Assembly (NCBI RefSeq): GCF_004014855.1
Contig: NZ_CP034930.1
Location: 930,001-994,000, forward strand
Origin: Apibacter raozihei
GTDB taxonomy: Bacteria > Bacteroidota > Bacteroidia > Flavobacteriales > Weeksellaceae
DNA: 64,000 nucleotides
Reading direction: 5' to 3'
This document shows positions 1 to 64,000 of the stretch, one piece after another. The position numbers and the translations under genes were made by a program. The number at the start of each line of letters is the position of its first letter. The first letter of the stretch is position 1. Under the pieces are notes generated by a model, which was not told the origin of the DNA, searched no databases, and saw only the letters and a program-made list of their open reading frames with translations.

Positions 1-505
1 AATCTTCTACCGGATCATAAGCTGAAGTCATGGTAGTTCCGGCTGTTAGAATTATAACCACTTTTTCATTTTCCTCTATTTTGTCATAAAGATCATGAAG
101 ATCCATTTCACCATTTACCTGGCTCTTGATTATTTTAATCTTTTTAAATTTCAGACAGGCTGCAAACTTGTAGATGCTGTAGTGTGCACTTTCACTAAAT
201 ACCAGAGTAGCATCACTTAGTAACAAAGACCCCATCCACATTCCCTGTAAATTACCTAAAGAAGAACCTTCTCCCACATATCCCCAGCAATCGTCTTTTG
301 GTAAATCCAGTATGTTTCCCATAAGTTCAACGGCTTCCCGTTCTTCTTCCATGGTATTGGGTAAAGGGCAATTTTCTTCTAGATAACAATCTCCAAGGTT
401 ATTGGTCAGGTGGTTAAGCCTGGATAGTATTCTTTCAGATACATGAATTTCAGATAAATTTACCTGTATACCTAAATAATACTTGTTTTTTAACCCGTTT
501 TCCAT
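1..505 (-). CDS. PLP-dependent decarboxylase, histidine-decarboxylase-like (3' end outside window)
   Basis: Translating the minus strand from the ATG at 503-505 gives 168 open codons running off the left edge. The visible part matches fold-type I group II decarboxylases: a glycine-rich segment GEGSSLGNLQGMW (residues 78-90) where phosphate of pyridoxal phosphate is bound, SAHYS (106-110) with the His that stacks on the cofactor, and AGTTMTSAYD (155-164). The order and spacing resemble bacterial histidine decarboxylase, which makes histamine plus CO2. The Schiff-base lysine would lie beyond the edge, so substrate and completeness cannot be judged. It has 219 bp of AT-rich upstream DNA shared with nothing divergent, because the ABC transporter gene at its right is also on the minus strand. 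A related serine or aromatic amino acid decarboxylase is the main alternative. Confidence 0.8.
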   Translation of the reverse strand, partial: MENGLKNKYYLGIQVNLSEIHVSERILSRLNHLTNNLGDCYLEENCPLPNTMEEEREAVELMGNILDLPKDDCWGYVGEGSSLGNLQGMWMGSLLLSDATLVFSESAHYSIYKFAACLKFKKIKIIKSQVNGEMDLHDLYDKIEENEKVVIILTAGTTMTSAYDPVED

Positions 506-724
506 TCTTACGTTTTTTAGTGTTTTATTTGTGTTAATTAATCTATGCCAAGTGCAAAAACCCTTATAATGCACAAAAACTATACCTTTATTTAATTTTT
601 TAATAAAATTTAATCAATTAAACACTTAATACGTTAAATGTATACATTTTAAAAAATGAAAATAATAAATGATTGAGATAAATATTTGCGTAATCAGAAG
701 TTTTTTTAATAAAAAAATAAACGT

Positions 725-2500
725 TTAGCTAAGTGTTTTTTCATTAAACTGAGCATCGTATAATTTCTTATAATAGCCTCCTTTTTCCAGCAGGAACTTA
801 TGATTTCCTTTCTCTACAATTCGTCCATGATCCAGTACAATGATCGTATCTGCATTCTGGATGGTTGCCAGCCGGTGCGCAATAATTATGGAGGTACGAT
901 TGCGGGTAATCTTATCTGTCGCTTTTTGAATAAGTGCTTCCGACTGAGTATCTATGGAAGAAGTAGCCTCATCCAATACCAGAATGGAAGGATTATACAA
1001 ATAAGCCCGCAGGAAGGATATCAGCTGTCTTTGTCCTAAGGATATGGAAGAACCCCTTTCGCTGACCTCATATTCGTAGCCATTGGGAAGGCTCATAATG
1101 AAATCGTCAATTTCAATTTCCCTGGCAGCCTGCCGTACCTGCTCATAGGTTATATTTTTGTTTCCTAACATTATATTTTCCATCAAAGTTTCGTTGAAAA
1201 GGAAAACATCCTGTAAAACCACGGCAATATGCGAACGAAGATTATGCAGTTCATAGTTTTGAATATTCACTCCGTCTATATAAATATGCCCCCCCGATAT
1301 ATCGTAAAAACGGCTTAATAAATTGATGATGGTCGACTTTCCTGCACCGGTTGCTCCTACGATAGCCACCCGTTCTCCGGGATTTACAGTAAAGGAAAGA
1401 TCTTTCAACACATTTTCACCTTCCACATAAGAAAAATATACCTTATCAAAAACAATATTTCCCAGAATCGTTTCTTTTTTTACCGTTCCGTTATCCGGAA
1501 TTTCATGTTGAGAATCCAGCACGGTAAATACTCTCTCTGCACCCACAATTCCCCTTTGTATGGTATTAAACCGATCGGCTATCTGACGCATAGGCCGTAC
1601 CAGCATATTGATATAGGAAGTGGTGAAAGCAATGACTACACCCGGAGATATATCATGGGCTGTCAGTGCATTTCTCCCGGCATACCAAATCATGATACCC
1701 ACAGCTACTCCGGTGATAATATCCACCACTGGAAAAAACAGTGAGAAATAAAAAACCGTTTTTAAATATGCTTTTTCCAGCTGGGTGTTAATCCTGAAAA
1801 AATTATTGTATTCTTTTTTCTGCTGATTAAAGACCTGAACGATATTCATGCCTGAAAGCCTTTCCTGAACAAAGCTGTTCTGATTGGCTGTCTGGTTACG
1901 CTCCTCCGAAAAAGCCTTTTTAATAGCCTTTTGAAACGTACGGGTAATGATAAGCATAACAGGAAAGATAAAAAGGGCGATAGTTGCCAGTTCCCAGTTG
2001 ATCCAATACATAACCACCACCACGAAAATGATGCGAAGGATATCTCCCAGAACCATAAGAATACCATCGGTAAATATGGTTGAAATAGTTTCAATATCTG
2101 ATACCGAACGGGTAACCAAAACCCCGAGGGGGGTACGATCAAAAAACGCCGACTTAAAATATATCAGTTTTTTATACAGTTTAATCCGTAAACCCCGAAT
2201 TACATTTTGTGCAACATAATTAGACGCATAGACCAAAAGATATTGCAAAACGACCTCAGCCAAAAGTAATAAGAAAATGAACAACAGAGACTCATACAAA
2301 TCTGGAAAGCTCTTATGGGTGAGTATGTCGCTGTCTATAGCCCGGCTGATTAATACCGGACGATATGAGGACACAAAAGCCAGAACCAAGGCTATCAACA
2401 GGGTAGAATAAAACCATAGCGGATAACCGCTTCCCAGCTTCATAAGGCGACGTAGCGCTTCACCGGTTCCGATGGTTTCGTTCTTTTTATTATTTTTCAT
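725..2500 (-). CDS. ABC exporter, fused permease and ATPase (MsbA/MdlB-like)
   Basis: This 591-residue half transporter has a type I exporter membrane domain with about six helices (residues 30-310), followed by a nucleotide-binding domain. Visible motifs are Walker A GATGAGKST (382-390), the Q-loop Gln430, signature SLGQR (487-491), Walker B ILVLDE (506-511) and the H-loop His542. All catalytic residues are present, so it should be an active ATPase that works as a homodimer or with a partner. Family members export lipids, peptides or drugs; the substrate cannot be read from the sequence. No partner half transporter lies next to it, which favours a homodimer. A CAAAATTA box 10 bp upstream of the start is a -7 element read on the minus strand. 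Confidence 0.95.
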   Translation of the reverse strand: MKNNKKNETIGTGEALRRLMKLGSGYPLWFYSTLLIALVLAFVSSYRPVLISRAIDSDILTHKSFPDLYESLLFIFLLLLAEVVLQYLLVYASNYVAQNVIRGLRIKLYKKLIYFKSAFFDRTPLGVLVTRSVSDIETISTIFTDGILMVLGDILRIIFVVVVMYWINWELATIALFIFPVMLIITRTFQKAIKKAFSEERNQTANQNSFVQERLSGMNIVQVFNQQKKEYNNFFRINTQLEKAYLKTVFYFSLFFPVVDIITGVAVGIMIWYAGRNALTAHDISPGVVIAFTTSYINMLVRPMRQIADRFNTIQRGIVGAERVFTVLDSQHEIPDNGTVKKETILGNIVFDKVYFSYVEGENVLKDLSFTVNPGERVAIVGATGAGKSTIINLLSRFYDISGGHIYIDGVNIQNYELHNLRSHIAVVLQDVFLFNETLMENIMLGNKNITYEQVRQAAREIEIDDFIMSLPNGYEYEVSERGSSISLGQRQLISFLRAYLYNPSILVLDEATSSIDTQSEALIQKATDKITRNRTSIIIAHRLATIQNADTIIVLDHGRIVEKGNHKFLLEKGGYYKKLYDAQFNEKTLS

Positions 2501-2509
2501 TGAAGTCTA

Positions 2510-2517
2510 CAAAATTA
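2510..2517 (-). promoter_or_regulatory. Bacteroidota -7 element of the ABC exporter gene
   Basis: On the minus strand this reads TAATTTTG, a match to TAnnTTTG. It lies 9 nt upstream of the start codon, implying a very short leader. No clear TTTG -33 partner is seen, so this rests on one box. Confidence 0.4.
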
Positions 2518-2555
2518 CTATTTTTTTGAAATAGATTCTTTTATTCTAAAATAAT

Positions 2556-2563
2556 TATATTTG
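2556..2563 (+). promoter_or_regulatory. Bacteroidota -7 element for the 2588 gene
   Basis: TATATTTG matches the TAnnTTTG consensus. Transcription would begin about 7 nt later, leaving a leader of roughly 18 nt before the ATG at 2588. A T7G stretch at 2521-2528 is further away than the usual 19-nt spacing, so the -33 element is uncertain. Confidence 0.5.
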
Positions 2564-2587
2564 TTCTGACCCTATGCTCAATTCCTC

Positions 2588-3688
2588 ATGCTGATTTATG
2601 TTTCTAATTTCTTTCATCTGCCAACCCCTTTATTTCTATTTTATGTGCTCATTTTACCTGCTGTAAATTCTCTGGCCATTGCCCAGCAGGGGTATCGTAT
2701 TCAGGATTTTTCGGAAGATTTTTATGTCGAAGGAATTTCTTTGGACACTACAAGCTATCGTACGGATTTTTATTGGGAAATATTTTCAAAAGCTTCGGGT
2801 AAAAAACTTTTTCAAACCGGAGATAAAACCCTAATGGAGAAATTTACATCCCGGTATACTACGAATTTGCATGAAATTTCAAAAAATAATATCCGGCTGC
2901 CCCTGAGTATTCAGGAAGATTTTAATTTTGACGGGTATCCGGATTTAGTGGCTTTTGACGATCACCAGTCTGAAGAAGGTTGCTATCATGACGGGGGAAC
3001 GGTTTATCTTTGGGATAACCATTCCTGGACTAAAAATGAAGAGTTAAGCGAGTTCTATTCGGAAGCTTATTGTTACCGGTCGGGGTATCTAACGGTGGAT
3101 CCAGTTACCCAGACTTTAATCACCCGCAATAAATATTCCTATAGGGAGGCTATAGATGAAGAGTATGTATGGGAAAATAAAAAGTTGAAAAAAGTAAAAA
3201 CGGTGCTTTACTCTTTAGATGAGTATACTTTTTACAAAATCGATGAAAAAAGGCTGACCGGATCCGGATGGAAAGAATATACCTATCGCTCGTTGGAAGA
3301 AAATGCAGAAAACTATACCGCTTGTCTTTCTTTTGAAGTGGAAAACGGGAAAGGCAGGGTAGTCCTGTTTATTTATAAAAATTCTCTTTATTATAGCTTT
3401 CTGAATCCCGAATCACAAGTAGATTTTTCCTATCCGGCAGGAGAGAATAAGGTTATACAGCAAAAATTCACCCTGCAACAGGGTCCTCAGTTACACAGCC
3501 TTAGCTTCTCCAGCGGAAGCGTAACCTACACAATCTGTGAATCTGATACAAATTCCGGAATCCGTATTCAGCTAAAAGGAAAAGACTATTTCTGGAAAGC
3601 GAAGAAGCAGAGCTGGAAAGGATCTTTAAAAAACCTGAAAAGGGGAGATGCGGAAAATTTAGTTTTGATGGCTAGTTCCCAGAAGTAA
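2588..3688 (+). CDS. exported protein of unknown function with an FG-GAP-like Asp motif
   Basis: This is a 366-residue protein with a hydrophobic N-terminus (about residues 8-32, ending AIAQQG) that looks like a signal peptide. The motif DFNFDGYPDL (111-120) is the Asp-rich calcium-type loop found in FG-GAP/VCBS repeats and in XAC2610-like proteins of Bacteroidota; only one such loop is clear. The remainder is rich in Tyr, Ser and charged residues, as in small periplasmic beta proteins. The last 17 bases overlap the 3' end of truA on the opposite strand, so the two transcripts converge with no terminator between them. I do not recognise a specific function. Confidence 0.75.
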   Translation: MLIYVSNFFHLPTPLFLFYVLILPAVNSLAIAQQGYRIQDFSEDFYVEGISLDTTSYRTDFYWEIFSKASGKKLFQTGDKTLMEKFTSRYTTNLHEISKNNIRLPLSIQEDFNFDGYPDLVAFDDHQSEEGCYHDGGTVYLWDNHSWTKNEELSEFYSEAYCYRSGYLTVDPVTQTLITRNKYSYREAIDEEYVWENKKLKKVKTVLYSLDEYTFYKIDEKRLTGSGWKEYTYRSLEENAENYTACLSFEVENGKGRVVLFIYKNSLYYSFLNPESQVDFSYPAGENKVIQQKFTLQQGPQLHSLSFSSGSVTYTICESDTNSGIRIQLKGKDYFWKAKKQSWKGSLKNLKRGDAENLVLMASSQK

Positions 3689-4427
3689 GAAAGACCTCTT
3701 CCGGATATTCTACTTTTACCAGTACCAATCCCTGGGCAGGAGCGGAAGTAGAAGCAAAAGCCCTGTCTTTTTTCTCAATTATTTCCCTAAAATCTTCCAG
3801 CGTTCGTTTGCCTCTTCCTACATCGATCAAAGTTCCCGTTATGGCCCGTACCATATTTCGTAAAAAGCGATTGGCAGTAATGATAAAGACCAGTTCGTCT
3901 TCATTTTGTTCCCAACGGGCTTCAAAAATAGTACAATCATTGGTCTTATTGTCCGCATGAAGCTTGGAAAAGCTGGTAAAATCGGTATATTCAAATAAAA
4001 TACGAGCCGCCTCATTCATTTTCTGCACCTCCAGATCATAGTAGAGAAACTGGGCATGAAACTTTTGTTTAAAAGGGTTTTTACGTGTGGAAATAAAATA
4101 CCGGTAGGTACGCCTGAGCGCATCAAATCGGGCATGAGCCTGATCAGCCACCGGAACTATGCGGCGTACCGCAATATCGTCGGGCAGGAAAGAGTTCAGC
4201 CTTTTCAGAAAATTAGGCGGAAAAGGATTCGGAAAATTGAAATGGGCATACATATCTGAAGCATGTACGCCAGCGTCGGTTCTTCCGGCACCAATAGTTT
4301 TCACCGGCTGCCGCAACAGAGTGGAAAGTGATTTTTCGAGCACTTCCTGAACCGTAAGCTGGCGGGGTTGAATCTGATAGCCCGAATACCCGGTTCCGTC
4401 GTAAGAAAATTGAATGAAATACCGCAA
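3672..4427 (-). CDS. truA: tRNA pseudouridine(38-40) synthase TruA
   Basis: TruA converts uridines 38-40 of the anticodon arm of many tRNAs to pseudouridine. The 251-residue length is normal for the family. The catalytic aspartate lies in GAGRTDAGVHA (Asp51), and the FLRNMVRAITGTL segment near residue 190 is the conserved C-terminal-domain motif. The N-terminus MRYFIQFSYDGTGYSGYQ is typical, which fixes the start. The gene is divergent from the phosphoesterase gene (27 bp between start codons) and overlaps the preceding convergent gene at its 3' end. Confidence 0.97.
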   Translation of the reverse strand: MRYFIQFSYDGTGYSGYQIQPRQLTVQEVLEKSLSTLLRQPVKTIGAGRTDAGVHASDMYAHFNFPNPFPPNFLKRLNSFLPDDIAVRRIVPVADQAHARFDALRRTYRYFISTRKNPFKQKFHAQFLYYDLEVQKMNEAARILFEYTDFTSFSKLHADNKTNDCTIFEARWEQNEDELVFIITANRFLRNMVRAITGTLIDVGRGKRTLEDFREIIEKKDRAFASTSAPAQGLVLVKVEYPEEVFLTSGN

Positions 4428-4454
4428 TTTTATCGTAATTTTACTGCAAAAATA

Positions 4455-4949
4455 GTGAGAAAAATTCTATTACTCTCCGATACGCATTCATATATGGATG
4501 AAAGAATACTGGACTATGCTTCTCAGGCCGATGAAGTGTGGCATGCAGGAGATATCGGAGATCCTAAAGTTTCGGATGCTTTAAAAGGAGCGTCTCCTGT
4601 ATTCCGTGCCGTCTACGGAAATATCGACGGCACCGAAATACGCAAGGAATTTCCTTTACATCAGCGTTTTTACTGTGAAAAGGTAACCGTCTGGATGACC
4701 CACATCGGGGGCTATCCGGGGCGTTATGCGCCAAGCATTCGGGAACTCATTCAGAAAAATCCGCCCCGGCTTTTTATCTGCGGCCACTCACATATACTAA
4801 AAGTGATGAACGATAAAAAATTACACCTGCTTCATATGAATCCGGGAGCAATAGGCATTTACGGTTTTCATAAGGTTCGTACCATGCTTCGTTTCGAAAT
4901 TGACGGCAGCCAGATTCAAAATCTGGAAGTGGTTGAGTTTCAGAGGTAG
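4455..4949 (+). CDS. YfcE/MJ0936-type metallophosphodiesterase
   Basis: The product belongs to the calcineurin-like phosphoesterases. Metal-binding blocks are visible: LLSDTHS at the N-terminus, HAGDIGD about 30 residues later, GNIDG, and GHSH near the C-terminus, with Thr-His-Ile-Gly-Gly between. Family members such as E. coli YfcE hydrolyse phosphodiesters using two metal ions; the natural substrate is usually unknown. I chose the GTG at 4455, because it gives 164 residues, the usual size, starting three residues before the first metal motif. An upstream ATG at 4368 would place 29 extra residues inside truA, and the next ATG (4494) would remove the metal ligands. Confidence 0.88.
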   Translation: MRKILLLSDTHSYMDERILDYASQADEVWHAGDIGDPKVSDALKGASPVFRAVYGNIDGTEIRKEFPLHQRFYCEKVTVWMTHIGGYPGRYAPSIRELIQKNPPRLFICGHSHILKVMNDKKLHLLHMNPGAIGIYGFHKVRTMLRFEIDGSQIQNLEVVEFQR

Positions 4950-5027
4950 ATTCATTTTTTATTTCACTTTACTCTCATCCAGATAAAAAACATACACATT
5001 TTGTGTATATTTATTATCCGTTTTTCC

Positions 5028-5035
5028 TACCTTTG
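5028..5035 (+). promoter_or_regulatory. -7 element before the LysM gene
   Basis: TACCTTTG fits TAnnTTTG and lies 19 nt upstream of the ATG at 5055. A TTTTG at 4999-5003 is present but with a 24-nt spacer, longer than the usual 19. This box also supports starting the gene at 5055 rather than at an upstream TTG. Confidence 0.5.
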
Positions 5036-5054
5036 TCCGAATAAAACTCATTGT

Positions 5055-5270
5055 ATGTTAACATACCGCGTACAAAAGGGTGATACGTTGGAAACGGTTG
5101 CGAACCGGCTGGGCCTTACGATTTTCGAGCTTCGGAATTACCATAACCTGCATTGCGAACTATGTCAGCTGATCGGCAGGGAACTGACTCCAAAGATCAA
5201 CTATATCCTTTATGAACCCCGGGAAAAAACGGCGGAAAAGAAGGAAATGCCCAAGTGGCCGACCTGCTGA
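5055..5270 (+). CDS. small LysM-domain protein, probably the 5' half of a frameshifted gene
   Basis: The 71 codons encode a LysM fold: YRVQKGDTLETVANRLGLTI at the N-terminus, then the asparagine-rich second helix. LysM domains bind N-acetylglucosamine polymers such as peptidoglycan. There is no signal peptide. The frame closes at 5270, but reading one frame over from the A6 run at 5224-5229 gives an uninterrupted continuation (NGGKEGNAQVADLL) into the next open frame. The simplest reading is one ancestral protein of about 240 residues, LysM plus a C-terminal domain, split by loss of one A. The start at 5055 fits the -7 element at 5028. Confidence 0.65.
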   Translation: MLTYRVQKGDTLETVANRLGLTIFELRNYHNLHCELCQLIGRELTPKINYILYEPREKTAEKKEMPKWPTC

Positions 5271-5773
5271 AAAAGGCCGGTTTTACCACCGTGAAAGGAA
5301 ACTTTGATGCTGACGGAATCTTGGCTTTTGAAGATAGCCTGCGCTACCATCTGCTGACCAACAAATATTCCGCAGGAGAAAGAATGCTTCACCTCTTTAC
5401 CCTCGGCCATAACGAACGGCTGGTAGATGGTAAAATTGATCTGAAAATTATGATTAATGGAGAATTTAATAAGGAATTTAATTTTCTAAAAATACAAAAT
5501 AGTATAGAAGGTAAAGTAGATTTTGATTTAAATGAGGAAGCCGGGCTGAAACTTCGATACGGCACCAGCCCCCAGAAGGGCTTGTTTATGGAGTTGATCC
5601 TGATATTTTCCGGGATTAAAGAAACCTTTTCTGGAAATTTAAAATCTAAATCTAGATGGGAAATTCTCAATATTGATTATTCTCCAAATAAGGGAGAACC
5701 TATTCCATTTATCATGTTTGAGGCAAAAGAATACAGCCTCTGTAAAATATATTTATTTGACCCTAACCCTTAA
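5255..5773 (+). CDS. unknown protein, probably the C-terminal part of the LysM gene product
   Basis: Read from a GTG at 5255, this frame gives 172 residues. No signal peptide or membrane segment is visible. It contains a DADGILAFEDSLRYHLL segment reminiscent of an Asp-rich loop, then a beta-rich region. The frame is open upstream of the GTG as far as the A-run at 5224-5229, and overlaps the LysM frame there, so it is better seen as the second half of a split gene than as an independent one. It is followed after 9 bp by a small lipoprotein gene. Function unknown. Confidence 0.5.
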   Translation: MADLLKKAGFTTVKGNFDADGILAFEDSLRYHLLTNKYSAGERMLHLFTLGHNERLVDGKIDLKIMINGEFNKEFNFLKIQNSIEGKVDFDLNEEAGLKLRYGTSPQKGLFMELILIFSGIKETFSGNLKSKSRWEILNIDYSPNKGEPIPFIMFEAKEYSLCKIYLFDPNP

Positions 5774-5782
5774 CCCTGAAAT

Positions 5783-5944
5783 ATGAAACGTAAACTCATC
5801 GCCATGCTGGGAGCCGTATTTTTTACTCTGGCTACCTGCTCACAAAAAAAAGAAGAACCCATGACTACTCAAAATCCCGAAATTAATGCTAAAAATATTG
5901 TTGAAAAATTACAACAAGAATCAGTCCCTGAAACATGTACTTAG
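5783..5944 (+). CDS. tiny putative lipoprotein, possibly truncated
   Basis: This 53-codon frame begins with a lysine pair and a hydrophobic stretch ending LATCSQKKEE, a loose lipobox with Cys19 followed by charged residues. Lipid-anchored Bacteroidota proteins often tolerate a non-canonical residue before the Cys. After the anchor only about 34 residues remain, so the mature protein would be very short. It starts 9 bp after the preceding frame and was probably co-transcribed with it. It may be the remnant of a longer lipoprotein; no continuation in another frame was found past the TAG. Confidence 0.5.
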   Translation: MKRKLIAMLGAVFFTLATCSQKKEEPMTTQNPEINAKNIVEKLQQESVPETCT

Positions 5945-6052
5945 TCTCTTAATCGAATAATAAAAATAATTAGCATTTGTGCATTTTATATGCTAACTGT
6001 GTTAATATTTTGGCATTACTTATCGTTATAACAATAAAAAAAAGGATTTCGT

Positions 6053-6060
6053 TATATTTG
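6053..6060 (+). promoter_or_regulatory. -7 element upstream of the 6190 gene
   Basis: TATATTTG matches the consensus; transcription would start near 6067 and leave a leader of about 120 nt. No good TTTG is present 19 nt upstream. Confidence 0.35.
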
Positions 6061-6189
6061 CAGCCTGGTTGAAAGCTTTATCTTTCATATCTTTTATCTC
6101 ATAAAACCCTATTTCACTGATTACTACTTACATATTTTTATTCTCATTCAGGCTAATCCAAAAACGGATATTAACAAATATATATATAA

Positions 6190-7979
6190 ATGAAAAAAAA
6201 TTTTTACTCTTAATTTTAGGTTTTTTTAGTTTTTTAAGTGCTCAAAAAATTAAAACAGAAAATATAGAATTTACAAAAACTATCCAACCTAAACTAATTA
6301 AAACTGAGAGCCCCATAGACATTACTCTAGTTAAAACCTCCTCTTCAGAACAATTAAAAGACTATAATTTAATTAATAGCTATATAACTATTCCCAGCTA
6401 TATCACAAACAATACCAGTACTCCGAAATACATAGCCGTATTGGACTTTAATTATAAACCTGCTACGACTAAGCTAGGTAAGCTGGGTGCTACCTTAAAT
6501 GAAATTTATGTAAAATCTAATATTGATGCCATTTTATATTTGATGTCAAGAGAAAACGGAGTTTTTTATCAAGAACAAATAGAGTTAGCCAATAACTCAC
6601 AAGATAACTGGAAATGGGAAGAATCGAGAATTCCTGCATCGGGAATCACTACTGTATTAAAAAAGACATTACCGGATGCAGATGCAAGTAAATATTTGCT
6701 AAACGGACAGATTAAACCGGAAATTATTTATGAAATCGATAAAAAACAGATTGCACGAATCACGATTCAAGCCTATCAAACCATCAGAGCTGATATGACA
6801 GAACAAACGGTAAAAAACAGATTAGAATTTAAATATCTGAAACCGGGAGATACCTTTACATCTGTAGATTTTGATAATGCCTATTCCGAACTGAAAAACC
6901 ATATTAACCCCATTAATGAAACAAAAATTCTTAGCGCAATTGCAAGTTGGAAAACTGAGAATACTAAAATTACAGATATTAATGACAAAATAAAAAAGAA
7001 ATATAAAATTGCTATTTTAGAAAATATATTAAATGCTTCTTATATTATTGATGAATATGTTAACTCAGAGGAAATTGCAAACGAACTAAAAAATTTAGAT
7101 AGTAAGAATGACGTTCTTTTCTTCTATGTAAAACAAAAAAACAACTTCACATCTAATAACCAACAAATTAAAGAGTTTAGCTATTCTGCTTTACCTAATC
7201 ACATAAGTATACCAGAATCCAATAATAATCTTTTTACTTCGTCTAATTCAAATTCTACGAATGAATCTTATGCAAAAATCAACAAACTCAAACCCTATGA
7301 CACGTGGGATTATAACCCAATTCTTAATCTAAACAATTTTAAGTACCAACTAACCATTTTGAAAGATGAGAGTACTTTGTTTTTAAAATACCAAAATTTT
7401 TTGATGGATGAAATACTTTGGTATATGATAAACATTAAAAATAATACCAAACCGCTGCCATCAAAATCTAAAAAAGAGATGGAACCATTTATCGCATTTG
7501 CAGAAAATTTAAATGCAGAGTATAAGAACAAACATATATTTAAATTTTCGGATTCTAAAAAAAATACGTTATTAAAAGCCAGGGAGTATGTATCCGCTAA
7601 CTATAACTTAAATGACTTTTTTCAATTTATTCCTTCCATAAATATGGCTGTAAATTCCTATTTTGAAACCAAAAACGAGAATTTGACACGAGCCTTTAAC
7701 AATACGGTAGATATAAATTCAATAGTTCAATTAAGAAAATTGGTTTATGATAATTTTTACGAAAATCAAAGAATAGAAAAAGAAAAAGAATTAGATGTAT
7801 ATATAGAAGATAAAGCTAAAAAAATTCCTACTTATAAGGATCGGGCTTATTTTGAATTTAAAAATTCGATCAATGTTTTGGCTGAAATCAATAATAAAAG
7901 ATTATTATCTGACGAAGAATACAAAAATTACCAAGATTTATTAAATGTTCTTCTATATAGATTAAATACCTATAAATAG
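6190..7979 (+). CDS. secreted protein of unknown function, signal peptide interrupted by a frameshift
   Basis: From 6204 to 7979 one frame is open and begins LLLILGFFSFLSAQKI, a classic signal-peptide core and cleavage site. The only ATG in place to start it, at 6190 (MKK..), is one base out of frame. It is separated from the core by eight A and five T (6193-6205). One additional A or T would restore a roughly 597-residue secreted protein. The longest uninterrupted frame has only a TTG at 6441 as a possible start, which would drop the signal peptide. The mature part is rich in Asn, Lys and Ile with a predicted helical C-terminus (residues EKEKELDVYIEDKAKK). It resembles no family I recognise. 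Its base composition is far more AT-rich than the genes at 4-6 kb. It may be a pseudogene, a phase-variable gene, or a homopolymer read error. Confidence 0.6.
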
Positions 7980-8458
7980 AACCATTACCAAAAAGACATT
8001 TATGAAAGGCGGGACGGATAGAATTAATGACACTAAACATTTTCTTCTTTTGCCCGCTTATCATAAATCATAGATTTGAAGTCTTTTAGGGCTTATTACA
8101 GCAAATTTCCGTATTTGAACATATTTTGCCTTTAAATTTTTTATAAAAACACTCGATACACTCAAGTACAGATATAAGTTTTTATTTCTGAGTTATTATG
8201 ATTCTCATAAATAAGCTAAGTTTTAGGGTTTTAAAGAAGCATTTAACCGCAGTTTTACCATAATAGCTTACTTTAGCAATTACGGAAAAAGATTTAATCC
8301 ACCTAATTTATATTTTTTTACGTGAGCCATTCACTTATATTTGTAACATTAAGATAGCAATCTATAGTAACATTTGATAAAATAAAACTACTTATCTGGA
8401 TAAACGGTTTTATTTTTAATAAACCTACATTATAATAAAAATTTTAGAAATATATACT
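7980..8458. other. 479-bp intergenic region
   Basis: No convincing gene is seen on either strand. TATATTTG at 8336-8343 is a likely -7 element for the barrel protein gene, giving a leader of about 108 nt. No strong terminator hairpin follows the 7979 stop. Confidence 0.5.
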
Positions 8459-10987
8459 ATGAGATTATTTATTTCCTCATGCTTTATAATGCTTCTACCG
8501 GGAACTGTTTTCGCACAGTCGAAAATAGCTTTGGGATTCCGTATCATGGATGCAGAAAAGGCTTGTGAGAGTGACAGCACACAAAAAAACATACTCTTTC
8601 AATACGAAGAACCTACCGGATACCAGGACGTAAAGAGTTTTATATCCCGTAAATGTTATAATCTTTACCATATATCAAAAATTCCGGGAAAGTTCCGCAT
8701 ATCGGTAAGTTCCGAGGGGTTTGAACCTCAAAGCTTCAGCTTTCTGATCACGGAACAATCACGTGATACGCTGGATTTAGGAGAATATTTCCTGTTCCGG
8801 AAAAAAGAGCCCCGGCTTTCCGCCTCGGGGGGTGAAAAAGAACTAGGTACAATAACCGTATCAGGCGTTAGGGAAAAATATGTTTCCGTTGAAGCTAATA
8901 AGACGACTTATTCGGTAAAAAACAACGATATGTTGTCGGGAGGCAGCACGGAAGATGCCCTTCGGAAGCTTCCGGGAGTAATTAAGGGTTATGGAGGGGA
9001 ACTTACGGTAAACGGAAAGTCCATGGCTATTTATATTGATAATTCGCCTACCGGATTATCCGGAGACGACCTGGAAAATCTTTTACAGGGAATTCCGGCA
9101 ACTTCCATTGAGAAAATTGAAATCATCAACAATCCGGGAGCAGCGTATGAGGCCAATACTTCCGGAGGAATAATCAATATTGTTACCAACGGCAGGGCTC
9201 TCAAAGGTATTAATGGAACTGCTTCCTTGAATTACCGCGCCAATAAAACCCAGCGGGTTTCGCCTTCTCTAAGTTTAAATACCCGTATCAACAAGGTAAG
9301 CCTTCAACTAAACACCGGTTTTAACTACCGGGAAGGTAAACGCTTATCTACTTACAACCGAGAGTTTACGTATTTTACACCTTCCGTTTTATATAATCAG
9401 GAAAATAATGATCAAAGTTATAACCGTTTTTATTTTTTCCGACCATCCGCAAATATTCGTTTTAATAAAAAAAGTAATTTACTGATTAATTATAATTTTA
9501 ATTACAACGATATTTCAAATTTTAATTCTGCATTGTCTACTTCTTCCAATAACAGCCTTCAAGCGGTAAATCTATTTAACGATTCGCGGATAAAAAATGA
9601 GAATACCAATCATGAAATTATAGTTAAATACCGTACGGAACTTGACAGTCTGGGTAAAAACCTGGAAGTTACTGCCTATTATTCTTATTTTGATAAATCT
9701 ACCCAGAATAAAAGTATCCAGAACAATCTGGGATCGTATTTATATTCTGTGAGTGATATTGCTATGGATTATTCTAATTTTTATGCGAAGGCTAATCTGG
9801 AAATTCCTTTAGCTTCTCTGGATACCAAACTGAATATTGGAGGTAAGTACTCAGTAGCCAATTCTACCAGTCGAGGGAAATACAACCTTCTGAACAGCTC
9901 AGCAGCAATTATGAATCCTCCGGTATATACGTCCGGTCTTCGATTTAAATATGATGATTCCCAATATGCTTTGTATGCAGAAGCCAATAAAAGTATAGGT
10001 GATTTTAGCGTTACTGCGGGCTTACGATATGAAAACCTGGAATATAAAACCTGGGTACGTGAATATAACCAGCATACTAAAAACAGTCTGGAACAGCTCT
10101 ATCCTTCTATAGGTTTATTATATAAACTTTCCCCTGTGGTTAATTTAAATGCTTCGTATCGTAAGAGTATTTCTCTTCCTTCGTATTCCAGCCTGGATCC
10201 GAATATCAGCGGGTATTTTGATGAGTTCAACACTTCTACCGGAAACCAGTATCTGCAACCAGATTACTACGATAACTACGAAGTTTCCGTAAGTGCCTTT
10301 AATTACCTGAAACTTAGTTTCCAGTATACGTATTCTAAACAGATTAACATGCTTTCGTATGAAACGGAAGATAATTCGCTGACGGTTAATCAGACAACCC
10401 GCACTTATAAGGGAATGAATAATTATAATGTTTCTTTGGGAGTTCCCGTTCCGTTCGGTTTAATTTCCAAAGGCAAAGATTTCTTTAAACAGCCAATGAA
10501 TATTGACAAAATGAGCTTTGTTTATTTATATGGTATGTATAACTATTACAAAATAAACGATTATCCTTATCTGGATAAGGTGAAACCGCTCTGGTTTTTT
10601 GCCTTGTATTCGCAGATTGTTTTACCGTTGGATCTGAAATTAACTGCATTTTATATGTCTAGCACGGACAAGGGATATTTTAGAATATATAAGGCCAATA
10701 AGCCATTCAACTATTCGAATATTGAACTTTCTCGTCCGTTTTACAACAAGACCGTGAAGGCCTCGGTAGGAGTAGACAATCTGTTTAATACAAGCCGAAT
10801 CAGCTCAACCATAGCGAGTACCAATCTGAACACCCATTTTTATCAGCGGGATGATTATCGTATATACTATCTAAAAATATCCTACAATTTCGGAAAGATG
10901 CGTCATTTGAAAAAGGAGAATACTTTGATAAACCAGGATAAAACTACAGATCCTAATTCTTTACTTAGTGTTCCGGAATTAAAATAA
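8459..10987 (+). CDS. TonB-dependent-receptor-like outer membrane protein (OMP_b-brl_3 type)
   Basis: The 842-residue product has a signal peptide cut after residues GTVFAQ (about 20), a carboxypeptidase-regulatory-like beta domain (25-115), and a plug domain (about 131-245) containing GGSTEDALRKLPGV and GGIINIVTN. A long beta-barrel rich in Tyr/Asn alternation and in RYENL- or SYRKS-type strands fills the rest. This arrangement is typical of Bacteroidota outer-membrane barrel proteins related to TonB-dependent receptors. No TonB box can be identified with confidence. It stands alone, without a SusD partner, so it is not a polysaccharide utilisation locus. Substrate unknown. A strong bidirectional terminator lies just after it. 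Confidence 0.88.
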   Translation: MRLFISSCFIMLLPGTVFAQSKIALGFRIMDAEKACESDSTQKNILFQYEEPTGYQDVKSFISRKCYNLYHISKIPGKFRISVSSEGFEPQSFSFLITEQSRDTLDLGEYFLFRKKEPRLSASGGEKELGTITVSGVREKYVSVEANKTTYSVKNNDMLSGGSTEDALRKLPGVIKGYGGELTVNGKSMAIYIDNSPTGLSGDDLENLLQGIPATSIEKIEIINNPGAAYEANTSGGIINIVTNGRALKGINGTASLNYRANKTQRVSPSLSLNTRINKVSLQLNTGFNYREGKRLSTYNREFTYFTPSVLYNQENNDQSYNRFYFFRPSANIRFNKKSNLLINYNFNYNDISNFNSALSTSSNNSLQAVNLFNDSRIKNENTNHEIIVKYRTELDSLGKNLEVTAYYSYFDKSTQNKSIQNNLGSYLYSVSDIAMDYSNFYAKANLEIPLASLDTKLNIGGKYSVANSTSRGKYNLLNSSAAIMNPPVYTSGLRFKYDDSQYALYAEANKSIGDFSVTAGLRYENLEYKTWVREYNQHTKNSLEQLYPSIGLLYKLSPVVNLNASYRKSISLPSYSSLDPNISGYFDEFNTSTGNQYLQPDYYDNYEVSVSAFNYLKLSFQYTYSKQINMLSYETEDNSLTVNQTTRTYKGMNNYNVSLGVPVPFGLISKGKDFFKQPMNIDKMSFVYLYGMYNYYKINDYPYLDKVKPLWFFALYSQIVLPLDLKLTAFYMSSTDKGYFRIYKANKPFNYSNIELSRPFYNKTVKASVGVDNLFNTSRISSTIASTNLNTHFYQRDDYRIYYLKISYNFGKMRHLKKENTLINQDKTTDPNSLLSVPELK

Positions 10988-11009
10988 GATTGCCTAAATC
11001 AATTATAAT

Positions 11010-11047
11010 AAAATTGCGGTTATTTCACTATGAATAACCGCAATTTT
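11010..11047. terminator. bidirectional terminator between the barrel gene and elaA
   Basis: A 15-bp stem (11010-11024 paired with 11033-11047, core TTGCGGTTATT/AATAACCGCAA) with an 8-nt loop has A and T tracts at its two feet, so it can stop both convergent transcripts. Confidence 0.85.
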
Positions 11048-11050
11048 TGT

Positions 11051-11515
11051 TTAGTTTTTCTTACACATTTCTATATGTTCGATTCCATCTTCCAGATACA
11101 TATCTCCATTGGTTTCAAATCCGAATTTTTGATAAAAAGGTATGGCGTAACATTGAGCCCCGATACGGATAGGCTGAACCCCGTAAAGCTCATATAAAGA
11201 TTGAATAGACTTTTCCATCAGAATTTTTCCCATTCCGCTGGAACGCACTTTTTTGCTGGTGATTATCCTGCCTATAGAGGCTTCTGCAAAGGATATTCCG
11301 GAACGAAACAATCGAGCATAGGCAACCAGTTCTTCTTGCGAGTATATTAAAAGATGATGAGCAACGAAGTCTTTATTATCCAAATCCTGATACGGGCAAT
11401 TTTGCTCTACAACAAAAACTTCATTGCGTAATTGCAGTAAACTGTACAATTCGCATAAATCTAACTGATTGAATTCTTTTAAAATAAAGGTAAGAGGTCT
11501 TGTACTATTTTGCAT
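11051..11515 (-). CDS. elaA: ElaA-family GNAT N-acetyltransferase
   Basis: The 154-residue product carries the ElaA signature near the N-terminus ([17 protein letters not shown], then a [10 protein letters not shown] block). The acetyl-CoA-binding GNAT loop follows as [14 protein letters not shown], and the C-terminus has [13 protein letters not shown]. It should transfer acetyl groups from acetyl-CoA; the acceptor in this family is not established. It overlaps the 3' end of fbp by 11 bp and is transcribed with it. Confidence 0.9.
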
Positions 11516-12512
11516 TTTTCATAAATTCTTCTACTTTATCAACCATATTTTTGGAACCGCAAACAAAAGGGGTTCTTTCATGCAGTTCTGTAGGAGTAAG
11601 ATCCATAATACGTGTAAAACCGTCACTTGCTTTTCCTCCGGCCTGTTCTGCTAAATAAGCCATGGGGTTGCATTCATATAACAATCTCAATTTTCCTTTG
11701 GGTGCATGCGAATACGAGGGATACAGATAGATACCTCCTTTGAGCATATTCCTGTGAAAATCGGCTACTAATGAACCAATGTAACGGGAGGTATAAGGAC
11801 GATCCTCATTTTCTTCCTGGCAGTATTTTATATAATCTTTTATTCCTTGCGGAAATTTAATATAGTTTCCTTCGTTAACGGAATAAATTTTGCCTGTTTC
11901 GGGGATTTTAATATCCGGATGTGAGAGATAAAAAACACCTAATGCCGGATCAAGGGTAAATCCGTTTACTCCATTACCTGTGGTATATACCAACATGGTG
12001 GATGATCCGTAAACTACATATCCGGCAGCTACCTGCTTGTTGCCCGGCTGTAAAAAATCTTCCAGCTGTACGGGTCCTTCCTCCGAAACTCTACGGTAAA
12101 TGGAAAAGATGGTTCCAACGTTTACATTGACATCTATGTTGGATGATCCGTCGAGGGGATCTATGAGAACCACATATTTGCTTTTGTGTGAATTGGTTCC
12201 CGGCTTAACATTGATAAAATCTTCATTTTCTTCAGAGGCTACTCCGCAAACAACCTCCCGGTTATTTAATGCCGCAATGAACACTTCATTAGCAAAAACA
12301 TCAAGCTTTTGTTGTTCTTCGCCCTGGACATTCTGATTGCCCATAGCCCCGATAATGTCAACCAAACCGGCTTTATTTACTTCCTGATTGACTACTTTGG
12401 CTGCCAGCCGTATAGAACTTAACAGTCTGGATAATTCTCCTGAGGAGTACTGAAAGTCCGCTTGTTTTTCAATGATAAATTCTCCCAGTGTCTGAGGATT
12501 AATGGATTTCAT
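11505..12512 (-). CDS. fbp: fructose-1,6-bisphosphatase, class I
   Basis: This enzyme removes the 1-phosphate of fructose 1,6-bisphosphate in gluconeogenesis. The 335 residues match the class I family in length. The metal- and phosphate-binding motif [10 protein letters not shown] begins at residue 118. SEENED (about 93-98) supplies further metal ligands, and the C-terminal [13 protein letters not shown] is the usual substrate-site segment. The start [12 protein letters not shown] is standard. A TATATTTG box on the minus strand sits about 30 nt upstream. elaA overlaps its 3' end. Confidence 0.97.
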
Positions 12513-12541
12513 TTTTAACTATTTTGATGGTTTTGTTATCT

Positions 12542-12549
12542 CAAATATA
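12542..12549 (-). promoter_or_regulatory. -7 element of fbp
   Basis: The plus strand reads CAAATATA, which is TATATTTG on the minus strand, 29 nt before the fbp start codon. The -33 partner is not clear. Confidence 0.5.
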
Positions 12550-12592
12550 TTGATTTTTATCTTTATGCACATCGAATGTGTCTTTTTTATTA

Positions 12593-12600
12593 TATCTTTG
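12593..12600 (+). promoter_or_regulatory. -7 element before aspartate kinase
   Basis: TATCTTTG fits TAnnTTTG and would give a leader of about 115 nt. That leader contains a small hairpin at 12677-12694 (TTCAGAT/ATCTGAA) but no leader peptide rich in lysine or threonine and no terminator, so attenuation is not evident. Confidence 0.45.
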
Positions 12601-12723
12601 TTATTTACTTTTTAACTCTTATTATTATTTTATTGATTCACACTATTGTAGTTGGTCCTATGCATGGCATATAGATTTCAGATTTTTATCTGAATATTTC
12701 CTTTAAACAAGAATGTTACGAGT

Positions 12724-13968
12724 ATGAAAGTTTATAAGTTCGGAGGTGCTTCGGTGAAGGATGCAGAGAATGTTAGAAATGCCGTAAAAGTGCTTCTTAC
12801 TGCCGGATATGAGAATACAGTGGTAGTGGTTTCAGCCATGGGTAAAACAACGAATGCTTTGGAAGAAGCGGTTAAACAATATTTCGATTCTAAAGATTAC
12901 CTAACACAAATCCAAGTTGTTGAAAATAATCACTTGAATATCTGCCGTGAACTTTTTGAAAGTTCTCATCCTATATTTAAGGAAATTCAACTGTTTTTTT
13001 CAGATATAATTTCGTTTTTGCGCAGGAATAAATCTCCGAATTATAATTTTGTATACGATCAGGTTGTAAGCTGCGGCGAATTAATTTCTACCAAAATTAT
13101 CAGTGCTTTTCTGAATTTTTCAGGCATGAACGCTGTGTGGCTGGATATCCGGGATTATATTAAATCGGATAGTACATACCGGGAAGCCCGCGTAGATTGG
13201 GAATCCACATTGAAACAGTTTGAAAGTTTAGACTTTTCCGGGCTTTATATTACACAGGGTTTTATTGCTGCTGATCCTAATTATTTTACAACTACGTTGG
13301 GAAGGGAAGGTTCGGATTATACGGCAGCTATACTAGCTTATTGCCTAAATGCAGAAAGTATGACCATCTGGAAAGATGTTCCGGGAGTGATGAATGCAGA
13401 TCCTCGATTATTCAAGGAAGCCTGTCTTCTGAATTCTCTCTCATATGAAGAAGCTATTGAGCTGGCTTTTTATGGAGCATCGGTCATTCATCCTAAAACC
13501 CTGCAACCTCTCAGAAGAAAAGAAATACCTTTTTTTGTACGTTCTTTTATGGAACCGGAAAAGCCTGGTACCTCAATTAAAAAGGGAGTAGCGATAGATC
13601 CTTTAGTCCCTTGCTACATAGTTAAAAACCAACAGCATATTGTAAATATTTCATCAAAAGATTTTTCTTTTATGCAGGAAGAAAATTTAAGTTATATCTT
13701 TGCCCGTCTTTCTGCTTTAAATATTAAAGTGAATATGATTAGCGTTTCGGCTATATCAGTTTGTTTATGTATTGAAGATAAGTTTCTTACGCTGGATCAG
13801 CTAGTAGATAATTTGAAAGAATTCTTTACTTTAGCTGTTACCCGTAATGTAACTTTATATACGATTAGACATTCTGATGCAGATATTAACAATAATTTTA
13901 TAAAAGGAAAAGTTATATTATCAGAACAAATAGTAAAAGACACCTATCAGGTAGTTGTAAAAGAATAA
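12724..13968 (+). CDS. aspartate kinase (monofunctional)
   Basis: Aspartate kinase phosphorylates aspartate at the entry to lysine, threonine, methionine and diaminopimelate synthesis. The 414-residue product has KFGGASV at residues 5-11, VVSAMGKTTN at 35-44, CGEL (117-120) and the substrate loop TTLGREGSDYT (190-200). GVMNADPR and ASVIHPKTLQPL complete the kinase domain. The region after about residue 300 is a degenerate ACT-like regulatory domain. Length fits monofunctional LysC-type enzymes; there is no homoserine dehydrogenase fusion. The acyltransferase gene starts one base after the stop codon, implying tight translational linkage. Confidence 0.93.
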   Translation: MKVYKFGGASVKDAENVRNAVKVLLTAGYENTVVVVSAMGKTTNALEEAVKQYFDSKDYLTQIQVVENNHLNICRELFESSHPIFKEIQLFFSDIISFLRRNKSPNYNFVYDQVVSCGELISTKIISAFLNFSGMNAVWLDIRDYIKSDSTYREARVDWESTLKQFESLDFSGLYITQGFIAADPNYFTTTLGREGSDYTAAILAYCLNAESMTIWKDVPGVMNADPRLFKEACLLNSLSYEEAIELAFYGASVIHPKTLQPLRRKEIPFFVRSFMEPEKPGTSIKKGVAIDPLVPCYIVKNQQHIVNISSKDFSFMQEENLSYIFARLSALNIKVNMISVSAISVCLCIEDKFLTLDQLVDNLKEFFTLAVTRNVTLYTIRHSDADINNNFIKGKVILSEQIVKDTYQVVVKE

Positions 13969-13969
13969 A

Positions 13970-15805
13970 ATGAGTCTATTTTCTATTCAGGATATACAAA
14001 GTGTTTTAAAACTTAATAAATTTGGTTTTATAGGGAAATCGGTTTCTTGGATTCTTATGAGAATGCTGAAACTTGATAAAATCAATAATTTATACGATCA
14101 AGTTAAAGATTTACCTACGGGAGAATTTTTAACACAGGCTTTGGAAAAACTAGGTATCCGGTATAATATTCATGAAGAAGATCTGAAAAGAATACCTGAA
14201 AAAGGACCTTTTATTCTGGTATGTAATCATCCGCTGGGTGCACTGGACGGAATAATCGTAATGAAAATTCTTTCGGATATTCGTCCGGATTTTAAAATGA
14301 TGTCTAATTTTTTAATTCAAAGAATAGCTCCTTTAAAAGAAGTGGTTGTTCCGGTTAATCCATTTGAAACAAGAAAAGACAGTTTTGACAGTAAAAAAGG
14401 AATTGTTGAAGCCTACCGCCATCTTAAAGAGGGTCATTGCATGGTTATGTTTCCAGCCGGAGAGGTTTCTCATTATAACGCAGAAACTCACGAATATGAA
14501 GACAGGGAATGGACTGAAGGTGGACTTCGTTTTATTCAGAAAGCTAAAGTTCCTGTAATTCCCATGTATTTTCATGCAAAAAACAGCCGGCTTTTTTATA
14601 AGATGTACCGAATACATCCTGATTTACAGACAGCTATGCTTCCTACAGAAATGGTAAGGAAACGTACCAAACCAATTAAAATAAGAATAGGTAAGCCTAT
14701 TTCTGTGAAACAACAGGAAGAATATGCCGATTACAAAAGCCTCGGTAATTTTTTAAGGAACAAAGTATATATGCTGAGATCGTTTTATACAATTCCTAAA
14801 AACCCGTTTAAAAATGTAAAATTCCTTTCCGTTTCTGCTATGGCTAAATCTGCCAATTTCGGAGAGGCAAAGCCTATTATCAGTGAAACTTCGAAAGATC
14901 TTATACTTAAAGAAATTGAACTTTTAAGAGAGTTTGATTGTCAGTTATTTACCAATTATCAATACGAAGTATTTTTTACTAAAGCAGAACGTATCCCCAG
15001 CATTTTAAGAGAAATCGGACGGTTACGTGAAATCACTTTCAGAAAAGTAGGAGAGGGGACTAATGAACCTTTTGATTTAGATGAATTTGATCAGTTCTAT
15101 GATCATTTATTTTTATGGGATAATGAAAAAGAACTTTTAGTGGGTGCTTATCGTATGGGTATGGGCCAGTCTATTTATGAAAACTATGGCATCAATGGTT
15201 TTTATACGGCTTCACTTTTTGAATTTGATTCGGAATTATATCCTTTTTTCCGCCGTACTATCGAAATGGGCAGAGCTTTTATTATCAGTGAATTCCAGCA
15301 AAAACCACTACCTTTATTTCTATTATGGAGAGGTATTGTTCACGTATGTCTCAGAAATCCTTATTATAAATATCTGGTAGGAGGGGTAAGCATAAGTAAT
15401 CAGTTTTCTAATTTTTCCAAATCCATTATGGTGGAATTTATGAGATCGCATTACTTTGACTCTTATGTTGCTCAATATGTACATCCTAAAAATGAATTTA
15501 AAGTACGTTTGAACGAAAATGAAAAGGATCTTTTTTTCGAAGCTGCTGATAATGATCTGAATAAGTTTGATAAACTTATTGATGAACTGGAACCAGCTCT
15601 TCGACTTCCTGTTCTTATAAAGAAATATTTTAAACAGAATGCACGAGTTATCGCTTTTAATGTTGATCCTAAATTTAATGATGCTATTGATGGTTTAATG
15701 TACATTAGAATCAGTGATTTGCCGGAAAATACTATCAGACCCGTATTGGAAGAACTTCAAAAAGAAATGGAACAGAAAACTCACTCAGCTTCCAAAGAAA
15801 AATAA
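13970..15805 (+). CDS. fused PlsC-type and GNAT-type acyltransferase, OlsF-like aminolipid synthase
   Basis: The 611-residue protein joins two acyltransferases. The N-terminal half has a PlsC/LPLAT domain with NHPLGALDG (His87, Asp93) and the phosphate-binding FPAGEVS (about 160). The middle (about 315-450) matches the hemolysin/OlsB-like GNAT family, with a segment LREITFRKVGEGTNEPFD and ELYPFFRRTIEMGRAF. In OlsF of flavobacteria and Serratia the same fusion makes ornithine lipid in two steps: N-acylation, then O-acylation of the 3-hydroxyl. In Bacteroides the same chemistry with glycine is done by the separate GlsB and GlsA. The amino-acid acceptor here is not visible. It lies one base after aspartate kinase. 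The final 130 residues are not assigned. Confidence 0.85.
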   Translation: MSLFSIQDIQSVLKLNKFGFIGKSVSWILMRMLKLDKINNLYDQVKDLPTGEFLTQALEKLGIRYNIHEEDLKRIPEKGPFILVCNHPLGALDGIIVMKILSDIRPDFKMMSNFLIQRIAPLKEVVVPVNPFETRKDSFDSKKGIVEAYRHLKEGHCMVMFPAGEVSHYNAETHEYEDREWTEGGLRFIQKAKVPVIPMYFHAKNSRLFYKMYRIHPDLQTAMLPTEMVRKRTKPIKIRIGKPISVKQQEEYADYKSLGNFLRNKVYMLRSFYTIPKNPFKNVKFLSVSAMAKSANFGEAKPIISETSKDLILKEIELLREFDCQLFTNYQYEVFFTKAERIPSILREIGRLREITFRKVGEGTNEPFDLDEFDQFYDHLFLWDNEKELLVGAYRMGMGQSIYENYGINGFYTASLFEFDSELYPFFRRTIEMGRAFIISEFQQKPLPLFLLWRGIVHVCLRNPYYKYLVGGVSISNQFSNFSKSIMVEFMRSHYFDSYVAQYVHPKNEFKVRLNENEKDLFFEAADNDLNKFDKLIDELEPALRLPVLIKKYFKQNARVIAFNVDPKFNDAIDGLMYIRISDLPENTIRPVLEELQKEMEQKTHSASKEK

Positions 15806-15866
15806 TTTTTTGTTTTTATTTTGCTAACTTTATGTATTGCTAAAACTAATAACAGCAATTCATACT

Positions 15867-16598
15867 ATGGGAAGAACTTTAGTTATCGGTGATATTCACG
15901 GAGGTTTAAAGGCATTAAAACAGGTATTGGAACGTTCAGGATATTCTTCAGGAGATACGCTTATTTTCTTGGGTGATTATGTTGATGGTTGGAGTGATAC
16001 ACCTTTTCTTATTGATTATTTAATAGAACTTCAAAAATTTTCTCCTTGCATTTTTATTAAAGGTAACCATGATGCTTATCTATTAGATTACTTAAAAAAT
16101 AAAATTTCAAATCCTAAATGGCTTCTCCATGGAGGTTCTATTAGTGTGAAAAATTATCAGGGTATAGATCAACAAACTATACTCCTGCATATCAAATTTT
16201 TAGAAAGCTTAAATCTTTTGCATATAGATGAAAGTAACCGCCTTTTTATCCATGCTGGTTTTACTCATATGCGAGGAGTTGATCATGAAGATAACCCTGA
16301 AAATTTTTGTTGGGATCGAACTTTATGGGAAACTGCAGTGTGTTTGGATCCTACATTAAAAACCAATTCTGTACTTTATCCTAAGAGATTAACGCTTTAC
16401 CATGAAATATATATCGGCCATACGCTTACGCTACATATTAATTCGTCAATTCCTACTGTTAAGGCAAATGTTTGTAATATGGATACGGGTGCAGGTTTTT
16501 TAGGCAAATTATCGATTCTTGATATTGTTTCTAAAGAGTTTTGGCAAAGTGATTCATTATCAAGCTTATACCCTAATGAAAAAGGTAGAAATACTTGA
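15867..16598 (+). CDS. PP2A/ApaH-like metallophosphatase
   Basis: The product has the classic serine/threonine phosphatase order: GDIHG (residues 8-12), GDYVD (36-40), GNHD (66-69), then a C-terminal IHAGF and IGHT. It should use two metal ions to hydrolyse phosphoesters; protein phosphate or a small nucleotide such as Ap4A are both possible. I start it at the ATG 15867 because MGRTLVIGDIHG is a normal family start. An in-frame TTG 30 bp upstream would add an unusual extension. It follows the acyltransferase by about 60 bp and may be read from the same transcript. Confidence 0.88.
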   Translation: MGRTLVIGDIHGGLKALKQVLERSGYSSGDTLIFLGDYVDGWSDTPFLIDYLIELQKFSPCIFIKGNHDAYLLDYLKNKISNPKWLLHGGSISVKNYQGIDQQTILLHIKFLESLNLLHIDESNRLFIHAGFTHMRGVDHEDNPENFCWDRTLWETAVCLDPTLKTNSVLYPKRLTLYHEIYIGHTLTLHINSSIPTVKANVCNMDTGAGFLGKLSILDIVSKEFWQSDSLSSLYPNEKGRNT

Positions 16599-17208
16599 TA
16601 ATGAGATTGATAATTACTTTGTTAATAACCTTTTCTCAACTTAAAATATATGAAAAAGCTAATTTATATAAAATCAAGTAGTTCTATTTTATCTTAAATT
16701 TTTTATTTAATTTAACTTACTACAATTGTAGTATTTAATAAAATATTAACAATATAATTTCAATATTGTTAAGAATTATCAAAAAAATAATTTGTTGAAT
16801 CAATTATAAATATCTATTGAAAATTATCATTTAAAATCCAAATAAAATTGAAGTTTTTTACTGTCGAATTTTTTTCAGTGTTCTTACATTCTATTAACAA
16901 TTTCTTTTTAAACATTGAAGTTATTAATATTTTAATTTTATAGTTAATAACTGTATATTTTTCTAATTATCAGTTCTATATAATGATTGATTCTTGTTAA
17001 TAAGTATTACAATAAAATCTGATAAATCAAAATTTAACAGTTATCAACATACTAACAGGGCTATTACTATCATTATTATTCTTTTCTTTCTTTTAAAAAA
17101 AATAAATACTATATAATTGTTAAGTGTGGATAAATTTCAGTCTGCAAAATTTCTGTTTTACTTTTTATGAAGTTATCTTTGTAAGAAATAATACATACGT
17201 AAAAGATT
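16599..17208. other. 610-bp AT-rich gap, possible replication origin
   Basis: No gene is visible. The stretch is extremely AT-rich and holds a perfect DnaA box, TGTGGATAA, at 17125-17133. A near match TTATCAACA lies at 17041-17049, and TGTTAATAA occurs twice, at 16620-16628 and 16995-17003. It also contains a perfect 16-bp palindrome TACTACAATTGTAGTA (16718-16733) and an inverted repeat with 10-bp arms (TTAACAATAT at 16746-16755, ATATTGTTAA at 16763-16772). Two parS sites lie 2.1 and 4.0 kb to the right. The origin role is inference; dnaA itself is not in the window. Confidence 0.35.
17151..17181 (+). promoter_or_regulatory. pgk promoter
   Basis: TTCTG at 17151-17155, an 18-bp spacer, then TATCTTTG at 17174-17181. 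The -7 box is a good match and the -33 box a partial one. The leader would be about 20 nt. Confidence 0.6.
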
Positions 17209-18402
17209 ATGAAAACAGTAAATGATTTTAATTTTAATGGAAAGAAGGCATTGATTCGCGTGGATTTTAATGTTCCTCAGGATGAAAATCTTAAGGTTAC
17301 TGATAATACAAGGATAGTGTCTGCTAAGCCTACAATTGATAAAATATTAAAGGACGGTGGTTCTGCTATATTAATGACTCACCTGGGAAGACCTAAAGGG
17401 GAAGTTAGTGATAAATATTCTTTAAAACATATCGTTGATGAAGTTTCAAAAGTTTTAGGTGTTCCGGTAAAATTTGTTGATGAATGTGTCGGCCCTAAGG
17501 CAGAACAGGCTGCTTCTGAATTAAAACCAGGAGAAGTTTTATTACTTGAAAATCTTCGTTTTCATAATGAAGAGGAAAAAGGAGATGCGGAATTTGCTAA
17601 AGATTTATCTAAATTAGGTGATATCTATGTGAATGATGCTTTTGGAACTGCTCACAGAGCTCATGCTTCTACGGCTGTAATAGCTCAATATTTCCCTTCA
17701 AATAAGTGTTTTGGACTTCTTATGGCAAAAGAGCTGGAAGCTATCCAAAAAGTCCTAAAAACTGGTGAAAAACCGGTTACTGCTATTTTGGGTGGTTCAA
17801 AGGTTTCTTCAAAGATTACTATTATTGAAAATATTCTTCCTGTTGTAGATAATTTGATTATCGGGGGAGGAATGACTTACACTTTTATAAAAGCTCAAGG
17901 AGGAAGTATTGGAAACTCTATTTGCGAAGATGATAAATTAGATCTTGCTTTGGATATTCTTAATAAAGCTCAGGAACAAAATGTTAAAGTTTATATTCCT
18001 GAAGATTCAGTAGTTGCTAATGATTTTTCCAATGACGCTGATATTCAGATAGTTGATACAAAATCTATCCCAGATGGATGGGAAGGTCTGGATGTTGGAC
18101 CTAAAACGGTTAAAACTTTTTCTGAAGTAATTAAGGCTTCGAAAACCATTTTATGGAATGGTCCTTTAGGTGTGTTTGAAATGCCTAATTTTGCGAAAGG
18201 TACTAAAGCTATTGGAGATGCTATTGGTGAAGCTACTAAAAATGGAGCTTTTTCTTTAGTGGGTGGTGGTGATAGTGTTGCTTTTGTAAAGCAAAATAAT
18301 TACACCGATAAAGTAAGTTATGTTTCAACCGGTGGAGGTGCTATGCTTGAGTCTCTTGAGGGAAAAGAACTTCCTGGCGTTGCTGCTGTTTTAAATGATT
18401 AA
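17209..18402 (+). CDS. pgk: phosphoglycerate kinase
   Basis: This glycolytic enzyme transfers phosphate between 1,3-bisphosphoglycerate and ADP. The 397-residue length is standard. Visible are RVDFNVP (17-23), the substrate arginine segment THLGRPKG (about 59-66), ENLRFHNEE, the hinge region GGSKVSSKI in place of the more common GGAKVSDKI, and the C-terminal nucleotide-binding GGGDSVAF. Codon choice is biased to T-ending codons, unlike the AT-rich glycan genes downstream, as expected of a highly expressed gene. It has its own promoter and terminator and is monocistronic. Confidence 0.98.
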
Positions 18403-18422
18403 TATTTAATTTAATATATTTT

Positions 18423-18455
18423 AAAAGGGATGCTTATATATGTATCCCTTTTTTT
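18423..18455 (+). terminator. pgk terminator
   Basis: An 11-bp stem (AAAAGGGATGC at 18423-18433 with GTATCCCTTTT at 18442-18452, one G-T pair) with an 8-nt loop is followed by more T. It lies 21 bp after the pgk stop. Confidence 0.85.
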
Positions 18456-18471
18456 GTAATTTATTGTAATT

Positions 18472-19287
18472 TTAATTTCTTAATATATATATTACTGAAG
18501 AATAATTTCCATCTTTCATACCTTTTAAATTTGATATTGTTCCTATAAAAGGAAACCTTAGTATTCCTAATGGATTTTGGGCATAATTTTCACTAATCAG
18601 TGAAATATAAAAACTATCAAAGGGTAGGGGGTATGTGTGAAGAACATTTAAACCGTTTTGAGTAAAGAAATTAATGGCACCTTTTTTTCCATAATGAAAT
18701 AAATGTCTGGGAACATCCCAGGCTGCCCAATTTTCTTTATAAAATTTTGCATCATAAGATTCAAAATTAGGTACAGCTATTATTAAAATACCTTCTTTAT
18801 TTAGTTTACTTTTTAGTTTTAGAATAATTTCTTCAGGATTTGGTATATGTTCAAGAACATGCCATAAAGTTATAATGTCGTAAGAGTTTGAATTGATTGA
18901 ATCAATATTATCGAAAATATATTGTTTACCAATTTTTATTTCAGCATTTAATTTAGCTTTTGCATTAGGTTCATATCCTTCAACTTTAAAGTTATTCTTT
19001 TTTATGAAATTTAAAAATGAACCATCTCCACAACCGTAATCTAATATTTTACCTTTTGATTTATATTTTGATATAATTTTTAATTTATAATTTTCATTTA
19101 ATTTTTGTATAAATTGATAAATTTTAGATTTTAAATTATTTTTTTTCGAGTGTGATAAGTATTCGTCACTATCGTAGTATTTATCTAAATTGTCAGGAAT
19201 ATTTTTAGTTTGTAATACTCCTTTATATTTTTCTGATTTATTTATTTCGAAAATTTCTTTTGTTAGAAAATGATCTTTTACTTTCAT
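18472..19287 (-). CDS. class I SAM-dependent methyltransferase
   Basis: The 271-residue protein has the Rossmann SAM-binding motif I LDYGCGDGSFL (about residues 87-97), an acidic residue at the end of strand 2 (VEGYEPN), and WHVLEHIPNPEEI after strand 4. The WDVPRHLFHY segment recurs in Methyltransf_11/23-type enzymes of Bacteroidota. Substrate is unknown; small molecules, lipids and glycans are all possible. It is the last gene of the leftward cluster containing mnmG and is separated from mnmG by the parS-like palindrome. It is much more AT-rich than pgk, with which it converges. Confidence 0.85.
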   Translation of the reverse strand: MKVKDHFLTKEIFEINKSEKYKGVLQTKNIPDNLDKYYDSDEYLSHSKKNNLKSKIYQFIQKLNENYKLKIISKYKSKGKILDYGCGDGSFLNFIKKNNFKVEGYEPNAKAKLNAEIKIGKQYIFDNIDSINSNSYDIITLWHVLEHIPNPEEIILKLKSKLNKEGILIIAVPNFESYDAKFYKENWAAWDVPRHLFHYGKKGAINFFTQNGLNVLHTYPLPFDSFYISLISENYAQNPLGILRFPFIGTISNLKGMKDGNYSSVIYILRN

Positions 19288-19306
19288 ATATTTATTACTA
19301 TTATTT

Positions 19307-19342
19307 TTACATTAAATGTTCCACGTGGAACATTTAATGTAA
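19307..19342. promoter_or_regulatory. parS-type ParB site inside a 36-bp perfect palindrome
   Basis: The core TGTTCCACGTGGAACA (19317-19332) fits the bacterial parS pattern TGTTnCACGTGnAACA. The symmetry extends without mismatch to 19307 and 19342. The site lies between the mnmG stop and the methyltransferase start. On the minus strand the palindrome is followed by an A-rich, not T-rich, tract, so it is not a normal terminator. Confidence 0.8.
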
Positions 19343-19355
19343 TGAAAAATATTTT

Positions 19356-21224
19356 TTATCTACCCATGTATATTAACAATACATTTATATCAGAAGGTGA
19401 TACCCCACTAATTCTACTTGCCTGACCAATAGTTTCGGGCTTAAATTTGATAAATTTTTGTTTAGCCTCTGTAGAAATACTATTAAGTTTTGAATAATCA
19501 AAATTTTCAGGAATTTTTATATTTTCGAGTCTGTTAAGTTTTTCTACATTTTCAAGTTCTTTATCTATATATCCTTTATATTTAATTTTAATTTCTACCT
19601 GTTCTAAAATTTCATCAGCATAATTTTTTGAATTTAAAAATTCATTAATTGATTGAATATTTTTTAAATCATTTAAAATAATATTAGGTCTTAAAAGAAT
19701 ACTTTCTGCTTTTACCGTTTGACTAATAGGTGTAGATTTTTTTTCTTCTAATATAGGATTGGTTTCTTCTTGTTTGATAGAAAGATTTTTGATAAAAGTG
19801 ATACATTCTTCTGTGCTTACTTTTTTAAGCTCTAATTCTTTCATTCTTTCTTTAGATGCTAATCCTATTTTAAAACCTAATGGAGTTAAACGTTCGTCTG
19901 CATTATCTTGACGTAGGCTCATTCTGTATTCAGCACGTGACGTAAACATCCGATAAGGTTCTTCTGTACCTTTTGTTATTAGATCGTCTATTAAAACGCC
20001 TATATAAGCTTCATTACGTTTCAAAGTAAATGCTTCTCTATCCTGAACTTTAAGTGCAGCATTTATACCTGCAATTAATCCTTGAGCAGCAGCTTCTTCA
20101 TAGCCTGTAGTACCATTAATTTGTCCTGCAAAAAATAGATTTTCAATAATCTTTGTTTCTAAGGTATTTTTAAGTTGGGTAGGAGGGAAGTAATCATATT
20201 CAATTGCATAGCCAGGTCTGAATAATTTAGCTTTTTCAAAACCAGGAATTAGTTGTAAGGCTTTAATTTGAACATCATCAGGTAATGAAGTGCTAAATCC
20301 ATTAATATAATATTCAATAGTTTTCCACCCTTCTGGTTCTGCAAATATCTGATGTCTTTCTCTTTCTGCAAATCTGTTAATTTTATCTTCAATTGACGGA
20401 CAATATCTAGGACCTGTGCTTTTTATTGTTCCATTAAACAGTGGTGATCTTTCAAAACCTTCGCGTAATGTTTCGTGTACTTTTAAATTGGTGTATGTTA
20501 TATAACAGCTTCTTTGACTTTCTAATTTTGGAGTTTTTGTATAAGAAAATTTACGTGGATTTTCATCACCTTTTTGTTCTTCCATTTTACTAAAATCAAT
20601 ACTTCTTCCATCTACCCGTGGAGGAGTACCTGTTTTCATTCTTCCGGATTCAAAACCAAGATCGATTAAATTTTCAGTAATTCCATAAGCTGCTTTTTCT
20701 GCCATTCTACCACCTCCAAATTGTTTATCACCTATATGAATAAGTCCATTTAGAAACGTTCCGTTGGTTAAAACTACTGATTTGGAATAAATAGTTACTC
20801 CCATTGAAGTTTTAACTCCCATTATTTTATTATTGTCTGTAATTAAACCAATAACCATATCTTGAAAGAAATCCAAATTTGGAATATTTTCTAATTGAAA
20901 TCTCCACTCTTCAGCGAATTTCATTCTGTCTGATTGTGCTCTTGGACTCCACATAGCTGGTCCTTTAGACAAATTTAGCATTTTAAATTGTATCATGGTT
21001 TTATCAGTTACAATACCTGATAATCCTCCTAAAGCATCAATTTCTCTTACAATTTGACCTTTAGCAATTCCCCCCATGGCTGGATTGCAAGACATTTGAC
21101 CAATATTTTGCAAATTCATGGTTATAAGTAAAGTTTTTGAGCCTAAATTAGCTGCAGCAGCTGCTGCTTCGGAACCTGCATGTCCTGCCCCAACTACTAT
21201 TACATCGTATTTCTCTAGTATCAT
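19356..21224 (-). CDS. mnmG: tRNA uridine-5-carboxymethylaminomethyl(34) synthesis enzyme MnmG
   Basis: MnmG (GidA) works with MnmE to build the cmnm5 group on wobble uridine of several tRNAs, using FAD and a folate one-carbon unit. The 622-residue length is typical. The FAD-binding motif VGAGHAGSEAA is at residues 10-20, SCNPAMGGIAKG (about 45-56) is family-specific, and GTEEPYRMFTSRAEYR marks the second conserved block. The C-terminal helical domain with QASRISGVSPSDI is present. The gene is flanked on both sides by parS sites; the upstream one covers most of its leader, 9 nt before the start codon. mnmG is often near bacterial chromosome origins. Confidence 0.98.
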   Translation of the reverse strand: MILEKYDVIVVGAGHAGSEAAAAAANLGSKTLLITMNLQNIGQMSCNPAMGGIAKGQIVREIDALGGLSGIVTDKTMIQFKMLNLSKGPAMWSPRAQSDRMKFAEEWRFQLENIPNLDFFQDMVIGLITDNNKIMGVKTSMGVTIYSKSVVLTNGTFLNGLIHIGDKQFGGGRMAEKAAYGITENLIDLGFESGRMKTGTPPRVDGRSIDFSKMEEQKGDENPRKFSYTKTPKLESQRSCYITYTNLKVHETLREGFERSPLFNGTIKSTGPRYCPSIEDKINRFAERERHQIFAEPEGWKTIEYYINGFSTSLPDDVQIKALQLIPGFEKAKLFRPGYAIEYDYFPPTQLKNTLETKIIENLFFAGQINGTTGYEEAAAQGLIAGINAALKVQDREAFTLKRNEAYIGVLIDDLITKGTEEPYRMFTSRAEYRMSLRQDNADERLTPLGFKIGLASKERMKELELKKVSTEECITFIKNLSIKQEETNPILEEKKSTPISQTVKAESILLRPNIILNDLKNIQSINEFLNSKNYADEILEQVEIKIKYKGYIDKELENVEKLNRLENIKIPENFDYSKLNSISTEAKQKFIKFKPETIGQASRISGVSPSDINVLLIYMGR

Positions 21225-21232
21225 TATTTTAA

Positions 21233-21250
21233 ATGTTTCACGTGAAACAT
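21233..21250. promoter_or_regulatory. parS: canonical parS site
   Basis: TGTTTCACGTGAAACA at 21234-21249 is identical to the classical ParB-binding centromere sequence, and one more symmetric base pair extends it on each side. It sits in the 45-bp gap between ybeY and mnmG, where bound ParB could also affect mnmG transcription or translation. Confidence 0.92.
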
Positions 21251-21269
21251 ATGTGTTAAAAAGTTATTA

Positions 21270-21686
21270 TTATGTATTTTTAAATATATTAATATAGTAA
21301 TTTTCTTTTGTTCTCATGAGCAATGAATCATCTGTACTCTTATCTTTATAACCTATGATGTGTAATACTCCATGAATTAATACTCTGTTTAATTCATCTT
21401 CAAATGATTCATTAAGATTTTCAGCATTTTCTTGAATTCTATCTGTAGATATATAAATATCCCCAGATATTAAGTCGTTTTCTCTGTAGTCAAAAGTAAT
21501 TATATCTGTATAATAATTATGTTGTAAATATTTAATATTAATGTCTAAAAGTTGTTCATCTGAACAGAAAATATAATTAATATCTCCTACTTTTTTATTT
21601 TCGTTTATAATAGCTTGTTTTAGCCATTTTTTTCTCTTTAATTTTTCTTTTAATTTGAAGTTGTTGTTCGAAAAATAATGTATCAT
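21270..21686 (-). CDS. ybeY: endoribonuclease YbeY (rRNA maturation)
   Basis: YbeY is a metal-dependent RNase needed for 16S rRNA 3' maturation and ribosome quality control. The 138-residue protein has the strand segment NYYTDIITFDYRE, then GDIYIS, then the metal motif RVLIHGVLHIIGYKD. The first two metal ligands (His-x3-His) are present. The position of the third usual His, in GYDH of most bacteria, is Asp here (GYKD), a variant I believe is common in this phylum. The gene ends 45 bp before mnmG and starts 3 bp after the stop of the preceding gene. Confidence 0.95.
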   Translation of the reverse strand: MIHYFSNNNFKLKEKLKRKKWLKQAIINENKKVGDINYIFCSDEQLLDINIKYLQHNYYTDIITFDYRENDLISGDIYISTDRIQENAENLNESFEDELNRVLIHGVLHIIGYKDKSTDDSLLMRTKENYYINIFKNT

Positions 21687-21689
21687 TTT

Positions 21690-22109
21690 TTAATCTATTT
21701 CAAAGCTTTCTGATTTAAAATTGCTGTAATATCTTCCCGATTCAGCTGTAAATTTTAAAACTGAAAAATCGGGATCATCTATTCCTCTTAGAAAATATTC
21801 CTGATCTCCTTCTCTCCAAATCATTTTTTTTGTTTCATAATCAGTTAAAATCTCCATTTTTCCTTTAAACATAATTCCTGTAAAAGAGTTATGATTACAA
21901 AAATATATAGATGATTTAGGATTTTCTTTGTAGTGATCCATTTTTATAGAAGAAGAAGTGGTTGTAAAATAAAATATTTTTAATTTTTCTCTTTTTCTAG
22001 GTGCTAACATCGCTTTTATGTTCGGATAACCTTCATCATCGATTGAACCAATGAAAGCCAAAGTTTCATGATCAATTAAATCTCCTATTAATTTTTCAAT
22101 ATCATTCAT
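21690..22109 (-). CDS. pyridoxamine 5'-phosphate oxidase family protein
   Basis: The 139-residue product has the split-barrel flavin-binding fold of the general-stress-protein-26/PNPOx family. The features are a Leu-Ala-Phe-Ile-Gly-Ser-Ile strand, then GYPNIKAML, FYFTTTSSSIKMDHY and NPKSSIYFC. The Ser/Thr-Lys pair between strands usually contacts FMN phosphate. Such proteins bind FMN or F420 and their reactions are mostly unknown. It is embedded in the leftward cluster: 9 bp after the patatin-family gene and 3 bp before ybeY. Confidence 0.85.
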   Translation of the reverse strand: MNDIEKLIGDLIDHETLAFIGSIDDEGYPNIKAMLAPRKREKLKIFYFTTTSSSIKMDHYKENPKSSIYFCNHNSFTGIMFKGKMEILTDYETKKMIWREGDQEYFLRGIDDPDFSVLKFTAESGRYYSNFKSESFEID

Positions 22110-22118
22110 AAAATACTC

Positions 22119-24308
22119 TTAAAACCAATATCCTAATCCTACACTAAATACTCCTTTTTTTTGATTTACAGAATAGGTATACATTAAATTTATGGGACCA
22201 AAAGGGCTGTCGTAACCATATCCTAATCCATAACTCGAATATTTATAATCAAAATATTTTAAATCTTTAAAATTATTCTCAACATTAGCAAAGTTTACAT
22301 ATGTTTTTACATAATGATTTTTTAAAATTCTATAATTTAAAGAAGAATAAAAAGAAATAATTTGATTACCGTTAGTATATGCAAAAGGCAGGCCTAAAAA
22401 TTTCTTAAAATTAGTTAATTCCTGCTCGAAATAGCCACCTAAAAAATATTTATATTGCAAGGCAGGTGTTTCAAAAGAAACTCCGTAAAAACCTTGATTT
22501 TCGATGGCAAATCGCTTTCCAATGGGTATAGAATAACTAATATCTCCTTTAATCATTGTAAATTTATCATTTTCAGAATTTGATAAAATTACATGTTTTG
22601 CCGAAGCGTCAAGTTTAAATCCTCTGAAAGGGAAATTTGCATTATCTCTGGTATCTGCTTTAAGAAAAAAATAAGGACTTAAAAAATAACTACCATCTTT
22701 TCTTTCCAAATCACCGTAAGGTGAAAAAGTTGTATAATTATATTCCATTCCTGCGCCAATAGCATATTTTTCAACTAAGGTAGATTGAAAATAGATTTGT
22801 TGATTAAAATTTCGTAGTCTTTTTAATTTATATAAATTTTCTTTAACTTCAGAAAAATTAAAATTAAATACATTGAAAGAAGTATTTGAACCAATGCTTG
22901 GATATATTCCGTTATCTATAAAATAATTAAGATTTGTTCGGAAATTATTACTGAAAATAACATCTAAAGATATCGTAGAGTTATTTAAAAGTAATTTATT
23001 TAATGTTATATTAGTTAATAAAGATGCTTTATAAACATCATCATAATGTAAACCGAAACGTACTGAATTATTCTTTTTTTCATCTAAATGAAGAGTTAAT
23101 TTTTGACTTTCATTTGCAGAATCATTTTTAATCTGGTAATAAACACGATTGAAGTTACCTGTGGAATATAAGCTCGATACTCCTTTGTCTAATTTTATCA
23201 CAGTGGTATTTTGAGGAATTTGAATACCCATTTTACGTTTCACAAATACAGAATCCATAGATTTAGTACCTTGCACGTTAAATTGAGTTATAAAAAGATG
23301 CCTGTTGTAAGGCAATTCCTTGACTCTTGGTCTGTTTAAAGTATCATAACCCTGAGCTTTAGCTATGTCCACCAATTGAGGATAAACTTTTTCAGCAGCA
23401 AGTTTTCCTTTATATAAAATAGAATCTTTTTTATCAAAATCGGTTACTGTATAATTTTTTAAATCAGGTTTAATGATTAAATCAACATAGCTCCTTTCGA
23501 AATCTGTTTTAATATTAATTCTATAGCTAATTATCTGATTTATAATGCTTAATATAGAATTTATATCTTCAGATTTTTGTAATCCAGCACCTAGATCGAC
23601 ACCTATTACAATATCCATTCCTTTATTCTTAAGTGCTCTTGCAGGAAAGTTATTAACAATTCCTCCATCAATTAAAACTTTATTATCTATTTTAACCGGT
23701 TCTATAAGTGAAGGGTATGCACCACTTGCTAATACGCTTAACGGTAAAAATCCGGATTCAATCTGTTCTTCATCTCCGGTTTCCAAATTGGTTGCAATAC
23801 AAAGAAAAGGAATAGGGAGTTTAGAGTAATCATTTATCTGATGTACGTGACTTAATAAATCAGTCAAAAGTAAAAGTGGACCCTGGCCTTTGCTAATAGC
23901 TGATGGTAAAGAAAGTTTAAAGTTATTTATAGGAAGAGTAAGTATGTATTTTTCTCTGTATGATTTATCAAAAAAAGGAATGAAATTACGGTCTTTTTCT
24001 TGCAAAAATAGTTCCATAAAATCAACATTTCCAATTGCCTTTTTAATCTCATCCGGTGAATAACCAGAAGCGTATAAAGCACCTACAATAGCTCCCATAC
24101 TGGTGCCACTGATGTAATCGATTTTTATCCCTGCTTTTTCAATAGCTTCAATAACTTCAACATGAGCAAATCCTTTTGCACCACCACCGCTAAGAACAAG
24201 TCCTACTTTAGGCTGTTTCTCGTTGGTTACTAAGGATTGAGCAATGGCAATGTTACTAGTAAAGTAAGTAAGAATAAAAAAGAAAAAATATTTCTTACAA
24301 TAATTCAT
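22119..24308 (-). CDS. patatin-like phospholipase fused to a D15/BamA-type barrel
   Basis: The 729-residue protein starts with a signal peptide (cleavage near residue 24, after AIAQ). A patatin lipase domain follows (about 34-230), with oxyanion GGGAKG (41-46), nucleophile GTSMG (Ser70) and the dyad DGG (214-216). A single POTRA-like segment (about 330-400) and a 16-strand-type outer-membrane beta-barrel ending in the aromatic terminus GLGYWF complete it. This is the layout of type Vd autotransporter-like proteins such as PlpD, in which the lipase is on or under the barrel. All catalytic residues are present, so phospholipase A activity is likely. It heads the leftward patatin-PNPOx-ybeY-mnmG cluster. 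Confidence 0.9.
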   Translation of the reverse strand: MNYCKKYFFFFILTYFTSNIAIAQSLVTNEKQPKVGLVLSGGGAKGFAHVEVIEAIEKAGIKIDYISGTSMGAIVGALYASGYSPDEIKKAIGNVDFMELFLQEKDRNFIPFFDKSYREKYILTLPINNFKLSLPSAISKGQGPLLLLTDLLSHVHQINDYSKLPIPFLCIATNLETGDEEQIESGFLPLSVLASGAYPSLIEPVKIDNKVLIDGGIVNNFPARALKNKGMDIVIGVDLGAGLQKSEDINSILSIINQIISYRINIKTDFERSYVDLIIKPDLKNYTVTDFDKKDSILYKGKLAAEKVYPQLVDIAKAQGYDTLNRPRVKELPYNRHLFITQFNVQGTKSMDSVFVKRKMGIQIPQNTTVIKLDKGVSSLYSTGNFNRVYYQIKNDSANESQKLTLHLDEKKNNSVRFGLHYDDVYKASLLTNITLNKLLLNNSTISLDVIFSNNFRTNLNYFIDNGIYPSIGSNTSFNVFNFNFSEVKENLYKLKRLRNFNQQIYFQSTLVEKYAIGAGMEYNYTTFSPYGDLERKDGSYFLSPYFFLKADTRDNANFPFRGFKLDASAKHVILSNSENDKFTMIKGDISYSIPIGKRFAIENQGFYGVSFETPALQYKYFLGGYFEQELTNFKKFLGLPFAYTNGNQIISFYSSLNYRILKNHYVKTYVNFANVENNFKDLKYFDYKYSSYGLGYGYDSPFGPINLMYTYSVNQKKGVFSVGLGYWF

Positions 24309-24392
24309 AATAGCAAATATATAAATAATACTTATTCATTATAAATTTATTAATATTGAATGAATTAAATCCTATTACTAAATGTAATTTAC

Positions 24393-24400
24393 TACTTTTG
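24393..24400 (+). promoter_or_regulatory. -7 element before the glycan gene run
   Basis: TACTTTTG fits TAnnTTTG. The predicted start lies about 20 nt before the ATG at 24428, the first gene of the rightward run. A -33 partner is not obvious. Confidence 0.45.
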
Positions 24401-24427
24401 TAAGCAAACTTTATTTATCTATATTCT

Positions 24428-24979
24428 ATGTTATCGATTATAATTATTAATTATAACACATTTCAGCTCACGGTCGAATGTATTAATTCTATAAAAAAAT
24501 CAACGAGTACCAATTACGAAATAATTTTGATTGATAATGCATCAAAAGAGAAAGATCCTAAAGAATTTTTAGATATATTTAAAGATATTAAGCTCATTGA
24601 GTTAGACCAAAATGTTGGATTTGGAAGGGCTAATAATATTGGTATGAAACAATCAGCAGGTGATTATTATTTACTGTTAAATTCTGATACCATTATTAAA
24701 GATCATGCAATTGATGATTGTATCAATTATATGAAATATCATCAAGAAATTGATATTTTAGGTTGTCGATCAAAATTTGAAAATAGAGAAACTCAATTAA
24801 CAGCTTTTAAATATGAAGAAGAATATTCACTGCTAAGATCAATCATTTATTTTATTAAAAGAAATACGTTTCTTCGGTATTCAAATAAAACTAAGCAAAT
24901 TTGGATATCTATTTCAACAATAATAAAAGAATCAAATAAAATTAATGAAATAATTCCCATATTAATGATTAAAATGTAA
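24428..24979 (+). CDS. family 2 glycosyltransferase, C-terminally truncated
   Basis: The N-terminal GT-A domain is intact: SIIIINYNTFQLTVECINS for nucleotide binding, EIILIDNASKE, LDQNVGFGRANNIGMK and the metal-binding LLNSDTI. These are typical of WcaE/WbbL-like rhamnosyl- or glucosyltransferases. Such enzymes are usually about 280-340 residues; this one has 183 and lacks the acceptor-binding half. After about residue 130 the sequence loses resemblance to the family and ends in a Lys/Ile-rich tail directly at the next gene, with which it shares one base (TAATG). No restored reading frame was found, so it is probably a deletion remnant rather than a simple frameshift. Activity is doubtful. 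Confidence 0.75.
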   Translation: MLSIIIINYNTFQLTVECINSIKKSTSTNYEIILIDNASKEKDPKEFLDIFKDIKLIELDQNVGFGRANNIGMKQSAGDYYLLLNSDTIIKDHAIDDCINYMKYHQEIDILGCRSKFENRETQLTAFKYEEEYSLLRSIIYFIKRNTFLRYSNKTKQIWISISTIIKESNKINEIIPILMIKM

Positions 24980-26130
24980 TGGAAAAAAAGAAAATTTTAT
25001 TTTTTCTGCATACCATGAGGGGAGGAGGTGTAGAAAATGTTTTGTTGAACATATTTAATAATTTTGAAAAAACAAATTTTCAATTTACATTATTGTTAAT
25101 TAGAAAAGAAGGAGACTTTTTTTCCCAGATTCCAAAGAATGTACAAATTAAATATTTAGCTTTGGGTAATGAATTTTTATCCAATCTCAAATTTATAAAC
25201 ATATTACAAAAAATATACAGGAAAGTAAAACTAAAAATATTACTAAAAAATCCTTACTTTATAAGAAAGTTTTTTATTTCTGAGTTCAACGATGTTGAAA
25301 TAGCATTTTTAGGAGATTTGATCCCAATACTTGATAAAATTAAAAGAGCTGATTCTTTTACTATAGGATGGGTTCATGGTGATATATATGCGAGTCGTAG
25401 TGATTTGAATATGAAAAAGGAAATACTATCTTCTTCATTAAATTTAGATAAAGTTGTTTATGTTTCCAATAAAGCCTTAGAAAATGGTATTTTATGGAAT
25501 CCAAAAATTTCAAGTAATGCAATTGTAATTTATAATCCTATAGACAAAGAAAATATTTTGAGTAAATCTTTAAAAAAAATTGATTTTAATTATGATGAAA
25601 TAACATTTATATGTGTTGGTAGATTAAGTGGCATTAAAGGATATGACAATGTTTTAAAAGTGCATCAAAGACTCATTAAGGATGGATTTAGACACCATGT
25701 CATTATTATTGGTAAAGGAGAAGATGAAAGTATTGTAAGAAGTACAATAGAAAAATATAAAATAAAAGAAACATTTCATCTCTTAGGTCATAAGCAAAAT
25801 CCCTTTCCATATTTAAAAGCTTCTGATATATATTTGTTAAACTCTAAAAGTGAAGGGTATCCTTTAGCAGTTAAAGAGGCTTTATTATTAGGAAAACCTA
25901 TGATTGTTACTAATGTTGGAGGAGTAACAGAAATTGTAGACGAAAGCAATGCTATTATTATCGATTATGATGAAAACCAGCTTTACAATGCTATGAAAAA
26001 AATGATTACAGATAAAGAGTTTAGAAATAAACTCCAATTAGTTAATCAAAAACATTATAAAGAATACGATCAAAACATAATTTATAATTCATATAAAAAG
26101 TTATTAAATTCTCAAAAAGTAAGCAATTAA
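24979..26130 (+). CDS. family 4 glycosyltransferase
   Basis: A 383-residue GT-B enzyme. The N-terminal acceptor domain starts with HTMRGGGVENVLLNI, the C-terminal donor domain with FICVGRLSGIKGYDN (about 211-225). The nucleotide-sugar contact motif SEGYPLAVKE (291-300, Glu292 and Glu300) matches the EX7E element of GT4. Relatives add hexose or N-acetylhexosamine in lipopolysaccharide and capsule synthesis. It is cytoplasmic, with no signal peptide. It overlaps the preceding truncated gene by one base and is followed after 18 bp by a GT2. Confidence 0.9.
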   Translation: MEKKKILFFLHTMRGGGVENVLLNIFNNFEKTNFQFTLLLIRKEGDFFSQIPKNVQIKYLALGNEFLSNLKFINILQKIYRKVKLKILLKNPYFIRKFFISEFNDVEIAFLGDLIPILDKIKRADSFTIGWVHGDIYASRSDLNMKKEILSSSLNLDKVVYVSNKALENGILWNPKISSNAIVIYNPIDKENILSKSLKKIDFNYDEITFICVGRLSGIKGYDNVLKVHQRLIKDGFRHHVIIIGKGEDESIVRSTIEKYKIKETFHLLGHKQNPFPYLKASDIYLLNSKSEGYPLAVKEALLLGKPMIVTNVGGVTEIVDESNAIIIDYDENQLYNAMKKMITDKEFRNKLQLVNQKHYKEYDQNIIYNSYKKLLNSQKVSN

Positions 26131-26148
26131 ATATAATTATATATTTCC

Positions 26149-27072
26149 ATGACATCTCAATCAATAAATATATCTGTAATAACTCCTTCATATAATAGGG
26201 CACATACATTATATAGAGTTTTTGATTCTCTTAAAAATCAGACCTTACAAAATTTTGAGTGGATTATAATTGATGACGGCTCAACAGATAATACAAAAGA
26301 TACTGTAAATGAATTTATTCAAAAAAATATTTTTCCAATCAACTATTACAAACAGGAAAATAAGCACAAATTTTTATCTCTCTTTAAAGGTTTAGAATTA
26401 GCTAAAGGAGAGTATATTGCCTTTATAGATTCAGATGATAAATTATTGCCACATGCATTTGAAACTTTTTATAAAGAAATAATTAAATTACCTGAAAATG
26501 AAAAATACTATGGAGTCATAGGCTTATGCAGTTATGAAAACGGGGAAATTGCTGGAGATAAATTTCCAGTTTCACCACTTGATACTTCTATATTTGAAAT
26601 GAGATATAAGTATAAAGTTCATGGAGATAAATGGGGTTTGTCAATTAAAAAAGCTTATCAGGAAATAAAATTTGATACATCACCATACGAAGAAAAAGGA
26701 TTTATTCCTGAAACTGTACTTTTATATTTATTTGATAAACAAGAATATAAAACCCGATATGTTAATATTACATCGTTGATATATGTTTCCGATGAGAATG
26801 ATAGCAAGTCTTTATCTAATAATTTTTATTCATCTGAAAACTCTTTTGGATTATGTGAAAATTATAAAACTTTTATAACTTGTTATAAAGATAAATTTAT
26901 TCAATATCCTTTAGTCTATTTCAGAAATTTCATTGCTTATATTCTTTTCGGTTTAAAAGATAAAAGATCATTTTCTGAATTACTCAAGCTAAACGGTTTA
27001 GCTCTAAAGTTTTTTGTATTGTTATTTTACCCAATCGTTTTTTTGTTTAAAAATAAGGACATTAAAGATTAG
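26149..27072 (+). CDS. family 2 glycosyltransferase
   Basis: The 307-residue protein has an intact GT-A domain: SVITPSYNRAHTLYRVFDSL, WIIIDDGSTDNT and the metal-binding FIDSDDKL (about 97-104). A hydrophobic C-terminal segment near residues 283-300 could anchor it to the membrane. The enzyme transfers a sugar from a nucleotide donor to a growing glycan; donor unknown. The next gene starts 3 bp after the stop, so the two are translationally close. Confidence 0.9.
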   Translation: MTSQSINISVITPSYNRAHTLYRVFDSLKNQTLQNFEWIIIDDGSTDNTKDTVNEFIQKNIFPINYYKQENKHKFLSLFKGLELAKGEYIAFIDSDDKLLPHAFETFYKEIIKLPENEKYYGVIGLCSYENGEIAGDKFPVSPLDTSIFEMRYKYKVHGDKWGLSIKKAYQEIKFDTSPYEEKGFIPETVLLYLFDKQEYKTRYVNITSLIYVSDENDSKSLSNNFYSSENSFGLCENYKTFITCYKDKFIQYPLVYFRNFIAYILFGLKDKRSFSELLKLNGLALKFFVLLFYPIVFLFKNKDIKD

Positions 27073-27074
27073 AA

Positions 27075-27611
27075 ATGAAGTCAATTATACAGAAAGATTA
27101 TTTCAGACATGCAGGAGTTTGGATAAAATATCCGCTAATTAAAACCATCTTTAATATAGACTTTAGATATATATATTTCTTCAGAAAAATAACGGATAAA
27201 AAAACCTATCGCATTACCAATTTTTTTTATAAATTATATTACAAGTATTTGTCAGATCAGATTAATTATTATATTGACCCATCTGCAAATATAGATGAAG
27301 GATTTTATGTTATTCATGCACACAGAATATTTATTGGTCCAAAAGTTAAAATTGGAAAAAATTGTAATTTTTCTCATTGCACAACTATAGGACAAACAAA
27401 AGAGATAGGACATCCTTCAATAGGAGATAATGTGTGGGTTGGTACATTTTGTGTTTTGGAAGGAAATATAAAAATTGGGAATAATGTTTTAATAGCTCCT
27501 CTTACATATGTAAATTTCGATGTTCCTGATAATTCTTTAGTAATAGGAAATCCTGCAAAGATACTTTCGAGAACTCATGCTACTCAAGATTATATAAATA
27601 ACGTTATTTAG
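27075..27611 (+). CDS. hexapeptide-repeat O-acyltransferase (serine acetyltransferase-like), copy 1
   Basis: The 178-residue protein has an N-terminal helical block (KDYFRHAGVWIKYP, FRYIYFFRK) shared with two neighbours. A left-handed beta-helix follows, of hexapeptides such as IGKNCN, IGDNVW, IGNNVL. The catalytic His is present in YVIHAHRIFIG and a second conserved His in GHPSIGD, as in serine O-acetyltransferase. In this context it probably acetylates a sugar of the surface glycan rather than serine. It is the first of three related copies (27075, 27618, 29318) interleaved with glycosyltransferases. Confidence 0.88.
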   Translation: MKSIIQKDYFRHAGVWIKYPLIKTIFNIDFRYIYFFRKITDKKTYRITNFFYKLYYKYLSDQINYYIDPSANIDEGFYVIHAHRIFIGPKVKIGKNCNFSHCTTIGQTKEIGHPSIGDNVWVGTFCVLEGNIKIGNNVLIAPLTYVNFDVPDNSLVIGNPAKILSRTHATQDYINNVI

Positions 27612-27617
27612 ATTATA

Positions 27618-28157
27618 ATGAATTTAATAAAATCAGATTTATACAGATATACAGGAAAAGATAACAGTTCCGTTTTTTTAAATTTTTTTAAAATAAAAGC
27701 GTTCAGGTATCAGTTTTATTTTAGAAAAAGTTGTGAGAAAAATAATATCATTTTACGAATGATATTAAAGTTAATTAATCACCGATTAATTTCCAAATAT
27801 GGTTTTTTTCTAGAAAGTGGAGGTCAAGTTGGGCCAGGATTAAAAGTTCTGAATACGTCTCTTATTATTATAAATGCAGGAGCCGAAGTAGGTGAAAATT
27901 GCACCTTATCTCAAGGTGTTACTATTGGTGTGGCTAACAGAGGTAAACGTAAAGGTTGTCCCGTAATAGGAGACAATGTATGGATAGGACCTTATAGTAT
28001 GATAGTTGGTAAAATAAAAATTGGAAATAATGTTTGGATAGGTCCAAATAGCTATATTAATATTGATGTACCAGACAATTCAAGAGTTTTTGGTAATCCG
28101 CCCCAAATTTTACCGGATGAAAATGCAGTTAAAGATTATATTATTAATCCTGTCTAA
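27618..28157 (+). CDS. hexapeptide-repeat acyltransferase, copy 2, catalytic His replaced
   Basis: The 179-residue product shares the helical block (KSDLYRYTGK, FRYQFYFRKS) and left-handed beta-helix of the copies on either side. Where they have a His before the first coils (VIHAHR in copy 1, LGHWGT in copy 3), this one reads VLNTSLIII, with Asn-Thr instead. The second His is also absent (GCPVIGD). The substrate loop and the hexapeptides are otherwise intact. It may be inactive, use another residue, or play a structural role in a mixed trimer. It overlaps the next glycosyltransferase gene by one base. Confidence 0.82.
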   Translation: MNLIKSDLYRYTGKDNSSVFLNFFKIKAFRYQFYFRKSCEKNNIILRMILKLINHRLISKYGFFLESGGQVGPGLKVLNTSLIIINAGAEVGENCTLSQGVTIGVANRGKRKGCPVIGDNVWIGPYSMIVGKIKIGNNVWIGPNSYINIDVPDNSRVFGNPPQILPDENAVKDYIINPV

Positions 28158-29311
28158 TGGCTAAAAAGAAAATTTTAATAAGAATTGGTTCTTTAAGACA
28201 CGGTGGTGCTGAAAAAGTCTTAACAACTCTTTTGAAAAACATTCCTCCAGATAAGTATGAAATAGATTTATTATTAAATCTGAAATTTGGTAAATATTTA
28301 AAAGATATTCCTGATTGGATAACTATATATTATCTGAACAAAGGGGAAATGATAACAACCAACAGACCATTAGAAATCCCGGTAAAGATCTACAGGAAAG
28401 TATATCAAAAAATTTTAAAAATATTTCCAAAATTGCTTTATGCATTTATTCTCAAAAATAAAAAGTATGATATTGAACTTATAGCTAATCATAGTTTGCT
28501 AAATGAAATGCTTAAAAGTCCATTACATAGCTCTAAAAAAGTAGTATGGATACATAGTGACATATTCAACAATGATGAAGTATTAGAGTCCGATTTACAG
28601 AACTATTTTGAAGCAGATAAAATATTAGTCATCTCAGATAAAATCAAGGAAGAATTTAATAAAATATCTAGAAATGAATCGGATAAAAATAAAATAGTGA
28701 AAATATTTAATCCAATAGATTCGAATGAGATAATAAATCTTTCTTTAGAAAATATTGACACGGAACATTTATTTTCGAACTGCAAGCTAAAAACATTTGT
28801 TTCTGTAGGCACAGTATATCCAGCAAAAGGATTCGACAGATTAATTAATGTTCATAAAAAATTAATAGATGAAGGATTTTACCATAATATTTTAATAGTA
28901 GGAGATGGCCATGATTTAGGTAAAATTGCCAGTCAAATAAAAAATTTAGATGTTGAAAACACAGTTAAACTGGTAGGATTTAAAGAAAATCCATATCCAT
29001 TGATTAAAAACGCCGATTATTATATACTATCCTCACGTTACGAAGGATATCCTACCGTTTTATTTGAAGCACTTACTCTTGGAAAACCTTTGATAGCAAC
29101 CGATGTATCTGGAGCTGCTGAAATTCTTGAAAATGGAAAATTAGGTATGGTTGTTGAAAATTCGGAAGAAGGAATATATAATGGAATTAAAAAATTTCTT
29201 GAAAGTCCTGAAGTGCCTTTGGCTTATAGCAAAGAAATGAATGACAAAAAATTGCCTTTTTCATTAAAAAATGCTGTAAATTCGTTAACAAATATTTTTG
29301 ATAATCTGTAA
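28157..29311 (+). CDS. family 4 glycosyltransferase
   Basis: The 384-residue GT-B protein begins RIGSLRHGGAEKVLTTLL and carries VGTVYPAKGFDRL at the domain junction. The donor motif SRYEGYPTVLFEALTLGKP with EX7E follows, then DVSGAAEIL. It is clearly a paralogue of the 24979 and 29875 proteins, as seen from the same N-terminal GGAEKVL pattern. Sugar and linkage cannot be predicted. It lies between two hexapeptide acyltransferase genes and is separated from the next by 6 bp. Confidence 0.9.
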   Translation: MAKKKILIRIGSLRHGGAEKVLTTLLKNIPPDKYEIDLLLNLKFGKYLKDIPDWITIYYLNKGEMITTNRPLEIPVKIYRKVYQKILKIFPKLLYAFILKNKKYDIELIANHSLLNEMLKSPLHSSKKVVWIHSDIFNNDEVLESDLQNYFEADKILVISDKIKEEFNKISRNESDKNKIVKIFNPIDSNEIINLSLENIDTEHLFSNCKLKTFVSVGTVYPAKGFDRLINVHKKLIDEGFYHNILIVGDGHDLGKIASQIKNLDVENTVKLVGFKENPYPLIKNADYYILSSRYEGYPTVLFEALTLGKPLIATDVSGAAEILENGKLGMVVENSEEGIYNGIKKFLESPEVPLAYSKEMNDKKLPFSLKNAVNSLTNIFDNL

Positions 29312-29317
29312 TTACTT

Positions 29318-29866
29318 ATGACTAAAACACTGATTGAAAAAGATTATTATAGGATACATGGTAGATGGCCGGGTAAAATCATTTTTAAAAGCATGGTTGA
29401 TCCTAACTTCAGATATATATATTTTTTTAGGAAAGCTTCCAGACACAGTAAAAAATCATTAAAAGGTATTTTTTACAGAATGGTGCTACATCAGTTACAA
29501 GTTCGGTTTGGATATCAAATTTATCCCGGGACAGATATTGGAGAAGGTTTTTATCTGGGACATTGGGGAACTGTAATTATTAATCCTAAAGTTAAAATTG
29601 GTAAAAATTGCAATGTAGCACCTGGAGTGACTATTGGACAAACAAACAGAGGAGATAAAGAAGGAGTACCTGTTTTAGGTAACGAAGTATGGATAGGTAC
29701 AAATGCCGTTATTGTAGGTAATATAAATATAGGAAATAATGTTTTGATTGCTCCCAATGCCTATGTTACACGAGACGTTCCAGACAATTCTGTAGTTGTT
29801 GGAAATTTAGCACGTATTATACAAAATGAAGAAGCAACGGTTGGTTATATTGAAAATAAAGTGTAA
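29318..29866 (+). CDS. hexapeptide-repeat O-acyltransferase (serine acetyltransferase-like), copy 3
   Basis: The 182-residue protein has the same N-terminal block (EKDYYRIHGRWPGK, FRYIYFFRKA) and beta-helix as copies 1 and 2. The catalytic His is in FYLGHWGTVIINP. The second His seen in copy 1 is replaced (GVPVLGN). Acetyl-CoA is the likely donor and a glycan hydroxyl the likely acceptor. The gene starts 6 bp after one GT4 gene and ends 8 bp before another. Confidence 0.87.
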   Translation: MTKTLIEKDYYRIHGRWPGKIIFKSMVDPNFRYIYFFRKASRHSKKSLKGIFYRMVLHQLQVRFGYQIYPGTDIGEGFYLGHWGTVIINPKVKIGKNCNVAPGVTIGQTNRGDKEGVPVLGNEVWIGTNAVIVGNINIGNNVLIAPNAYVTRDVPDNSVVVGNLARIIQNEEATVGYIENKV

Positions 29867-29874
29867 GAGCAACC

Positions 29875-30990
29875 ATGATTAAATTATTAATTGTAAATAC
29901 AGATCTTCGTGGAGGAGGAGCAGAAAAGGTTTTAGTTAATCTGGTAAACAATCTTGATAATTCAAAATACGATATAACATTATTTACAATATTCAAAGAA
30001 GGAGTTAACAGAAAAGATTTAAGCCCGGAAATAAAACAAAAATGGTATTTTGAAAAGCCATTTAAAGGGTACTCGAGGCTAGCATTACTTTTTTCACCTG
30101 AGTTTTTATACAGAACCTTTATTAAAGATGATTACGATGTAGTTATATCTTATTTGGAAGGATTTCCTTCAAGAATTGTATCCGGATGTACAAATAAAAA
30201 AACGAAATTAATTAGCTGGATTCATTTGGAACTTTATAAAGATACAATATCCTATGAATTCAGAAATTACAAAGAAGCACTTAAAGTTTACAATAAATTT
30301 AATAAAATCGTTTGTGTAGCTGAATCTGTCAAAAACTGCTTTCAAAAAAGTAGTAATATTCCTTCAAAAAGTCTTGAAGTAATATACAATATGCTTGATT
30401 TGAATGATATCAAAACAAAGGGAATTGCAAACCTAAATCCAGCATTAAAAAAAAATAGACTTAGATTGTGTACCGTAGGAAGACTAAATCCGCAAAAAGG
30501 CTATGACAGGCTTTTACGGATTATATCCAAGCTTAAAAACGAAGATAAACTTAATTTTGAATTATTAATTTTAGGCTTAGGCCCCTTAGAAGATGAATTC
30601 AAAAAGTTCATAAATGATAATAATCTTTCAGATACGGTCGTATTACTGGGATATCAATCAAACCCATATTCTTATATAAAATCATCAGATCTTTTTGTAT
30701 GCTCTTCATATAAAGAAGGATACAGTACCGTAGTTACAGAATCGGTAATTTTAGGAACACCAGTTATAACCACAAATTGTTCAGGAATGTCAGAAATTCT
30801 CGATGAAGGAAAGTGTGGAATCATAGTTGACAATGATGAAAAATCGTTGTACTTAGGATTAAAAGATCTTTTAACAGATGAAAATAAGTTATCTAACTAC
30901 AAACAAAAAACGATGGAAAGATCAAAATTTTTTGAATCCAGGAATGATACAGAAGCCTTCGATAATTTGATTCAAGAAGTAATAAATTAA
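29875..30990 (+). CDS. family 4 glycosyltransferase
   Basis: A 371-residue GT-B enzyme starting LLIVNTDLRGGGAEKVLVNL. Domain junction TVGRLNPQKGYDRL and donor motif SSYKEGYSTVVTESVILG are visible, then NCSGMSEIL. It is the third GT4 paralogue of this gene run. No flippase, polymerase or transport gene is present in the window, so the glycan could be lipopolysaccharide, capsule or glycoprotein glycan. The next gene (an amidino-group enzyme) begins 6 bp later and appears to be on the same transcript. Confidence 0.9.
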   Translation: MIKLLIVNTDLRGGGAEKVLVNLVNNLDNSKYDITLFTIFKEGVNRKDLSPEIKQKWYFEKPFKGYSRLALLFSPEFLYRTFIKDDYDVVISYLEGFPSRIVSGCTNKKTKLISWIHLELYKDTISYEFRNYKEALKVYNKFNKIVCVAESVKNCFQKSSNIPSKSLEVIYNMLDLNDIKTKGIANLNPALKKNRLRLCTVGRLNPQKGYDRLLRIISKLKNEDKLNFELLILGLGPLEDEFKKFINDNNLSDTVVLLGYQSNPYSYIKSSDLFVCSSYKEGYSTVVTESVILGTPVITTNCSGMSEILDEGKCGIIVDNDEKSLYLGLKDLLTDENKLSNYKQKTMERSKFFESRNDTEAFDNLIQEVIN

Positions 30991-30996
30991 AATTAT

Positions 30997-31920
30997 ATGC
31001 AATTAAACATAAAAAATGAAACATCGCAATTAAAAACAGTGGTTCTGGGGCAACCGGTATCAGTAGGTAAAACACCCCAAATAAAAGACACTTACGATGC
31101 CAAATCTTATGAAAGTGTTTCACAAGGCACATATCCTCAGGAACTAGACATAATTAATGAAATGACATGCTTTGAAAATATTTTATCTAAGCATGGAGTG
31201 GAAGTTTTACGTCCCAGAATTTTAGAAAATTGCAATCAGGTTTTTGCCAGAGACGTTGCTTTTGTTATTGACGATAAAATTATAATATCTAATATAATTC
31301 CAGATCGTTCTGATGAACAGGAAGCCTACAAAGAAATTTTTGATACCATATACTATCAGAAAATATATAACTTACCGGAGAAAGCACACGTTGAAGGAGG
31401 AGACATTATTGTTTTTGATGATATTGTATTTTGTGGAGTTTATAAAGGAAACGATTATTCAAATTTAAAAACGGCAAGAACCAATATATATGCAATTGAA
31501 TTTTTAAATGAATTATATCCAGATAAAACATTTGTAGATATTGAATTAAAAAAAGACGATAAAGACCCTTATAAAGGAATTCTACACCTGGATTGTACAT
31601 TTATGCCGGTAGGAGATAAAAAAGCGATTGTATATAAAGACGGATTTAAAAACGAAAAAGATTTTCACTTTCTGGTTGATTTTTTTGGGAAATCCAATAT
31701 TTTTGAAATAACACCAGAAGAAATGTATTATATGAACACTAATATATTTTCTATTTCACCTCAATTAGTCGTATCAGAAGAAAGGTTTACCCGATTGAAC
31801 CATTTCCTTGAAACAAATTGGGGTATTCAGGTTGAAAAAATTCCTTACTACGAAATATCAAAAATGGGAGGACTTTTACGATGTTCCACTTTACCTTTAA
31901 TTAGACAAGATGAAAAATAA
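30997..31920 (+). CDS. arginine deiminase-superfamily (amidinotransferase-fold) enzyme
   Basis: The 307-residue protein has the pentein-fold guanidino-group catalytic set: FARD (83-86), HVEGGD (131-136), HLDCTF (His197, Asp199) and a C-terminal nucleophile Cys296 in GGLLRCSTLPL. Family members hydrolyse or transfer the amidino group of arginine, dimethylarginine or related compounds. The motif set suggests arginine or a modified arginine, but the substrate is not certain. It overlaps ctlX by 11 bp, so the two enzymes very probably act on the same pathway. It is 6 bp after the last glycosyltransferase. Confidence 0.85.
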   Translation: MQLNIKNETSQLKTVVLGQPVSVGKTPQIKDTYDAKSYESVSQGTYPQELDIINEMTCFENILSKHGVEVLRPRILENCNQVFARDVAFVIDDKIIISNIIPDRSDEQEAYKEIFDTIYYQKIYNLPEKAHVEGGDIIVFDDIVFCGVYKGNDYSNLKTARTNIYAIEFLNELYPDKTFVDIELKKDDKDPYKGILHLDCTFMPVGDKKAIVYKDGFKNEKDFHFLVDFFGKSNIFEITPEEMYYMNTNIFSISPQLVVSEERFTRLNHFLETNWGIQVEKIPYYEISKMGGLLRCSTLPLIRQDEK

Positions 31921-32857
31921 ACAAAATACACAATCCATATTGATGATTGAGCCGGTTTCTTTTGGATTTAATGAGGAAACAGCAAACGATAATAAATTTC
32001 AATCAAACGATCTGAGCATAGACAGTAAATCTATACAAAGAAAAGCTCTCGACCAGTTTACAAATATGGTTGAAAAGTTAAGAAAGCATGGAATTTCAGT
32101 ATATGTTGTCAAAGATACATTAGAACCCTATACACCAGATTCAATATTTCCGAATAACTGGGTTTCTTTTCATTCTAATGGAGCTGTGGCTATATATCCA
32201 ATGTATGCGCCTAACAGAAGAGAAGAACGCAGAGAAAATATTCTGGATTATCTGGAAGAACAAGGTTTTCAGATCAACGAAATAACAGATTATAGCCAGG
32301 CAGAGGAAGAAGATGTCTTTCTTGAAGGAACAGGAAGCATGGTTTTAGATCGTAAAAACAATATTGCCTATGCAGCAGTATCCGAGCGTACTAATGAAGA
32401 TTTGTTTATTGAATATTGTGAAGATTTTGAATTTACACCTGTAGTATTTCATGCTACTCAGAAAATTGAGGGAATAGAATATCCTGTGTATCATACCAAT
32501 GTGATGATGAGTGTTGCAGATAACTTTGCCATTATCTGTTTTGACGTCATTAAAGACTTGAAAGAAAGAAAATTTGTTTCAGATTTTTTACACACATCTC
32601 AGAAAGAAGTGATTGCAATTACAGAAGAGCAGATGAATCACTTCGCTGGAAATGTTTTAGAAGTAGAAGCAGAAGATGGAACCAAATACCTTATAATGTC
32701 CGATACAGCATATCATTCATTGAACAGAGGACAGTTAGATGTTATTACTAAATACTGTGATATTCTGGTGGTGGACATATCTGTAATTGAAACTTACGGA
32801 GGAGGAAGTGCCCGTTGCATGATGGCTGAAGTATTTTTAGAAAAAGATGAAATATAA
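31910..32857 (+). CDS. ctlX: citrulline utilization hydrolase CtlX-like
   Basis: The 315-residue protein is a second pentein-fold hydrolase. It shows FPNNWVSFH (80-88), FLEGTGSMVLDR (137-148), YHTNVMMS (His195) and the nucleophile Cys303 in GGGSARCMMAE. In Francisella, CtlX is needed for use of citrulline as an arginine substitute. The preceding enzyme could supply citrulline from arginine, and CtlX could process it further; this coupling is inferred from the 11-bp gene overlap. The run ends here, 64 bp before the tRNA gene. Confidence 0.88.
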   Translation: MKNKQNTQSILMIEPVSFGFNEETANDNKFQSNDLSIDSKSIQRKALDQFTNMVEKLRKHGISVYVVKDTLEPYTPDSIFPNNWVSFHSNGAVAIYPMYAPNRREERRENILDYLEEQGFQINEITDYSQAEEEDVFLEGTGSMVLDRKNNIAYAAVSERTNEDLFIEYCEDFEFTPVVFHATQKIEGIEYPVYHTNVMMSVADNFAIICFDVIKDLKERKFVSDFLHTSQKEVIAITEEQMNHFAGNVLEVEAEDGTKYLIMSDTAYHSLNRGQLDVITKYCDILVVDISVIETYGGGSARCMMAEVFLEKDEI

Positions 32858-32873
32858 ATTTTTGAAAGAATAA

Positions 32874-32905
32874 TTTTGTATATTAATCAAATCCTGTTAT
32901 ATTTG
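32874..32905 (+). promoter_or_regulatory. tRNA-Met promoter, complete Bacteroidota consensus
   Basis: TTTTG (32874-32878), exactly 19 bp, then TATATTTG (32898-32905). It is the best-formed promoter in the window with the sugar operon promoter. The predicted start, near 32912, leaves about 10 nt before the tRNA. The -33 box lies within 20 bp of the ctlX stop. Confidence 0.85.
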
Positions 32906-32921
32906 CACCTCTAATAATTAA

Positions 32922-32995
32922 GGCGAGGTAGCTCAGCTGGTTAGAGCACTGGATTCATAACCCAGAGGTCGGCAGTTCAAGTCTGCTCCTCGCTA
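32922..32995 (+). tRNA. tRNA-Met (anticodon CAU)
   Basis: The 74-nt sequence folds as a cloverleaf. Its acceptor stem is GGCGAGG with CCTCGCT, the last pair G-U; the D-stem is GCTC/GAGC. The anticodon arm has loop TTCATAA with an A-C mismatch at its top pair, and the T-arm is GGCAG-TTCAAGT-CTGCT. The discriminator is A and no full CCA is encoded. The CAU anticodon and the lack of an initiator-type acceptor mismatch suggest elongator Met; a lysidine-modified Ile tRNA is the alternative. Confidence 0.95.
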
Positions 32996-33001
32996 CAAAA
33001 T

Positions 33002-33041
33002 AACCCATATTGCATTTTAATAATGTTTTATGGGTTTTTTT
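33002..33041 (+). terminator. terminator of the tRNA gene
   Basis: AACCCATA (33002-33009) pairs with TATGGGTT (33029-33036), with weaker pairing inside, followed by a T7 tract. Confidence 0.75.
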
Positions 33042-33433
33042 ATCCTTATTTTCTGAAAATTTACTATTACCAAAAATTATTAATAAATAAAATTTTTTAT
33101 AAAAAGGGTTTTATATTGATAATATATTTTACATTTGTAAAGGATAAATTTTATAATAATAAATGTTATTTGAAAATTAAATATCGAGATAAGAATGATT
33201 AAGCGTAGACCATAATGATAACCATAAAATTGTAAATTTTTAATTATTTTACTCACTGCCAAATACTTATATTTACATTGTAGCAGACTATATATTTATA
33301 AGCAACCTTTTCATGTATTTTAAGTGTTTTTATTTTGGTAGATTAAGTTGTCAGTATAGTCAATTCCCTCGCTTATTATTTAAATAATTTCAGCTTTTAG
33401 GAATTGAAAGCATAAACTAAAATTAGAATTTTA
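33042..33433. other. 392-bp gene-free region after the tRNA
   Basis: The stretch is AT-rich, with no credible coding frame, no strong hairpin and no clear promoter box. Nothing is seen in it. Confidence 0.4.
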
Positions 33434-33925
33434 TTGAAATCAATCAATAATTTTTTTAGTAAACAAAGTATAATCTTATTATTAGGAAGTGGTGTTAGTT
33501 TACTGGCAGGTACTTTGATTTATGTTTTATTTAGAACTACTTCACTAAGAATTTTTTCTTGGAGTGAACTAGTAGGAATACGGGAACTTTTAAATAAATC
33601 AAGAGAATATTCCGTTTCTTATATTAAATATGTTCCTGATTGGATATTATTCTCTCTTCCAGATGGTCTCTGGATTTTTTCTTACATCTGTTTTACGCTT
33701 TACATTTGGAAAGGTTTTATAACTGTAAATAATATAGTCTGGTTCATTATTGTCCCTTTTATTGCCATAGGATCAGAAATATTACAATTATTTCAGTTGC
33801 TACCCGGTACTTTTGATATTACTGATTTGTTATTCTATTTAATAGGATTTAGCTTACCTTTTATTATTTTTAAAAAATCAATTAAATATAAATTCAAAAA
33901 TCAAAATTATGAACAAACATTTTAA
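33434..33925 (+). CDS. VanZ-like small membrane protein
   Basis: A 163-residue protein with about four membrane helices. The C-terminal part has SEILQLFQLLPGTFDITDLLFYLIGF, close to the VanZ pattern of Glu-x2-Gln followed by Asp-x2-Asp and a Gly in the last helix. PDGLWIFSY in the middle is also VanZ-like. The role of VanZ relatives outside glycopeptide resistance is unclear. The start is a TTG at 33434, as no ATG precedes the first helix. Its last 17 bases overlap the next gene. Confidence 0.7.
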   Translation: MKSINNFFSKQSIILLLGSGVSLLAGTLIYVLFRTTSLRIFSWSELVGIRELLNKSREYSVSYIKYVPDWILFSLPDGLWIFSYICFTLYIWKGFITVNNIVWFIIVPFIAIGSEILQLFQLLPGTFDITDLLFYLIGFSLPFIIFKKSIKYKFKNQNYEQTF

Positions 33926-34514
33926 AACCTTGGTTTCGGCTTTAACTGTAGCATTCTTTGCATTTATTGCTTTTGGGAGTCTGGATGACGATAAGAAAAA
34001 ACAGGAATCTTCATCAACTACAGAAAAGGCTTCTACCGAAACTGCTCCACCTGCAGAAAATCCTTCAACTACGGAAAGTCCTTCTAAACCGGAAACTTCA
34101 TCTAATTTCACAAAATTAGGAGAACCTTTAAAAACAAAGTATTTTGAGGTAACAGTTAAAAAAATGAGGATTGAAGACAGAGTAAAAACCGGAAATGAAT
34201 TTGCAGACCTTAAAAAAGAAGAAGGAAATCGATATTTAATTTTAAATATGGCGATTAAAAATATTAGTGATGAAAGCAGAATGTTGAGTGAAGGTGAAGT
34301 AATAATAAATTATAATGGAAAAGAATATAAATTTGACAGATCAGAGACAGTAATGTCTGAAGGCTGGGGAGTTTTGCTTGAGCAGATAAACCCATTAACT
34401 ACTAAAACTACTAATTTAGTATTTAAAATTCCTGCGGAAATTAAAGGACAAGCATTTTACAGACCGGGTCGTTCTGGTAAAGATGATTTAATTGACTTGG
34501 GTGAGATTAAATAA
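33909..34514 (+). CDS. exported DUF4352-like protein
   Basis: A 201-residue protein with an N-terminal hydrophobic segment (about 8-24), a low-complexity Ser/Thr/Glu/Pro linker (30-68) and a C-terminal immunoglobulin-like domain. The domain contains KTKYFEVTVKKM, EGNRYLILNMAIKN and NLVFKIPAE, as in DUF4352 (telokin-like) proteins. The hydrophobic segment lacks a lipobox Cys, so it is probably a membrane anchor or signal peptide. Function is unknown; the domain is usually extracytoplasmic. It overlaps the VanZ-like gene by 17 bp and is followed by a strong terminator. Confidence 0.8.
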   Translation: MNKHFKTLVSALTVAFFAFIAFGSLDDDKKKQESSSTTEKASTETAPPAENPSTTESPSKPETSSNFTKLGEPLKTKYFEVTVKKMRIEDRVKTGNEFADLKKEEGNRYLILNMAIKNISDESRMLSEGEVIINYNGKEYKFDRSETVMSEGWGVLLEQINPLTTKTTNLVFKIPAEIKGQAFYRPGRSGKDDLIDLGEIK

Positions 34515-34520
34515 AAATTA

Positions 34521-34559
34521 AAAAAAGAAACACAAATAAAATATTTGTGTTTCTTTTTT
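34521..34559. terminator. bidirectional terminator
   Basis: A 17-bp perfect stem (34521-34537 with 34543-34559, core GAAACACAAAT/ATTTGTGTTTC) and a 5-nt loop has A and T tracts at its feet. It lies between the convergent DUF4352 and esterase genes. Confidence 0.9.
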
Positions 34560-34587
34560 TAATGACTAGTATAATATATCTTAAAAA

Positions 34588-35568
34588 TTACTTAAGATAT
34601 TTTTGTAATGTTGCAGCTGAAAAGGTTATTAAGCTTCTTACCGGAGATAACTCAGCAAAGCCGTTTAACAGTCCCCAATCATGAATTACTCCGTTGAAAC
34701 GTACAGTGGTAGTATATACACCTGCTTCGTCCAGCTTACGACCCAAAGCTTCACCTGCATCCCTTAAAATATCATTTTCCGCAACTTCAATTAAAGTGGG
34801 TGGTAATCCCTTTAATTGTTCGTGGGTAGCTCTCAAAGGAGAAACATAAATATCATCAAACTCCTCTTTTCCTGAAAGATAATTATCTCTCATCCATGTC
34901 ATAAGGGAAGTTGTTAAAAATCTTTGTTCTCCGTACTTTATATATGAATCAGTATTTGTTTCAGCATCTGCATAAGGCCATAAAAGTATTTGGCATTTAA
35001 TTTCAGGACCATTATTCTTTTTAGCTTTTAAGCTAGTTCCTATAGCCATGTTTCCCCCAGCACTATTACCCATTATAGCAAGTTTAGTTCCGTCAACATT
35101 AATTTCGTCTCCATGTAAAGAAATCCATAGAGCTGTTTCATAACATTGATTTAATGCTGTTGGGTAGTGAGCTTCTGGCGATCTGGAATACTCAACAAAA
35201 ACACACGCAAAACCAGATTCAACGACTAAATCGCGCACCAGACGCTTATGAGTAGGATAATCTCCAAGTACCCATCCTCCTCCGTGTATAAATATAAAAA
35301 CGGGTAATTTTTCCTTAGATCCTTCAGGACGTACAACAACAAGGTCAATAGATAAATCGTTTGAGTTAATGGTCTTATAAGTTTCTTCTATACCGGAAAC
35401 ATTAACATTTTCCGAAGATTGTGCGCCTTCCAAAACTTTTCTGGCTTCAGCGGGTGGTAACGATTCAACAGGTGTGTCGCTGGAATTTAACACTTTTAAA
35501 TATTCTTTAGTACCTACACTAAGGTGCGGATCTTTTAAATAATCTGGAGCCTTTCTAGCATTATCCAT
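34588..35568 (-). CDS. alpha/beta hydrolase, HSL/acetyl-esterase family
   Basis: The 326-residue protein is a family IV esterase. The oxyanion motif HGGG is at 95-98, the nucleophile elbow GNSAGG at 167-172 (Ser169), the acid in AENDILRDAG (about 268), and the catalytic His in IHDWG near residue 295. It should hydrolyse short-chain carboxylic esters. No signal peptide is seen, so it is cytoplasmic. It stands alone between a terminator and a leftward acetyltransferase gene. The exact substrate is unknown. Confidence 0.9.
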   Translation of the reverse strand: MDNARKAPDYLKDPHLSVGTKEYLKVLNSSDTPVESLPPAEARKVLEGAQSSENVNVSGIEETYKTINSNDLSIDLVVVRPEGSKEKLPVFIFIHGGGWVLGDYPTHKRLVRDLVVESGFACVFVEYSRSPEAHYPTALNQCYETALWISLHGDEINVDGTKLAIMGNSAGGNMAIGTSLKAKKNNGPEIKCQILLWPYADAETNTDSYIKYGEQRFLTTSLMTWMRDNYLSGKEEFDDIYVSPLRATHEQLKGLPPTLIEVAENDILRDAGEALGRKLDEAGVYTTTVRFNGVIHDWGLLNGFAELSPVRSLITFSAATLQKYLK

Positions 35569-35773
35569 ATAAAATTTTTTAGTTAATTATGTGTTAGTAA
35601 AATGATGATTTAGCTTATTGATGAGCTGTAAGGGCAGAAAACGGATTAGTGTTAATTAAAAGTTTAAATATAAATTTTATAAAATTATATTCTTTACAAT
35701 AATTATATAAATAATCATGCCAAATAAAATATTTTTATCTGATAAATTGTTGTTTAAATAAAAGATAAAGAAT

Positions 35774-36991
35774 TCAAAAATAGTCAGAAAAGTAAGGTTG
35801 TTCTTTAGGAATTATATTCTCAAGTGTCCTCAGCATTTTAAAGCTGGTTTTCAAACGTTCAATTTTATAAAAGTAAGAAGGACTTCGGTAACTCATTAGC
35901 ATAGCTGTTAAAGTACAGATATCAAGTTCTACGGACGGGCCAATGGGCTCTTTTATAATTTCAATTTTTCCTTTTTTTGACCAATGAAGTCCAAAAGGAC
36001 CATTATTCCATTTTGCAATCGGATCGGAAATAAGAAAATGAAAAGGGCGGGAACTGAATAAAAAAGGATACTTTTCTAAAAATGCTTCCACATCTACTAT
36101 TCTTGCCATATAATAAGGCTTTATAGTTTGCATAATCTGACTATCATCAAGCAAAAATGCAATAGGGTCATTCTTATATATATTTCCTTTAACGCTGTTC
36201 ACCATCGAGAAATGCGCTGAAATAAAATTCCAAAGACCTTTTTGTGATTCCATATCAAGATATATAAGTTCTTTAATATTGAAAACATCACCACTTATCC
36301 AATACATAACATATCCCATAGGTTCATCATGGTTATTATAATAAACAGCCGCATATCTTTCATCTTCATTTTCCCACCTCCAATATTCTTCCCATTCATA
36401 TTGTCCTCGTATCAAAGCTCCGTGGTTAGTCTGTGCGAATCTGTTATATGTGTTTATTACATCTATGTCATCAACAGGCTTTCTTTCCACATATCCCGGC
36501 AGATCTATATGTTTAGGAAGCTGAGAGTCTTTGATAGTAAAAGTCATATGATCAGACATGATTTCCCATCCTTTTCTTCTATAATAAGGAACTGAATAAG
36601 GATATAAATAGGATATAGTTTGTCCTTTTTCTTTCATTCGTTCCAGCCCCGTAATAATCAAATTGTTCATTAAGCCCATATTGGCATATTCAGGATAAGT
36701 ACCTACGCCGGTTAAACCTCCCATTTTTACAATTTTTCCGTGAATATTTACCCTGCAAGGGTAAATACACAATTGAGACACCAGATGCTCATCATTAAAC
36801 CAGCCTATAGCATCAGCTCGTTGTAAAATTGGTCTTTTAGATCGCATAATTTCACCTTCTTCATACCCGCTATCTTCTAAAATTTTATTGGTTACCTGAA
36901 ATACGTAGCGCAATAATTCGTTGTATTGGTCTAAATGCTGCACTCCAATTTCACGAAATTGCAATTCTTTCCTAAGTTTTTTGTTAGCCAT
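35774..36991 (-). CDS. Eis-like GNAT acetyltransferase with sterol-carrier-like C-terminus
   Basis: The 405-residue product has the two tandem GNAT regions plus C-terminal SCP2-like domain of the Eis family. Visible are VKMGGLTGVGTYPEYANMGLMNNLI (acetyl-CoA loop, about 88-112), YLYPYSVPYYRRKGWE, and a C-terminal FGLHWSKKGKIEI. Eis enzymes acetylate amines such as aminoglycosides or protein lysines. Which applies here is unknown. Length fits the family. It shares no promoter with the neighbouring ThrE genes, which lie upstream on the same strand. Confidence 0.85.
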   Translation of the reverse strand: MANKKLRKELQFREIGVQHLDQYNELLRYVFQVTNKILEDSGYEEGEIMRSKRPILQRADAIGWFNDEHLVSQLCIYPCRVNIHGKIVKMGGLTGVGTYPEYANMGLMNNLIITGLERMKEKGQTISYLYPYSVPYYRRKGWEIMSDHMTFTIKDSQLPKHIDLPGYVERKPVDDIDVINTYNRFAQTNHGALIRGQYEWEEYWRWENEDERYAAVYYNNHDEPMGYVMYWISGDVFNIKELIYLDMESQKGLWNFISAHFSMVNSVKGNIYKNDPIAFLLDDSQIMQTIKPYYMARIVDVEAFLEKYPFLFSSRPFHFLISDPIAKWNNGPFGLHWSKKGKIEIIKEPIGPSVELDICTLTAMLMSYRSPSYFYKIERLKTSFKMLRTLENIIPKEQPYFSDYF

Positions 36992-37076
36992 ATAAGTATA
37001 ATTCAGGCAGTAGATACGAAAAAGCTAGTTTACGGTAAATATACAAATTTTACTATTCCTCTGTTAGTGTCAAAAA

Positions 37077-37652
37077 TTAGTGTTCCGAAGTTTCTGAATT
37101 TTTTTTCTTTTTAAGAACATTAAGTTTTGAGAAAAATAATTGATCAAGATGAGTTTTTTTAACAGATCTGGTTTTAAAAATAAGTAGGGGAAAAACAACA
37201 CCAAAAGCAAGAGATAGCAAAGTAAAACCGGTTCTGGTAACTTTTTCGAGCATTTCTACCAAATAATTAAACTGTAGAGGTTCTCCTTCTTTTAATGTCA
37301 TTACTTCAATTAATGAAATCATAAATTCATATCCGGGTTTTCCAGGAATAATATTAATAACTGCAGGTATCGTGAAAACAATAGGGGGTGTGTGTACTTT
37401 ATGCGCAAAATAGACACCTAAAACTCCTACAAGACTTGCCGAAATAAAACTGGCAAATACAATTTGGTCGTCAAACCAATGTAGTAAAAAAGCTCTGCAG
37501 CTAAATCCCAGTCCACCTAAAACAGCAACTACCCACATAGATCGTCTGGGTGTCGTAAATATCACTGCAAAACCGAGAGATACCCACATTGACCAGAATA
37601 TTTTTTCCCATACAGATACTTCAAGTGAAGTAAATAAATTAATGAAATCCAT
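37077..37652 (-). CDS. threonine/serine exporter, ThrE C-terminal half (DUF3815)
   Basis: The protein (191 residues from the ATG at 37650-37652) has about five membrane helices and matches the C-terminal domain of ThrE-type exporters. It has the family segments FTTPRRS and PAVINIIPGKPGYEFM. A longer frame begins 63 bp upstream, but that would add residues overlapping the partner gene. The start I chose gives a 14-bp overlap with the N-terminal-half gene. In Corynebacterium both halves form a single protein; here they are separate and translationally coupled, as in two-component family members. The soluble tail after residue 160 is Lys-rich. Confidence 0.85.
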   Translation of the reverse strand: MDFINLFTSLEVSVWEKIFWSMWVSLGFAVIFTTPRRSMWVVAVLGGLGFSCRAFLLHWFDDQIVFASFISASLVGVLGVYFAHKVHTPPIVFTIPAVINIIPGKPGYEFMISLIEVMTLKEGEPLQFNYLVEMLEKVTRTGFTLLSLAFGVVFPLLIFKTRSVKKTHLDQLFFSKLNVLKKKKNSETSEH

Positions 37653-38412
37653 AACCAAATAGAAATAATGATAAAAATAAGCCCATTGCAATAACAAATA
37701 TAAGTACAGATCCATGCACCCCTCTGGCTATACCTTGGGCTACATAACCTTCTAAAATATCAATAAAAGAATTGATAAGAGGAACTCCCGGAATTAAAAA
37801 AAGCACACTGGCTGCAAAAGCACTATTAAGATCTAATCCGGTTAAAATTCTGAAAATGTTTACAGTTGATACTGCTGTAAAAGAAGCTAAAGCAAATACT
37901 ATAAATATATTAAATTTTTTTTCTGTGAAAAATTGCCGGATAATAAGCCCTAGTACAGTTGCCAGAAAAGTAATTAAAAATTCTGGCCAGCTTCCACCCA
38001 AAATACGGCTAAGGCTGGCACCCGCTAAACCTACAAATAACCATATGCTAGGTTTTGAGTAGTGTCGGATTTTTTTTATTCGGTTAAAATGTTCATTTAC
38101 CTGGTATGCATCCAGTTTTTCATTAACTACTCTCCATGATAAAATGCTTATCTCAGATATAATTTCAAAATTGACTCCTATATTTGGAATAGCCCTTACT
38201 ATTGTATGCATTTCGTTGGTTTCTTTATTTCTCACGCTTAAGACTACCCCGGAAAGAGAAAAGAAAAAGTCGGCTTCATAGCCCAGACCTTGTGCAATTC
38301 TTTGGGTATTTTTCAACGTTCGGGAGGTGTTGGCTCCATTCATCATTAGCGTTATCGCTACTTCAGATAAGAATTCTCCAACAAATTTTATTTCTATTGA
38401 GGAATTATTCAT
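37639..38412 (-). CDS. threonine/serine exporter, ThrE N-terminal half (DUF1212)
   Basis: The 257-residue protein has a soluble start (residues 1-115, with GANTSRTLKNTQRIAQGLGYEADFF) and five membrane helices after KPSIWLFVGLAGASLSRILGG. The motif FLIPGVPLINSFIDILEGY near residue 210 is typical of the ThrE N-terminal unit and is thought to line the path. The partner half follows with an overlap. Together they should export threonine or serine using the proton gradient. Confidence 0.88.
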   Translation of the reverse strand: MNNSSIEIKFVGEFLSEVAITLMMNGANTSRTLKNTQRIAQGLGYEADFFFSLSGVVLSVRNKETNEMHTIVRAIPNIGVNFEIISEISILSWRVVNEKLDAYQVNEHFNRIKKIRHYSKPSIWLFVGLAGASLSRILGGSWPEFLITFLATVLGLIIRQFFTEKKFNIFIVFALASFTAVSTVNIFRILTGLDLNSAFAASVLFLIPGVPLINSFIDILEGYVAQGIARGVHGSVLIFVIAMGLFLSLFLFGYGFH

Positions 38413-38576
38413 ATATAATTAAGATATAGAAATGCAAAATTAATAACAACAACGACTAGTTTTCATATAAAAACGATAAACATGATAACAATCACAAAAT
38501 TTGTACAGTTTTTGCATTGTAATAGATTACGTTAATGGTTATTATTAAATTTGTTTACAACCTAAAGAATTAGATT

Positions 38577-39146
38577 ATGAAAAATATTGCATTAGTTTCA
38601 TTACTTTATTTATTAATAAGCTGTCAGACCAATAACCTGGCAGTTGATTATGACCAGTCGTTTAACTTTAATAATGTTAAAACCTATAATTATTACAACG
38701 ATAATAATTTAAAGGTTAATCAAATAGATAGTGCAAACTTTATAAGGAATTTAGATCAGGCTTTATACTCCAAAGGTTTGGTAAAAGATATAAACAATCC
38801 AGATATATTGATAGCTGTTCAGGTTTATAATCAGGCAGAGAATAGGACTTCGAACATTGCTAGCATTGGATTAGGGGGTGGTAGCAGGTGGTTTGGACTT
38901 GGTACGAGTGTAGGTATACCAATTCGTAAGAAAGTAATGAATTATTCTTTTCAAATAGATTTTGATGATGCTATAACCAAAAAGCTGATATGGACAGGAC
39001 AGACGGTAAATACAATTTCGTATAATGCTACATCAGAAGCTAAAAACTCTTTTTATACATCCAATATACAATCACTATTAAAAAAATATCCCCCTCAAAT
39101 GAATAGTAAAAAGACTAAGTCTAAGAAAAGTAATTATTACAATTGA
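38577..39146 (+). CDS. DUF4136 lipoprotein
   Basis: The 189-residue protein has a lipobox ending at Cys16 (LLISC), so it should be lipid-anchored in the outer membrane. The DUF4136 pattern is visible in VDYDQSFNFNNVKTYNY near the start and in KLIWTGQTVNT in the C-terminal part. Family function is unknown. The end is Lys/Ser-rich (MNSKKTKSKKSNYYN). It is monocistronic: the ThrE genes diverge from it and a strong terminator follows. Confidence 0.85.
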   Translation: MKNIALVSLLYLLISCQTNNLAVDYDQSFNFNNVKTYNYYNDNNLKVNQIDSANFIRNLDQALYSKGLVKDINNPDILIAVQVYNQAENRTSNIASIGLGGGSRWFGLGTSVGIPIRKKVMNYSFQIDFDDAITKKLIWTGQTVNTISYNATSEAKNSFYTSNIQSLLKKYPPQMNSKKTKSKKSNYYN

Positions 39147-39170
39147 TTTGCAATTTAATAGATAAACATA

Positions 39171-39200
39171 AAGCTCTATCCTTAAGGATAGAGCTTTTTT
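39171..39200 (+). terminator. terminator of the DUF4136 gene
   Basis: AAGCTCTATCC (39171-39181) and GGATAGAGCTT (39186-39196) form an 11-bp perfect stem with a TTAA loop, followed by T. Confidence 0.9.
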
Positions 39201-39508
39201 CTTATACTAAGCAGTAAATTTTTTTTTACATTCTTTATTTAACAGTTTAAATTTTTAGCGTTTTTAGTAAAATATATTTGTTTACTAAATAGTATATTTT
39301 ATTAAACTCACAGAATATAAGTACTATAGAGTGTTTAATATTAAACTGAAAAACGAATTAATTTATCTTAACAATTTCTAAATTATTTTTCATTGATTTT
39401 TTTTATTTAAATAGCTTTGTATAAAGTACTTTCATATAATTTTTTTAATAAGAAATATCGTTATAATTAGTAACAGGTTAAAATATGATAAAATTCATTA
39501 TTTAATTC
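39201..39508. other. gene-free AT-rich stretch before the sugar operon promoter
   Basis: No coding frame or hairpin is convincing in this stretch. The sugar operon promoter follows immediately to the right. Confidence 0.4.
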
Positions 39509-39539
39509 TTTGTTTAAACGGTTAAATAAAATAAATTTG
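39509..39539 (+). promoter_or_regulatory. promoter of the sugar operon with LacI-type operator in the spacer
   Basis: TTTG (39509-39512), exactly 19 bp, then TAAATTTG (39532-39539) is a complete Bacteroidota promoter. The spacer begins with TTTAAACGGTTAAA (39513-39526), which is symmetric around CG (TTTAA-n-CG-n-TTAAA), the centre expected for LacI/GalR regulators. The regulator is encoded two genes along. Binding here would block RNA polymerase directly. Confidence 0.8.
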
Positions 39540-39577
39540 CGAAATAAACCACAAAAGTCTAACTAAATTTTTTTAAT

Positions 39578-40915
39578 ATGAATACCAAATATCTATACTG
39601 GATTACTTTTATAGCGGTTAATGGGGGACTGTTATTCGGATTGAATATGGCAGGTATAGCGGGTGCTAATGACTTAATAAAAAATGACTTTAGTTTAAGT
39701 GATTCGGGTCTGGGTACTGTTGCTAGTTTTTTAATGATTGGTTGCTTAATAGGAGCACTTTTTACAGGAAAGTTTGCTGAAAAATACGGAAGAAAAAAAG
39801 TAATGTTGGTGACTGCTTTGCTTTACGTTATTTCTTCTTTAGGATGTGCATTTGCAGAAGGTTTTGCAGGTTTAACCTTTTTTAGGGTTCTTTCCGGTTT
39901 TGCTGTAGGAGCAACATCGGTTGTCGGGCCTATGTATATATCTGAAATTTCGCCTGCAAGTAAACGAGGAACCTTGGTATCATTCAATCAATTTGCTATA
40001 ACTATAGGTATATTTTTAGCATATGTATTTGATTATTTTTTGATCAACCTGGGTGAAAACAGTTGGAGGTATATGCTTGCTGTTCCTGCATTATTTGGTG
40101 TTTTGTATTTAATATTTCTTCTTACTTCTTTTCCAGAAAGTCCAAGATGGTTGCTTGCTAATAATAAAAAAGAACAGGCAGTTTCAGTACTTCAAAAAAT
40201 CGGGGGAAAAAATTATGTAGATAATGAACTTCCTGATATGGAAAACTCAATAAATTCAGAATTGAATAAGGATAAAGTCAGTTTGAAAGAACTATTTTCA
40301 GGTAAAACAGGAAAAATAGTGTTGATAGGAACTCTTATTGCTGCATTTCAGCAAATAACGGGAATCAATGCGGTATTAATTTTTGCACCTGATATTTTTC
40401 GCTCTGCAGGTGTAGGAGGTGACACAGCATTGTTACAATCTATGGTTGTAGGACTAGTAAATGTTTTAATGACGATTGTTGCTTTAAAATTAGTTGATAC
40501 CAAAGGGCGTAAAACTTTATTGTTATGGGGGGCTTTCGGTATGATAGTATCATTGGCATATCTTACCTTTGCTTTTTCTCAATCCGAGAAAAATACATGG
40601 GGAGTTCTAATCGCTCTTTTAGGATATATTTCTTTCTTTGCGGCTTCTTTTGCACCTGTTATGTGGGTAATTATATCTGAGATTTATCCTAATAGGATTA
40701 AAGGTTTGGCTATGTCTTTTTCAACAGCTGTAAGTTGGGGATGTACTTTTTTAACCGTTTATTTTGCCCCGATAATCAGAGCAGACTTAGGAGACAGTGC
40801 ATTGTTTGGAATTTTTGGTATATTTACGGTAATAGCGTTTATATTTGTTAGAATTTGGATTCCTGAAACTAAGGGAAAATCATTGGAACAAATTGAAAAA
40901 GAGCTAGGATTATAG
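39578..40915 (+). CDS. MFS sugar porter
   Basis: The 445-residue, 12-helix protein belongs to the sugar porter family. It has GRKK after helix 2, the ESPRWLL motif before the central loop (PESPRWLLANNKKE), the sugar-binding QQITGIN in helix 7, and the C-terminal PETKGKSLE signature. Import of a hexose with protons is expected. The downstream fructokinase suggests fructose, or mannose or sucrose after cleavage; no invertase is in the window. The start MNTKYLYW is supported by the promoter at 39509-39539. Confidence 0.93.
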   Translation: MNTKYLYWITFIAVNGGLLFGLNMAGIAGANDLIKNDFSLSDSGLGTVASFLMIGCLIGALFTGKFAEKYGRKKVMLVTALLYVISSLGCAFAEGFAGLTFFRVLSGFAVGATSVVGPMYISEISPASKRGTLVSFNQFAITIGIFLAYVFDYFLINLGENSWRYMLAVPALFGVLYLIFLLTSFPESPRWLLANNKKEQAVSVLQKIGGKNYVDNELPDMENSINSELNKDKVSLKELFSGKTGKIVLIGTLIAAFQQITGINAVLIFAPDIFRSAGVGGDTALLQSMVVGLVNVLMTIVALKLVDTKGRKTLLLWGAFGMIVSLAYLTFAFSQSEKNTWGVLIALLGYISFFAASFAPVMWVIISEIYPNRIKGLAMSFSTAVSWGCTFLTVYFAPIIRADLGDSALFGIFGIFTVIAFIFVRIWIPETKGKSLEQIEKELGL

Positions 40916-40950
40916 TAATGATAAACTAAAAATTTAATGATAATTTAACT

Positions 40951-41958
40951 ATGAAAAGAGTCTCAATTAAAGATGTTGCTTTAAAAGTAGGTGTATCTAC
41001 AGCATTGGTTTCTTATGTAATGAATGGGCGCCATACAGACAGAATTAATAAGGATACGGCTAAAAAAATAAAAAAAGCCGCTAAAGAGTTAAATTATAGA
41101 CCTAGTAAGATTGCTCAAAGTCTTAAATCTAACCGGACCAATTCTATTGCACTCTTAGTAGCGGATATAGCAAATCCGTTCGCTTCTCAGATTGCAAGAA
41201 TTATTGAAGATGAAGTCAGTAAGAAAGGATATGTTGTTCTTATAGGAAGTTCAGATGAAAAAGCAGAAAAGCTTAAGCAGCTTATAGATTTATTTATGAA
41301 CAGGCAGGTAGATGGTTTTATCATAGCTCCGGTTCAGGGATCTGAAAAGTGTATACAAGAATTAATCAAAGCTAAGGCTCCTTTAGTTTTAATAGATAGA
41401 TATTTTGAAAATATGAAGGTTCCGGTAATTACAACTAATAATTATGGTATAGCTTATCAGGCAACTGAACATTTAATAAAAAGAGGAAGAAAAAATATTG
41501 GTGTTTTAGCTTATAATACAAATTTGCTTCACTTAAACGAAAGGGTTAATGGTTACAAAAGAGCCTTGCAGGATCATGGCATTTCAGACAATCCTGATAA
41601 TGTAAAATATATCAATGAAATTGAAATACAAAAAGAAGTAGATCTAGCGCTGGAAAATTTATTTTCTGCAGATGATAAAATAGATGCATTATTTTTTACC
41701 ACTAATAAACTTGCAATTTCAGGATTAAAAAAAATAATGACTATGAATATCAAAATTCCTGAAGAATTAGCTTTGTTAACCTTTGATGAATCAGAAGCTT
41801 TTGAAATTTTTAAAACTCCTGTAACTCATATAAAACAGCCTTTGCAGGATATAGCCAGAGAATCTGTTGAGATTCTTACCGGAATCATCGAAAATAAAAA
41901 TTTAAAGTACAAACCAAGAGTTTATAATTCAAAATTAATAATAAAACAATCTACCTAA
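40951..41958 (+). CDS. LacI/GalR-family transcriptional regulator
   Basis: The 335-residue protein has an N-terminal helix-turn-helix (SIKDVALKVGVSTALVSYVMNG, with the hinge near RPSKIAQSLKSNRT), then a periplasmic-binding-protein-like effector domain. In the effector domain, IALLVADIANPFASQIARIIE, DGFIIAP and LLTFDE are typical. It lies between porter and fructokinase genes with short gaps (35 and 10 bp). Autoregulation and repression of the whole operon through the operator at 39513-39526 is inferred from position. Sugar or phosphosugar would be the effector. Confidence 0.93.
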   Translation: MKRVSIKDVALKVGVSTALVSYVMNGRHTDRINKDTAKKIKKAAKELNYRPSKIAQSLKSNRTNSIALLVADIANPFASQIARIIEDEVSKKGYVVLIGSSDEKAEKLKQLIDLFMNRQVDGFIIAPVQGSEKCIQELIKAKAPLVLIDRYFENMKVPVITTNNYGIAYQATEHLIKRGRKNIGVLAYNTNLLHLNERVNGYKRALQDHGISDNPDNVKYINEIEIQKEVDLALENLFSADDKIDALFFTTNKLAISGLKKIMTMNIKIPEELALLTFDESEAFEIFKTPVTHIKQPLQDIARESVEILTGIIENKNLKYKPRVYNSKLIIKQST

Positions 41959-41968
41959 AATCATACAA

Positions 41969-42895
41969 ATGGGAAATGATATAAACACAAAAAAGTCAGT
42001 AATTTGCTTCGGAGAAATATTATGGGATATATTTCCTTCAGGAAAAAAAATTGGGGGTGCTCCCTTCAATGTTGCATACCATTTAAATAAAATGGGAGTG
42101 GATGGAAGAATGATTAGCTGTATAGGTAAAGATAAGCTGGGAGAAGAATTAATTTCACGCGTTAAAGAAGCATCCATATCTACAAAGGAATGTCAGGTAA
42201 ATGCTGAATATGATACCGGAACAGTTATAGCAGATATTGATGAAAATAATGAAGCCCATTATACAATAGTTGAACCAGTGGCCTGGGATTTTATTCAGTG
42301 GAAAGATGATTATGAGAATCTGGTTAAAAACTCTTCCGCTTTTGTTTTTGGAAGTTTAGGAACTAGAAACAATGTGTCAAAAAATACGTTGTTACAGTTA
42401 TTAAAACTGGCACCTTACAAAGTTTTTGATATAAATTTAAGACCTCCATATATTTCACAAGTATCAATAATAGAATTTATCAAACAATCGGATTTAGTAA
42501 AGATGAATAAAGCCGAATTAAGGCAATTACTGGAATGGATAGGGAAAGAATATACTACAGAAGAAGAAGCTGTAAAATACGTTCAGAAATGCTTCAATCT
42601 GGATGGGCTGATAATAACTAAAGGTAGTAAAGGAGCAGTATATTGTGATAAAGAACAATATATATTCTCTGAAGCAGTAAAAGTAGAAGTAAAAGATACG
42701 GTGGGTAGTGGTGATTCTTTTTTAGCTGGATTTCTTTCTAAAAAAGTCAACGGATTTTCTGCGTCAGAAGCTATGAAAGAAGCTATCTCTTTAGGGGCTT
42801 TTATTACTAATCACGAAGGAGCTTGTCCGGTATATGAGATAAACGATTTTCATGATTTTATAAAAAACAGAACTGAAAAAGAGGTACATATTTAA
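41969..42895 (+). CDS. fructokinase-like PfkB-family carbohydrate kinase
   Basis: The 308-residue protein has the PfkB-family signatures: GEILWDIFPSGKKIGGAPFNVAYHL near the start (sugar binding) and DTVGSGDSFLAGF (243-255) with catalytic Asp249 and the anion hole. ILWD..P..GGAP..A is characteristic of fructokinases. It should phosphorylate fructose or a similar ketose using ATP. It is the last gene of the sugar operon, 10 bp after the regulator gene. A shared terminator with fumarase lies at 43007-43040. Confidence 0.92.
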   Translation: MGNDINTKKSVICFGEILWDIFPSGKKIGGAPFNVAYHLNKMGVDGRMISCIGKDKLGEELISRVKEASISTKECQVNAEYDTGTVIADIDENNEAHYTIVEPVAWDFIQWKDDYENLVKNSSAFVFGSLGTRNNVSKNTLLQLLKLAPYKVFDINLRPPYISQVSIIEFIKQSDLVKMNKAELRQLLEWIGKEYTTEEEAVKYVQKCFNLDGLIITKGSKGAVYCDKEQYIFSEAVKVEVKDTVGSGDSFLAGFLSKKVNGFSASEAMKEAISLGAFITNHEGACPVYEINDFHDFIKNRTEKEVHI

Positions 42896-43006
42896 ACGAT
42901 TAACTTAATTAACACTTTAAAAAGTCTGTTCCTGTCATTCAGAAAGGGCAGACTTTTCATTTATTGAGTAGCATTAATAATTTAAAAGTATTTCTATAAA
43001 ATTATA

Positions 43007-43040
43007 AAAAAAGGCTGTGGAATTGCCCACAGCCTTTTTT
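43007..43040. terminator. bidirectional terminator between fructokinase and fumarase genes
   Basis: A 14-bp stem (43007-43020 with 43027-43040, core GGCTGTGG/CCACAGCC) with a 6-nt loop has A and T tracts at both feet. Confidence 0.92.
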
Positions 43041-43056
43041 CAATTATAAATTATAT

Positions 43057-44703
43057 TTATTGACAATTCGAAGAGCAATTGTTCGTTTTAATCTGTTCAA
43101 AAAAATCATTACCCTTATTATCTACCAGAATAAATGCTGGAAAATTTTCAACTTCTATTTTCCATATAGCTTCCATTCCCAGTTCAGGATATTCCAGGCA
43201 TTCTAAACTTTTAATATTGGATTGAGCCAGTATTGCTGCAGGCCCGCCGATACTGCCAAGATAAAAACCTCCGTGTTTCTTACAGGCATCAGTAACTTGT
43301 TTGCTTCGGTTACCCTTAGCAATCATAATAAGACTTCCTCCTTCCGATTGAAAAGAATCTACATAGGAATCCATTCTTCCGGCTGTGGTAGGTCCCATGG
43401 AACCAGAGGCGTAGCCTTGAGGCGTTTTTGCAGGCCCTGCGTAATATATAGGATGATCTTTAATATACGAAGGTAGTCCTTCACCATTATCTATTTTTTC
43501 CTGTAATTTAGCATGAGCAATATCTCTACCCACGATAATGGTTCCGGAAAGAGACAATCTTGTAGAAACAGGGTATTGAGATAATTCTTTTAGAATTTCG
43601 CTCATAGGCTGATCAAGATTAATTTTGATTCCACCTGCTTCACCTGCTTTCTGATATTCTTCAGGAATCAATCTGGCAGGATTATCCTCAAGTTTTTCAA
43701 GCCAGATACCCTCCTTATTGATTTTTGCTTTAATGTTTCGATCGGCAGAACAGGAAACTCCCATTCCCACTGGGCAGGAAGCACCATGTCGCGGAAGGCG
43801 TATTACACGAATGTCGTGGGCGAAAAATTTACCGCCGAACTGTGCACCTAACCCTAATTCCTGAGCTGCTTTTAACAATCTTTTTTCCATTTCTAAATCG
43901 CGGAAAGCACGTCCTCCTTCATTTCCGGATGTGGCCAGGTTATCATAATACTTAGTAGAGGCTAACTTAACGGTTTTAAGATTAGTTTCTGCAGAGGTTC
44001 CTCCGATAACAAAAGCAATATGATAAGGAGGGCAGGCAGCAGTACCCAAAGATTTCATTTTATCAACTAAAAATGAAAACAGCTTTTCAGGAGTAAGTAA
44101 AGCTTTCGTTTCCTGATATAAATAAGTTTTATTGGCAGAACCTCCCCCTTTAGCCACAAATAAAAATTTATATTCCTGTCCGTCTGTTGCATATAAATCG
44201 ATTTGAGCAGGTAGATTGGTTCCTGTGTTGACCTCTTGATACATATCCAGAGGAGCATTCTGTGAATATCTCAGGTTATCTGTTGTAAAAGTATTATAAA
44301 CTCCTCTTGAAAGTGATTCTTCATCTTTTCCGCCTGTCCAAACGTACTGACCTTTCTTACCCATTATTATCGCTGTACCCGTGTCCTGACAGAATGGAAG
44401 TATACCCTTGGAAGAAATCTCAGAATTTCTCAAGAAAGTCAAAGCCACAAATTTATCATTTTCGCTGGCTTCGGGATCTGATAAAATTGTTGCAACTTGT
44501 TGCTGATGTTCAGGTCGGAGTAAAAATTCTACATTGTGAAATGCATGCTGTGCCAGCAGTGTAAGCCCTTCAGGCTCAATTTTTAAAATTTCCTTTCCAT
44601 CAAATTCGGAGGTAGATATGTAATCCTTCGTTAATAAATAATACTCAGTGGAATCCTTTCCTTGTTCAAAAGTAGCCTGATACTTAAATTCAGTTGTTGC
44701 CAT
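43057..44703 (-). CDS. class I fumarate hydratase
   Basis: This Fe-S enzyme interconverts fumarate and malate in the citric acid cycle. The protein has about 548 residues from the ATG at 44701-44703, starting MATTEFKYQ. An upstream in-frame ATG at 44739 is within the -7 element (44737-44744), so it cannot be the usual start. [48 protein letters not shown] and [12 protein letters not shown] are class I motifs with cysteines for the 4Fe-4S cluster. The C-terminal tail NNCSSNCQ is Cys-rich. It is monocistronic. Confidence 0.95.
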
Positions 44704-44736
44704 ATTTTTTATTAGTTTGTAGTATGTGAATGATGG

Positions 44737-44744
44737 CAAAATTA
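44737..44744 (-). promoter_or_regulatory. fumarase -7 element
   Basis: On the minus strand this is TAATTTTG, 34 nt before the start codon at 44703. A palindrome-like site TTTAAACGGTTTTT lies 29 bp further upstream (44773-44786) and resembles the operator at 39513. Confidence 0.55.
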
Positions 44745-44904
44745 AGTATTGGGTAAATGTAAAAATATGATATTTAAACGGTTTTTATTATTAGTATGAT
44801 ATTTATAATCATTACAAATAAGAATTTTATTAATATTCCATCCATTTCTGTATTCATGTGTACTACATGACAGATGATTTAACCGGTTAATTATTGCAAA
44901 TAAA

Positions 44905-44930
44905 AAAATCCGGAAAAATGTCCGGATTTT
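44905..44930 (-). terminator. glutamine synthetase terminator
   Basis: AAAATCCGGA and TCCGGATTTT form a 10-bp stem with a 6-nt loop. The T tract is on the minus strand, after the stop of the glutamine synthetase gene. Confidence 0.85.
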
Positions 44931-44960
44931 AATAATACATTAATTTATAATTGGTTACAA

Positions 44961-47153
44961 TTATCTTATGGTAAATAATAACTCTCTGTACTTAGTTAAA
45001 GGCCACATTTCATTATCTATAAGCATTTCCAATGCATCAGAATGTTCTCTCAATAAAGAGAAAATAGGTTTAACTTTATTACAGAAAGCTTCCGCTTGTT
45101 TGGAAGGATCTTCGATTTCAATAGCTTTTTCTCTCTCTTTAAATAGCTTATCAACATTACTTTTGATTTCCGTAATATGAGTTGAAATGGTTTTTATCAA
45201 ATCCAATTGTTCTTTACACATGGTTTTCATTTCCTTTTCCCCGAAAATTTCCTTCAGCCCTTTTGCATTCTCAATAAGTTTAGTTTGATAATCTACAGCT
45301 ACAGGAACAATATGATTACGAGCCATATCACCTAAAACCTTGGCTTCAATAGAAATCATTTTTGAGTATTTCTCAAGTTTTATTTCATTTCGAGCCTCAA
45401 TTTCCTTTGTACTTAAAATACCTAATTGTTCAAAAGGTTCGATTAAGTTCTTTTGCAGCTCAAATTTAAGTGCCTCCGGAGTTGTTTTTCTATTTTCCAG
45501 ACCTCTTTTTTCTGCCTCTTTAACCCAGTCATCACTATATCCGTCGCCTTCAAATAAAATTTTTCTTGATGCTTTAATATAATCACGTAAAATATTGAAA
45601 ATAGCTTCGTCTTTTTTAAGTCCTTTTTCTACCAAAGCATCTACTTCTTTTTTGAATTTTTGAAGCTGATACGCCATGATTGTATTAAGAACAGTCATCG
45701 GTTCACCACAGTTAGCCTGAGAACCTACAGCCCGGAATTCAAATTTATTACCTGTAAAAGCAAACGGTGAAGTTCTGTTTCTGTCAGTATTATCTAATAA
45801 CAATTCAGGAATTTTTCCAACAATATTTAGTTTAAGATCGGTTTTTTCATCCGGAGATAATTTTCCTTTAGTCACCTTTTCAAGTTCATCTAAAACTCGA
45901 GTTAACTGAGAACCAATAAAAATAGAAATGATGGCAGGAGGAGCTTCATTAGCACCTAATCTGTGATCGTTACCAGCAGAAGCAATTGCAGAACGTAATA
46001 AGTCGCCATAGTCATGAACCGCTTTTATAGTATTGATAAAAAATGTCAGAAATTGTAAATTTTTCTTCGGATTTTTTCCTGGACTCAACAAGTTTTCACC
46101 TGTATCGGTAGACAATGACCAGTTATTGTGTTTTCCACTTCCATTAACACCATCAAAAGGTTTTTCATGGAAAAGAATGCTTAGTCCGTGTCTTCTGCTT
46201 ACTTTTTTCATCACATCCATCAGTAGAGAATTATGATCTACTGCCAGATTTGCCTCCTCAAATAGAGGCGCAAGTTCGAACTGATTAGGAGCCACTTCAT
46301 TATGTCTTGTAGTAACAGGAATTCCCAGTTTCATGCAATCGATTTCTAATTCTTTCATGAAATTCCGAACCCGGGTAGGAATAGATCCGAAATAATGATC
46401 TTCCAGCTGTTGTCCTTTAGCCGGAGCATGACCTAATAAAGTTCTACCCGTTAAAACTAAATCCGGACGAGTTTGAAATAAGGAAGAATCTACCAGAAAA
46501 TATTCCTGTTCCCATCCTAAGGTAGAATATACTTTAGTAACATTTTTGTCAAAATAGGCCTGACATACTTCTGTTGCAGCTTCATCTACAGATTGAAGAG
46601 CTCTTAGAAGAGGAGTTTTGTAATCCAGAGTTTCTCCTGTATAGGAAACAAATATAGAAGGAATACACAGAGTGGTATCAATAATAAATGCCGGAGATGT
46701 TGGATCCCATGCGGTATATCCTCTGGCTTCAAAAGTATTCCGTATTCCTCCATTTGGAAAACTGGAGGCATCTGGTTCCTGCTGAATTAATAAAGAACCG
46801 CTGAATCTTTCTATAGCACGCCCTTCACCAATCGGATTAAAAAATGAGTCATGTTTTTCTGCAGTTTCTCCCGTTAAGGGTTGAAACCAGTGTGTATAGT
46901 GAGTTACTCCTTTAGACATTGCCCAATCTTTCATAGCTACAGCTACCTGATCAGCAATTTCACGAGTTATTTTTTTACCATATTTCATAGCATCCAAAAT
47001 GCTTTGATAAGCATCTTTGGTTAAATATTCTCTCATCGTCGATTCAGAGAATACATGTTCACAATATAATTCAGATAATTTTTTTGGAACTTCAATACGT
47101 CTGGGTTGTAGATAAGGAAGTCTTTTTAAAGCATAAAATCGTAATGTTGACAT
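44961..47153 (-). CDS. glnN: type III glutamine synthetase
   Basis: The 730-residue enzyme makes glutamine from glutamate, ammonia and ATP. The length is that of the large GSIII type typical of Bacteroidota and cyanobacteria. Motifs seen are HYTHWFQPLTGETAEKHDSFF near the N-terminus, RHNEVAPNQFELAP in the active site, GSGKHNNWSLST, and ANCGEPMTVLNTIMAYQL. The long C-terminal helical region is present. The gene is monocistronic, with its own terminator. A -7 element lies 21 bp upstream. Confidence 0.97.
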   Translation of the reverse strand: MSTLRFYALKRLPYLQPRRIEVPKKLSELYCEHVFSESTMREYLTKDAYQSILDAMKYGKKITREIADQVAVAMKDWAMSKGVTHYTHWFQPLTGETAEKHDSFFNPIGEGRAIERFSGSLLIQQEPDASSFPNGGIRNTFEARGYTAWDPTSPAFIIDTTLCIPSIFVSYTGETLDYKTPLLRALQSVDEAATEVCQAYFDKNVTKVYSTLGWEQEYFLVDSSLFQTRPDLVLTGRTLLGHAPAKGQQLEDHYFGSIPTRVRNFMKELEIDCMKLGIPVTTRHNEVAPNQFELAPLFEEANLAVDHNSLLMDVMKKVSRRHGLSILFHEKPFDGVNGSGKHNNWSLSTDTGENLLSPGKNPKKNLQFLTFFINTIKAVHDYGDLLRSAIASAGNDHRLGANEAPPAIISIFIGSQLTRVLDELEKVTKGKLSPDEKTDLKLNIVGKIPELLLDNTDRNRTSPFAFTGNKFEFRAVGSQANCGEPMTVLNTIMAYQLQKFKKEVDALVEKGLKKDEAIFNILRDYIKASRKILFEGDGYSDDWVKEAEKRGLENRKTTPEALKFELQKNLIEPFEQLGILSTKEIEARNEIKLEKYSKMISIEAKVLGDMARNHIVPVAVDYQTKLIENAKGLKEIFGEKEMKTMCKEQLDLIKTISTHITEIKSNVDKLFKEREKAIEIEDPSKQAEAFCNKVKPIFSLLREHSDALEMLIDNEMWPLTKYRELLFTIR

Positions 47154-47173
47154 AAAGGTATGTTTTTGTAGGG

Positions 47174-47181
47174 CAAATATA
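47174..47181 (-). promoter_or_regulatory. glnN -7 element next to an AAAATA repeat
   Basis: CAAATATA on the plus strand reads TATATTTG on the minus strand. Upstream of it (plus 47178-47200), about four tandem copies of a 6-bp AAAATA-type unit fill the place of the spacer. A -33 box is not clear. Confidence 0.5.
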
Positions 47182-47534
47182 AAAATAAAAATAAAAATAT
47201 GAGCGATACCCCCTTGTTTTTTATGAGATTGTTTTTAAATGATACTAAATAATTTCGTTTTTCTATGTGTATTCTTAATAATAACAATTTTTTTTAGGTA
47301 TTTGCCAATATTATAATCCTACAGTACTCATTTAATGCAAAATTGATAAATAAATAAAAAGTAAAATTTATCAGACAGTTTAAATCCAAAAAGTTATAAA
47401 TTAAAAGAATAAATTGTAATATCAGTAATTCTGCTGGTTACCTGAAGTTAGATTTGGTAGTTTCTTTTAACTCAAAATTAACCAGTAAAATCAATTTTAA
47501 TTAGTAAATTTATCCAAATAAAACAGTAAAAAAC
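47182..47534. other. gene-free intergenic region between glnN and the aldo/keto reductase gene
   Basis: AT-rich, no coding frame. TAGATTTG at 47449-47456 could be a -7 element for the reductase gene with a leader of about 70 nt; its -33 partner is not clear. Confidence 0.35.
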
Positions 47535-48518
47535 ATGGAATACAGAAAACTAGGAAAATCGGACTTATCCGTTTCAGTAATTACTTTCGGAGCCTGGGCT
47601 GCCGGAGGCTGGATGTGGGGAGGTACAGAAAGGAAACAATCTGTGGAAGCAATCAAGGCCGGATATGAAGTAGGAATGACATCTATAGATACAGCTCCCA
47701 TTTACGGGCAAGGAACCAGTGAGGAAATAGTAGGGGAGGCCATTAAAGATTTACCGAGAGATAAAGTTCAAATTCTGACCAAATTTGGAATGCGTTGGGA
47801 TCTGACTAAAGGAGATCTGGCTATGCACAGCAAAGATAATTCAGGAAAAGCTATTGATATTTATAAGTATGCAGGTAAAGAAAGTGTTATATACGAATGC
47901 GAGCAAAGTTTAAAAAGATTAGGAACAGATTATATAGACTTATATCAGATACACTGGCCTGAAACTGTAACTCCCATTCACGAAACTTTTGAAGCTGTAG
48001 CCCGATTGAAGGAGCAGGGGAAGATAAGATATGCTGCTGTATGCAATTATTCTGCTTCTCAGGTATCTGAAGCAGATTTGGTTTGTGAAATTGTATCGGA
48101 TCAGGTTCCCTATAGTATGATGAATCGTAAAATAGAAGAGGAGCTTGTACCGTATTGTATAAATAGCCAAAAATCAATTTTAGCATACAGTCCCATGGAA
48201 AGAGGATTGTTAACCGGAAAGATAAAGCCTGGACATTCTTTTGCAGAAGGAGATGCCAGAAGCGAAATGAAAATATATCAGCCCGAAAGCATAGAAAAAG
48301 TAAATGCATTTCTTCAAAAAATAAAACCGATTGCTGATGAGCAAGGAGCAACGCTGGCACAATTGGTCTTAAAGTGGACTATTGAGCAGCCGGGTATTAC
48401 TATTGCCCTGGCAGGAGCTAGGAATGCAGAACAAACCATTCAAAACGCAAAAGCAGCTGAGTTGAAGTTAACCTCTCAGCATATTGAGTTTATCAACTCG
48501 GAATTGTCAAAATTATAA
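47535..48518 (+). CDS. aldo/keto reductase
   Basis: The 327-residue TIM-barrel protein has the catalytic tetrad Asp52, Tyr57, Lys83 and His140 (TSIDTAPIYGQG, TKFGMRW, YQIHWPE). The C-terminal segment for NADPH binding (GARNAEQTIQNAKA) is present. It should reduce aldehydes or ketones with NADPH, or run in reverse. It begins a run of three dehydrogenases on the same strand, with the SDR gene 9 bp later. Confidence 0.93.
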   Translation: MEYRKLGKSDLSVSVITFGAWAAGGWMWGGTERKQSVEAIKAGYEVGMTSIDTAPIYGQGTSEEIVGEAIKDLPRDKVQILTKFGMRWDLTKGDLAMHSKDNSGKAIDIYKYAGKESVIYECEQSLKRLGTDYIDLYQIHWPETVTPIHETFEAVARLKEQGKIRYAAVCNYSASQVSEADLVCEIVSDQVPYSMMNRKIEEELVPYCINSQKSILAYSPMERGLLTGKIKPGHSFAEGDARSEMKIYQPESIEKVNAFLQKIKPIADEQGATLAQLVLKWTIEQPGITIALAGARNAEQTIQNAKAAELKLTSQHIEFINSELSKL

Positions 48519-48527
48519 AAGTTATAT

Positions 48528-49247
48528 ATGGAAAATTTGAAAGGAAAAAAGGCATTAGTTACCGGAGGTAGTAGAGGTTTAGGTAAAGCAGTTGCATTAG
48601 CTTTAGCAGAAGAGGGAGTAGAAGTAGCTATTACAGGAAGAAATGAACAGTCATTAAAGGAAACCACCGAATTACTTGCATCTAAAGGAGTTGGTTCCTC
48701 TTATGCTGTTTTTGACATTGCAGTAAAATCAGAAGTAGATCAATCTCTGGACAAATTACAGCAGGAATTCGGTACTTTTGATATTTTAATTAATAATGCA
48801 GGAGTAGCTGCTTTCGGTGGTTTTCTGGAGATGGATTCCTCAGAATGGCAGAGAATTGTTCAGACCAATCTCTTCGGAGCCTATTACGTAACCCAGTCGG
48901 TTCTTCCGGCGATGATAGAAAAAAAGAGTGGAGATATTATCAACGTATCTTCCACAGCAGGTCTGAAGGGAGGAGCTTCAACTTCGGCGTACAGCGTATC
49001 CAAAGCAGGACTCATTTCACTGTCAGAATCCCTGATGTTTGAAATGAGAAAGCATAATGTACGGGTTACTACGTTAACTCCGAGCACTATTGCTTCTGAT
49101 ATGTCTGTGAAAGAATTGAAGATAACAGACGGAAATCCTGAAAAAGTTTTGCAACCTCAGGATTTTGCTGACTTAGTGGTTGATATTTTAAAATTAAACA
49201 AACGAGCATTTGTGGCTTCAGCATCCTTGTGGTCTACAAATCCGTAA
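48528..49247 (+). CDS. short-chain dehydrogenase/reductase, FabG-like
   Basis: The 239-residue protein has the cofactor motif TGGSRGLGKAVA (about 12-23), NNAGVA (89-94), and the catalytic SSTAG...YSVSK (Ser141/142, Tyr155, Lys159). This is the classical SDR type. It resembles 3-ketoacyl-ACP reductases, but a role in sugar or alcohol oxidation is as likely because it is paired with an aldo/keto reductase. The C-terminal region is short. Confidence 0.92.
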   Translation: MENLKGKKALVTGGSRGLGKAVALALAEEGVEVAITGRNEQSLKETTELLASKGVGSSYAVFDIAVKSEVDQSLDKLQQEFGTFDILINNAGVAAFGGFLEMDSSEWQRIVQTNLFGAYYVTQSVLPAMIEKKSGDIINVSSTAGLKGGASTSAYSVSKAGLISLSESLMFEMRKHNVRVTTLTPSTIASDMSVKELKITDGNPEKVLQPQDFADLVVDILKLNKRAFVASASLWSTNP

Positions 49248-49266
49248 GCAAAATATACCTTGAAAT

Positions 49267-49294
49267 AGTCCGGATTAATTCGTTAATCCGGACT
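49267..49294 (+). terminator. hairpin with UUCG loop between two dehydrogenase genes
   Basis: A 12-bp perfect stem (AGTCCGGATTAA/TTAATCCGGACT) with a TTCG tetraloop. It lacks a strong T tract, so it may partially terminate, or protect the upstream mRNA, rather than stop all transcription. Confidence 0.55.
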
Positions 49295-49317
49295 TAATAG
49301 TTAAAAACCAATAGAAA

Positions 49318-50289
49318 ATGAAAATATTTATATCTGGCATGATTCCGGAATCCGGAATTGAAATGCTTAAAAAAGAAGGCTGTGAAGTTGAAGTTTGGTC
49401 TGGAAAACAGCTCTCAGAAAAGGAACTGATTGATAAATGTAAAGATGCAGATGGCTACATCAACGTGATGACTCCCGTAACTGCTAATTTTCTTAAACAA
49501 AGTTCGCACCTTAAAGTAATTTCCACTTTTTCTGTAGGGTTCAATCACATAGACTTATCTACAGCCACTCAACTCGGAATTCCCGTGGGAAATACTCCTG
49601 ACGTACTTAGTAATGCTACAGCCGATGTCGCTTTTCTTCTTATGCTTAATGTTTCCCGAAAAGCATTTTATAACTATAGTAAAATACGTACAGGTAACTG
49701 GAACCAGGGTTTTGATGCCGTATCTCATTTAGGGCAGGAATTGAACGGGAAAACATTAGGTATTTTTGGTATGGGGCGTATAGGGATTAAAATGGCAGAA
49801 AAATGCAAAGGAGCCTATGGTATGAACATAATTTACCATAACCGCAATCGTCACGAGCAGGCAGAAAAAGAACTAGGAGCTGTTTATGTATCTTTTGACG
49901 AATTATTGAAACAATCTGATATACTTAGTTTACATGCTCCGCTATCAGACGATAACAAAGGGTTGTTTAATAAACATGTATTTGAGAAAATGAAGCCCAA
50001 TGCTATTCTGGTAAATACCGCCAGAGGAGCAATGGTAAATGAAGAAGATTTGGTTGAAGCTTTGAAGAACCAGCAGATTTGGGGAGCAGGACTAGATGTA
50101 ACCGATCCGGAACCTATCCCAAAAGATCATCCGCTGTTAACGATGGAAAGCGTGGCGATAACTCCTCATATCGGTTCTGCAACAGTTGAAGCTAGAAATG
50201 CAATGTCAGATTTGTGCGCTAGAAACATATTAGCCGGTTTGAAGGGGGAAAAATTACCCTGTGTCGTAAATCCGGAAGTTTATAAATAA
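49318..50289 (+). CDS. D-isomer-specific 2-hydroxyacid dehydrogenase (glyoxylate/hydroxypyruvate reductase-like)
   Basis: The 323-residue protein has the NAD-binding GMGRIG (151-156) and the catalytic set Arg236 (NTARGAM), Glu265 (DPEP) and His284 (TPHIGSAT). The N-terminal segment TFSVGFNHIDL is typical of the GyaR/GhrB group. It should reduce glyoxylate or hydroxypyruvate, or another 2-ketoacid. Whether it is co-transcribed with the SDR depends on the UUCG hairpin at 49267-49294 in the 70-bp gap. It ends before a strong terminator. Confidence 0.93.
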   Translation: MKIFISGMIPESGIEMLKKEGCEVEVWSGKQLSEKELIDKCKDADGYINVMTPVTANFLKQSSHLKVISTFSVGFNHIDLSTATQLGIPVGNTPDVLSNATADVAFLLMLNVSRKAFYNYSKIRTGNWNQGFDAVSHLGQELNGKTLGIFGMGRIGIKMAEKCKGAYGMNIIYHNRNRHEQAEKELGAVYVSFDELLKQSDILSLHAPLSDDNKGLFNKHVFEKMKPNAILVNTARGAMVNEEDLVEALKNQQIWGAGLDVTDPEPIPKDHPLLTMESVAITPHIGSATVEARNAMSDLCARNILAGLKGEKLPCVVNPEVYK

Positions 50290-50347
50290 AAAATCAGCCG
50301 TACTGATTAGTAGGTTTCAGAAGAAATTAACCGGCTGGTTAAAAATA

Positions 50348-50379
50348 AAAAAGAGGATTCTAAGTAGAATCCTCTTTTT
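50348..50379 (+). terminator. terminator of the 2-hydroxyacid dehydrogenase gene
   Basis: The stem core AGAGGATTC/GAATCCTCT with T5 after it is strong. It lies about 60 bp after the stop codon. Confidence 0.88.
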
Positions 50380-50875
50380 AGGTAGAGATTTATTTTTCTA
50401 AGATATGAATTATTAAAATAAGTGTTGATTCCAACTTGTAATGTTTTAATTAAGATAATTTACTATTTATTATTTTAATTTCTATTTTCGTTTTTTATAA
50501 AAGATAAATTTAGCTTAATTAATTTTAGGAATAAAAAAAGCGGGAATTTTCCCGCTTTCAGATAATTGTAAAGAATAATTCTCTTTACTATCGTTTTGAC
50601 GTATATTGGTTCTGGGTAATTATTTGCGATTGAGATTAAGCTTTGAGAAATCTGAGAAATATCCGTTTAGCAGGTTATTTCTTTTTTTTAGACAATTAAA
50701 ATATTTGTTTATAAATATTATATACAAACAATAAAAGAGCACAGCCATATAGAGAGATATATATTTTAAAGCAAAAATAGGTTATTTTAAATAAAATTTA
50801 AAATAAATATTATTTTTTTTATTGCAATTAATTAATATGTTTTTAATACATTGTTTACATATATGTGCTATTTAA
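50380..50875. other. gene-free region between two terminators and the D-lactate-type dehydrogenase
   Basis: No credible ORF is seen. The part from 50559 to 50875 would be the 3' UTR of the minus-strand gene if its terminator is at 50537-50558. Confidence 0.4.
50537..50558 (-). terminator. terminator, minus strand
   Basis: AAAGCGGG pairs with CCCGCTTT around AATTTT. The long T tract is on the minus strand, so it likely ends the transcript of the FAD/Fe-S dehydrogenase gene, about 320 nt beyond its stop. Confidence 0.75.
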
Positions 50876-53698
50876 TTATCGGGTTACTTCATCAATCAAA
50901 TAAAATATAGATTTAAAGTTAATCTCACTATACTCTTCCATTCCTATTTCACACGTTCGACTGGTGGAATACCCTTCAGTACAACCTGCCGGAATTTGTT
51001 CTTTTAGATGCCTTTGTCCATGTTTATTAAGTTCAGGATGAGTAAATCCCCGATCCCCGGCAAAACCGCAACAATTTGTTTGTATAAGATTTACATCTTG
51101 AGCACATAGCCGGGTTAATTTTACCAGATCCTCCATTAGACCGGATTTTTTTACTGAACAAATAGGAAAAACCGTAGCTATATCCTTCGGTTTTTTAATT
51201 TCAAGTTTGGGCATTACAAATTCCAGCATAAAATGGATAGGATCATAAATTTTTAAGTTTTCATTTGAAAAATGAGAATGGGAAGTATAATAGCAAGGAC
51301 TCATATCATAAAGTATTGGGTATTTACCATTTGCAGAGGCTGTGAGAAGAGCTTTTTCTAATTCCTGTGATTTCTTGTCGCTATCATCATTAAAACCTTT
51401 ACTACTGAAAGGCATTCCGCAGCAAAGAGAAGTCATATTCTCAGGATATATAACTGTGTATCCTGCACGGGTCAGAATCTGAACTGTTTTTTCGGTTAAC
51501 GGAACTTCGTTTTCCTGATATTTGTTCGATATTCCCATGGTACGGTTAATACAGGAAGGATAGTATACTACTTTTAATGAATCACTTTGAGAAGCCGGAG
51601 CCATATTATTATACTTATTAGGAAATGGCATGGATGGATTCCATTGCGGAATTCTGTTACCAGATATTTTTCTTAATCCCGATGCAAAAGAATACATAGT
51701 AGTATTTCCCAGAATCTTTTGGGCTAAGCGGGTTAAATGTAAGCCGTTTTTCAGCAGATGAGTGGTTTTGCTAAAATGACGGGTGATGTAATTCGCCGTT
51801 TTATTTTCAAAAGGGGTAATATGATTGTGTCTTAAAGCCTTAACGTAAATGCCGGTGTCTATTCCCACGGGACAGGCAAGAAGACATAATCCGTCGGTAG
51901 CACAGGTTTCGTCAACATTATAAGCAGATTCTTTGACAAAGTGGTTGAGCCTTTCTACATTTTCTCCCGTTTTTTTCAATCGGGCAATTTCTCTTTCAAC
52001 CACGATGCGTTGTCTTGGTGAGAGCGTTAATCCTTCAGAAACACAGGAAGGCTCACAAAAACCGCACTCCATACATTTATCAACCAAATCATGAGCTTCA
52101 GGTAAAGGTTTTAGATTTTCAAGATGTATCTCAGGATTTGGATTTATAATTACACCCGGATTAATCAGTTGATGAGGATCAAAAATATTTTTTATCTCCA
52201 CCATTAATTTATAAGCGGCCTCACCCCATTCTTTTTCAACAAAAGGAGCCATGTTGCGTCCGGTTCCGTGTTCTGCTTTAAGAGAACCATCAAATTTGTC
52301 AACTACAATATCGGCAAGTTCATCCATTAAATCTGCATATCGTTGAATTTCTTTAGAATCAGAAAAATCTTGTGAGAAAACTAAATGTAAGTTACCTTCC
52401 AAAGCATGTCCAAATAGAACCGCATCGTGATATTCGTATTTTTTAAATAAATTCTTCAAATCAGAACAGGCTTCAGCAAGTCGAGGTACAGGAAAAGCAA
52501 CATCCTCTATCAAGCAGGTAGTACCTTTTTTTCTTAATCCACCCACTGAAGCTAATAATCCTTTACGTGCTTTCCAGTTAAAATTGTATTCTTTCGGATC
52601 TGTAGTAAATTCATACGGCTGCATTACAGGTATAGACTCTATGGATACACGTATATTGGCTTCTTTCTCTCTTAGTTCTTCAATACTATCAGCTTGAATA
52701 TCTACAAGTAAAACACCTACACTTTCGGGTAGGGTTTTAAAATATTCCGGGGCATCCACATCATTTTCTACTGATCGAATACAATCCCGGTCAAGTAGCT
52801 CTACTGCTGAGACAGGGCTGTTTCTTAATGCGGGAACTGTTTCGCATGCTCTTTCTATGGTATCATACAAAAGAAGAGAACAGGCTTTGTATTTGTAATC
52901 GGTAACAGTATGATAGGTAATATCGGAAATAAAAGCTAAAGTTCCTTCAGAGCCTATCATAAGATGCTTAATGATATCTATAGGATCTTCATAATCCACA
53001 AAAGCATTTATGCTATACCCTGTAGTATTTTTTATTTTAAACTTTCTTTTAATTCTTTCGAATAAAACTGAATCTTTAAGGATAGTGTTTTTTATTTTAT
53101 ATATACCTTCAATGATCTCTGAATGAGTTTTACTAAAATACTCTTTACTGACTTTGTCTGAGGTGTCCAGTACGGTGCCATCATAGAGGACCATACGTAT
53201 ATCAGCAATTGTTTGATACGAATTTTGAGATGTTCCGCAGCACATTCCGCTGGCATTATTAGATGCAATACCACCTATCATGGCAGCATTGATGGAGGCG
53301 GGATCCGGGCCTATTTTTTTCCCGTATGGAGCTAAATATATATTAGCACGGGACCCTACAATTCCTGGCTGTAGTTTAATCTTATTTCCATTGTCAAGTA
53401 TTAAATAGTTTTTCCATTTGTGAGAAGCCACTACTAAAACAGAATCTGTGATTGCCTGGCCCGATAGACTGGTTCCGGCTGCCCGAAAGGTGACAGGAAT
53501 AATGAGTTTTCCGGTAATTTTGAGGATCTCTTTAACTTCTTTTTCCGTATGTACTTGTATAACTATTTTAGGAATTAACCGGTAAAAACTTGCATCGGTT
53601 CCATAGGCTAGTGTTTTTAAGGGATCGGTAATAATTCTTTTGGGATCAATTTTTTTAGATACCTCATCAAGGAACAATATATACTTTTCTGGTAACAT
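50876..53698 (-). CDS. FAD-linked and Fe-S oxidoreductase (D-lactate dehydrogenase/YdiJ-like)
   Basis: The 940-residue protein joins an FAD-binding oxidase half and a GlpC/HdrB-like Fe-S half. FAD contacts are RAAGTSLSGQ (72-81), and substrate-domain motifs are HALEGNLH (431-438) and EHGTG (476-480). Two CxxCxxC clusters are seen: Cys542, 545, 548, 552 and Cys599, 605, 609. CCG-type motifs lie near the C-terminus (CCGMPFSS, CCGFAGDRG). Such fusions oxidise D-lactate or other D-2-hydroxyacids and pass electrons to the quinone pool. Its neighbour is the 2-hydroxyacid dehydrogenase on the other strand, so both may share substrates. Confidence 0.92.
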   Translation of the reverse strand: MLPEKYILFLDEVSKKIDPKRIITDPLKTLAYGTDASFYRLIPKIVIQVHTEKEVKEILKITGKLIIPVTFRAAGTSLSGQAITDSVLVVASHKWKNYLILDNGNKIKLQPGIVGSRANIYLAPYGKKIGPDPASINAAMIGGIASNNASGMCCGTSQNSYQTIADIRMVLYDGTVLDTSDKVSKEYFSKTHSEIIEGIYKIKNTILKDSVLFERIKRKFKIKNTTGYSINAFVDYEDPIDIIKHLMIGSEGTLAFISDITYHTVTDYKYKACSLLLYDTIERACETVPALRNSPVSAVELLDRDCIRSVENDVDAPEYFKTLPESVGVLLVDIQADSIEELREKEANIRVSIESIPVMQPYEFTTDPKEYNFNWKARKGLLASVGGLRKKGTTCLIEDVAFPVPRLAEACSDLKNLFKKYEYHDAVLFGHALEGNLHLVFSQDFSDSKEIQRYADLMDELADIVVDKFDGSLKAEHGTGRNMAPFVEKEWGEAAYKLMVEIKNIFDPHQLINPGVIINPNPEIHLENLKPLPEAHDLVDKCMECGFCEPSCVSEGLTLSPRQRIVVEREIARLKKTGENVERLNHFVKESAYNVDETCATDGLCLLACPVGIDTGIYVKALRHNHITPFENKTANYITRHFSKTTHLLKNGLHLTRLAQKILGNTTMYSFASGLRKISGNRIPQWNPSMPFPNKYNNMAPASQSDSLKVVYYPSCINRTMGISNKYQENEVPLTEKTVQILTRAGYTVIYPENMTSLCCGMPFSSKGFNDDSDKKSQELEKALLTASANGKYPILYDMSPCYYTSHSHFSNENLKIYDPIHFMLEFVMPKLEIKKPKDIATVFPICSVKKSGLMEDLVKLTRLCAQDVNLIQTNCCGFAGDRGFTHPELNKHGQRHLKEQIPAGCTEGYSTSRTCEIGMEEYSEINFKSIFYLIDEVTR

Positions 53699-53931
53699 AA
53701 ATTTGGCTTTAGTTTGTATTTGTAAAGTATATCAGAATATGAAATTTAATTTTCTTGTTTGCGGCTATGTTGCATTTTAAACTAAGAAAAGTTTATTCTA
53801 TAATTCTGATATTCTAAGTTAATGATAGAAAAGTAAATAACCAAATTTATTTGACTAAGGTATAAATCTCTGAAAATTATAGTTTGTAGTTTGAAAAGAT
53901 AATAAAAGTTTTGAAAAAATGATCACTTTTA

Positions 53932-56316
53932 TCAAAGATCTAAGGTTAATTTTACAAATAGGTTTTGATCCAGGTTTCTTTTCTTATAGGCTCCTAATCG
54001 AGCATAAACACCAACCCCGACAAATCCTAATAATAACTTGTTTGCTTCAAAACCTACTTCCTGATAATAATCTCTGGGAACCTCAAATTCAAACAGGCTA
54101 TGGTAGTCTTTATTAGACATACCTCCTAATAATCCTTTGTAAAAAAGGGCAAAGTATAAAGATTTAAATTCATTGACACGTATAGGTCTCAGATGATGTG
54201 TAAACTGAAAAGATATGAATCTGTCAGAGAAAAAAGTGGAAGGATTCATCGTTTCAAAGCTTTGAAAACCTTTAACACTAAATCGTGCCCAAATACTATT
54301 CCCGTGTTTAGCAACTCCCATTCCTTCATAGGTATTCATTAAAGGGGTGTCGCCAAAAGTAGCTCCTAGGTTTCCTATAAATTCAGTAGTTCCCCATTTG
54401 GACATAAAGGAGTATAATGCTGATAAATACAGACGGTGGGTTGCGGTACTATTTTCAAATAAGTTCCAAGATTTTGAATAGGTAAAATAGTAGTACGGAG
54501 GTCGATCCTTTAAGGTGCTTTTACCGGTTACAGTTTCAATATATTTGACATTTGGTGCATATCTGAGCCTGATGGCAGTATTAACATAATTGAACCAGGC
54601 ATTGGGATCATAATTTTTAAACATGTAATCAAAGTTAGCTCGCTGCCTCTGATAATCTACAGAAAATGTAATGTCAATATTTTTAAAGAAATCCTGCTGG
54701 TAGGAAAGCTCAAACTTTCTATAAGTAAAATAGTTACTGTTATAGATGTTGTTAGGTTTTGCGGAAAGTTCATCTTTGGGGGTAAGGTATTTGGTTTTTG
54801 TACGACCTATAGGTAATACATCCGTTTCGGCTTTAATTGTAAGTTCTCCCCCTTGTTTTTTATTTATATAAAAAGTTATTTCACCTCCCCCCTTCACCTC
54901 TTTATCCCGGGTACCCTTTGCAATATAGGCTCCTAACTGTACATCTTTACTGAATTTGTAATTGGTATGACCTCCGAGTTGATACCTGAAAGACTCATAT
55001 AAGTTATGACTGAATAAGCTATATATATCCATGCTCAATGGTCCCAATTCAAGCTCTCCGGAAGTTAAGCTTCTTAAAAATCGTAATTTGGGTTCTATTT
55101 TGTACTCTTTAAAAATCCTGTGAAGTTCGGTATACGTGTTTTCTTCTTTCTTAGTCAGACTATCTGTTCTGAGTGACGATATTTTTTCATCGACATTATG
55201 AGAAACACTTTTAGATATTTCATATTCGTATCCGTTAAAATCTTTAGAGGTGTATATTTCTGGACTTCTAAAATTTAAAAAGTGTGATTCTACTGTTGCT
55301 GTTGTTGTTAGCCTTGTTATAGAATGAAGACCTTTAGGAAGTATTTTATTAATTTTTTTTATAAAGCTGCTACTCAGAATTTCAGTTTTCATGTATTCAG
55401 TCTCAGCATACCAAATATTTTTATAGGGAGCATAGCTTATTTCATAATACACATTGGATACTTTTGAAGTATTTCCAATTAGTTTAACTAAGGCATAACT
55501 TTCAGCATCTATGAACACAGTCAAATTTCTGTAAAATTGTGTTTCGCTTTTACCACGTGAATAGGTGTATACAACATAAGTTTTTCTCGAATTAATATAC
55601 AGGCTGTCTACTAATCGGGATACATTACTTTGTAATTCTCGTGGCTTTAATATTTCAGGATAATCATTAACAAGAGATTGAGAAATAGCAATGTTGAAAA
55701 ATTCAGGTTTATCAAAGCCGCCGGCTTTATAAGCTGTTACTAATGCTTTTTTTCCGTATCTTCGATCGTATTCGTAGACCATCGTTCTTTCCCCAATAAA
55801 AACTTTACTTTTTTCAAGTAGTTTCTTGATATTATTGTTTAATGAATCTAGTTTTTTTTTCGGATCTGGAATAAATTTTATAGAATCGGATGGTACATCC
55901 AAGGTGAATTTCACATAAGAATCGAATTTATAGTTTGGTAAAAAATAAGGATTATTTTTATTTCGATTTTCCCACATCTTTTTTAAGAAATATAAAGCCT
56001 TTGGATCACTGTTTTTATCTGAATTGTCTTTAAATAAATAAATTGTTTTGTCAAAATTTCCCACTGTCTCCGACTTGGCTAGAAAATTGTCTGCACGAAT
56101 AAGTATTTTATCCTGGTGAGAAGTTAAACAAAGTGTACCCTCATCATCGGTATAGCCAAGTAAATTTTCAAGTCTGTCGTAAATTGAAGCATTGGGAATC
56201 GGTAAGTTATTCTCAATATCAACAACTTTTATTTTAGTCTGTGAGCTTAGATATAAAGGAAGGAGTAATATAATTAAAAATAGTAAGGTAATTTTTCCTT
56301 TAGTAAGTTTTTGCAT
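53932..56316 (-). CDS. DUF5686 outer-membrane barrel protein with carboxypeptidase-regulatory-like domain
   Basis: The 794-residue protein has a signal peptide (hydrophobic 9-24), a carboxypeptidase-regulatory-like beta domain (about 30-90, IENNLPIPNASIYDRLENLLGYTD) and a long periplasmic region. A C-terminal beta-barrel with alternating aromatic residues fills the rest. DUF5686 proteins are widespread in Bacteroidota and thought to be outer-membrane; a defined function is lacking. It ends in an aliphatic Leu rather than Phe. It is monocistronic by spacing. Confidence 0.85.
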   Translation of the reverse strand: MQKLTKGKITLLFLIILLLPLYLSSQTKIKVVDIENNLPIPNASIYDRLENLLGYTDDEGTLCLTSHQDKILIRADNFLAKSETVGNFDKTIYLFKDNSDKNSDPKALYFLKKMWENRNKNNPYFLPNYKFDSYVKFTLDVPSDSIKFIPDPKKKLDSLNNNIKKLLEKSKVFIGERTMVYEYDRRYGKKALVTAYKAGGFDKPEFFNIAISQSLVNDYPEILKPRELQSNVSRLVDSLYINSRKTYVVYTYSRGKSETQFYRNLTVFIDAESYALVKLIGNTSKVSNVYYEISYAPYKNIWYAETEYMKTEILSSSFIKKINKILPKGLHSITRLTTTATVESHFLNFRSPEIYTSKDFNGYEYEISKSVSHNVDEKISSLRTDSLTKKEENTYTELHRIFKEYKIEPKLRFLRSLTSGELELGPLSMDIYSLFSHNLYESFRYQLGGHTNYKFSKDVQLGAYIAKGTRDKEVKGGGEITFYINKKQGGELTIKAETDVLPIGRTKTKYLTPKDELSAKPNNIYNSNYFTYRKFELSYQQDFFKNIDITFSVDYQRQRANFDYMFKNYDPNAWFNYVNTAIRLRYAPNVKYIETVTGKSTLKDRPPYYYFTYSKSWNLFENSTATHRLYLSALYSFMSKWGTTEFIGNLGATFGDTPLMNTYEGMGVAKHGNSIWARFSVKGFQSFETMNPSTFFSDRFISFQFTHHLRPIRVNEFKSLYFALFYKGLLGGMSNKDYHSLFEFEVPRDYYQEVGFEANKLLLGFVGVGVYARLGAYKKRNLDQNLFVKLTLDL

Positions 56317-56462
56317 TGATAGAGAATGTACTAATAATTATAACGTAAACTTAAATGCTTTGCTTAAAATTATGATAGTGATTGATTTAAAATAAATAAT
56401 AAAAATAATTCCAAGAACAAAAGTAAAAAAAAAACGTAATATTCAATAGATCTGTTTAAATA

Positions 56463-56503
56463 AAAAAATTGCTGTTTAACTAGTACCCAGCAATTTTTTA
56501 TTT
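56463..56503 (-). terminator. terminator of the 56518 gene
   Basis: AATTGCTG (56467-56474) pairs with CAGCAATT (56488-56495), extended by A/T pairs. The T tract is on the minus strand, right after the stop of the outer-membrane protein gene. Confidence 0.8.
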
Positions 56504-56517
56504 ATCTAATTTATTTG

Positions 56518-57264
56518 TTAGAATAATGAGGCCGCAATCTGTACTCTGGCCTGTTTCACTGATGGATTCCACATGGCTGTAGCTGATACAGGTAGTTTAT
56601 ATCCTAAAACAGGAACATTTTTAGAAGCGGTAAATCCTACACTAACAACATCCACATCGTGTTTTCCGTTGCCATAAAAGTGTGAATGTCCGGTAAGTCC
56701 GAATCCGGCACCGCAGAATACTCTTAAATCAACTGCTTTTCCACGAATTACAGGATAATTCAGTTCGCCATACGATGACCAGCGTTGGTCTCCTCTTTCG
56801 TTACGGTCATTTCCATAAAAGGAAGTTCCGTATTCCAATCTTAGAGGAAATGACTCAGCAAATACGAGATATCCTCGTAAATCAAATCTGTGGCCGGACG
56901 TTTTGTGATCGTAATTCCATATATCAGCTGGTTTTCCAGTTAAACTTGTCGAGTTAAATACATCCCATACTCCTAATCCCCACATTTTTGTAGCATAGTT
57001 AAGATAGTAATTAATCTCATGATAATGTTCGCCTTTATGGTCTGATAAACCGATTCCTCCCCAGACTCCAAGTTTAAGATTCTTTTTATTGTCAAGAGCA
57101 TAATGTATATCTACATCTGCTATGGGGACATCACTAACAGTTATACCTCTCCAAAGATGATTCGATCGAAGGCTTAAATTAAAATCAAGTCTATCAGCCT
57201 CCTGGCCCCATAGAACTACTGTTGACATTAAAAATGTCATAGTTAAAACAAGTGTTTTTTTCAT
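56518..57264 (-). CDS. small outer-membrane beta-barrel protein (TorF-like)
   Basis: The 248-residue protein has a signal peptide (cut after about residue 20, VVLWGQ), then strands with SNHLWRGITVSDVPIADVDIHYAL, which resembles TIGR02001-type outer-membrane proteins. It ends in AASLF with a terminal Phe, as expected of a barrel. Ligand unknown. It is monocistronic, with a 200-bp gap to the DUF5686 gene. Confidence 0.75.
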   Translation of the reverse strand: MKKTLVLTMTFLMSTVVLWGQEADRLDFNLSLRSNHLWRGITVSDVPIADVDIHYALDNKKNLKLGVWGGIGLSDHKGEHYHEINYYLNYATKMWGLGVWDVFNSTSLTGKPADIWNYDHKTSGHRFDLRGYLVFAESFPLRLEYGTSFYGNDRNERGDQRWSSYGELNYPVIRGKAVDLRVFCGAGFGLTGHSHFYGNGKHDVDVVSVGFTASKNVPVLGYKLPVSATAMWNPSVKQARVQIAASLF

Positions 57265-57717
57265 ATTAATCTTATTAAATTTGTTTAGTACTTTTCACTT
57301 CAGGCACTGAAATAACGTAATACATTTAAAATTAAATTTGAAATATCCATAACAGTTTGAAAATTATTCGCTCACAAATTGGAGTAATAAAATTTAAAAA
57401 CTGTTGGTTTTGGTACAAAAGAGTGTTTAGTATAAAGTAATCAGAATACTAAAGTAGCTTTTTTATGTAATTACCACAAATAATATAGATAAAGATTAGT
57501 TAAATTGAATAAAATTATTTGTTAAATCCAATATAAATTATTCGGAAATATTGTGAACAGATAAAAATATTCAAATAAAAGCTTTATCTTAATTTTTGTT
57601 TATTTCAATACCTTTATAACTTGTTGTATGCTATTGCATACAACGGATAAGTTATAGCTAAACATTTTACATAAGAAGAAATCATAATTTACAGTTTTTG
57701 TGGTTATGTTTGTTTAC
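57265..57717. other. 453-bp intergenic region with an imperfect palindrome
   Basis: No gene is seen. At 57615-57656 an inverted repeat has GTTGTATGC and GCATACAAC around a TATT loop, flanked by TATAACTT and AAGTTATA with a 4-nt offset. It lies about 60 bp after the glpK stop codon (minus strand) and lacks a T tract. Confidence 0.5.
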
Positions 57718-59223
57718 TTATTTATCTTCTTCGTCTACCCAATTCAATACTCTGCTGACAGCTTTTTTCCAGCCTTTAATATTGTGATCTGCAATTTCTT
57801 TTTCCATTTCAGGCTTAAATACTCTGTCTATGGATCTCTGACTTTGTAATTCATCAATACTGTTCCAGAATCCTACAGCTAATCCGGCAAGATAGGCGGC
57901 ACCTAATGCTGTAGTTTCAAGGGTTTTTGGTCTTATAACATCAAATCGGAATATATCAGCCTGGAATTGCATCATTAAGTTATTAGCACAGGCTCCTCCA
58001 TCTACTCTTAGTTCCAGATCATTAACTCCTGAGTCAGCCTCCATGGCTTTAACTAAATCATACACCTGATAAGCAATACCTTCTAAAGTAGCACGGGCAA
58101 TATGACCGTCAGTGGTACCTCTGGTTATTCCTAAGATTCCACCTCTCGCATAAGGATCCCAATATGGAGCTCCTAATCCCGTCAAAGCAGGAACAAAATA
58201 TACGCCTCCATTATCAGGTACTGTTTTAGCCAGATTTTCAGTATCTGGTGAAGTTTTTACTAATTTAGCACCATCACGTATCCATTGTACTGCAGCTCCT
58301 CCTACAAAAACACTTCCTTCTAGCGCGTAAAAAGTTTTACCGTTAATTTTCCATGCAATAGTTGTTAAAAGGTTATTTTTAGATAAAACCGCTTTTTCTC
58401 CTGTATTCATTAAAAGAAAACACCCGGTTCCATACGTATTTTTTGCCATTCCAGGTTCAGTACATAACTGTCCGAATAGTGCTGCCTGCTGATCTCCTGC
58501 AATACCTGCAATTGGAATTTTAGTTGAAAACAAGGTGGTTGAAGTTTCCCCGTAAATTTCACTGCTTTGTTTAACTTCAGGTAGTATAGCTTTGGGAATA
58601 CTAAATAATTTTAATAATTCTTCATCCCATTCTTCTGTATGAATATTAAATAATAAGGTACGGGAAGCATTGGATACATCTGTTACATGCATTTTACCAC
58701 GGGTAAGTTTCCAGATTAACCAGGTATCAACAGTTCCGAAACATAATTTTCCTTGTTCTGCTTTTTCTCTGGCTCCGGGAACATTGTCTAAAATCCATTT
58801 AACTTTAGTTCCGGAAAAATAAGCGTCAAGAATCAAACCTGTTTTTTCCCGGATTTCATCTGTCAGTCCCTGAGACTTTAATTCATCACAATATTTTGCA
58901 GTTCTTCTGTCTTGCCAAACGATTGCATTGTAAACGGGTTCGCTGGTTTCTCTGTCCCAGATTATTGTAGTCTCTCTTTGATTAGTGATTCCGATAGCAG
59001 CTACATCAAGACCGGAAATTCCTTTTTTTGCAATGGCTTCTGCTGCAACAGATATCTGAGACGACCAGATTTCCTCCGGATCATGTTCTACCCAGCCCGG
59101 TTTGGGAAAATGTTGTGTATAATCTCTTTGAGCCACTGAAACTATTTCTCCGCCATGATTAAATAAAATAGCTCTTGAGGATGTCGTTCCCTGATCAAGT
59201 GCTAAAATAAATTTGTCTTTCAT
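57718..59223 (-). CDS. glpK: glycerol kinase
   Basis: The 501-residue enzyme phosphorylates glycerol to glycerol-3-phosphate. FGGY-family features are seen: [11 protein letters not shown] (8-18) for [20 protein letters not shown] (about 82-87) and [12 protein letters not shown], plus [19 protein letters not shown]-type segment and the C-terminal [17 protein letters not shown]. All are standard. It is the last gene of the leftward glp locus, preceded by the porin gene with a 75-bp gap that contains a 17-bp hairpin. Confidence 0.97.
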
Positions 59224-59256
59224 TTTTTTGTTATTTTAGTTAAAGTATCATTGATA

Positions 59257-59295
59257 ATAAATTCGTGTGTTAGATAAACTAACACACGAATTTAT
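59257..59295 (-). terminator. 17-bp hairpin between the porin gene and glpK
   Basis: ATAAATTCGTGTGTTAG (59257-59273) is exactly complementary to 59279-59295, with a 5-nt loop. No T tract follows on the minus strand, so it may be a partial terminator or an mRNA-protecting structure that lets glpK be expressed at a lower level than the porin. Confidence 0.55.
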
Positions 59296-59298
59296 AAA

Positions 59299-60600
59299 TT
59301 AGAAATTTCCTTTTGTATTGTTGTACAACACGATTTGGTAACTTAATCCAAACCAGTCATTTGCTATTTTTGGCCCTCCACTTTCATCTCTGTGTTGGTA
59401 GAAAGCTGTTATCTTAGCCATTCTAGGGCTGTTTGGATACACATAGAAGTTAACTCCTGCAGTGTATAAATATAACTTTTCATAGCCTAATCCTGTAATA
59501 TCTTTATTTCCCTGATTGTAATACTCAAATCTTGCTACAGGTTCAATTCTAGGAGTGATATTTACACCGGCTAAGAATGAATATCCCAGTTTGTTGGCTT
59601 TTCTGAATTCGTGCTTGGTATAATCCATATTGTCACCAATGCTACCCGCAAGAGATCCGTCAGGCTTTACAAAACGAACTTGTTTATGAGTACCGTAATC
59701 AAATTTAAATTTATATTTATGTGGATTTACGTAATACACAAAAGCAGAATAAGCCCAAGCTTGTTTATTACCCATTCCCGGAAGGTTTACAGAACCTATA
59801 TGTCCTCCAAACTCTACATTTTTAACCGGGAAAATACGTAAAGCAGCATCCCAGCTTTTGAATTCCAGTCCATGATTTCCCTGATCTTCTTTAGGGCCAT
59901 CATTAAATCCTGACCAATATCTGTCACGGTTGCTATCGCTGTTATGCCAGAAAAAGTCATATTTTACAATGTTTTTAATAGATCCTGAAAAGTTAATTCC
60001 ATAATGTCTTAAATCAGGAGCCCCCATATCTGTACTTTGATTTTCCGATGTGTAAGTAAAGTCAACCAAATCCAGATCATAAGCAGAAGTCATGTTAGCG
60101 GCTCTGTTACCAGCACCTTTAAAACGTCCTAATTGTACATTTAATAATGGATGGAATTTATATTTAATAAATGCATCCGTTATTTTGCTGGCATGTAAAT
60201 TCCAGGTTACACTTGCGCTTAGTTTAGGGGTTATATCCATATCAGTATGCAAAAAACCTATTTTAAATGCTGCAGGCTGAAAGTTGTAACTGGAATTAGC
60301 TTCTTTATGAACTGATTTATTTGTAGGAACTTCCTGATAAATAGTTTCCAAGACCATTCCTATTCCGTACTTAAGGGTAGGGGTAAAGCTATTTTCATCA
60401 CCACCAACTAGTTCTTTTAAAAAGTCAAGTTTAATACCTTTAGCTAATTGCGAGCTATCGCTTGTCATTCTTTCAACAAAAGAAGTTTTTTTCTTAATTG
60501 AATCATTTTCAGGCTGAAAATTTTCGAGAGACATTTTTTGCCCATAGGCCAGTAAGAAAGGTGTGGATAATAAAATGGATAAATAATTCTTCAAATTCAT
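59299..60600 (-). CDS. OprO/OprP-like phosphate-type porin
   Basis: The 433-residue protein has a signal peptide (ending LLAYGQK, about residue 21) and a beta-rich body with KLSASVTWNLHASKITDAFIKYKFHPLLNVQLGRFKGA. Such strands recur in the phosphate-selective porin O/P family. Other strand-like segments are AYSAFVYYVNPHKYKFKFDYG and ITPRIEPVARFEYYNQG. In this locus it probably admits glycerophosphodiesters or glycerol-3-phosphate through the outer membrane. Selectivity is inferred from neighbours, not from visible residues. Confidence 0.85.
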   Translation of the reverse strand: MNLKNYLSILLSTPFLLAYGQKMSLENFQPENDSIKKKTSFVERMTSDSSQLAKGIKLDFLKELVGGDENSFTPTLKYGIGMVLETIYQEVPTNKSVHKEANSSYNFQPAAFKIGFLHTDMDITPKLSASVTWNLHASKITDAFIKYKFHPLLNVQLGRFKGAGNRAANMTSAYDLDLVDFTYTSENQSTDMGAPDLRHYGINFSGSIKNIVKYDFFWHNSDSNRDRYWSGFNDGPKEDQGNHGLEFKSWDAALRIFPVKNVEFGGHIGSVNLPGMGNKQAWAYSAFVYYVNPHKYKFKFDYGTHKQVRFVKPDGSLAGSIGDNMDYTKHEFRKANKLGYSFLAGVNITPRIEPVARFEYYNQGNKDITGLGYEKLYLYTAGVNFYVYPNSPRMAKITAFYQHRDESGGPKIANDWFGLSYQIVLYNNTKGNF

Positions 60601-60719
60601 GATAGTTATTTTATATTAATTAGTTAGATTTTAATTAGGTTGATAAAGATAAGGCAAAGTTTAACACAGAGTTACCGATGCCTTATTACTTTTATCATAC
60701 ATTTAAATGAGTCAAATCA

Positions 60720-61580
60720 TTATTTAACTCTTTCAAAAATATATAGTTCATGAATTTCTTTATCATAACCTTCATAGAAACCGGATGGCATTCCCATTTT
60801 AATGATGGATCCACGATTATTTAAAATTACCAGGTCATTGGTTACCGGATCTATAGTTAAGCCTTCAATTTCACCAGCCTTTTTAAATTCAGGAATTGAA
60901 CGGAACAAACTTACTCCTGCACGGGTTTGGTTAGGATCACTAACATCTGCAATATAAATATTATCCGGTTCGTTTAAATCAGCATCACCATCGTCAGCAG
61001 TAATTAAAACTTTTCCATCAATATAATAGATGCCTTGCTGCCATTGAGGAGAGGGTTGTAAATGGATTTTTCCGATGTACTTTTTAGCAGTTAAATCGTA
61101 TTTGTAAATGTAATATCCTTGTGTCCAGTCGGCCATCCATGCAATATTATTTTTTTTGTCGATGGAAATACCGCATACTTCCGGCTGTTCGATTTGTCCA
61201 AAGTCTATCGAATATTTGTAATCTAAGGTTTTAGCATCATAAACAGCTATCTGGATGTTTCTAACGTTTCCGGATTCAAACCATTCTACTCCGGTATAGA
61301 TTTCTCCATTATATACGTCAATATCACCAAAATGATTAACCTCTTTTTTAAAATATTCAAAAGGTTTATCGTTTTTGGTAATTAACTTTCCGTTTTTATC
61401 ATATTTAAAAAGGGCAGTACTGCTGGAAACGTAATAATAATCTTTGTCAATAGCTATTCCTTGTCTTCCATCAACAGGTATAACTTTTTTAAGTTTGTAA
61501 TCACTTCCTGAAGAGGCAAGTTTCTGTGCATTAATAGAGGCGAATCCTAATAACAAACACGCAAGTATTAATTTCTTCAT
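60720..61580 (-). CDS. periplasmic beta-propeller protein of unknown function (SdiA-regulated/SMP-30-like)
   Basis: The 286-residue protein has a signal peptide (cut near residue 18, ASINAQ) and blade-like repeats such as GIAIDKDYYYVSSSTALFKYDKNG, ISIDKKNNIAWMADW and GLTIDPVTNDLVILNNRGSIIKMG. SdiA-regulated and gluconolactonase-like six-bladed propellers share this style. Two acidic blocks (DDGDADLNEPDN) could bind calcium. Its place between GlpQ and the porin suggests work on, or sensing of, the glycerophosphodiester substrate. No enzymatic motif is clear. Confidence 0.75.
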   Translation of the reverse strand: MKKLILACLLLGFASINAQKLASSGSDYKLKKVIPVDGRQGIAIDKDYYYVSSSTALFKYDKNGKLITKNDKPFEYFKKEVNHFGDIDVYNGEIYTGVEWFESGNVRNIQIAVYDAKTLDYKYSIDFGQIEQPEVCGISIDKKNNIAWMADWTQGYYIYKYDLTAKKYIGKIHLQPSPQWQQGIYYIDGKVLITADDGDADLNEPDNIYIADVSDPNQTRAGVSLFRSIPEFKKAGEIEGLTIDPVTNDLVILNNRGSIIKMGMPSGFYEGYDKEIHELYIFERVK

Positions 61581-61780
61581 AATCTGTTTTTTTATTAATT
61601 GTTAATTTATTTGAAAATGTTTAGTAACAGTTTTTGAATGAGTCCTGAATATGAAAATTCTATTTTTCGAACTTTGAAAATCAGGGGCTAATATAATATT
61701 TTATTGTTAATCTTCATGATCGTGTCAAGTCAATCAAACAATAAAAGAGAGGGTATATTTTTATGATATGTGGAGTTCTA

Positions 61781-63016
61781 TTAATAACCTAGATTGTCTA
61801 ATACTGTTTTTGCATCCATAGGAGAAGAACCGCCTGAGCGTAATCCCTGATCACGATAATATTGAATCGTCATATCTGACTGATTGGTAAACATTCCTTC
61901 GCAATAAGGAGAATATTTTACCATCTGATCTTTATTATCAAATGAATACGGGTGTATTTTTAAATACGATTTGTGTATCAATTCCGCCTGCCATGGATTT
62001 AACAATTCAGGCCAATTATCAGGAGGAGTTCCTCCAGCAATAGATGGTCCTGCAAAATGAGCCATATTATCAACTGCAAAGTTTATATGTTGTATATAGG
62101 TAGAGGGTGAGTCATCGTTTATATCATCTGCACCACTACCTTTCCAGAAAAGAAGTGCCGTCGGAATTTTTCCCTGAAAGATACTTTTAAGAATGAGTAA
62201 GCTTTCATGAGAGAAGGTTTGCAATACTACTTTTCCATTGGTATTTCCGATATTCACTTTTCCATTGATAAAATGAGCCGTATCATTTGCCGGATTAGTT
62301 ATAATATTCCACCCAAGTCTGTCTAACTCTTTCACTAATGCTTGTTCAATACCAGGATTTAATTTGGGCTCTTTTGTTTCTATATAAATTCCGGGTCTGT
62401 TAAGGTTGTCTTGTGGATCTATTTCATATTGAGGTCTAGGAATACCGTTAGCATCTTTTATGTAAACAACGTTATTTGTTTTTGCATCTCTAACAAAACG
62501 ATATCCACGGGCAAACATAACTAAATCTTCAAGCGTGCTGATTGGTTGTTTCTGTGTACTGAAACTGTTTCTCGCTCTGTCTGATGTAGTGTTAGGATCT
62601 ATATTGAACCAGCTTCCTGCATCCAGTTGTAATAGTTCTTCATAAGTAAAGCTGGAAGTAGGGTGAGTGGCTCTATCCGGATATACATCTTTAATGTTAG
62701 TAGTACGGGTTAACACATCATCATGTACTACGAGAATAACTCCATCTTTCGTAATTTGAAGATCCGCTTCGAGATAGTCTGCACCTATATTACGAGCCCA
62801 TCTGTAGGCTGCTTCTGTAGATTCAGGAGCCCAGTAAGAGGTTCCTCTATGCCCGATTACTGCGTTATTGGGCACATAATCTCTGACAATCTGCATGAAA
62901 GGAGAGAGCTTGTGAATTGTTTTGTCTTGTTCTGCAGATGCGTAGTTATCATCATTATTACATGAAAAACCAAGCATGCTCATACATACAAAGACAGCAA
63001 GTTTTAATGTTCTCAT
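61781..63016 (-). CDS. glpQ: glycerophosphodiester phosphodiesterase lipoprotein GlpQ
   Basis: The enzyme hydrolyses glycerophosphodiesters to glycerol-3-phosphate and an alcohol. The 411-residue product has a lipobox LGFSC (Cys19) so it should be lipid-anchored, facing the periplasm. GDPD motifs are HRGTS (His56), PEST (Glu65), EADLQ (Glu83, Asp85) and VHDD (His98). The segment YIETKEPKL further on supplies another metal ligand Glu. It is followed downstream by the propeller gene and preceded by the GlpT-like transporter gene, both on the same strand. Confidence 0.93.
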   Translation of the reverse strand: MRTLKLAVFVCMSMLGFSCNNDDNYASAEQDKTIHKLSPFMQIVRDYVPNNAVIGHRGTSYWAPESTEAAYRWARNIGADYLEADLQITKDGVILVVHDDVLTRTTNIKDVYPDRATHPTSSFTYEELLQLDAGSWFNIDPNTTSDRARNSFSTQKQPISTLEDLVMFARGYRFVRDAKTNNVVYIKDANGIPRPQYEIDPQDNLNRPGIYIETKEPKLNPGIEQALVKELDRLGWNIITNPANDTAHFINGKVNIGNTNGKVVLQTFSHESLLILKSIFQGKIPTALLFWKGSGADDINDDSPSTYIQHINFAVDNMAHFAGPSIAGGTPPDNWPELLNPWQAELIHKSYLKIHPYSFDNKDQMVKYSPYCEGMFTNQSDMTIQYYRDQGLRSGGSSPMDAKTVLDNLGY

Positions 63017-63149
63017 ATTTATACTTAATTTTTGTGATTTTGTTTAGTTTTAGATGGTTGATTTAGACCAATGGTTTATAAAAATATTTCTGTTCACTTG
63101 TTCGAATACTAATAATGAAAAAAGATAACCGACGGGATAGTTATTATTT

Positions 63150-64000
63150 TCACACTTTTTCTTTGTTTAGACTTTGTTCTTTTTTATAAGTAAAAGCCAT
63201 AAGAATGATGGCAAGTATTCCACTTCCTATTAACATTTCAAAACTTGCAGACCATCCAAATAGATCAACAACTTTACCCATTATTATATTTGCTAGTAAA
63301 GAAGTTCCTATAAAGTAGCCAAAAAAACCTGTAAGTCCAGCAGCTGTTCCAGCAGCATTTTTAGGTGCCAAATCTAATGCTTGTACTCCAATAAGCATTA
63401 CAGGGCCATAAATGAAAAAACCAATGGAAATTAGAGCAATAAAGTCAATAACTCTATTATCCGGATTTTTCCAATATACGAAAATCGATATAATTACAAA
63501 TATCATAAATATAATAATAGTCATAGCTCTTTTACCTTTAAATATATAATCGCTGACCACTCCGCAAAGCAAAGTTCCCGGAATGGCCGCCAGCTCATAA
63601 TAGGTGTACGCATTACTTACTTGTTCCTGAGTATAACCTTTTGTTTCCATTAAATAAGTTGGAGCCCAGTCTTGAACTCCGTAACGGATAAAATATACAA
63701 ATGCATTTGCAAAAGCTACAATCCAAAGCATTTTATTGTTTAAAACATATTTAAAAAAAATCTCTTTGGTCGATAATGTTTTTTCTGACTCTTCAGAATA
63801 GTTGAGCGGATAATCGTTTTTATATTCCTCTATACTTGGCAAGCCACATGATTGTGGATTATCACGAATTAAAACATAAGAAATCAAAGCTATTAATATT
63901 GCGATTCCTGCAGGAAACCAGAACATTCCAACTTTCCAGCTCAGCGAAGTCATACCCATAGAAATGGTAAATAGAATTCCCCATTTGGTCACTTGTCCTA
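63150..64000 (-). CDS. glpT: glycerol-3-phosphate transporter-like MFS protein (5' end outside window)
   Basis: The window contains the C-terminal 283 residues of a 12-helix organophosphate:phosphate antiporter (OPA) transporter. The reading frame stays open to the last base; an internal GTG at 63992 is not a likely start. RDNPQSCGLPSIEEYKNDYP after the middle helices is characteristic of GlpT/UhpC-type proteins of Bacteroidota. YGVQDWAPTYLMETKGY, AGTAAGLTGFFGYFIG and six C-terminal helices follow. In this locus it would import the glycerol-3-phosphate released by GlpQ in exchange for phosphate. Confidence 0.88.
   Translation of the reverse strand, partial: GQVTKWGILFTISMGMTSLSWKVGMFWFPAGIAILIALISYVLIRDNPQSCGLPSIEEYKNDYPLNYSEESEKTLSTKEIFFKYVLNNKMLWIVAFANAFVYFIRYGVQDWAPTYLMETKGYTQEQVSNAYTYYELAAIPGTLLCGVVSDYIFKGKRAMTIIIFMIFVIISIFVYWKNPDNRVIDFIALISIGFFIYGPVMLIGVQALDLAPKNAAGTAAGLTGFFGYFIGTSLLANIIMGKVVDLFGWSASFEMLIGSGILAIILMAFTYKKEQSLNKEKV

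Follow-up and report, generated by a model that had tools for sequence, protein, structure and literature searches.

A short arginine-deiminase-like gene paired with ctlX in Apibacter raozihei: a probable ATP-free arginine catabolic module in Bacteroidota

CtlX (NCBIfam NF046062) is a family of putative citrullinases whose signature, according to the accessible text of PMC9007349, is the replacement of FTRD by FPNN and of HLD by HTN. The same text calls the activity putative and asks for biochemical proof, it names ocd or aruG as the neighbours of ctlX, and the main text contains neither the term rocD nor ornithine aminotransferase. The citrulline ureidase Ctu of Francisella also takes citrulline to ornithine, but it belongs to PF00795 and is not homologous to CtlX (PMC9007349, accessible text). 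Arginine is handled by the ArcA-ArcB-ArcC system and by the arginine dihydrolase ArgZ/AgrE and the succinylarginine dihydrolase AstB, in which one enzyme performs both hydrolyses with a net conversion of arginine to ornithine. A 2016 survey, in its accessible text, reports no arc (arginine deiminase) pathway in 80 Bacteroidetes (PMC5300872).

We have analysed a window of 64,000 nt (positions 930001-994000 of the genome of A. raozihei, a single contig of 3.29 Mb) that contains a deiminase-like gene, whose product is called here protein 1, followed by ctlX. Judged from sequence comparisons, it is likely that the two genes constitute a two-step, ATP-free arginine catabolic module with arginine deiminase and citrullinase activities. 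The second protein lies over the cut-off of the same CtlX family and carries the same FPNN and HTN signature, but its neighbour is the deiminase and, in Bacteroidales relatives, RocD. The locus resembles the Arc system in the fold, the catalytic residues and the likely reaction of protein 1, and in some relatives the gene still has arcC and arcB next to it. It differs in that the protein 1 family has about 305 aa, compared with the 408 positions of the ArcA model, and in that CtlX stands in the place of carbamate kinase, which gave no match in the genome of the window. The pair shares with ArgZ/AgrE and AstB the expected net conversion of arginine to ornithine, whereas it consists of two separate enzymes. 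In the accessible text of the literature, including PMC9007349, PMC12366310, PMC11659421, PMC5300872, and PMC12493201, we did not find a link between CtlX and a deiminase in Bacteroidota. Members of this phylum are major gut and animal symbionts, and which of them make citrulline, ornithine, and ammonia from arginine matters for nitrogen flow, the importance outside the field being modest.

The gene pair and its two proteins

The pair and its immediate surroundings are arranged as follows:

29875-30990, forward strand: GT4 glycosyltransferase (PF00534, PF13692), last gene of a glycan cluster
30991-30996, forward strand: 6-bp gap between the glycosyltransferase and the deiminase-like gene
30997-31920, forward strand: short enzyme of 307 aa resembling arginine deiminases (over the gathering scores of PF02274 and PF19420; pLDDT of the AlphaFold model 94.2)
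31910-31920, forward strand: 11-bp overlap of the deiminase-like gene and ctlX (ORF coordinates)
31910-32857, forward strand: CtlX, putative citrullinase, 315 aa (NF046062, 435.5 bits, cut-off 334; pLDDT 95.2)
32922-32996, forward strand: tRNA-Met(CAT), next gene downstream of ctlX

The ORF listing confirms the layout described in the initial annotation, i.e., two guanidino-hydrolase-like genes that share 31910-31920 and start 6 bp after the end of the glycosyltransferase ORF. The overlap suggests translational coupling, and in the other loci of the genus the junction is an overlap of 8 or 11 bp in five cases, an overlap of 4 bp in one and a 3-bp gap in one. The two family assignments of that annotation were also right, as protein 1 passes the Pfam ADI model of the arginine deiminase superfamily (PF02274; 45.8 bits, cut-off 22.8) and the second protein passes NF046062. 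Protein 1 passes in addition the DDAH_eukar model (PF19420; 40.1 bits, cut-off 23).

No curated NCBIfam model was passed by protein 1. It reaches 42.5 bits on the ArcA model TIGR01078 (cut-off 489.1), and six relatives reach 36.0-49.3 bits, so that all seven scanned members stay far below this curated equivalog score. The curated ArgZ and DDAH cut-offs are far away as well, the ArgZ model NF052232 giving a weak match of 29.3 bits (cut-off 450). Because the curated score test failed, we have not filed protein 1 as a TIGR01078 ArcA; it is most likely a short and highly diverged arginine deiminase. Such a diverged short enzyme may have hidden the pathway from the 2016 survey.

The catalytic set of protein 1, assigned by homology, comprises D86 (FARD), E133 (EGGD), H197 and D199 (HLD), and C296. 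These residues and R161, a possible carboxylate-binding residue, are invariant in 122 of 122 aligned deiminase-like proteins, 25 of which are linked to arcC/arcB. The alignment to the arginine deiminase (ADI) structure 4bof places in protein 1 the Cys, the His, the Glu, and the two guanidinium-binding Asp of ArcA; it covers EGGD, HLD, and RC, and the FARD segment, poorly aligned there, rests on the AgrE and DDAH1 alignments. By homology, protein 1 would hydrolyze arginine to citrulline and ammonia through a thiouronium intermediate on Cys296, and Asp86 and Asp199 would hold the guanidinium moiety.

Asn71 of ArgZ, at the position of the first substrate Asp of ADI, is what we take to be the residue defining dihydrolases. 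In the alignment, protein 1 has Asp86 where the AgrE sequence has Asn71, and this position is Asp, and never Asn, in all 122 members. Thus, as far as this alignment tells, protein 1 sides at this position with the deiminases and not with the dihydrolases.

The model of protein 1 adopts the alpha/beta-propeller fold of guanidino-modifying enzymes (4bof: Z 30.6, rmsd 2.6, 281 residues aligned). This match is tied with ArgZ (Z 30.2) and an amidinotransferase (Z 30.1), and the fold comparison therefore does not separate deiminase, dihydrolase, and amidinotransferase. The single-sequence search of solved structures returned no match for protein 1 or CtlX; the deiminase profile matched ADI, ArgZ/AgrE, and DDAH, weakly only, and the CtlX profile gave no match.

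In CtlX, the residues N83 (FPNN), E139 (EGTGS), H195 and N197 (HTN), and C303 are kept in 95 of 95 aligned proteins, so that Asn occupies both positions of the two guanidinium-binding Asp of the deiminase. With Asn at these two positions, CtlX would hydrolyze the ureido group of citrulline, yielding ornithine, CO2, and ammonia. The best fold match of its model is ArgZ (Z 29.1, rmsd 2.6, 266 aligned), and the dihydrolases ArgZ/AgrE are the nearest group (Z 28.4-29.1). AstB (Z 26.5, rmsd 3.1, 293 aligned) and DDAH-1 (Z 26.1, rmsd 2.8, 272 aligned) are tied, although AstB is a dihydrolase and DDAH-1 is not, and ADI comes below these three (Z 23.8, rmsd 3.1, 277 aligned). Dihydrolases also hydrolyze the ureido stage, and thus the predicted nearness of CtlX to ArgZ/AgrE fits, and weakly backs, a citrullinase.

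Co-occurrence of the pair and exchange of ctlX with arcC and arcB

Among 60 related genomes, the deiminase-like gene was found in 47 and ctlX in 48, with both genes in 47 (counting G045, where the match to the deiminase is split in two), the deiminase alone in none, and CtlX alone in one. This pairing is not chance (Fisher p 9e-12 over the 60 genomes, kinship ignored). The two genes adjoin in the same order, from overlapping to 150 nt apart, in 27 of 48 cases; in 21 of 48, however, they are further apart or on other contigs, which counts against a two-step module.

A scan for the deiminase family yielded at least 584 matching relatives, and the best 80 named loci were analyzed, their gene content being read up to 6 kb on each side with several loci cut by contig ends. 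In these best 80 of at least 584 loci, ctlX is present in 51, arcC and/or arcB in 25, neither in four (among them L172, where the sequence stops shortly after the deiminase gene), and both in none. The rocD gene appears in 16 of the best 80, ten of the ctlX type and six of the arc type. One representative of each partner enzyme was confirmed by profile: a carbamate kinase (NF009007, 303.6 bits, cut-off 266; TIGR00746, 325.9, under its 358), an ornithine carbamoyltransferase (583 bits, cut-off 515), and a RocD (656 bits, cut-off 378).

No CtlX match was found in any of the 29 whole genomes carrying the other loci (25 of the arc type and four with neither; completeness not stated), and the same query detected it in 13 of 13 controls of the ctlX type. 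None of the 60 relatives has a carbamate kinase over the cut-off (eight weak matches, at most 30 bits), nor has any of 20 ctlX-type genomes (seven weak matches, at most 26 bits), while all four controls of the arc type scored 327-367 bits and two of these passed the cut-off. The arc-type loci form a single clade with one change on the deiminase tree, and the exchange of ctlX and arc genes thus counts as one evolutionary event and not as many.

This exchange between ctlX and the ArcC/ArcB operon genes is the strongest evidence for the route from arginine through citrulline to ornithine. The presence of CtlX in place of ArcC/ArcB is, in addition, an independent argument at the operon level for the putative citrullinase activity. 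The deiminase and CtlX would do the work of ArcA and ArcB/ArcC but forgo the ATP. The pair has relatives in many Bacteroidota, and the loci indicate that some members of the phylum have a deiminase pathway, whose enzyme the curated ArcA model scores at about one tenth of its cut-off.

Other neighborhoods of the pair were also observed. In 19 of 45 order-level loci, the deiminase is accompanied by a citrate synthase gene, mostly preceded by enolase, and elsewhere the pair or the deiminase adjoins argS, rocD, or other genes, the RocD linkage to the pair being seen in Bacteroidales. The argS gene directly follows ctlX, with a short gap or an overlap, in seven loci of other families (L099-L105; families f6, f8, f11, and f15; ArgS identity checked on L099). 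The conversion of arginine to citrulline "and beyond", already suggested in the initial annotation, is well supported by the catalytic residues, the operons with arcC, arcB, or rocD in relatives, and the argS linkage; the reactions of protein 1 and CtlX themselves are what we infer.

Protein 1 could instead be an amidinotransferase, with an acceptor such as an amino sugar of a glycan, or a dimethylargininase, CtlX then clearing the ureido by-product. An amidinotransferase fold (AGAT/StrB1) fits protein 1 as well as the ADI fold does, the seven best Foldseek matches are all amidinotransferases (4jdw, 5wpi, and 6u1r among them), the DDAH_eukar model matches, and a glycan cluster lies directly upstream in six of eight genus loci. 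Nevertheless, relatives that are about 60 % identical and have all the catalytic residues are found in operons with carbamate kinase and ornithine carbamoyltransferase, a set that consumes citrulline, and beyond the genus no homologues of the GT4 and hexapeptide genes of the cluster turned up near the pair, which makes this explanation improbable.

Still harder to sustain is an ArgZ-like dihydrolase that would take arginine to ornithine, leaving CtlX to act on a different ureido substrate, for example N-acetylcitrulline or carbamoylputrescine. In favor of this reading, the fold comparison places ArgZ level with ADI, and NF052232 outscores the ArcA model in two of the six relatives of protein 1 scanned. 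Against it stand the invariant Asp86 opposite Asn71 of AgrE and the ArcB/ArcC linkage, which requires citrulline and not ornithine as the product. In addition, an acetylcitrulline pathway is not general, as 23 of the 47 pair-holding genomes are without a full-length argG match.

Glycan genes and the promoter of the pair

The deiminase-like gene and ctlX follow a cluster of glycan genes:

24393-24400, forward strand: TACTTTTG, promoter-like -7 element before the first glycan gene (pattern match only)
24428-29866, forward strand: glycan cluster preceding the last glycosyltransferase, i.e., GT2 (short, 183 aa), GT4, GT2, two hexapeptide acyltransferases, GT4, and a hexapeptide acyltransferase

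Seven other -7-type matches are present in 24301-31000, so the TACTTTTG match may be chance. Homologues of the GT4 and hexapeptide genes of the cluster lie upstream of the pair in the six genus loci mentioned; of the other two, one is without them and one is on a contig too short to tell. Outside the genus, no such homologues were found near the pair in any examined locus, among those neighboring genes that could be identified, and a GT2-like relative of the first gene of the cluster lies near CtlX or the deiminase in three loci. The processing of amidino or carbamoyl groups on sugars, which had been raised for this pair, was not borne out by this genus-restricted distribution.

The 6-bp spacing is special to the genome of the window, since the upstream gap in the seven other genus loci is 63-212 bp with the same ORF caller. 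The motif TAnnTTTG, the -7 element of Bacteroidota, was sought within 120 nt before the deiminase. Seven of eight genus loci carry it there (shuffled mean 0.9), as do 78 of 90 other relatives (shuffled mean 10.5) and 9 of 24 arc-type loci (shuffled mean 1.3), with the reservation that kinship makes these counts dependent on one another. Only the window, among the genus loci, has no such element before the pair, none being present within 160 nt upstream, and the nearest same-strand copy, at 30552, is inside the glycosyltransferase gene. Therefore, read-through from the glycan operon into the pair is plausible in this genome; it would have arisen recently, as a by-product of the exchange of a glycosyltransferase.

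The two cluster genes before the last one are orthologous to those of the sister species (64-66 % and 71-77 %). The last glycosyltransferase (29875-30990), compared with five sister loci, has its best match (31-33 %) to another glycosyltransferase of the cluster, and judged by these identities it is apparently not orthologous to the last one of the sister species. The simplest reading is that the intergenic promoter was lost when this glycosyltransferase was replaced, and that the pair thereby came to lie 6 bp downstream of the glycan operon. That the pair is a functional part of the glycan operon, making a glycan modification, is very improbable in spite of the 6-bp spacing, the missing -7 element in the window, and the cluster upstream in most genus loci, given the pairs without homologues of the cluster in the other loci examined, the TAnnTTTG counts well over the shuffled ones in the genus and in other relatives, and a last glycosyltransferase that looks like a replacement. 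The glycan genes beside the pair are probably chance company.

Ornithine metabolism and history of the genes

Ornithine formed by the deiminase and CtlX could then be passed by RocD, in many relatives, to glutamate semialdehyde. In 21 of the 23 pair-holding genomes without full-length argG, RocD is over the cut-off; without argG, citrulline should not reach arginine, and this combination fits a catabolic direction. As a general partner of the pair, RocD was discarded: the association over the 60 relatives is weak (39 of 47 genomes with the pair and 7 of 13 without it, p 0.058), and the best match in the genome of the window has 233 bits (cut-off 378). Ornithine cyclodeaminase was ruled out as well, with no match in the genome of the window and matches over the cut-off in 3 of 60 relatives, two of these being fragments just above it.

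The arginine biosynthesis cluster of the genome of the window contains argG, argC, argB, argH, proC, and an N-acetylornithine carbamoyltransferase over their cut-offs, together with an argD-type transaminase and an ArgE/DapE-type deacylase, both below theirs. As argG, argC, and argH are present, a futile cycle with the pair is possible unless it is regulated. The two PF00185 matches of this genome are the N-acetylornithine carbamoyltransferase (306.5 bits, cut-off 288) and an aspartate carbamoyltransferase (354.3 bits, cut-off 263), and a catabolic ornithine carbamoyltransferase was accordingly not found in it. To judge from the enzyme named, biosynthesis through acylated citrulline would make no free ornithine, and the pair may thus be its source.

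A candidate user of free ornithine, which we put forward as a hypothesis, is encoded elsewhere in the window:

13970-15805, forward strand: OlsF-like bifunctional acyltransferase, 611 aa (PF19576 at 23-271, PF13444 at 352-453)

OlsF occurs in the CFB group according to the accessible text of PMC12493201. The protein combines the two acyltransferase domains in one chain, and it scores 418.3 bits on the OlsF model NF052615, under the cut-off of 620, which is reached in none of the 60 relatives. The genome counts give no support to ornithine lipid as an outlet: of the 47 pair-holding genomes, eight are without RocD, eight without an OlsF-like match, and one (G041) without both, with 1.4 expected by chance.

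Taken further, and only as a speculative extension that we hold to be doubtful, Bacteroidota could hold a widespread deiminase pathway that was missed because the deiminase is short and diverged. It would exist in two interchangeable builds, an ATP-yielding one with the deiminase, ArcC, and ArcB and an ATP-free one with the deiminase and CtlX, and RocD could be the last step of either. In the genus of the window, RocD over the cut-off is missing in six of nine genomes, and arginine biosynthesis in the genome of the window goes past free ornithine by way of N-acetylornithine carbamoyltransferase; here the ATP-free build would have changed from a catabolic role to the supply of free ornithine, which the OlsF-like enzyme, encoded 15 kb away, might use to make ornithine lipids.

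The history of the two genes was examined on trees. In that of CtlX, the genus stands as a separate clade (98) next to Bacteroidales and part of the order relatives, the support for this join being weaker (81), and a horizontal transfer of its ctlX from Bacteroidales is unproven. In a quick tree of 92 rows, the deiminase of the genus falls with Bacteroidales (SH-aLRT 98) and apart from its family-mates (97), so that this gene was likely acquired from Bacteroidales by horizontal transfer.

Neighbours of the deiminase gene in relatives

In seven loci (L099-L105), an arginyl-tRNA synthetase gene is contiguous with those encoding the short arginine-deiminase-like protein and the putative citrullinase CtlX (L099:6454-10066, for instance). 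The genes overlap in some of these runs, and four families of the order are represented.

In three genomes (L085, L092 and L093), the gene immediately upstream of the deiminase encodes an amidohydrolase-like protein, whose NCBIfam scores were taken from the L085 copy:

L085:5298-6269, amidohydrolase-like protein gene, matching NF005365

This protein scores 514.6 bits against NF005365 ("hypothetical protein"; cut-off 340), and cytosine deaminase models also match it, more weakly.

In L115, L118 and L120, of which two are Dysgonomonas records and one is a Prevotella MAG, the deiminase has no CtlX, carbamate kinase (ArcC) or ornithine carbamoyltransferase (ArcB) within 6 kb, and CtlX has no match anywhere in these genomes.

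L115:6001-6912, deiminase gene

Arginine biosynthesis cluster

L194:7194-8800 (G000:C1), proC and a 240-aa ORF, within the cluster

The proC product scores 221.6 bits (cut-off 197), and the NCBIfam scan gave zero matches for the ORF.

Other genes of the window

24428-24979, (+), GT2 of 183 aa (Pfam match), opening the glycan cluster
22119-24308, (-), patatin-like phospholipase and Omp85_2 barrel in one fused protein (domain matches)
35774-36991, (-), GNAT domains and a sterol-carrier domain (PF13527, PF17668, PF13530; domain matches)

In the Pfam scan, the GT2 alignment ends at model position 128 of 168; the gene may be a truncated form. The patatin-Omp85_2 fusion gene, which adjoins the glycan cluster, has a PlpD-like arrangement, and the domain layout of the 35774-36991 protein resembles that of Eis.
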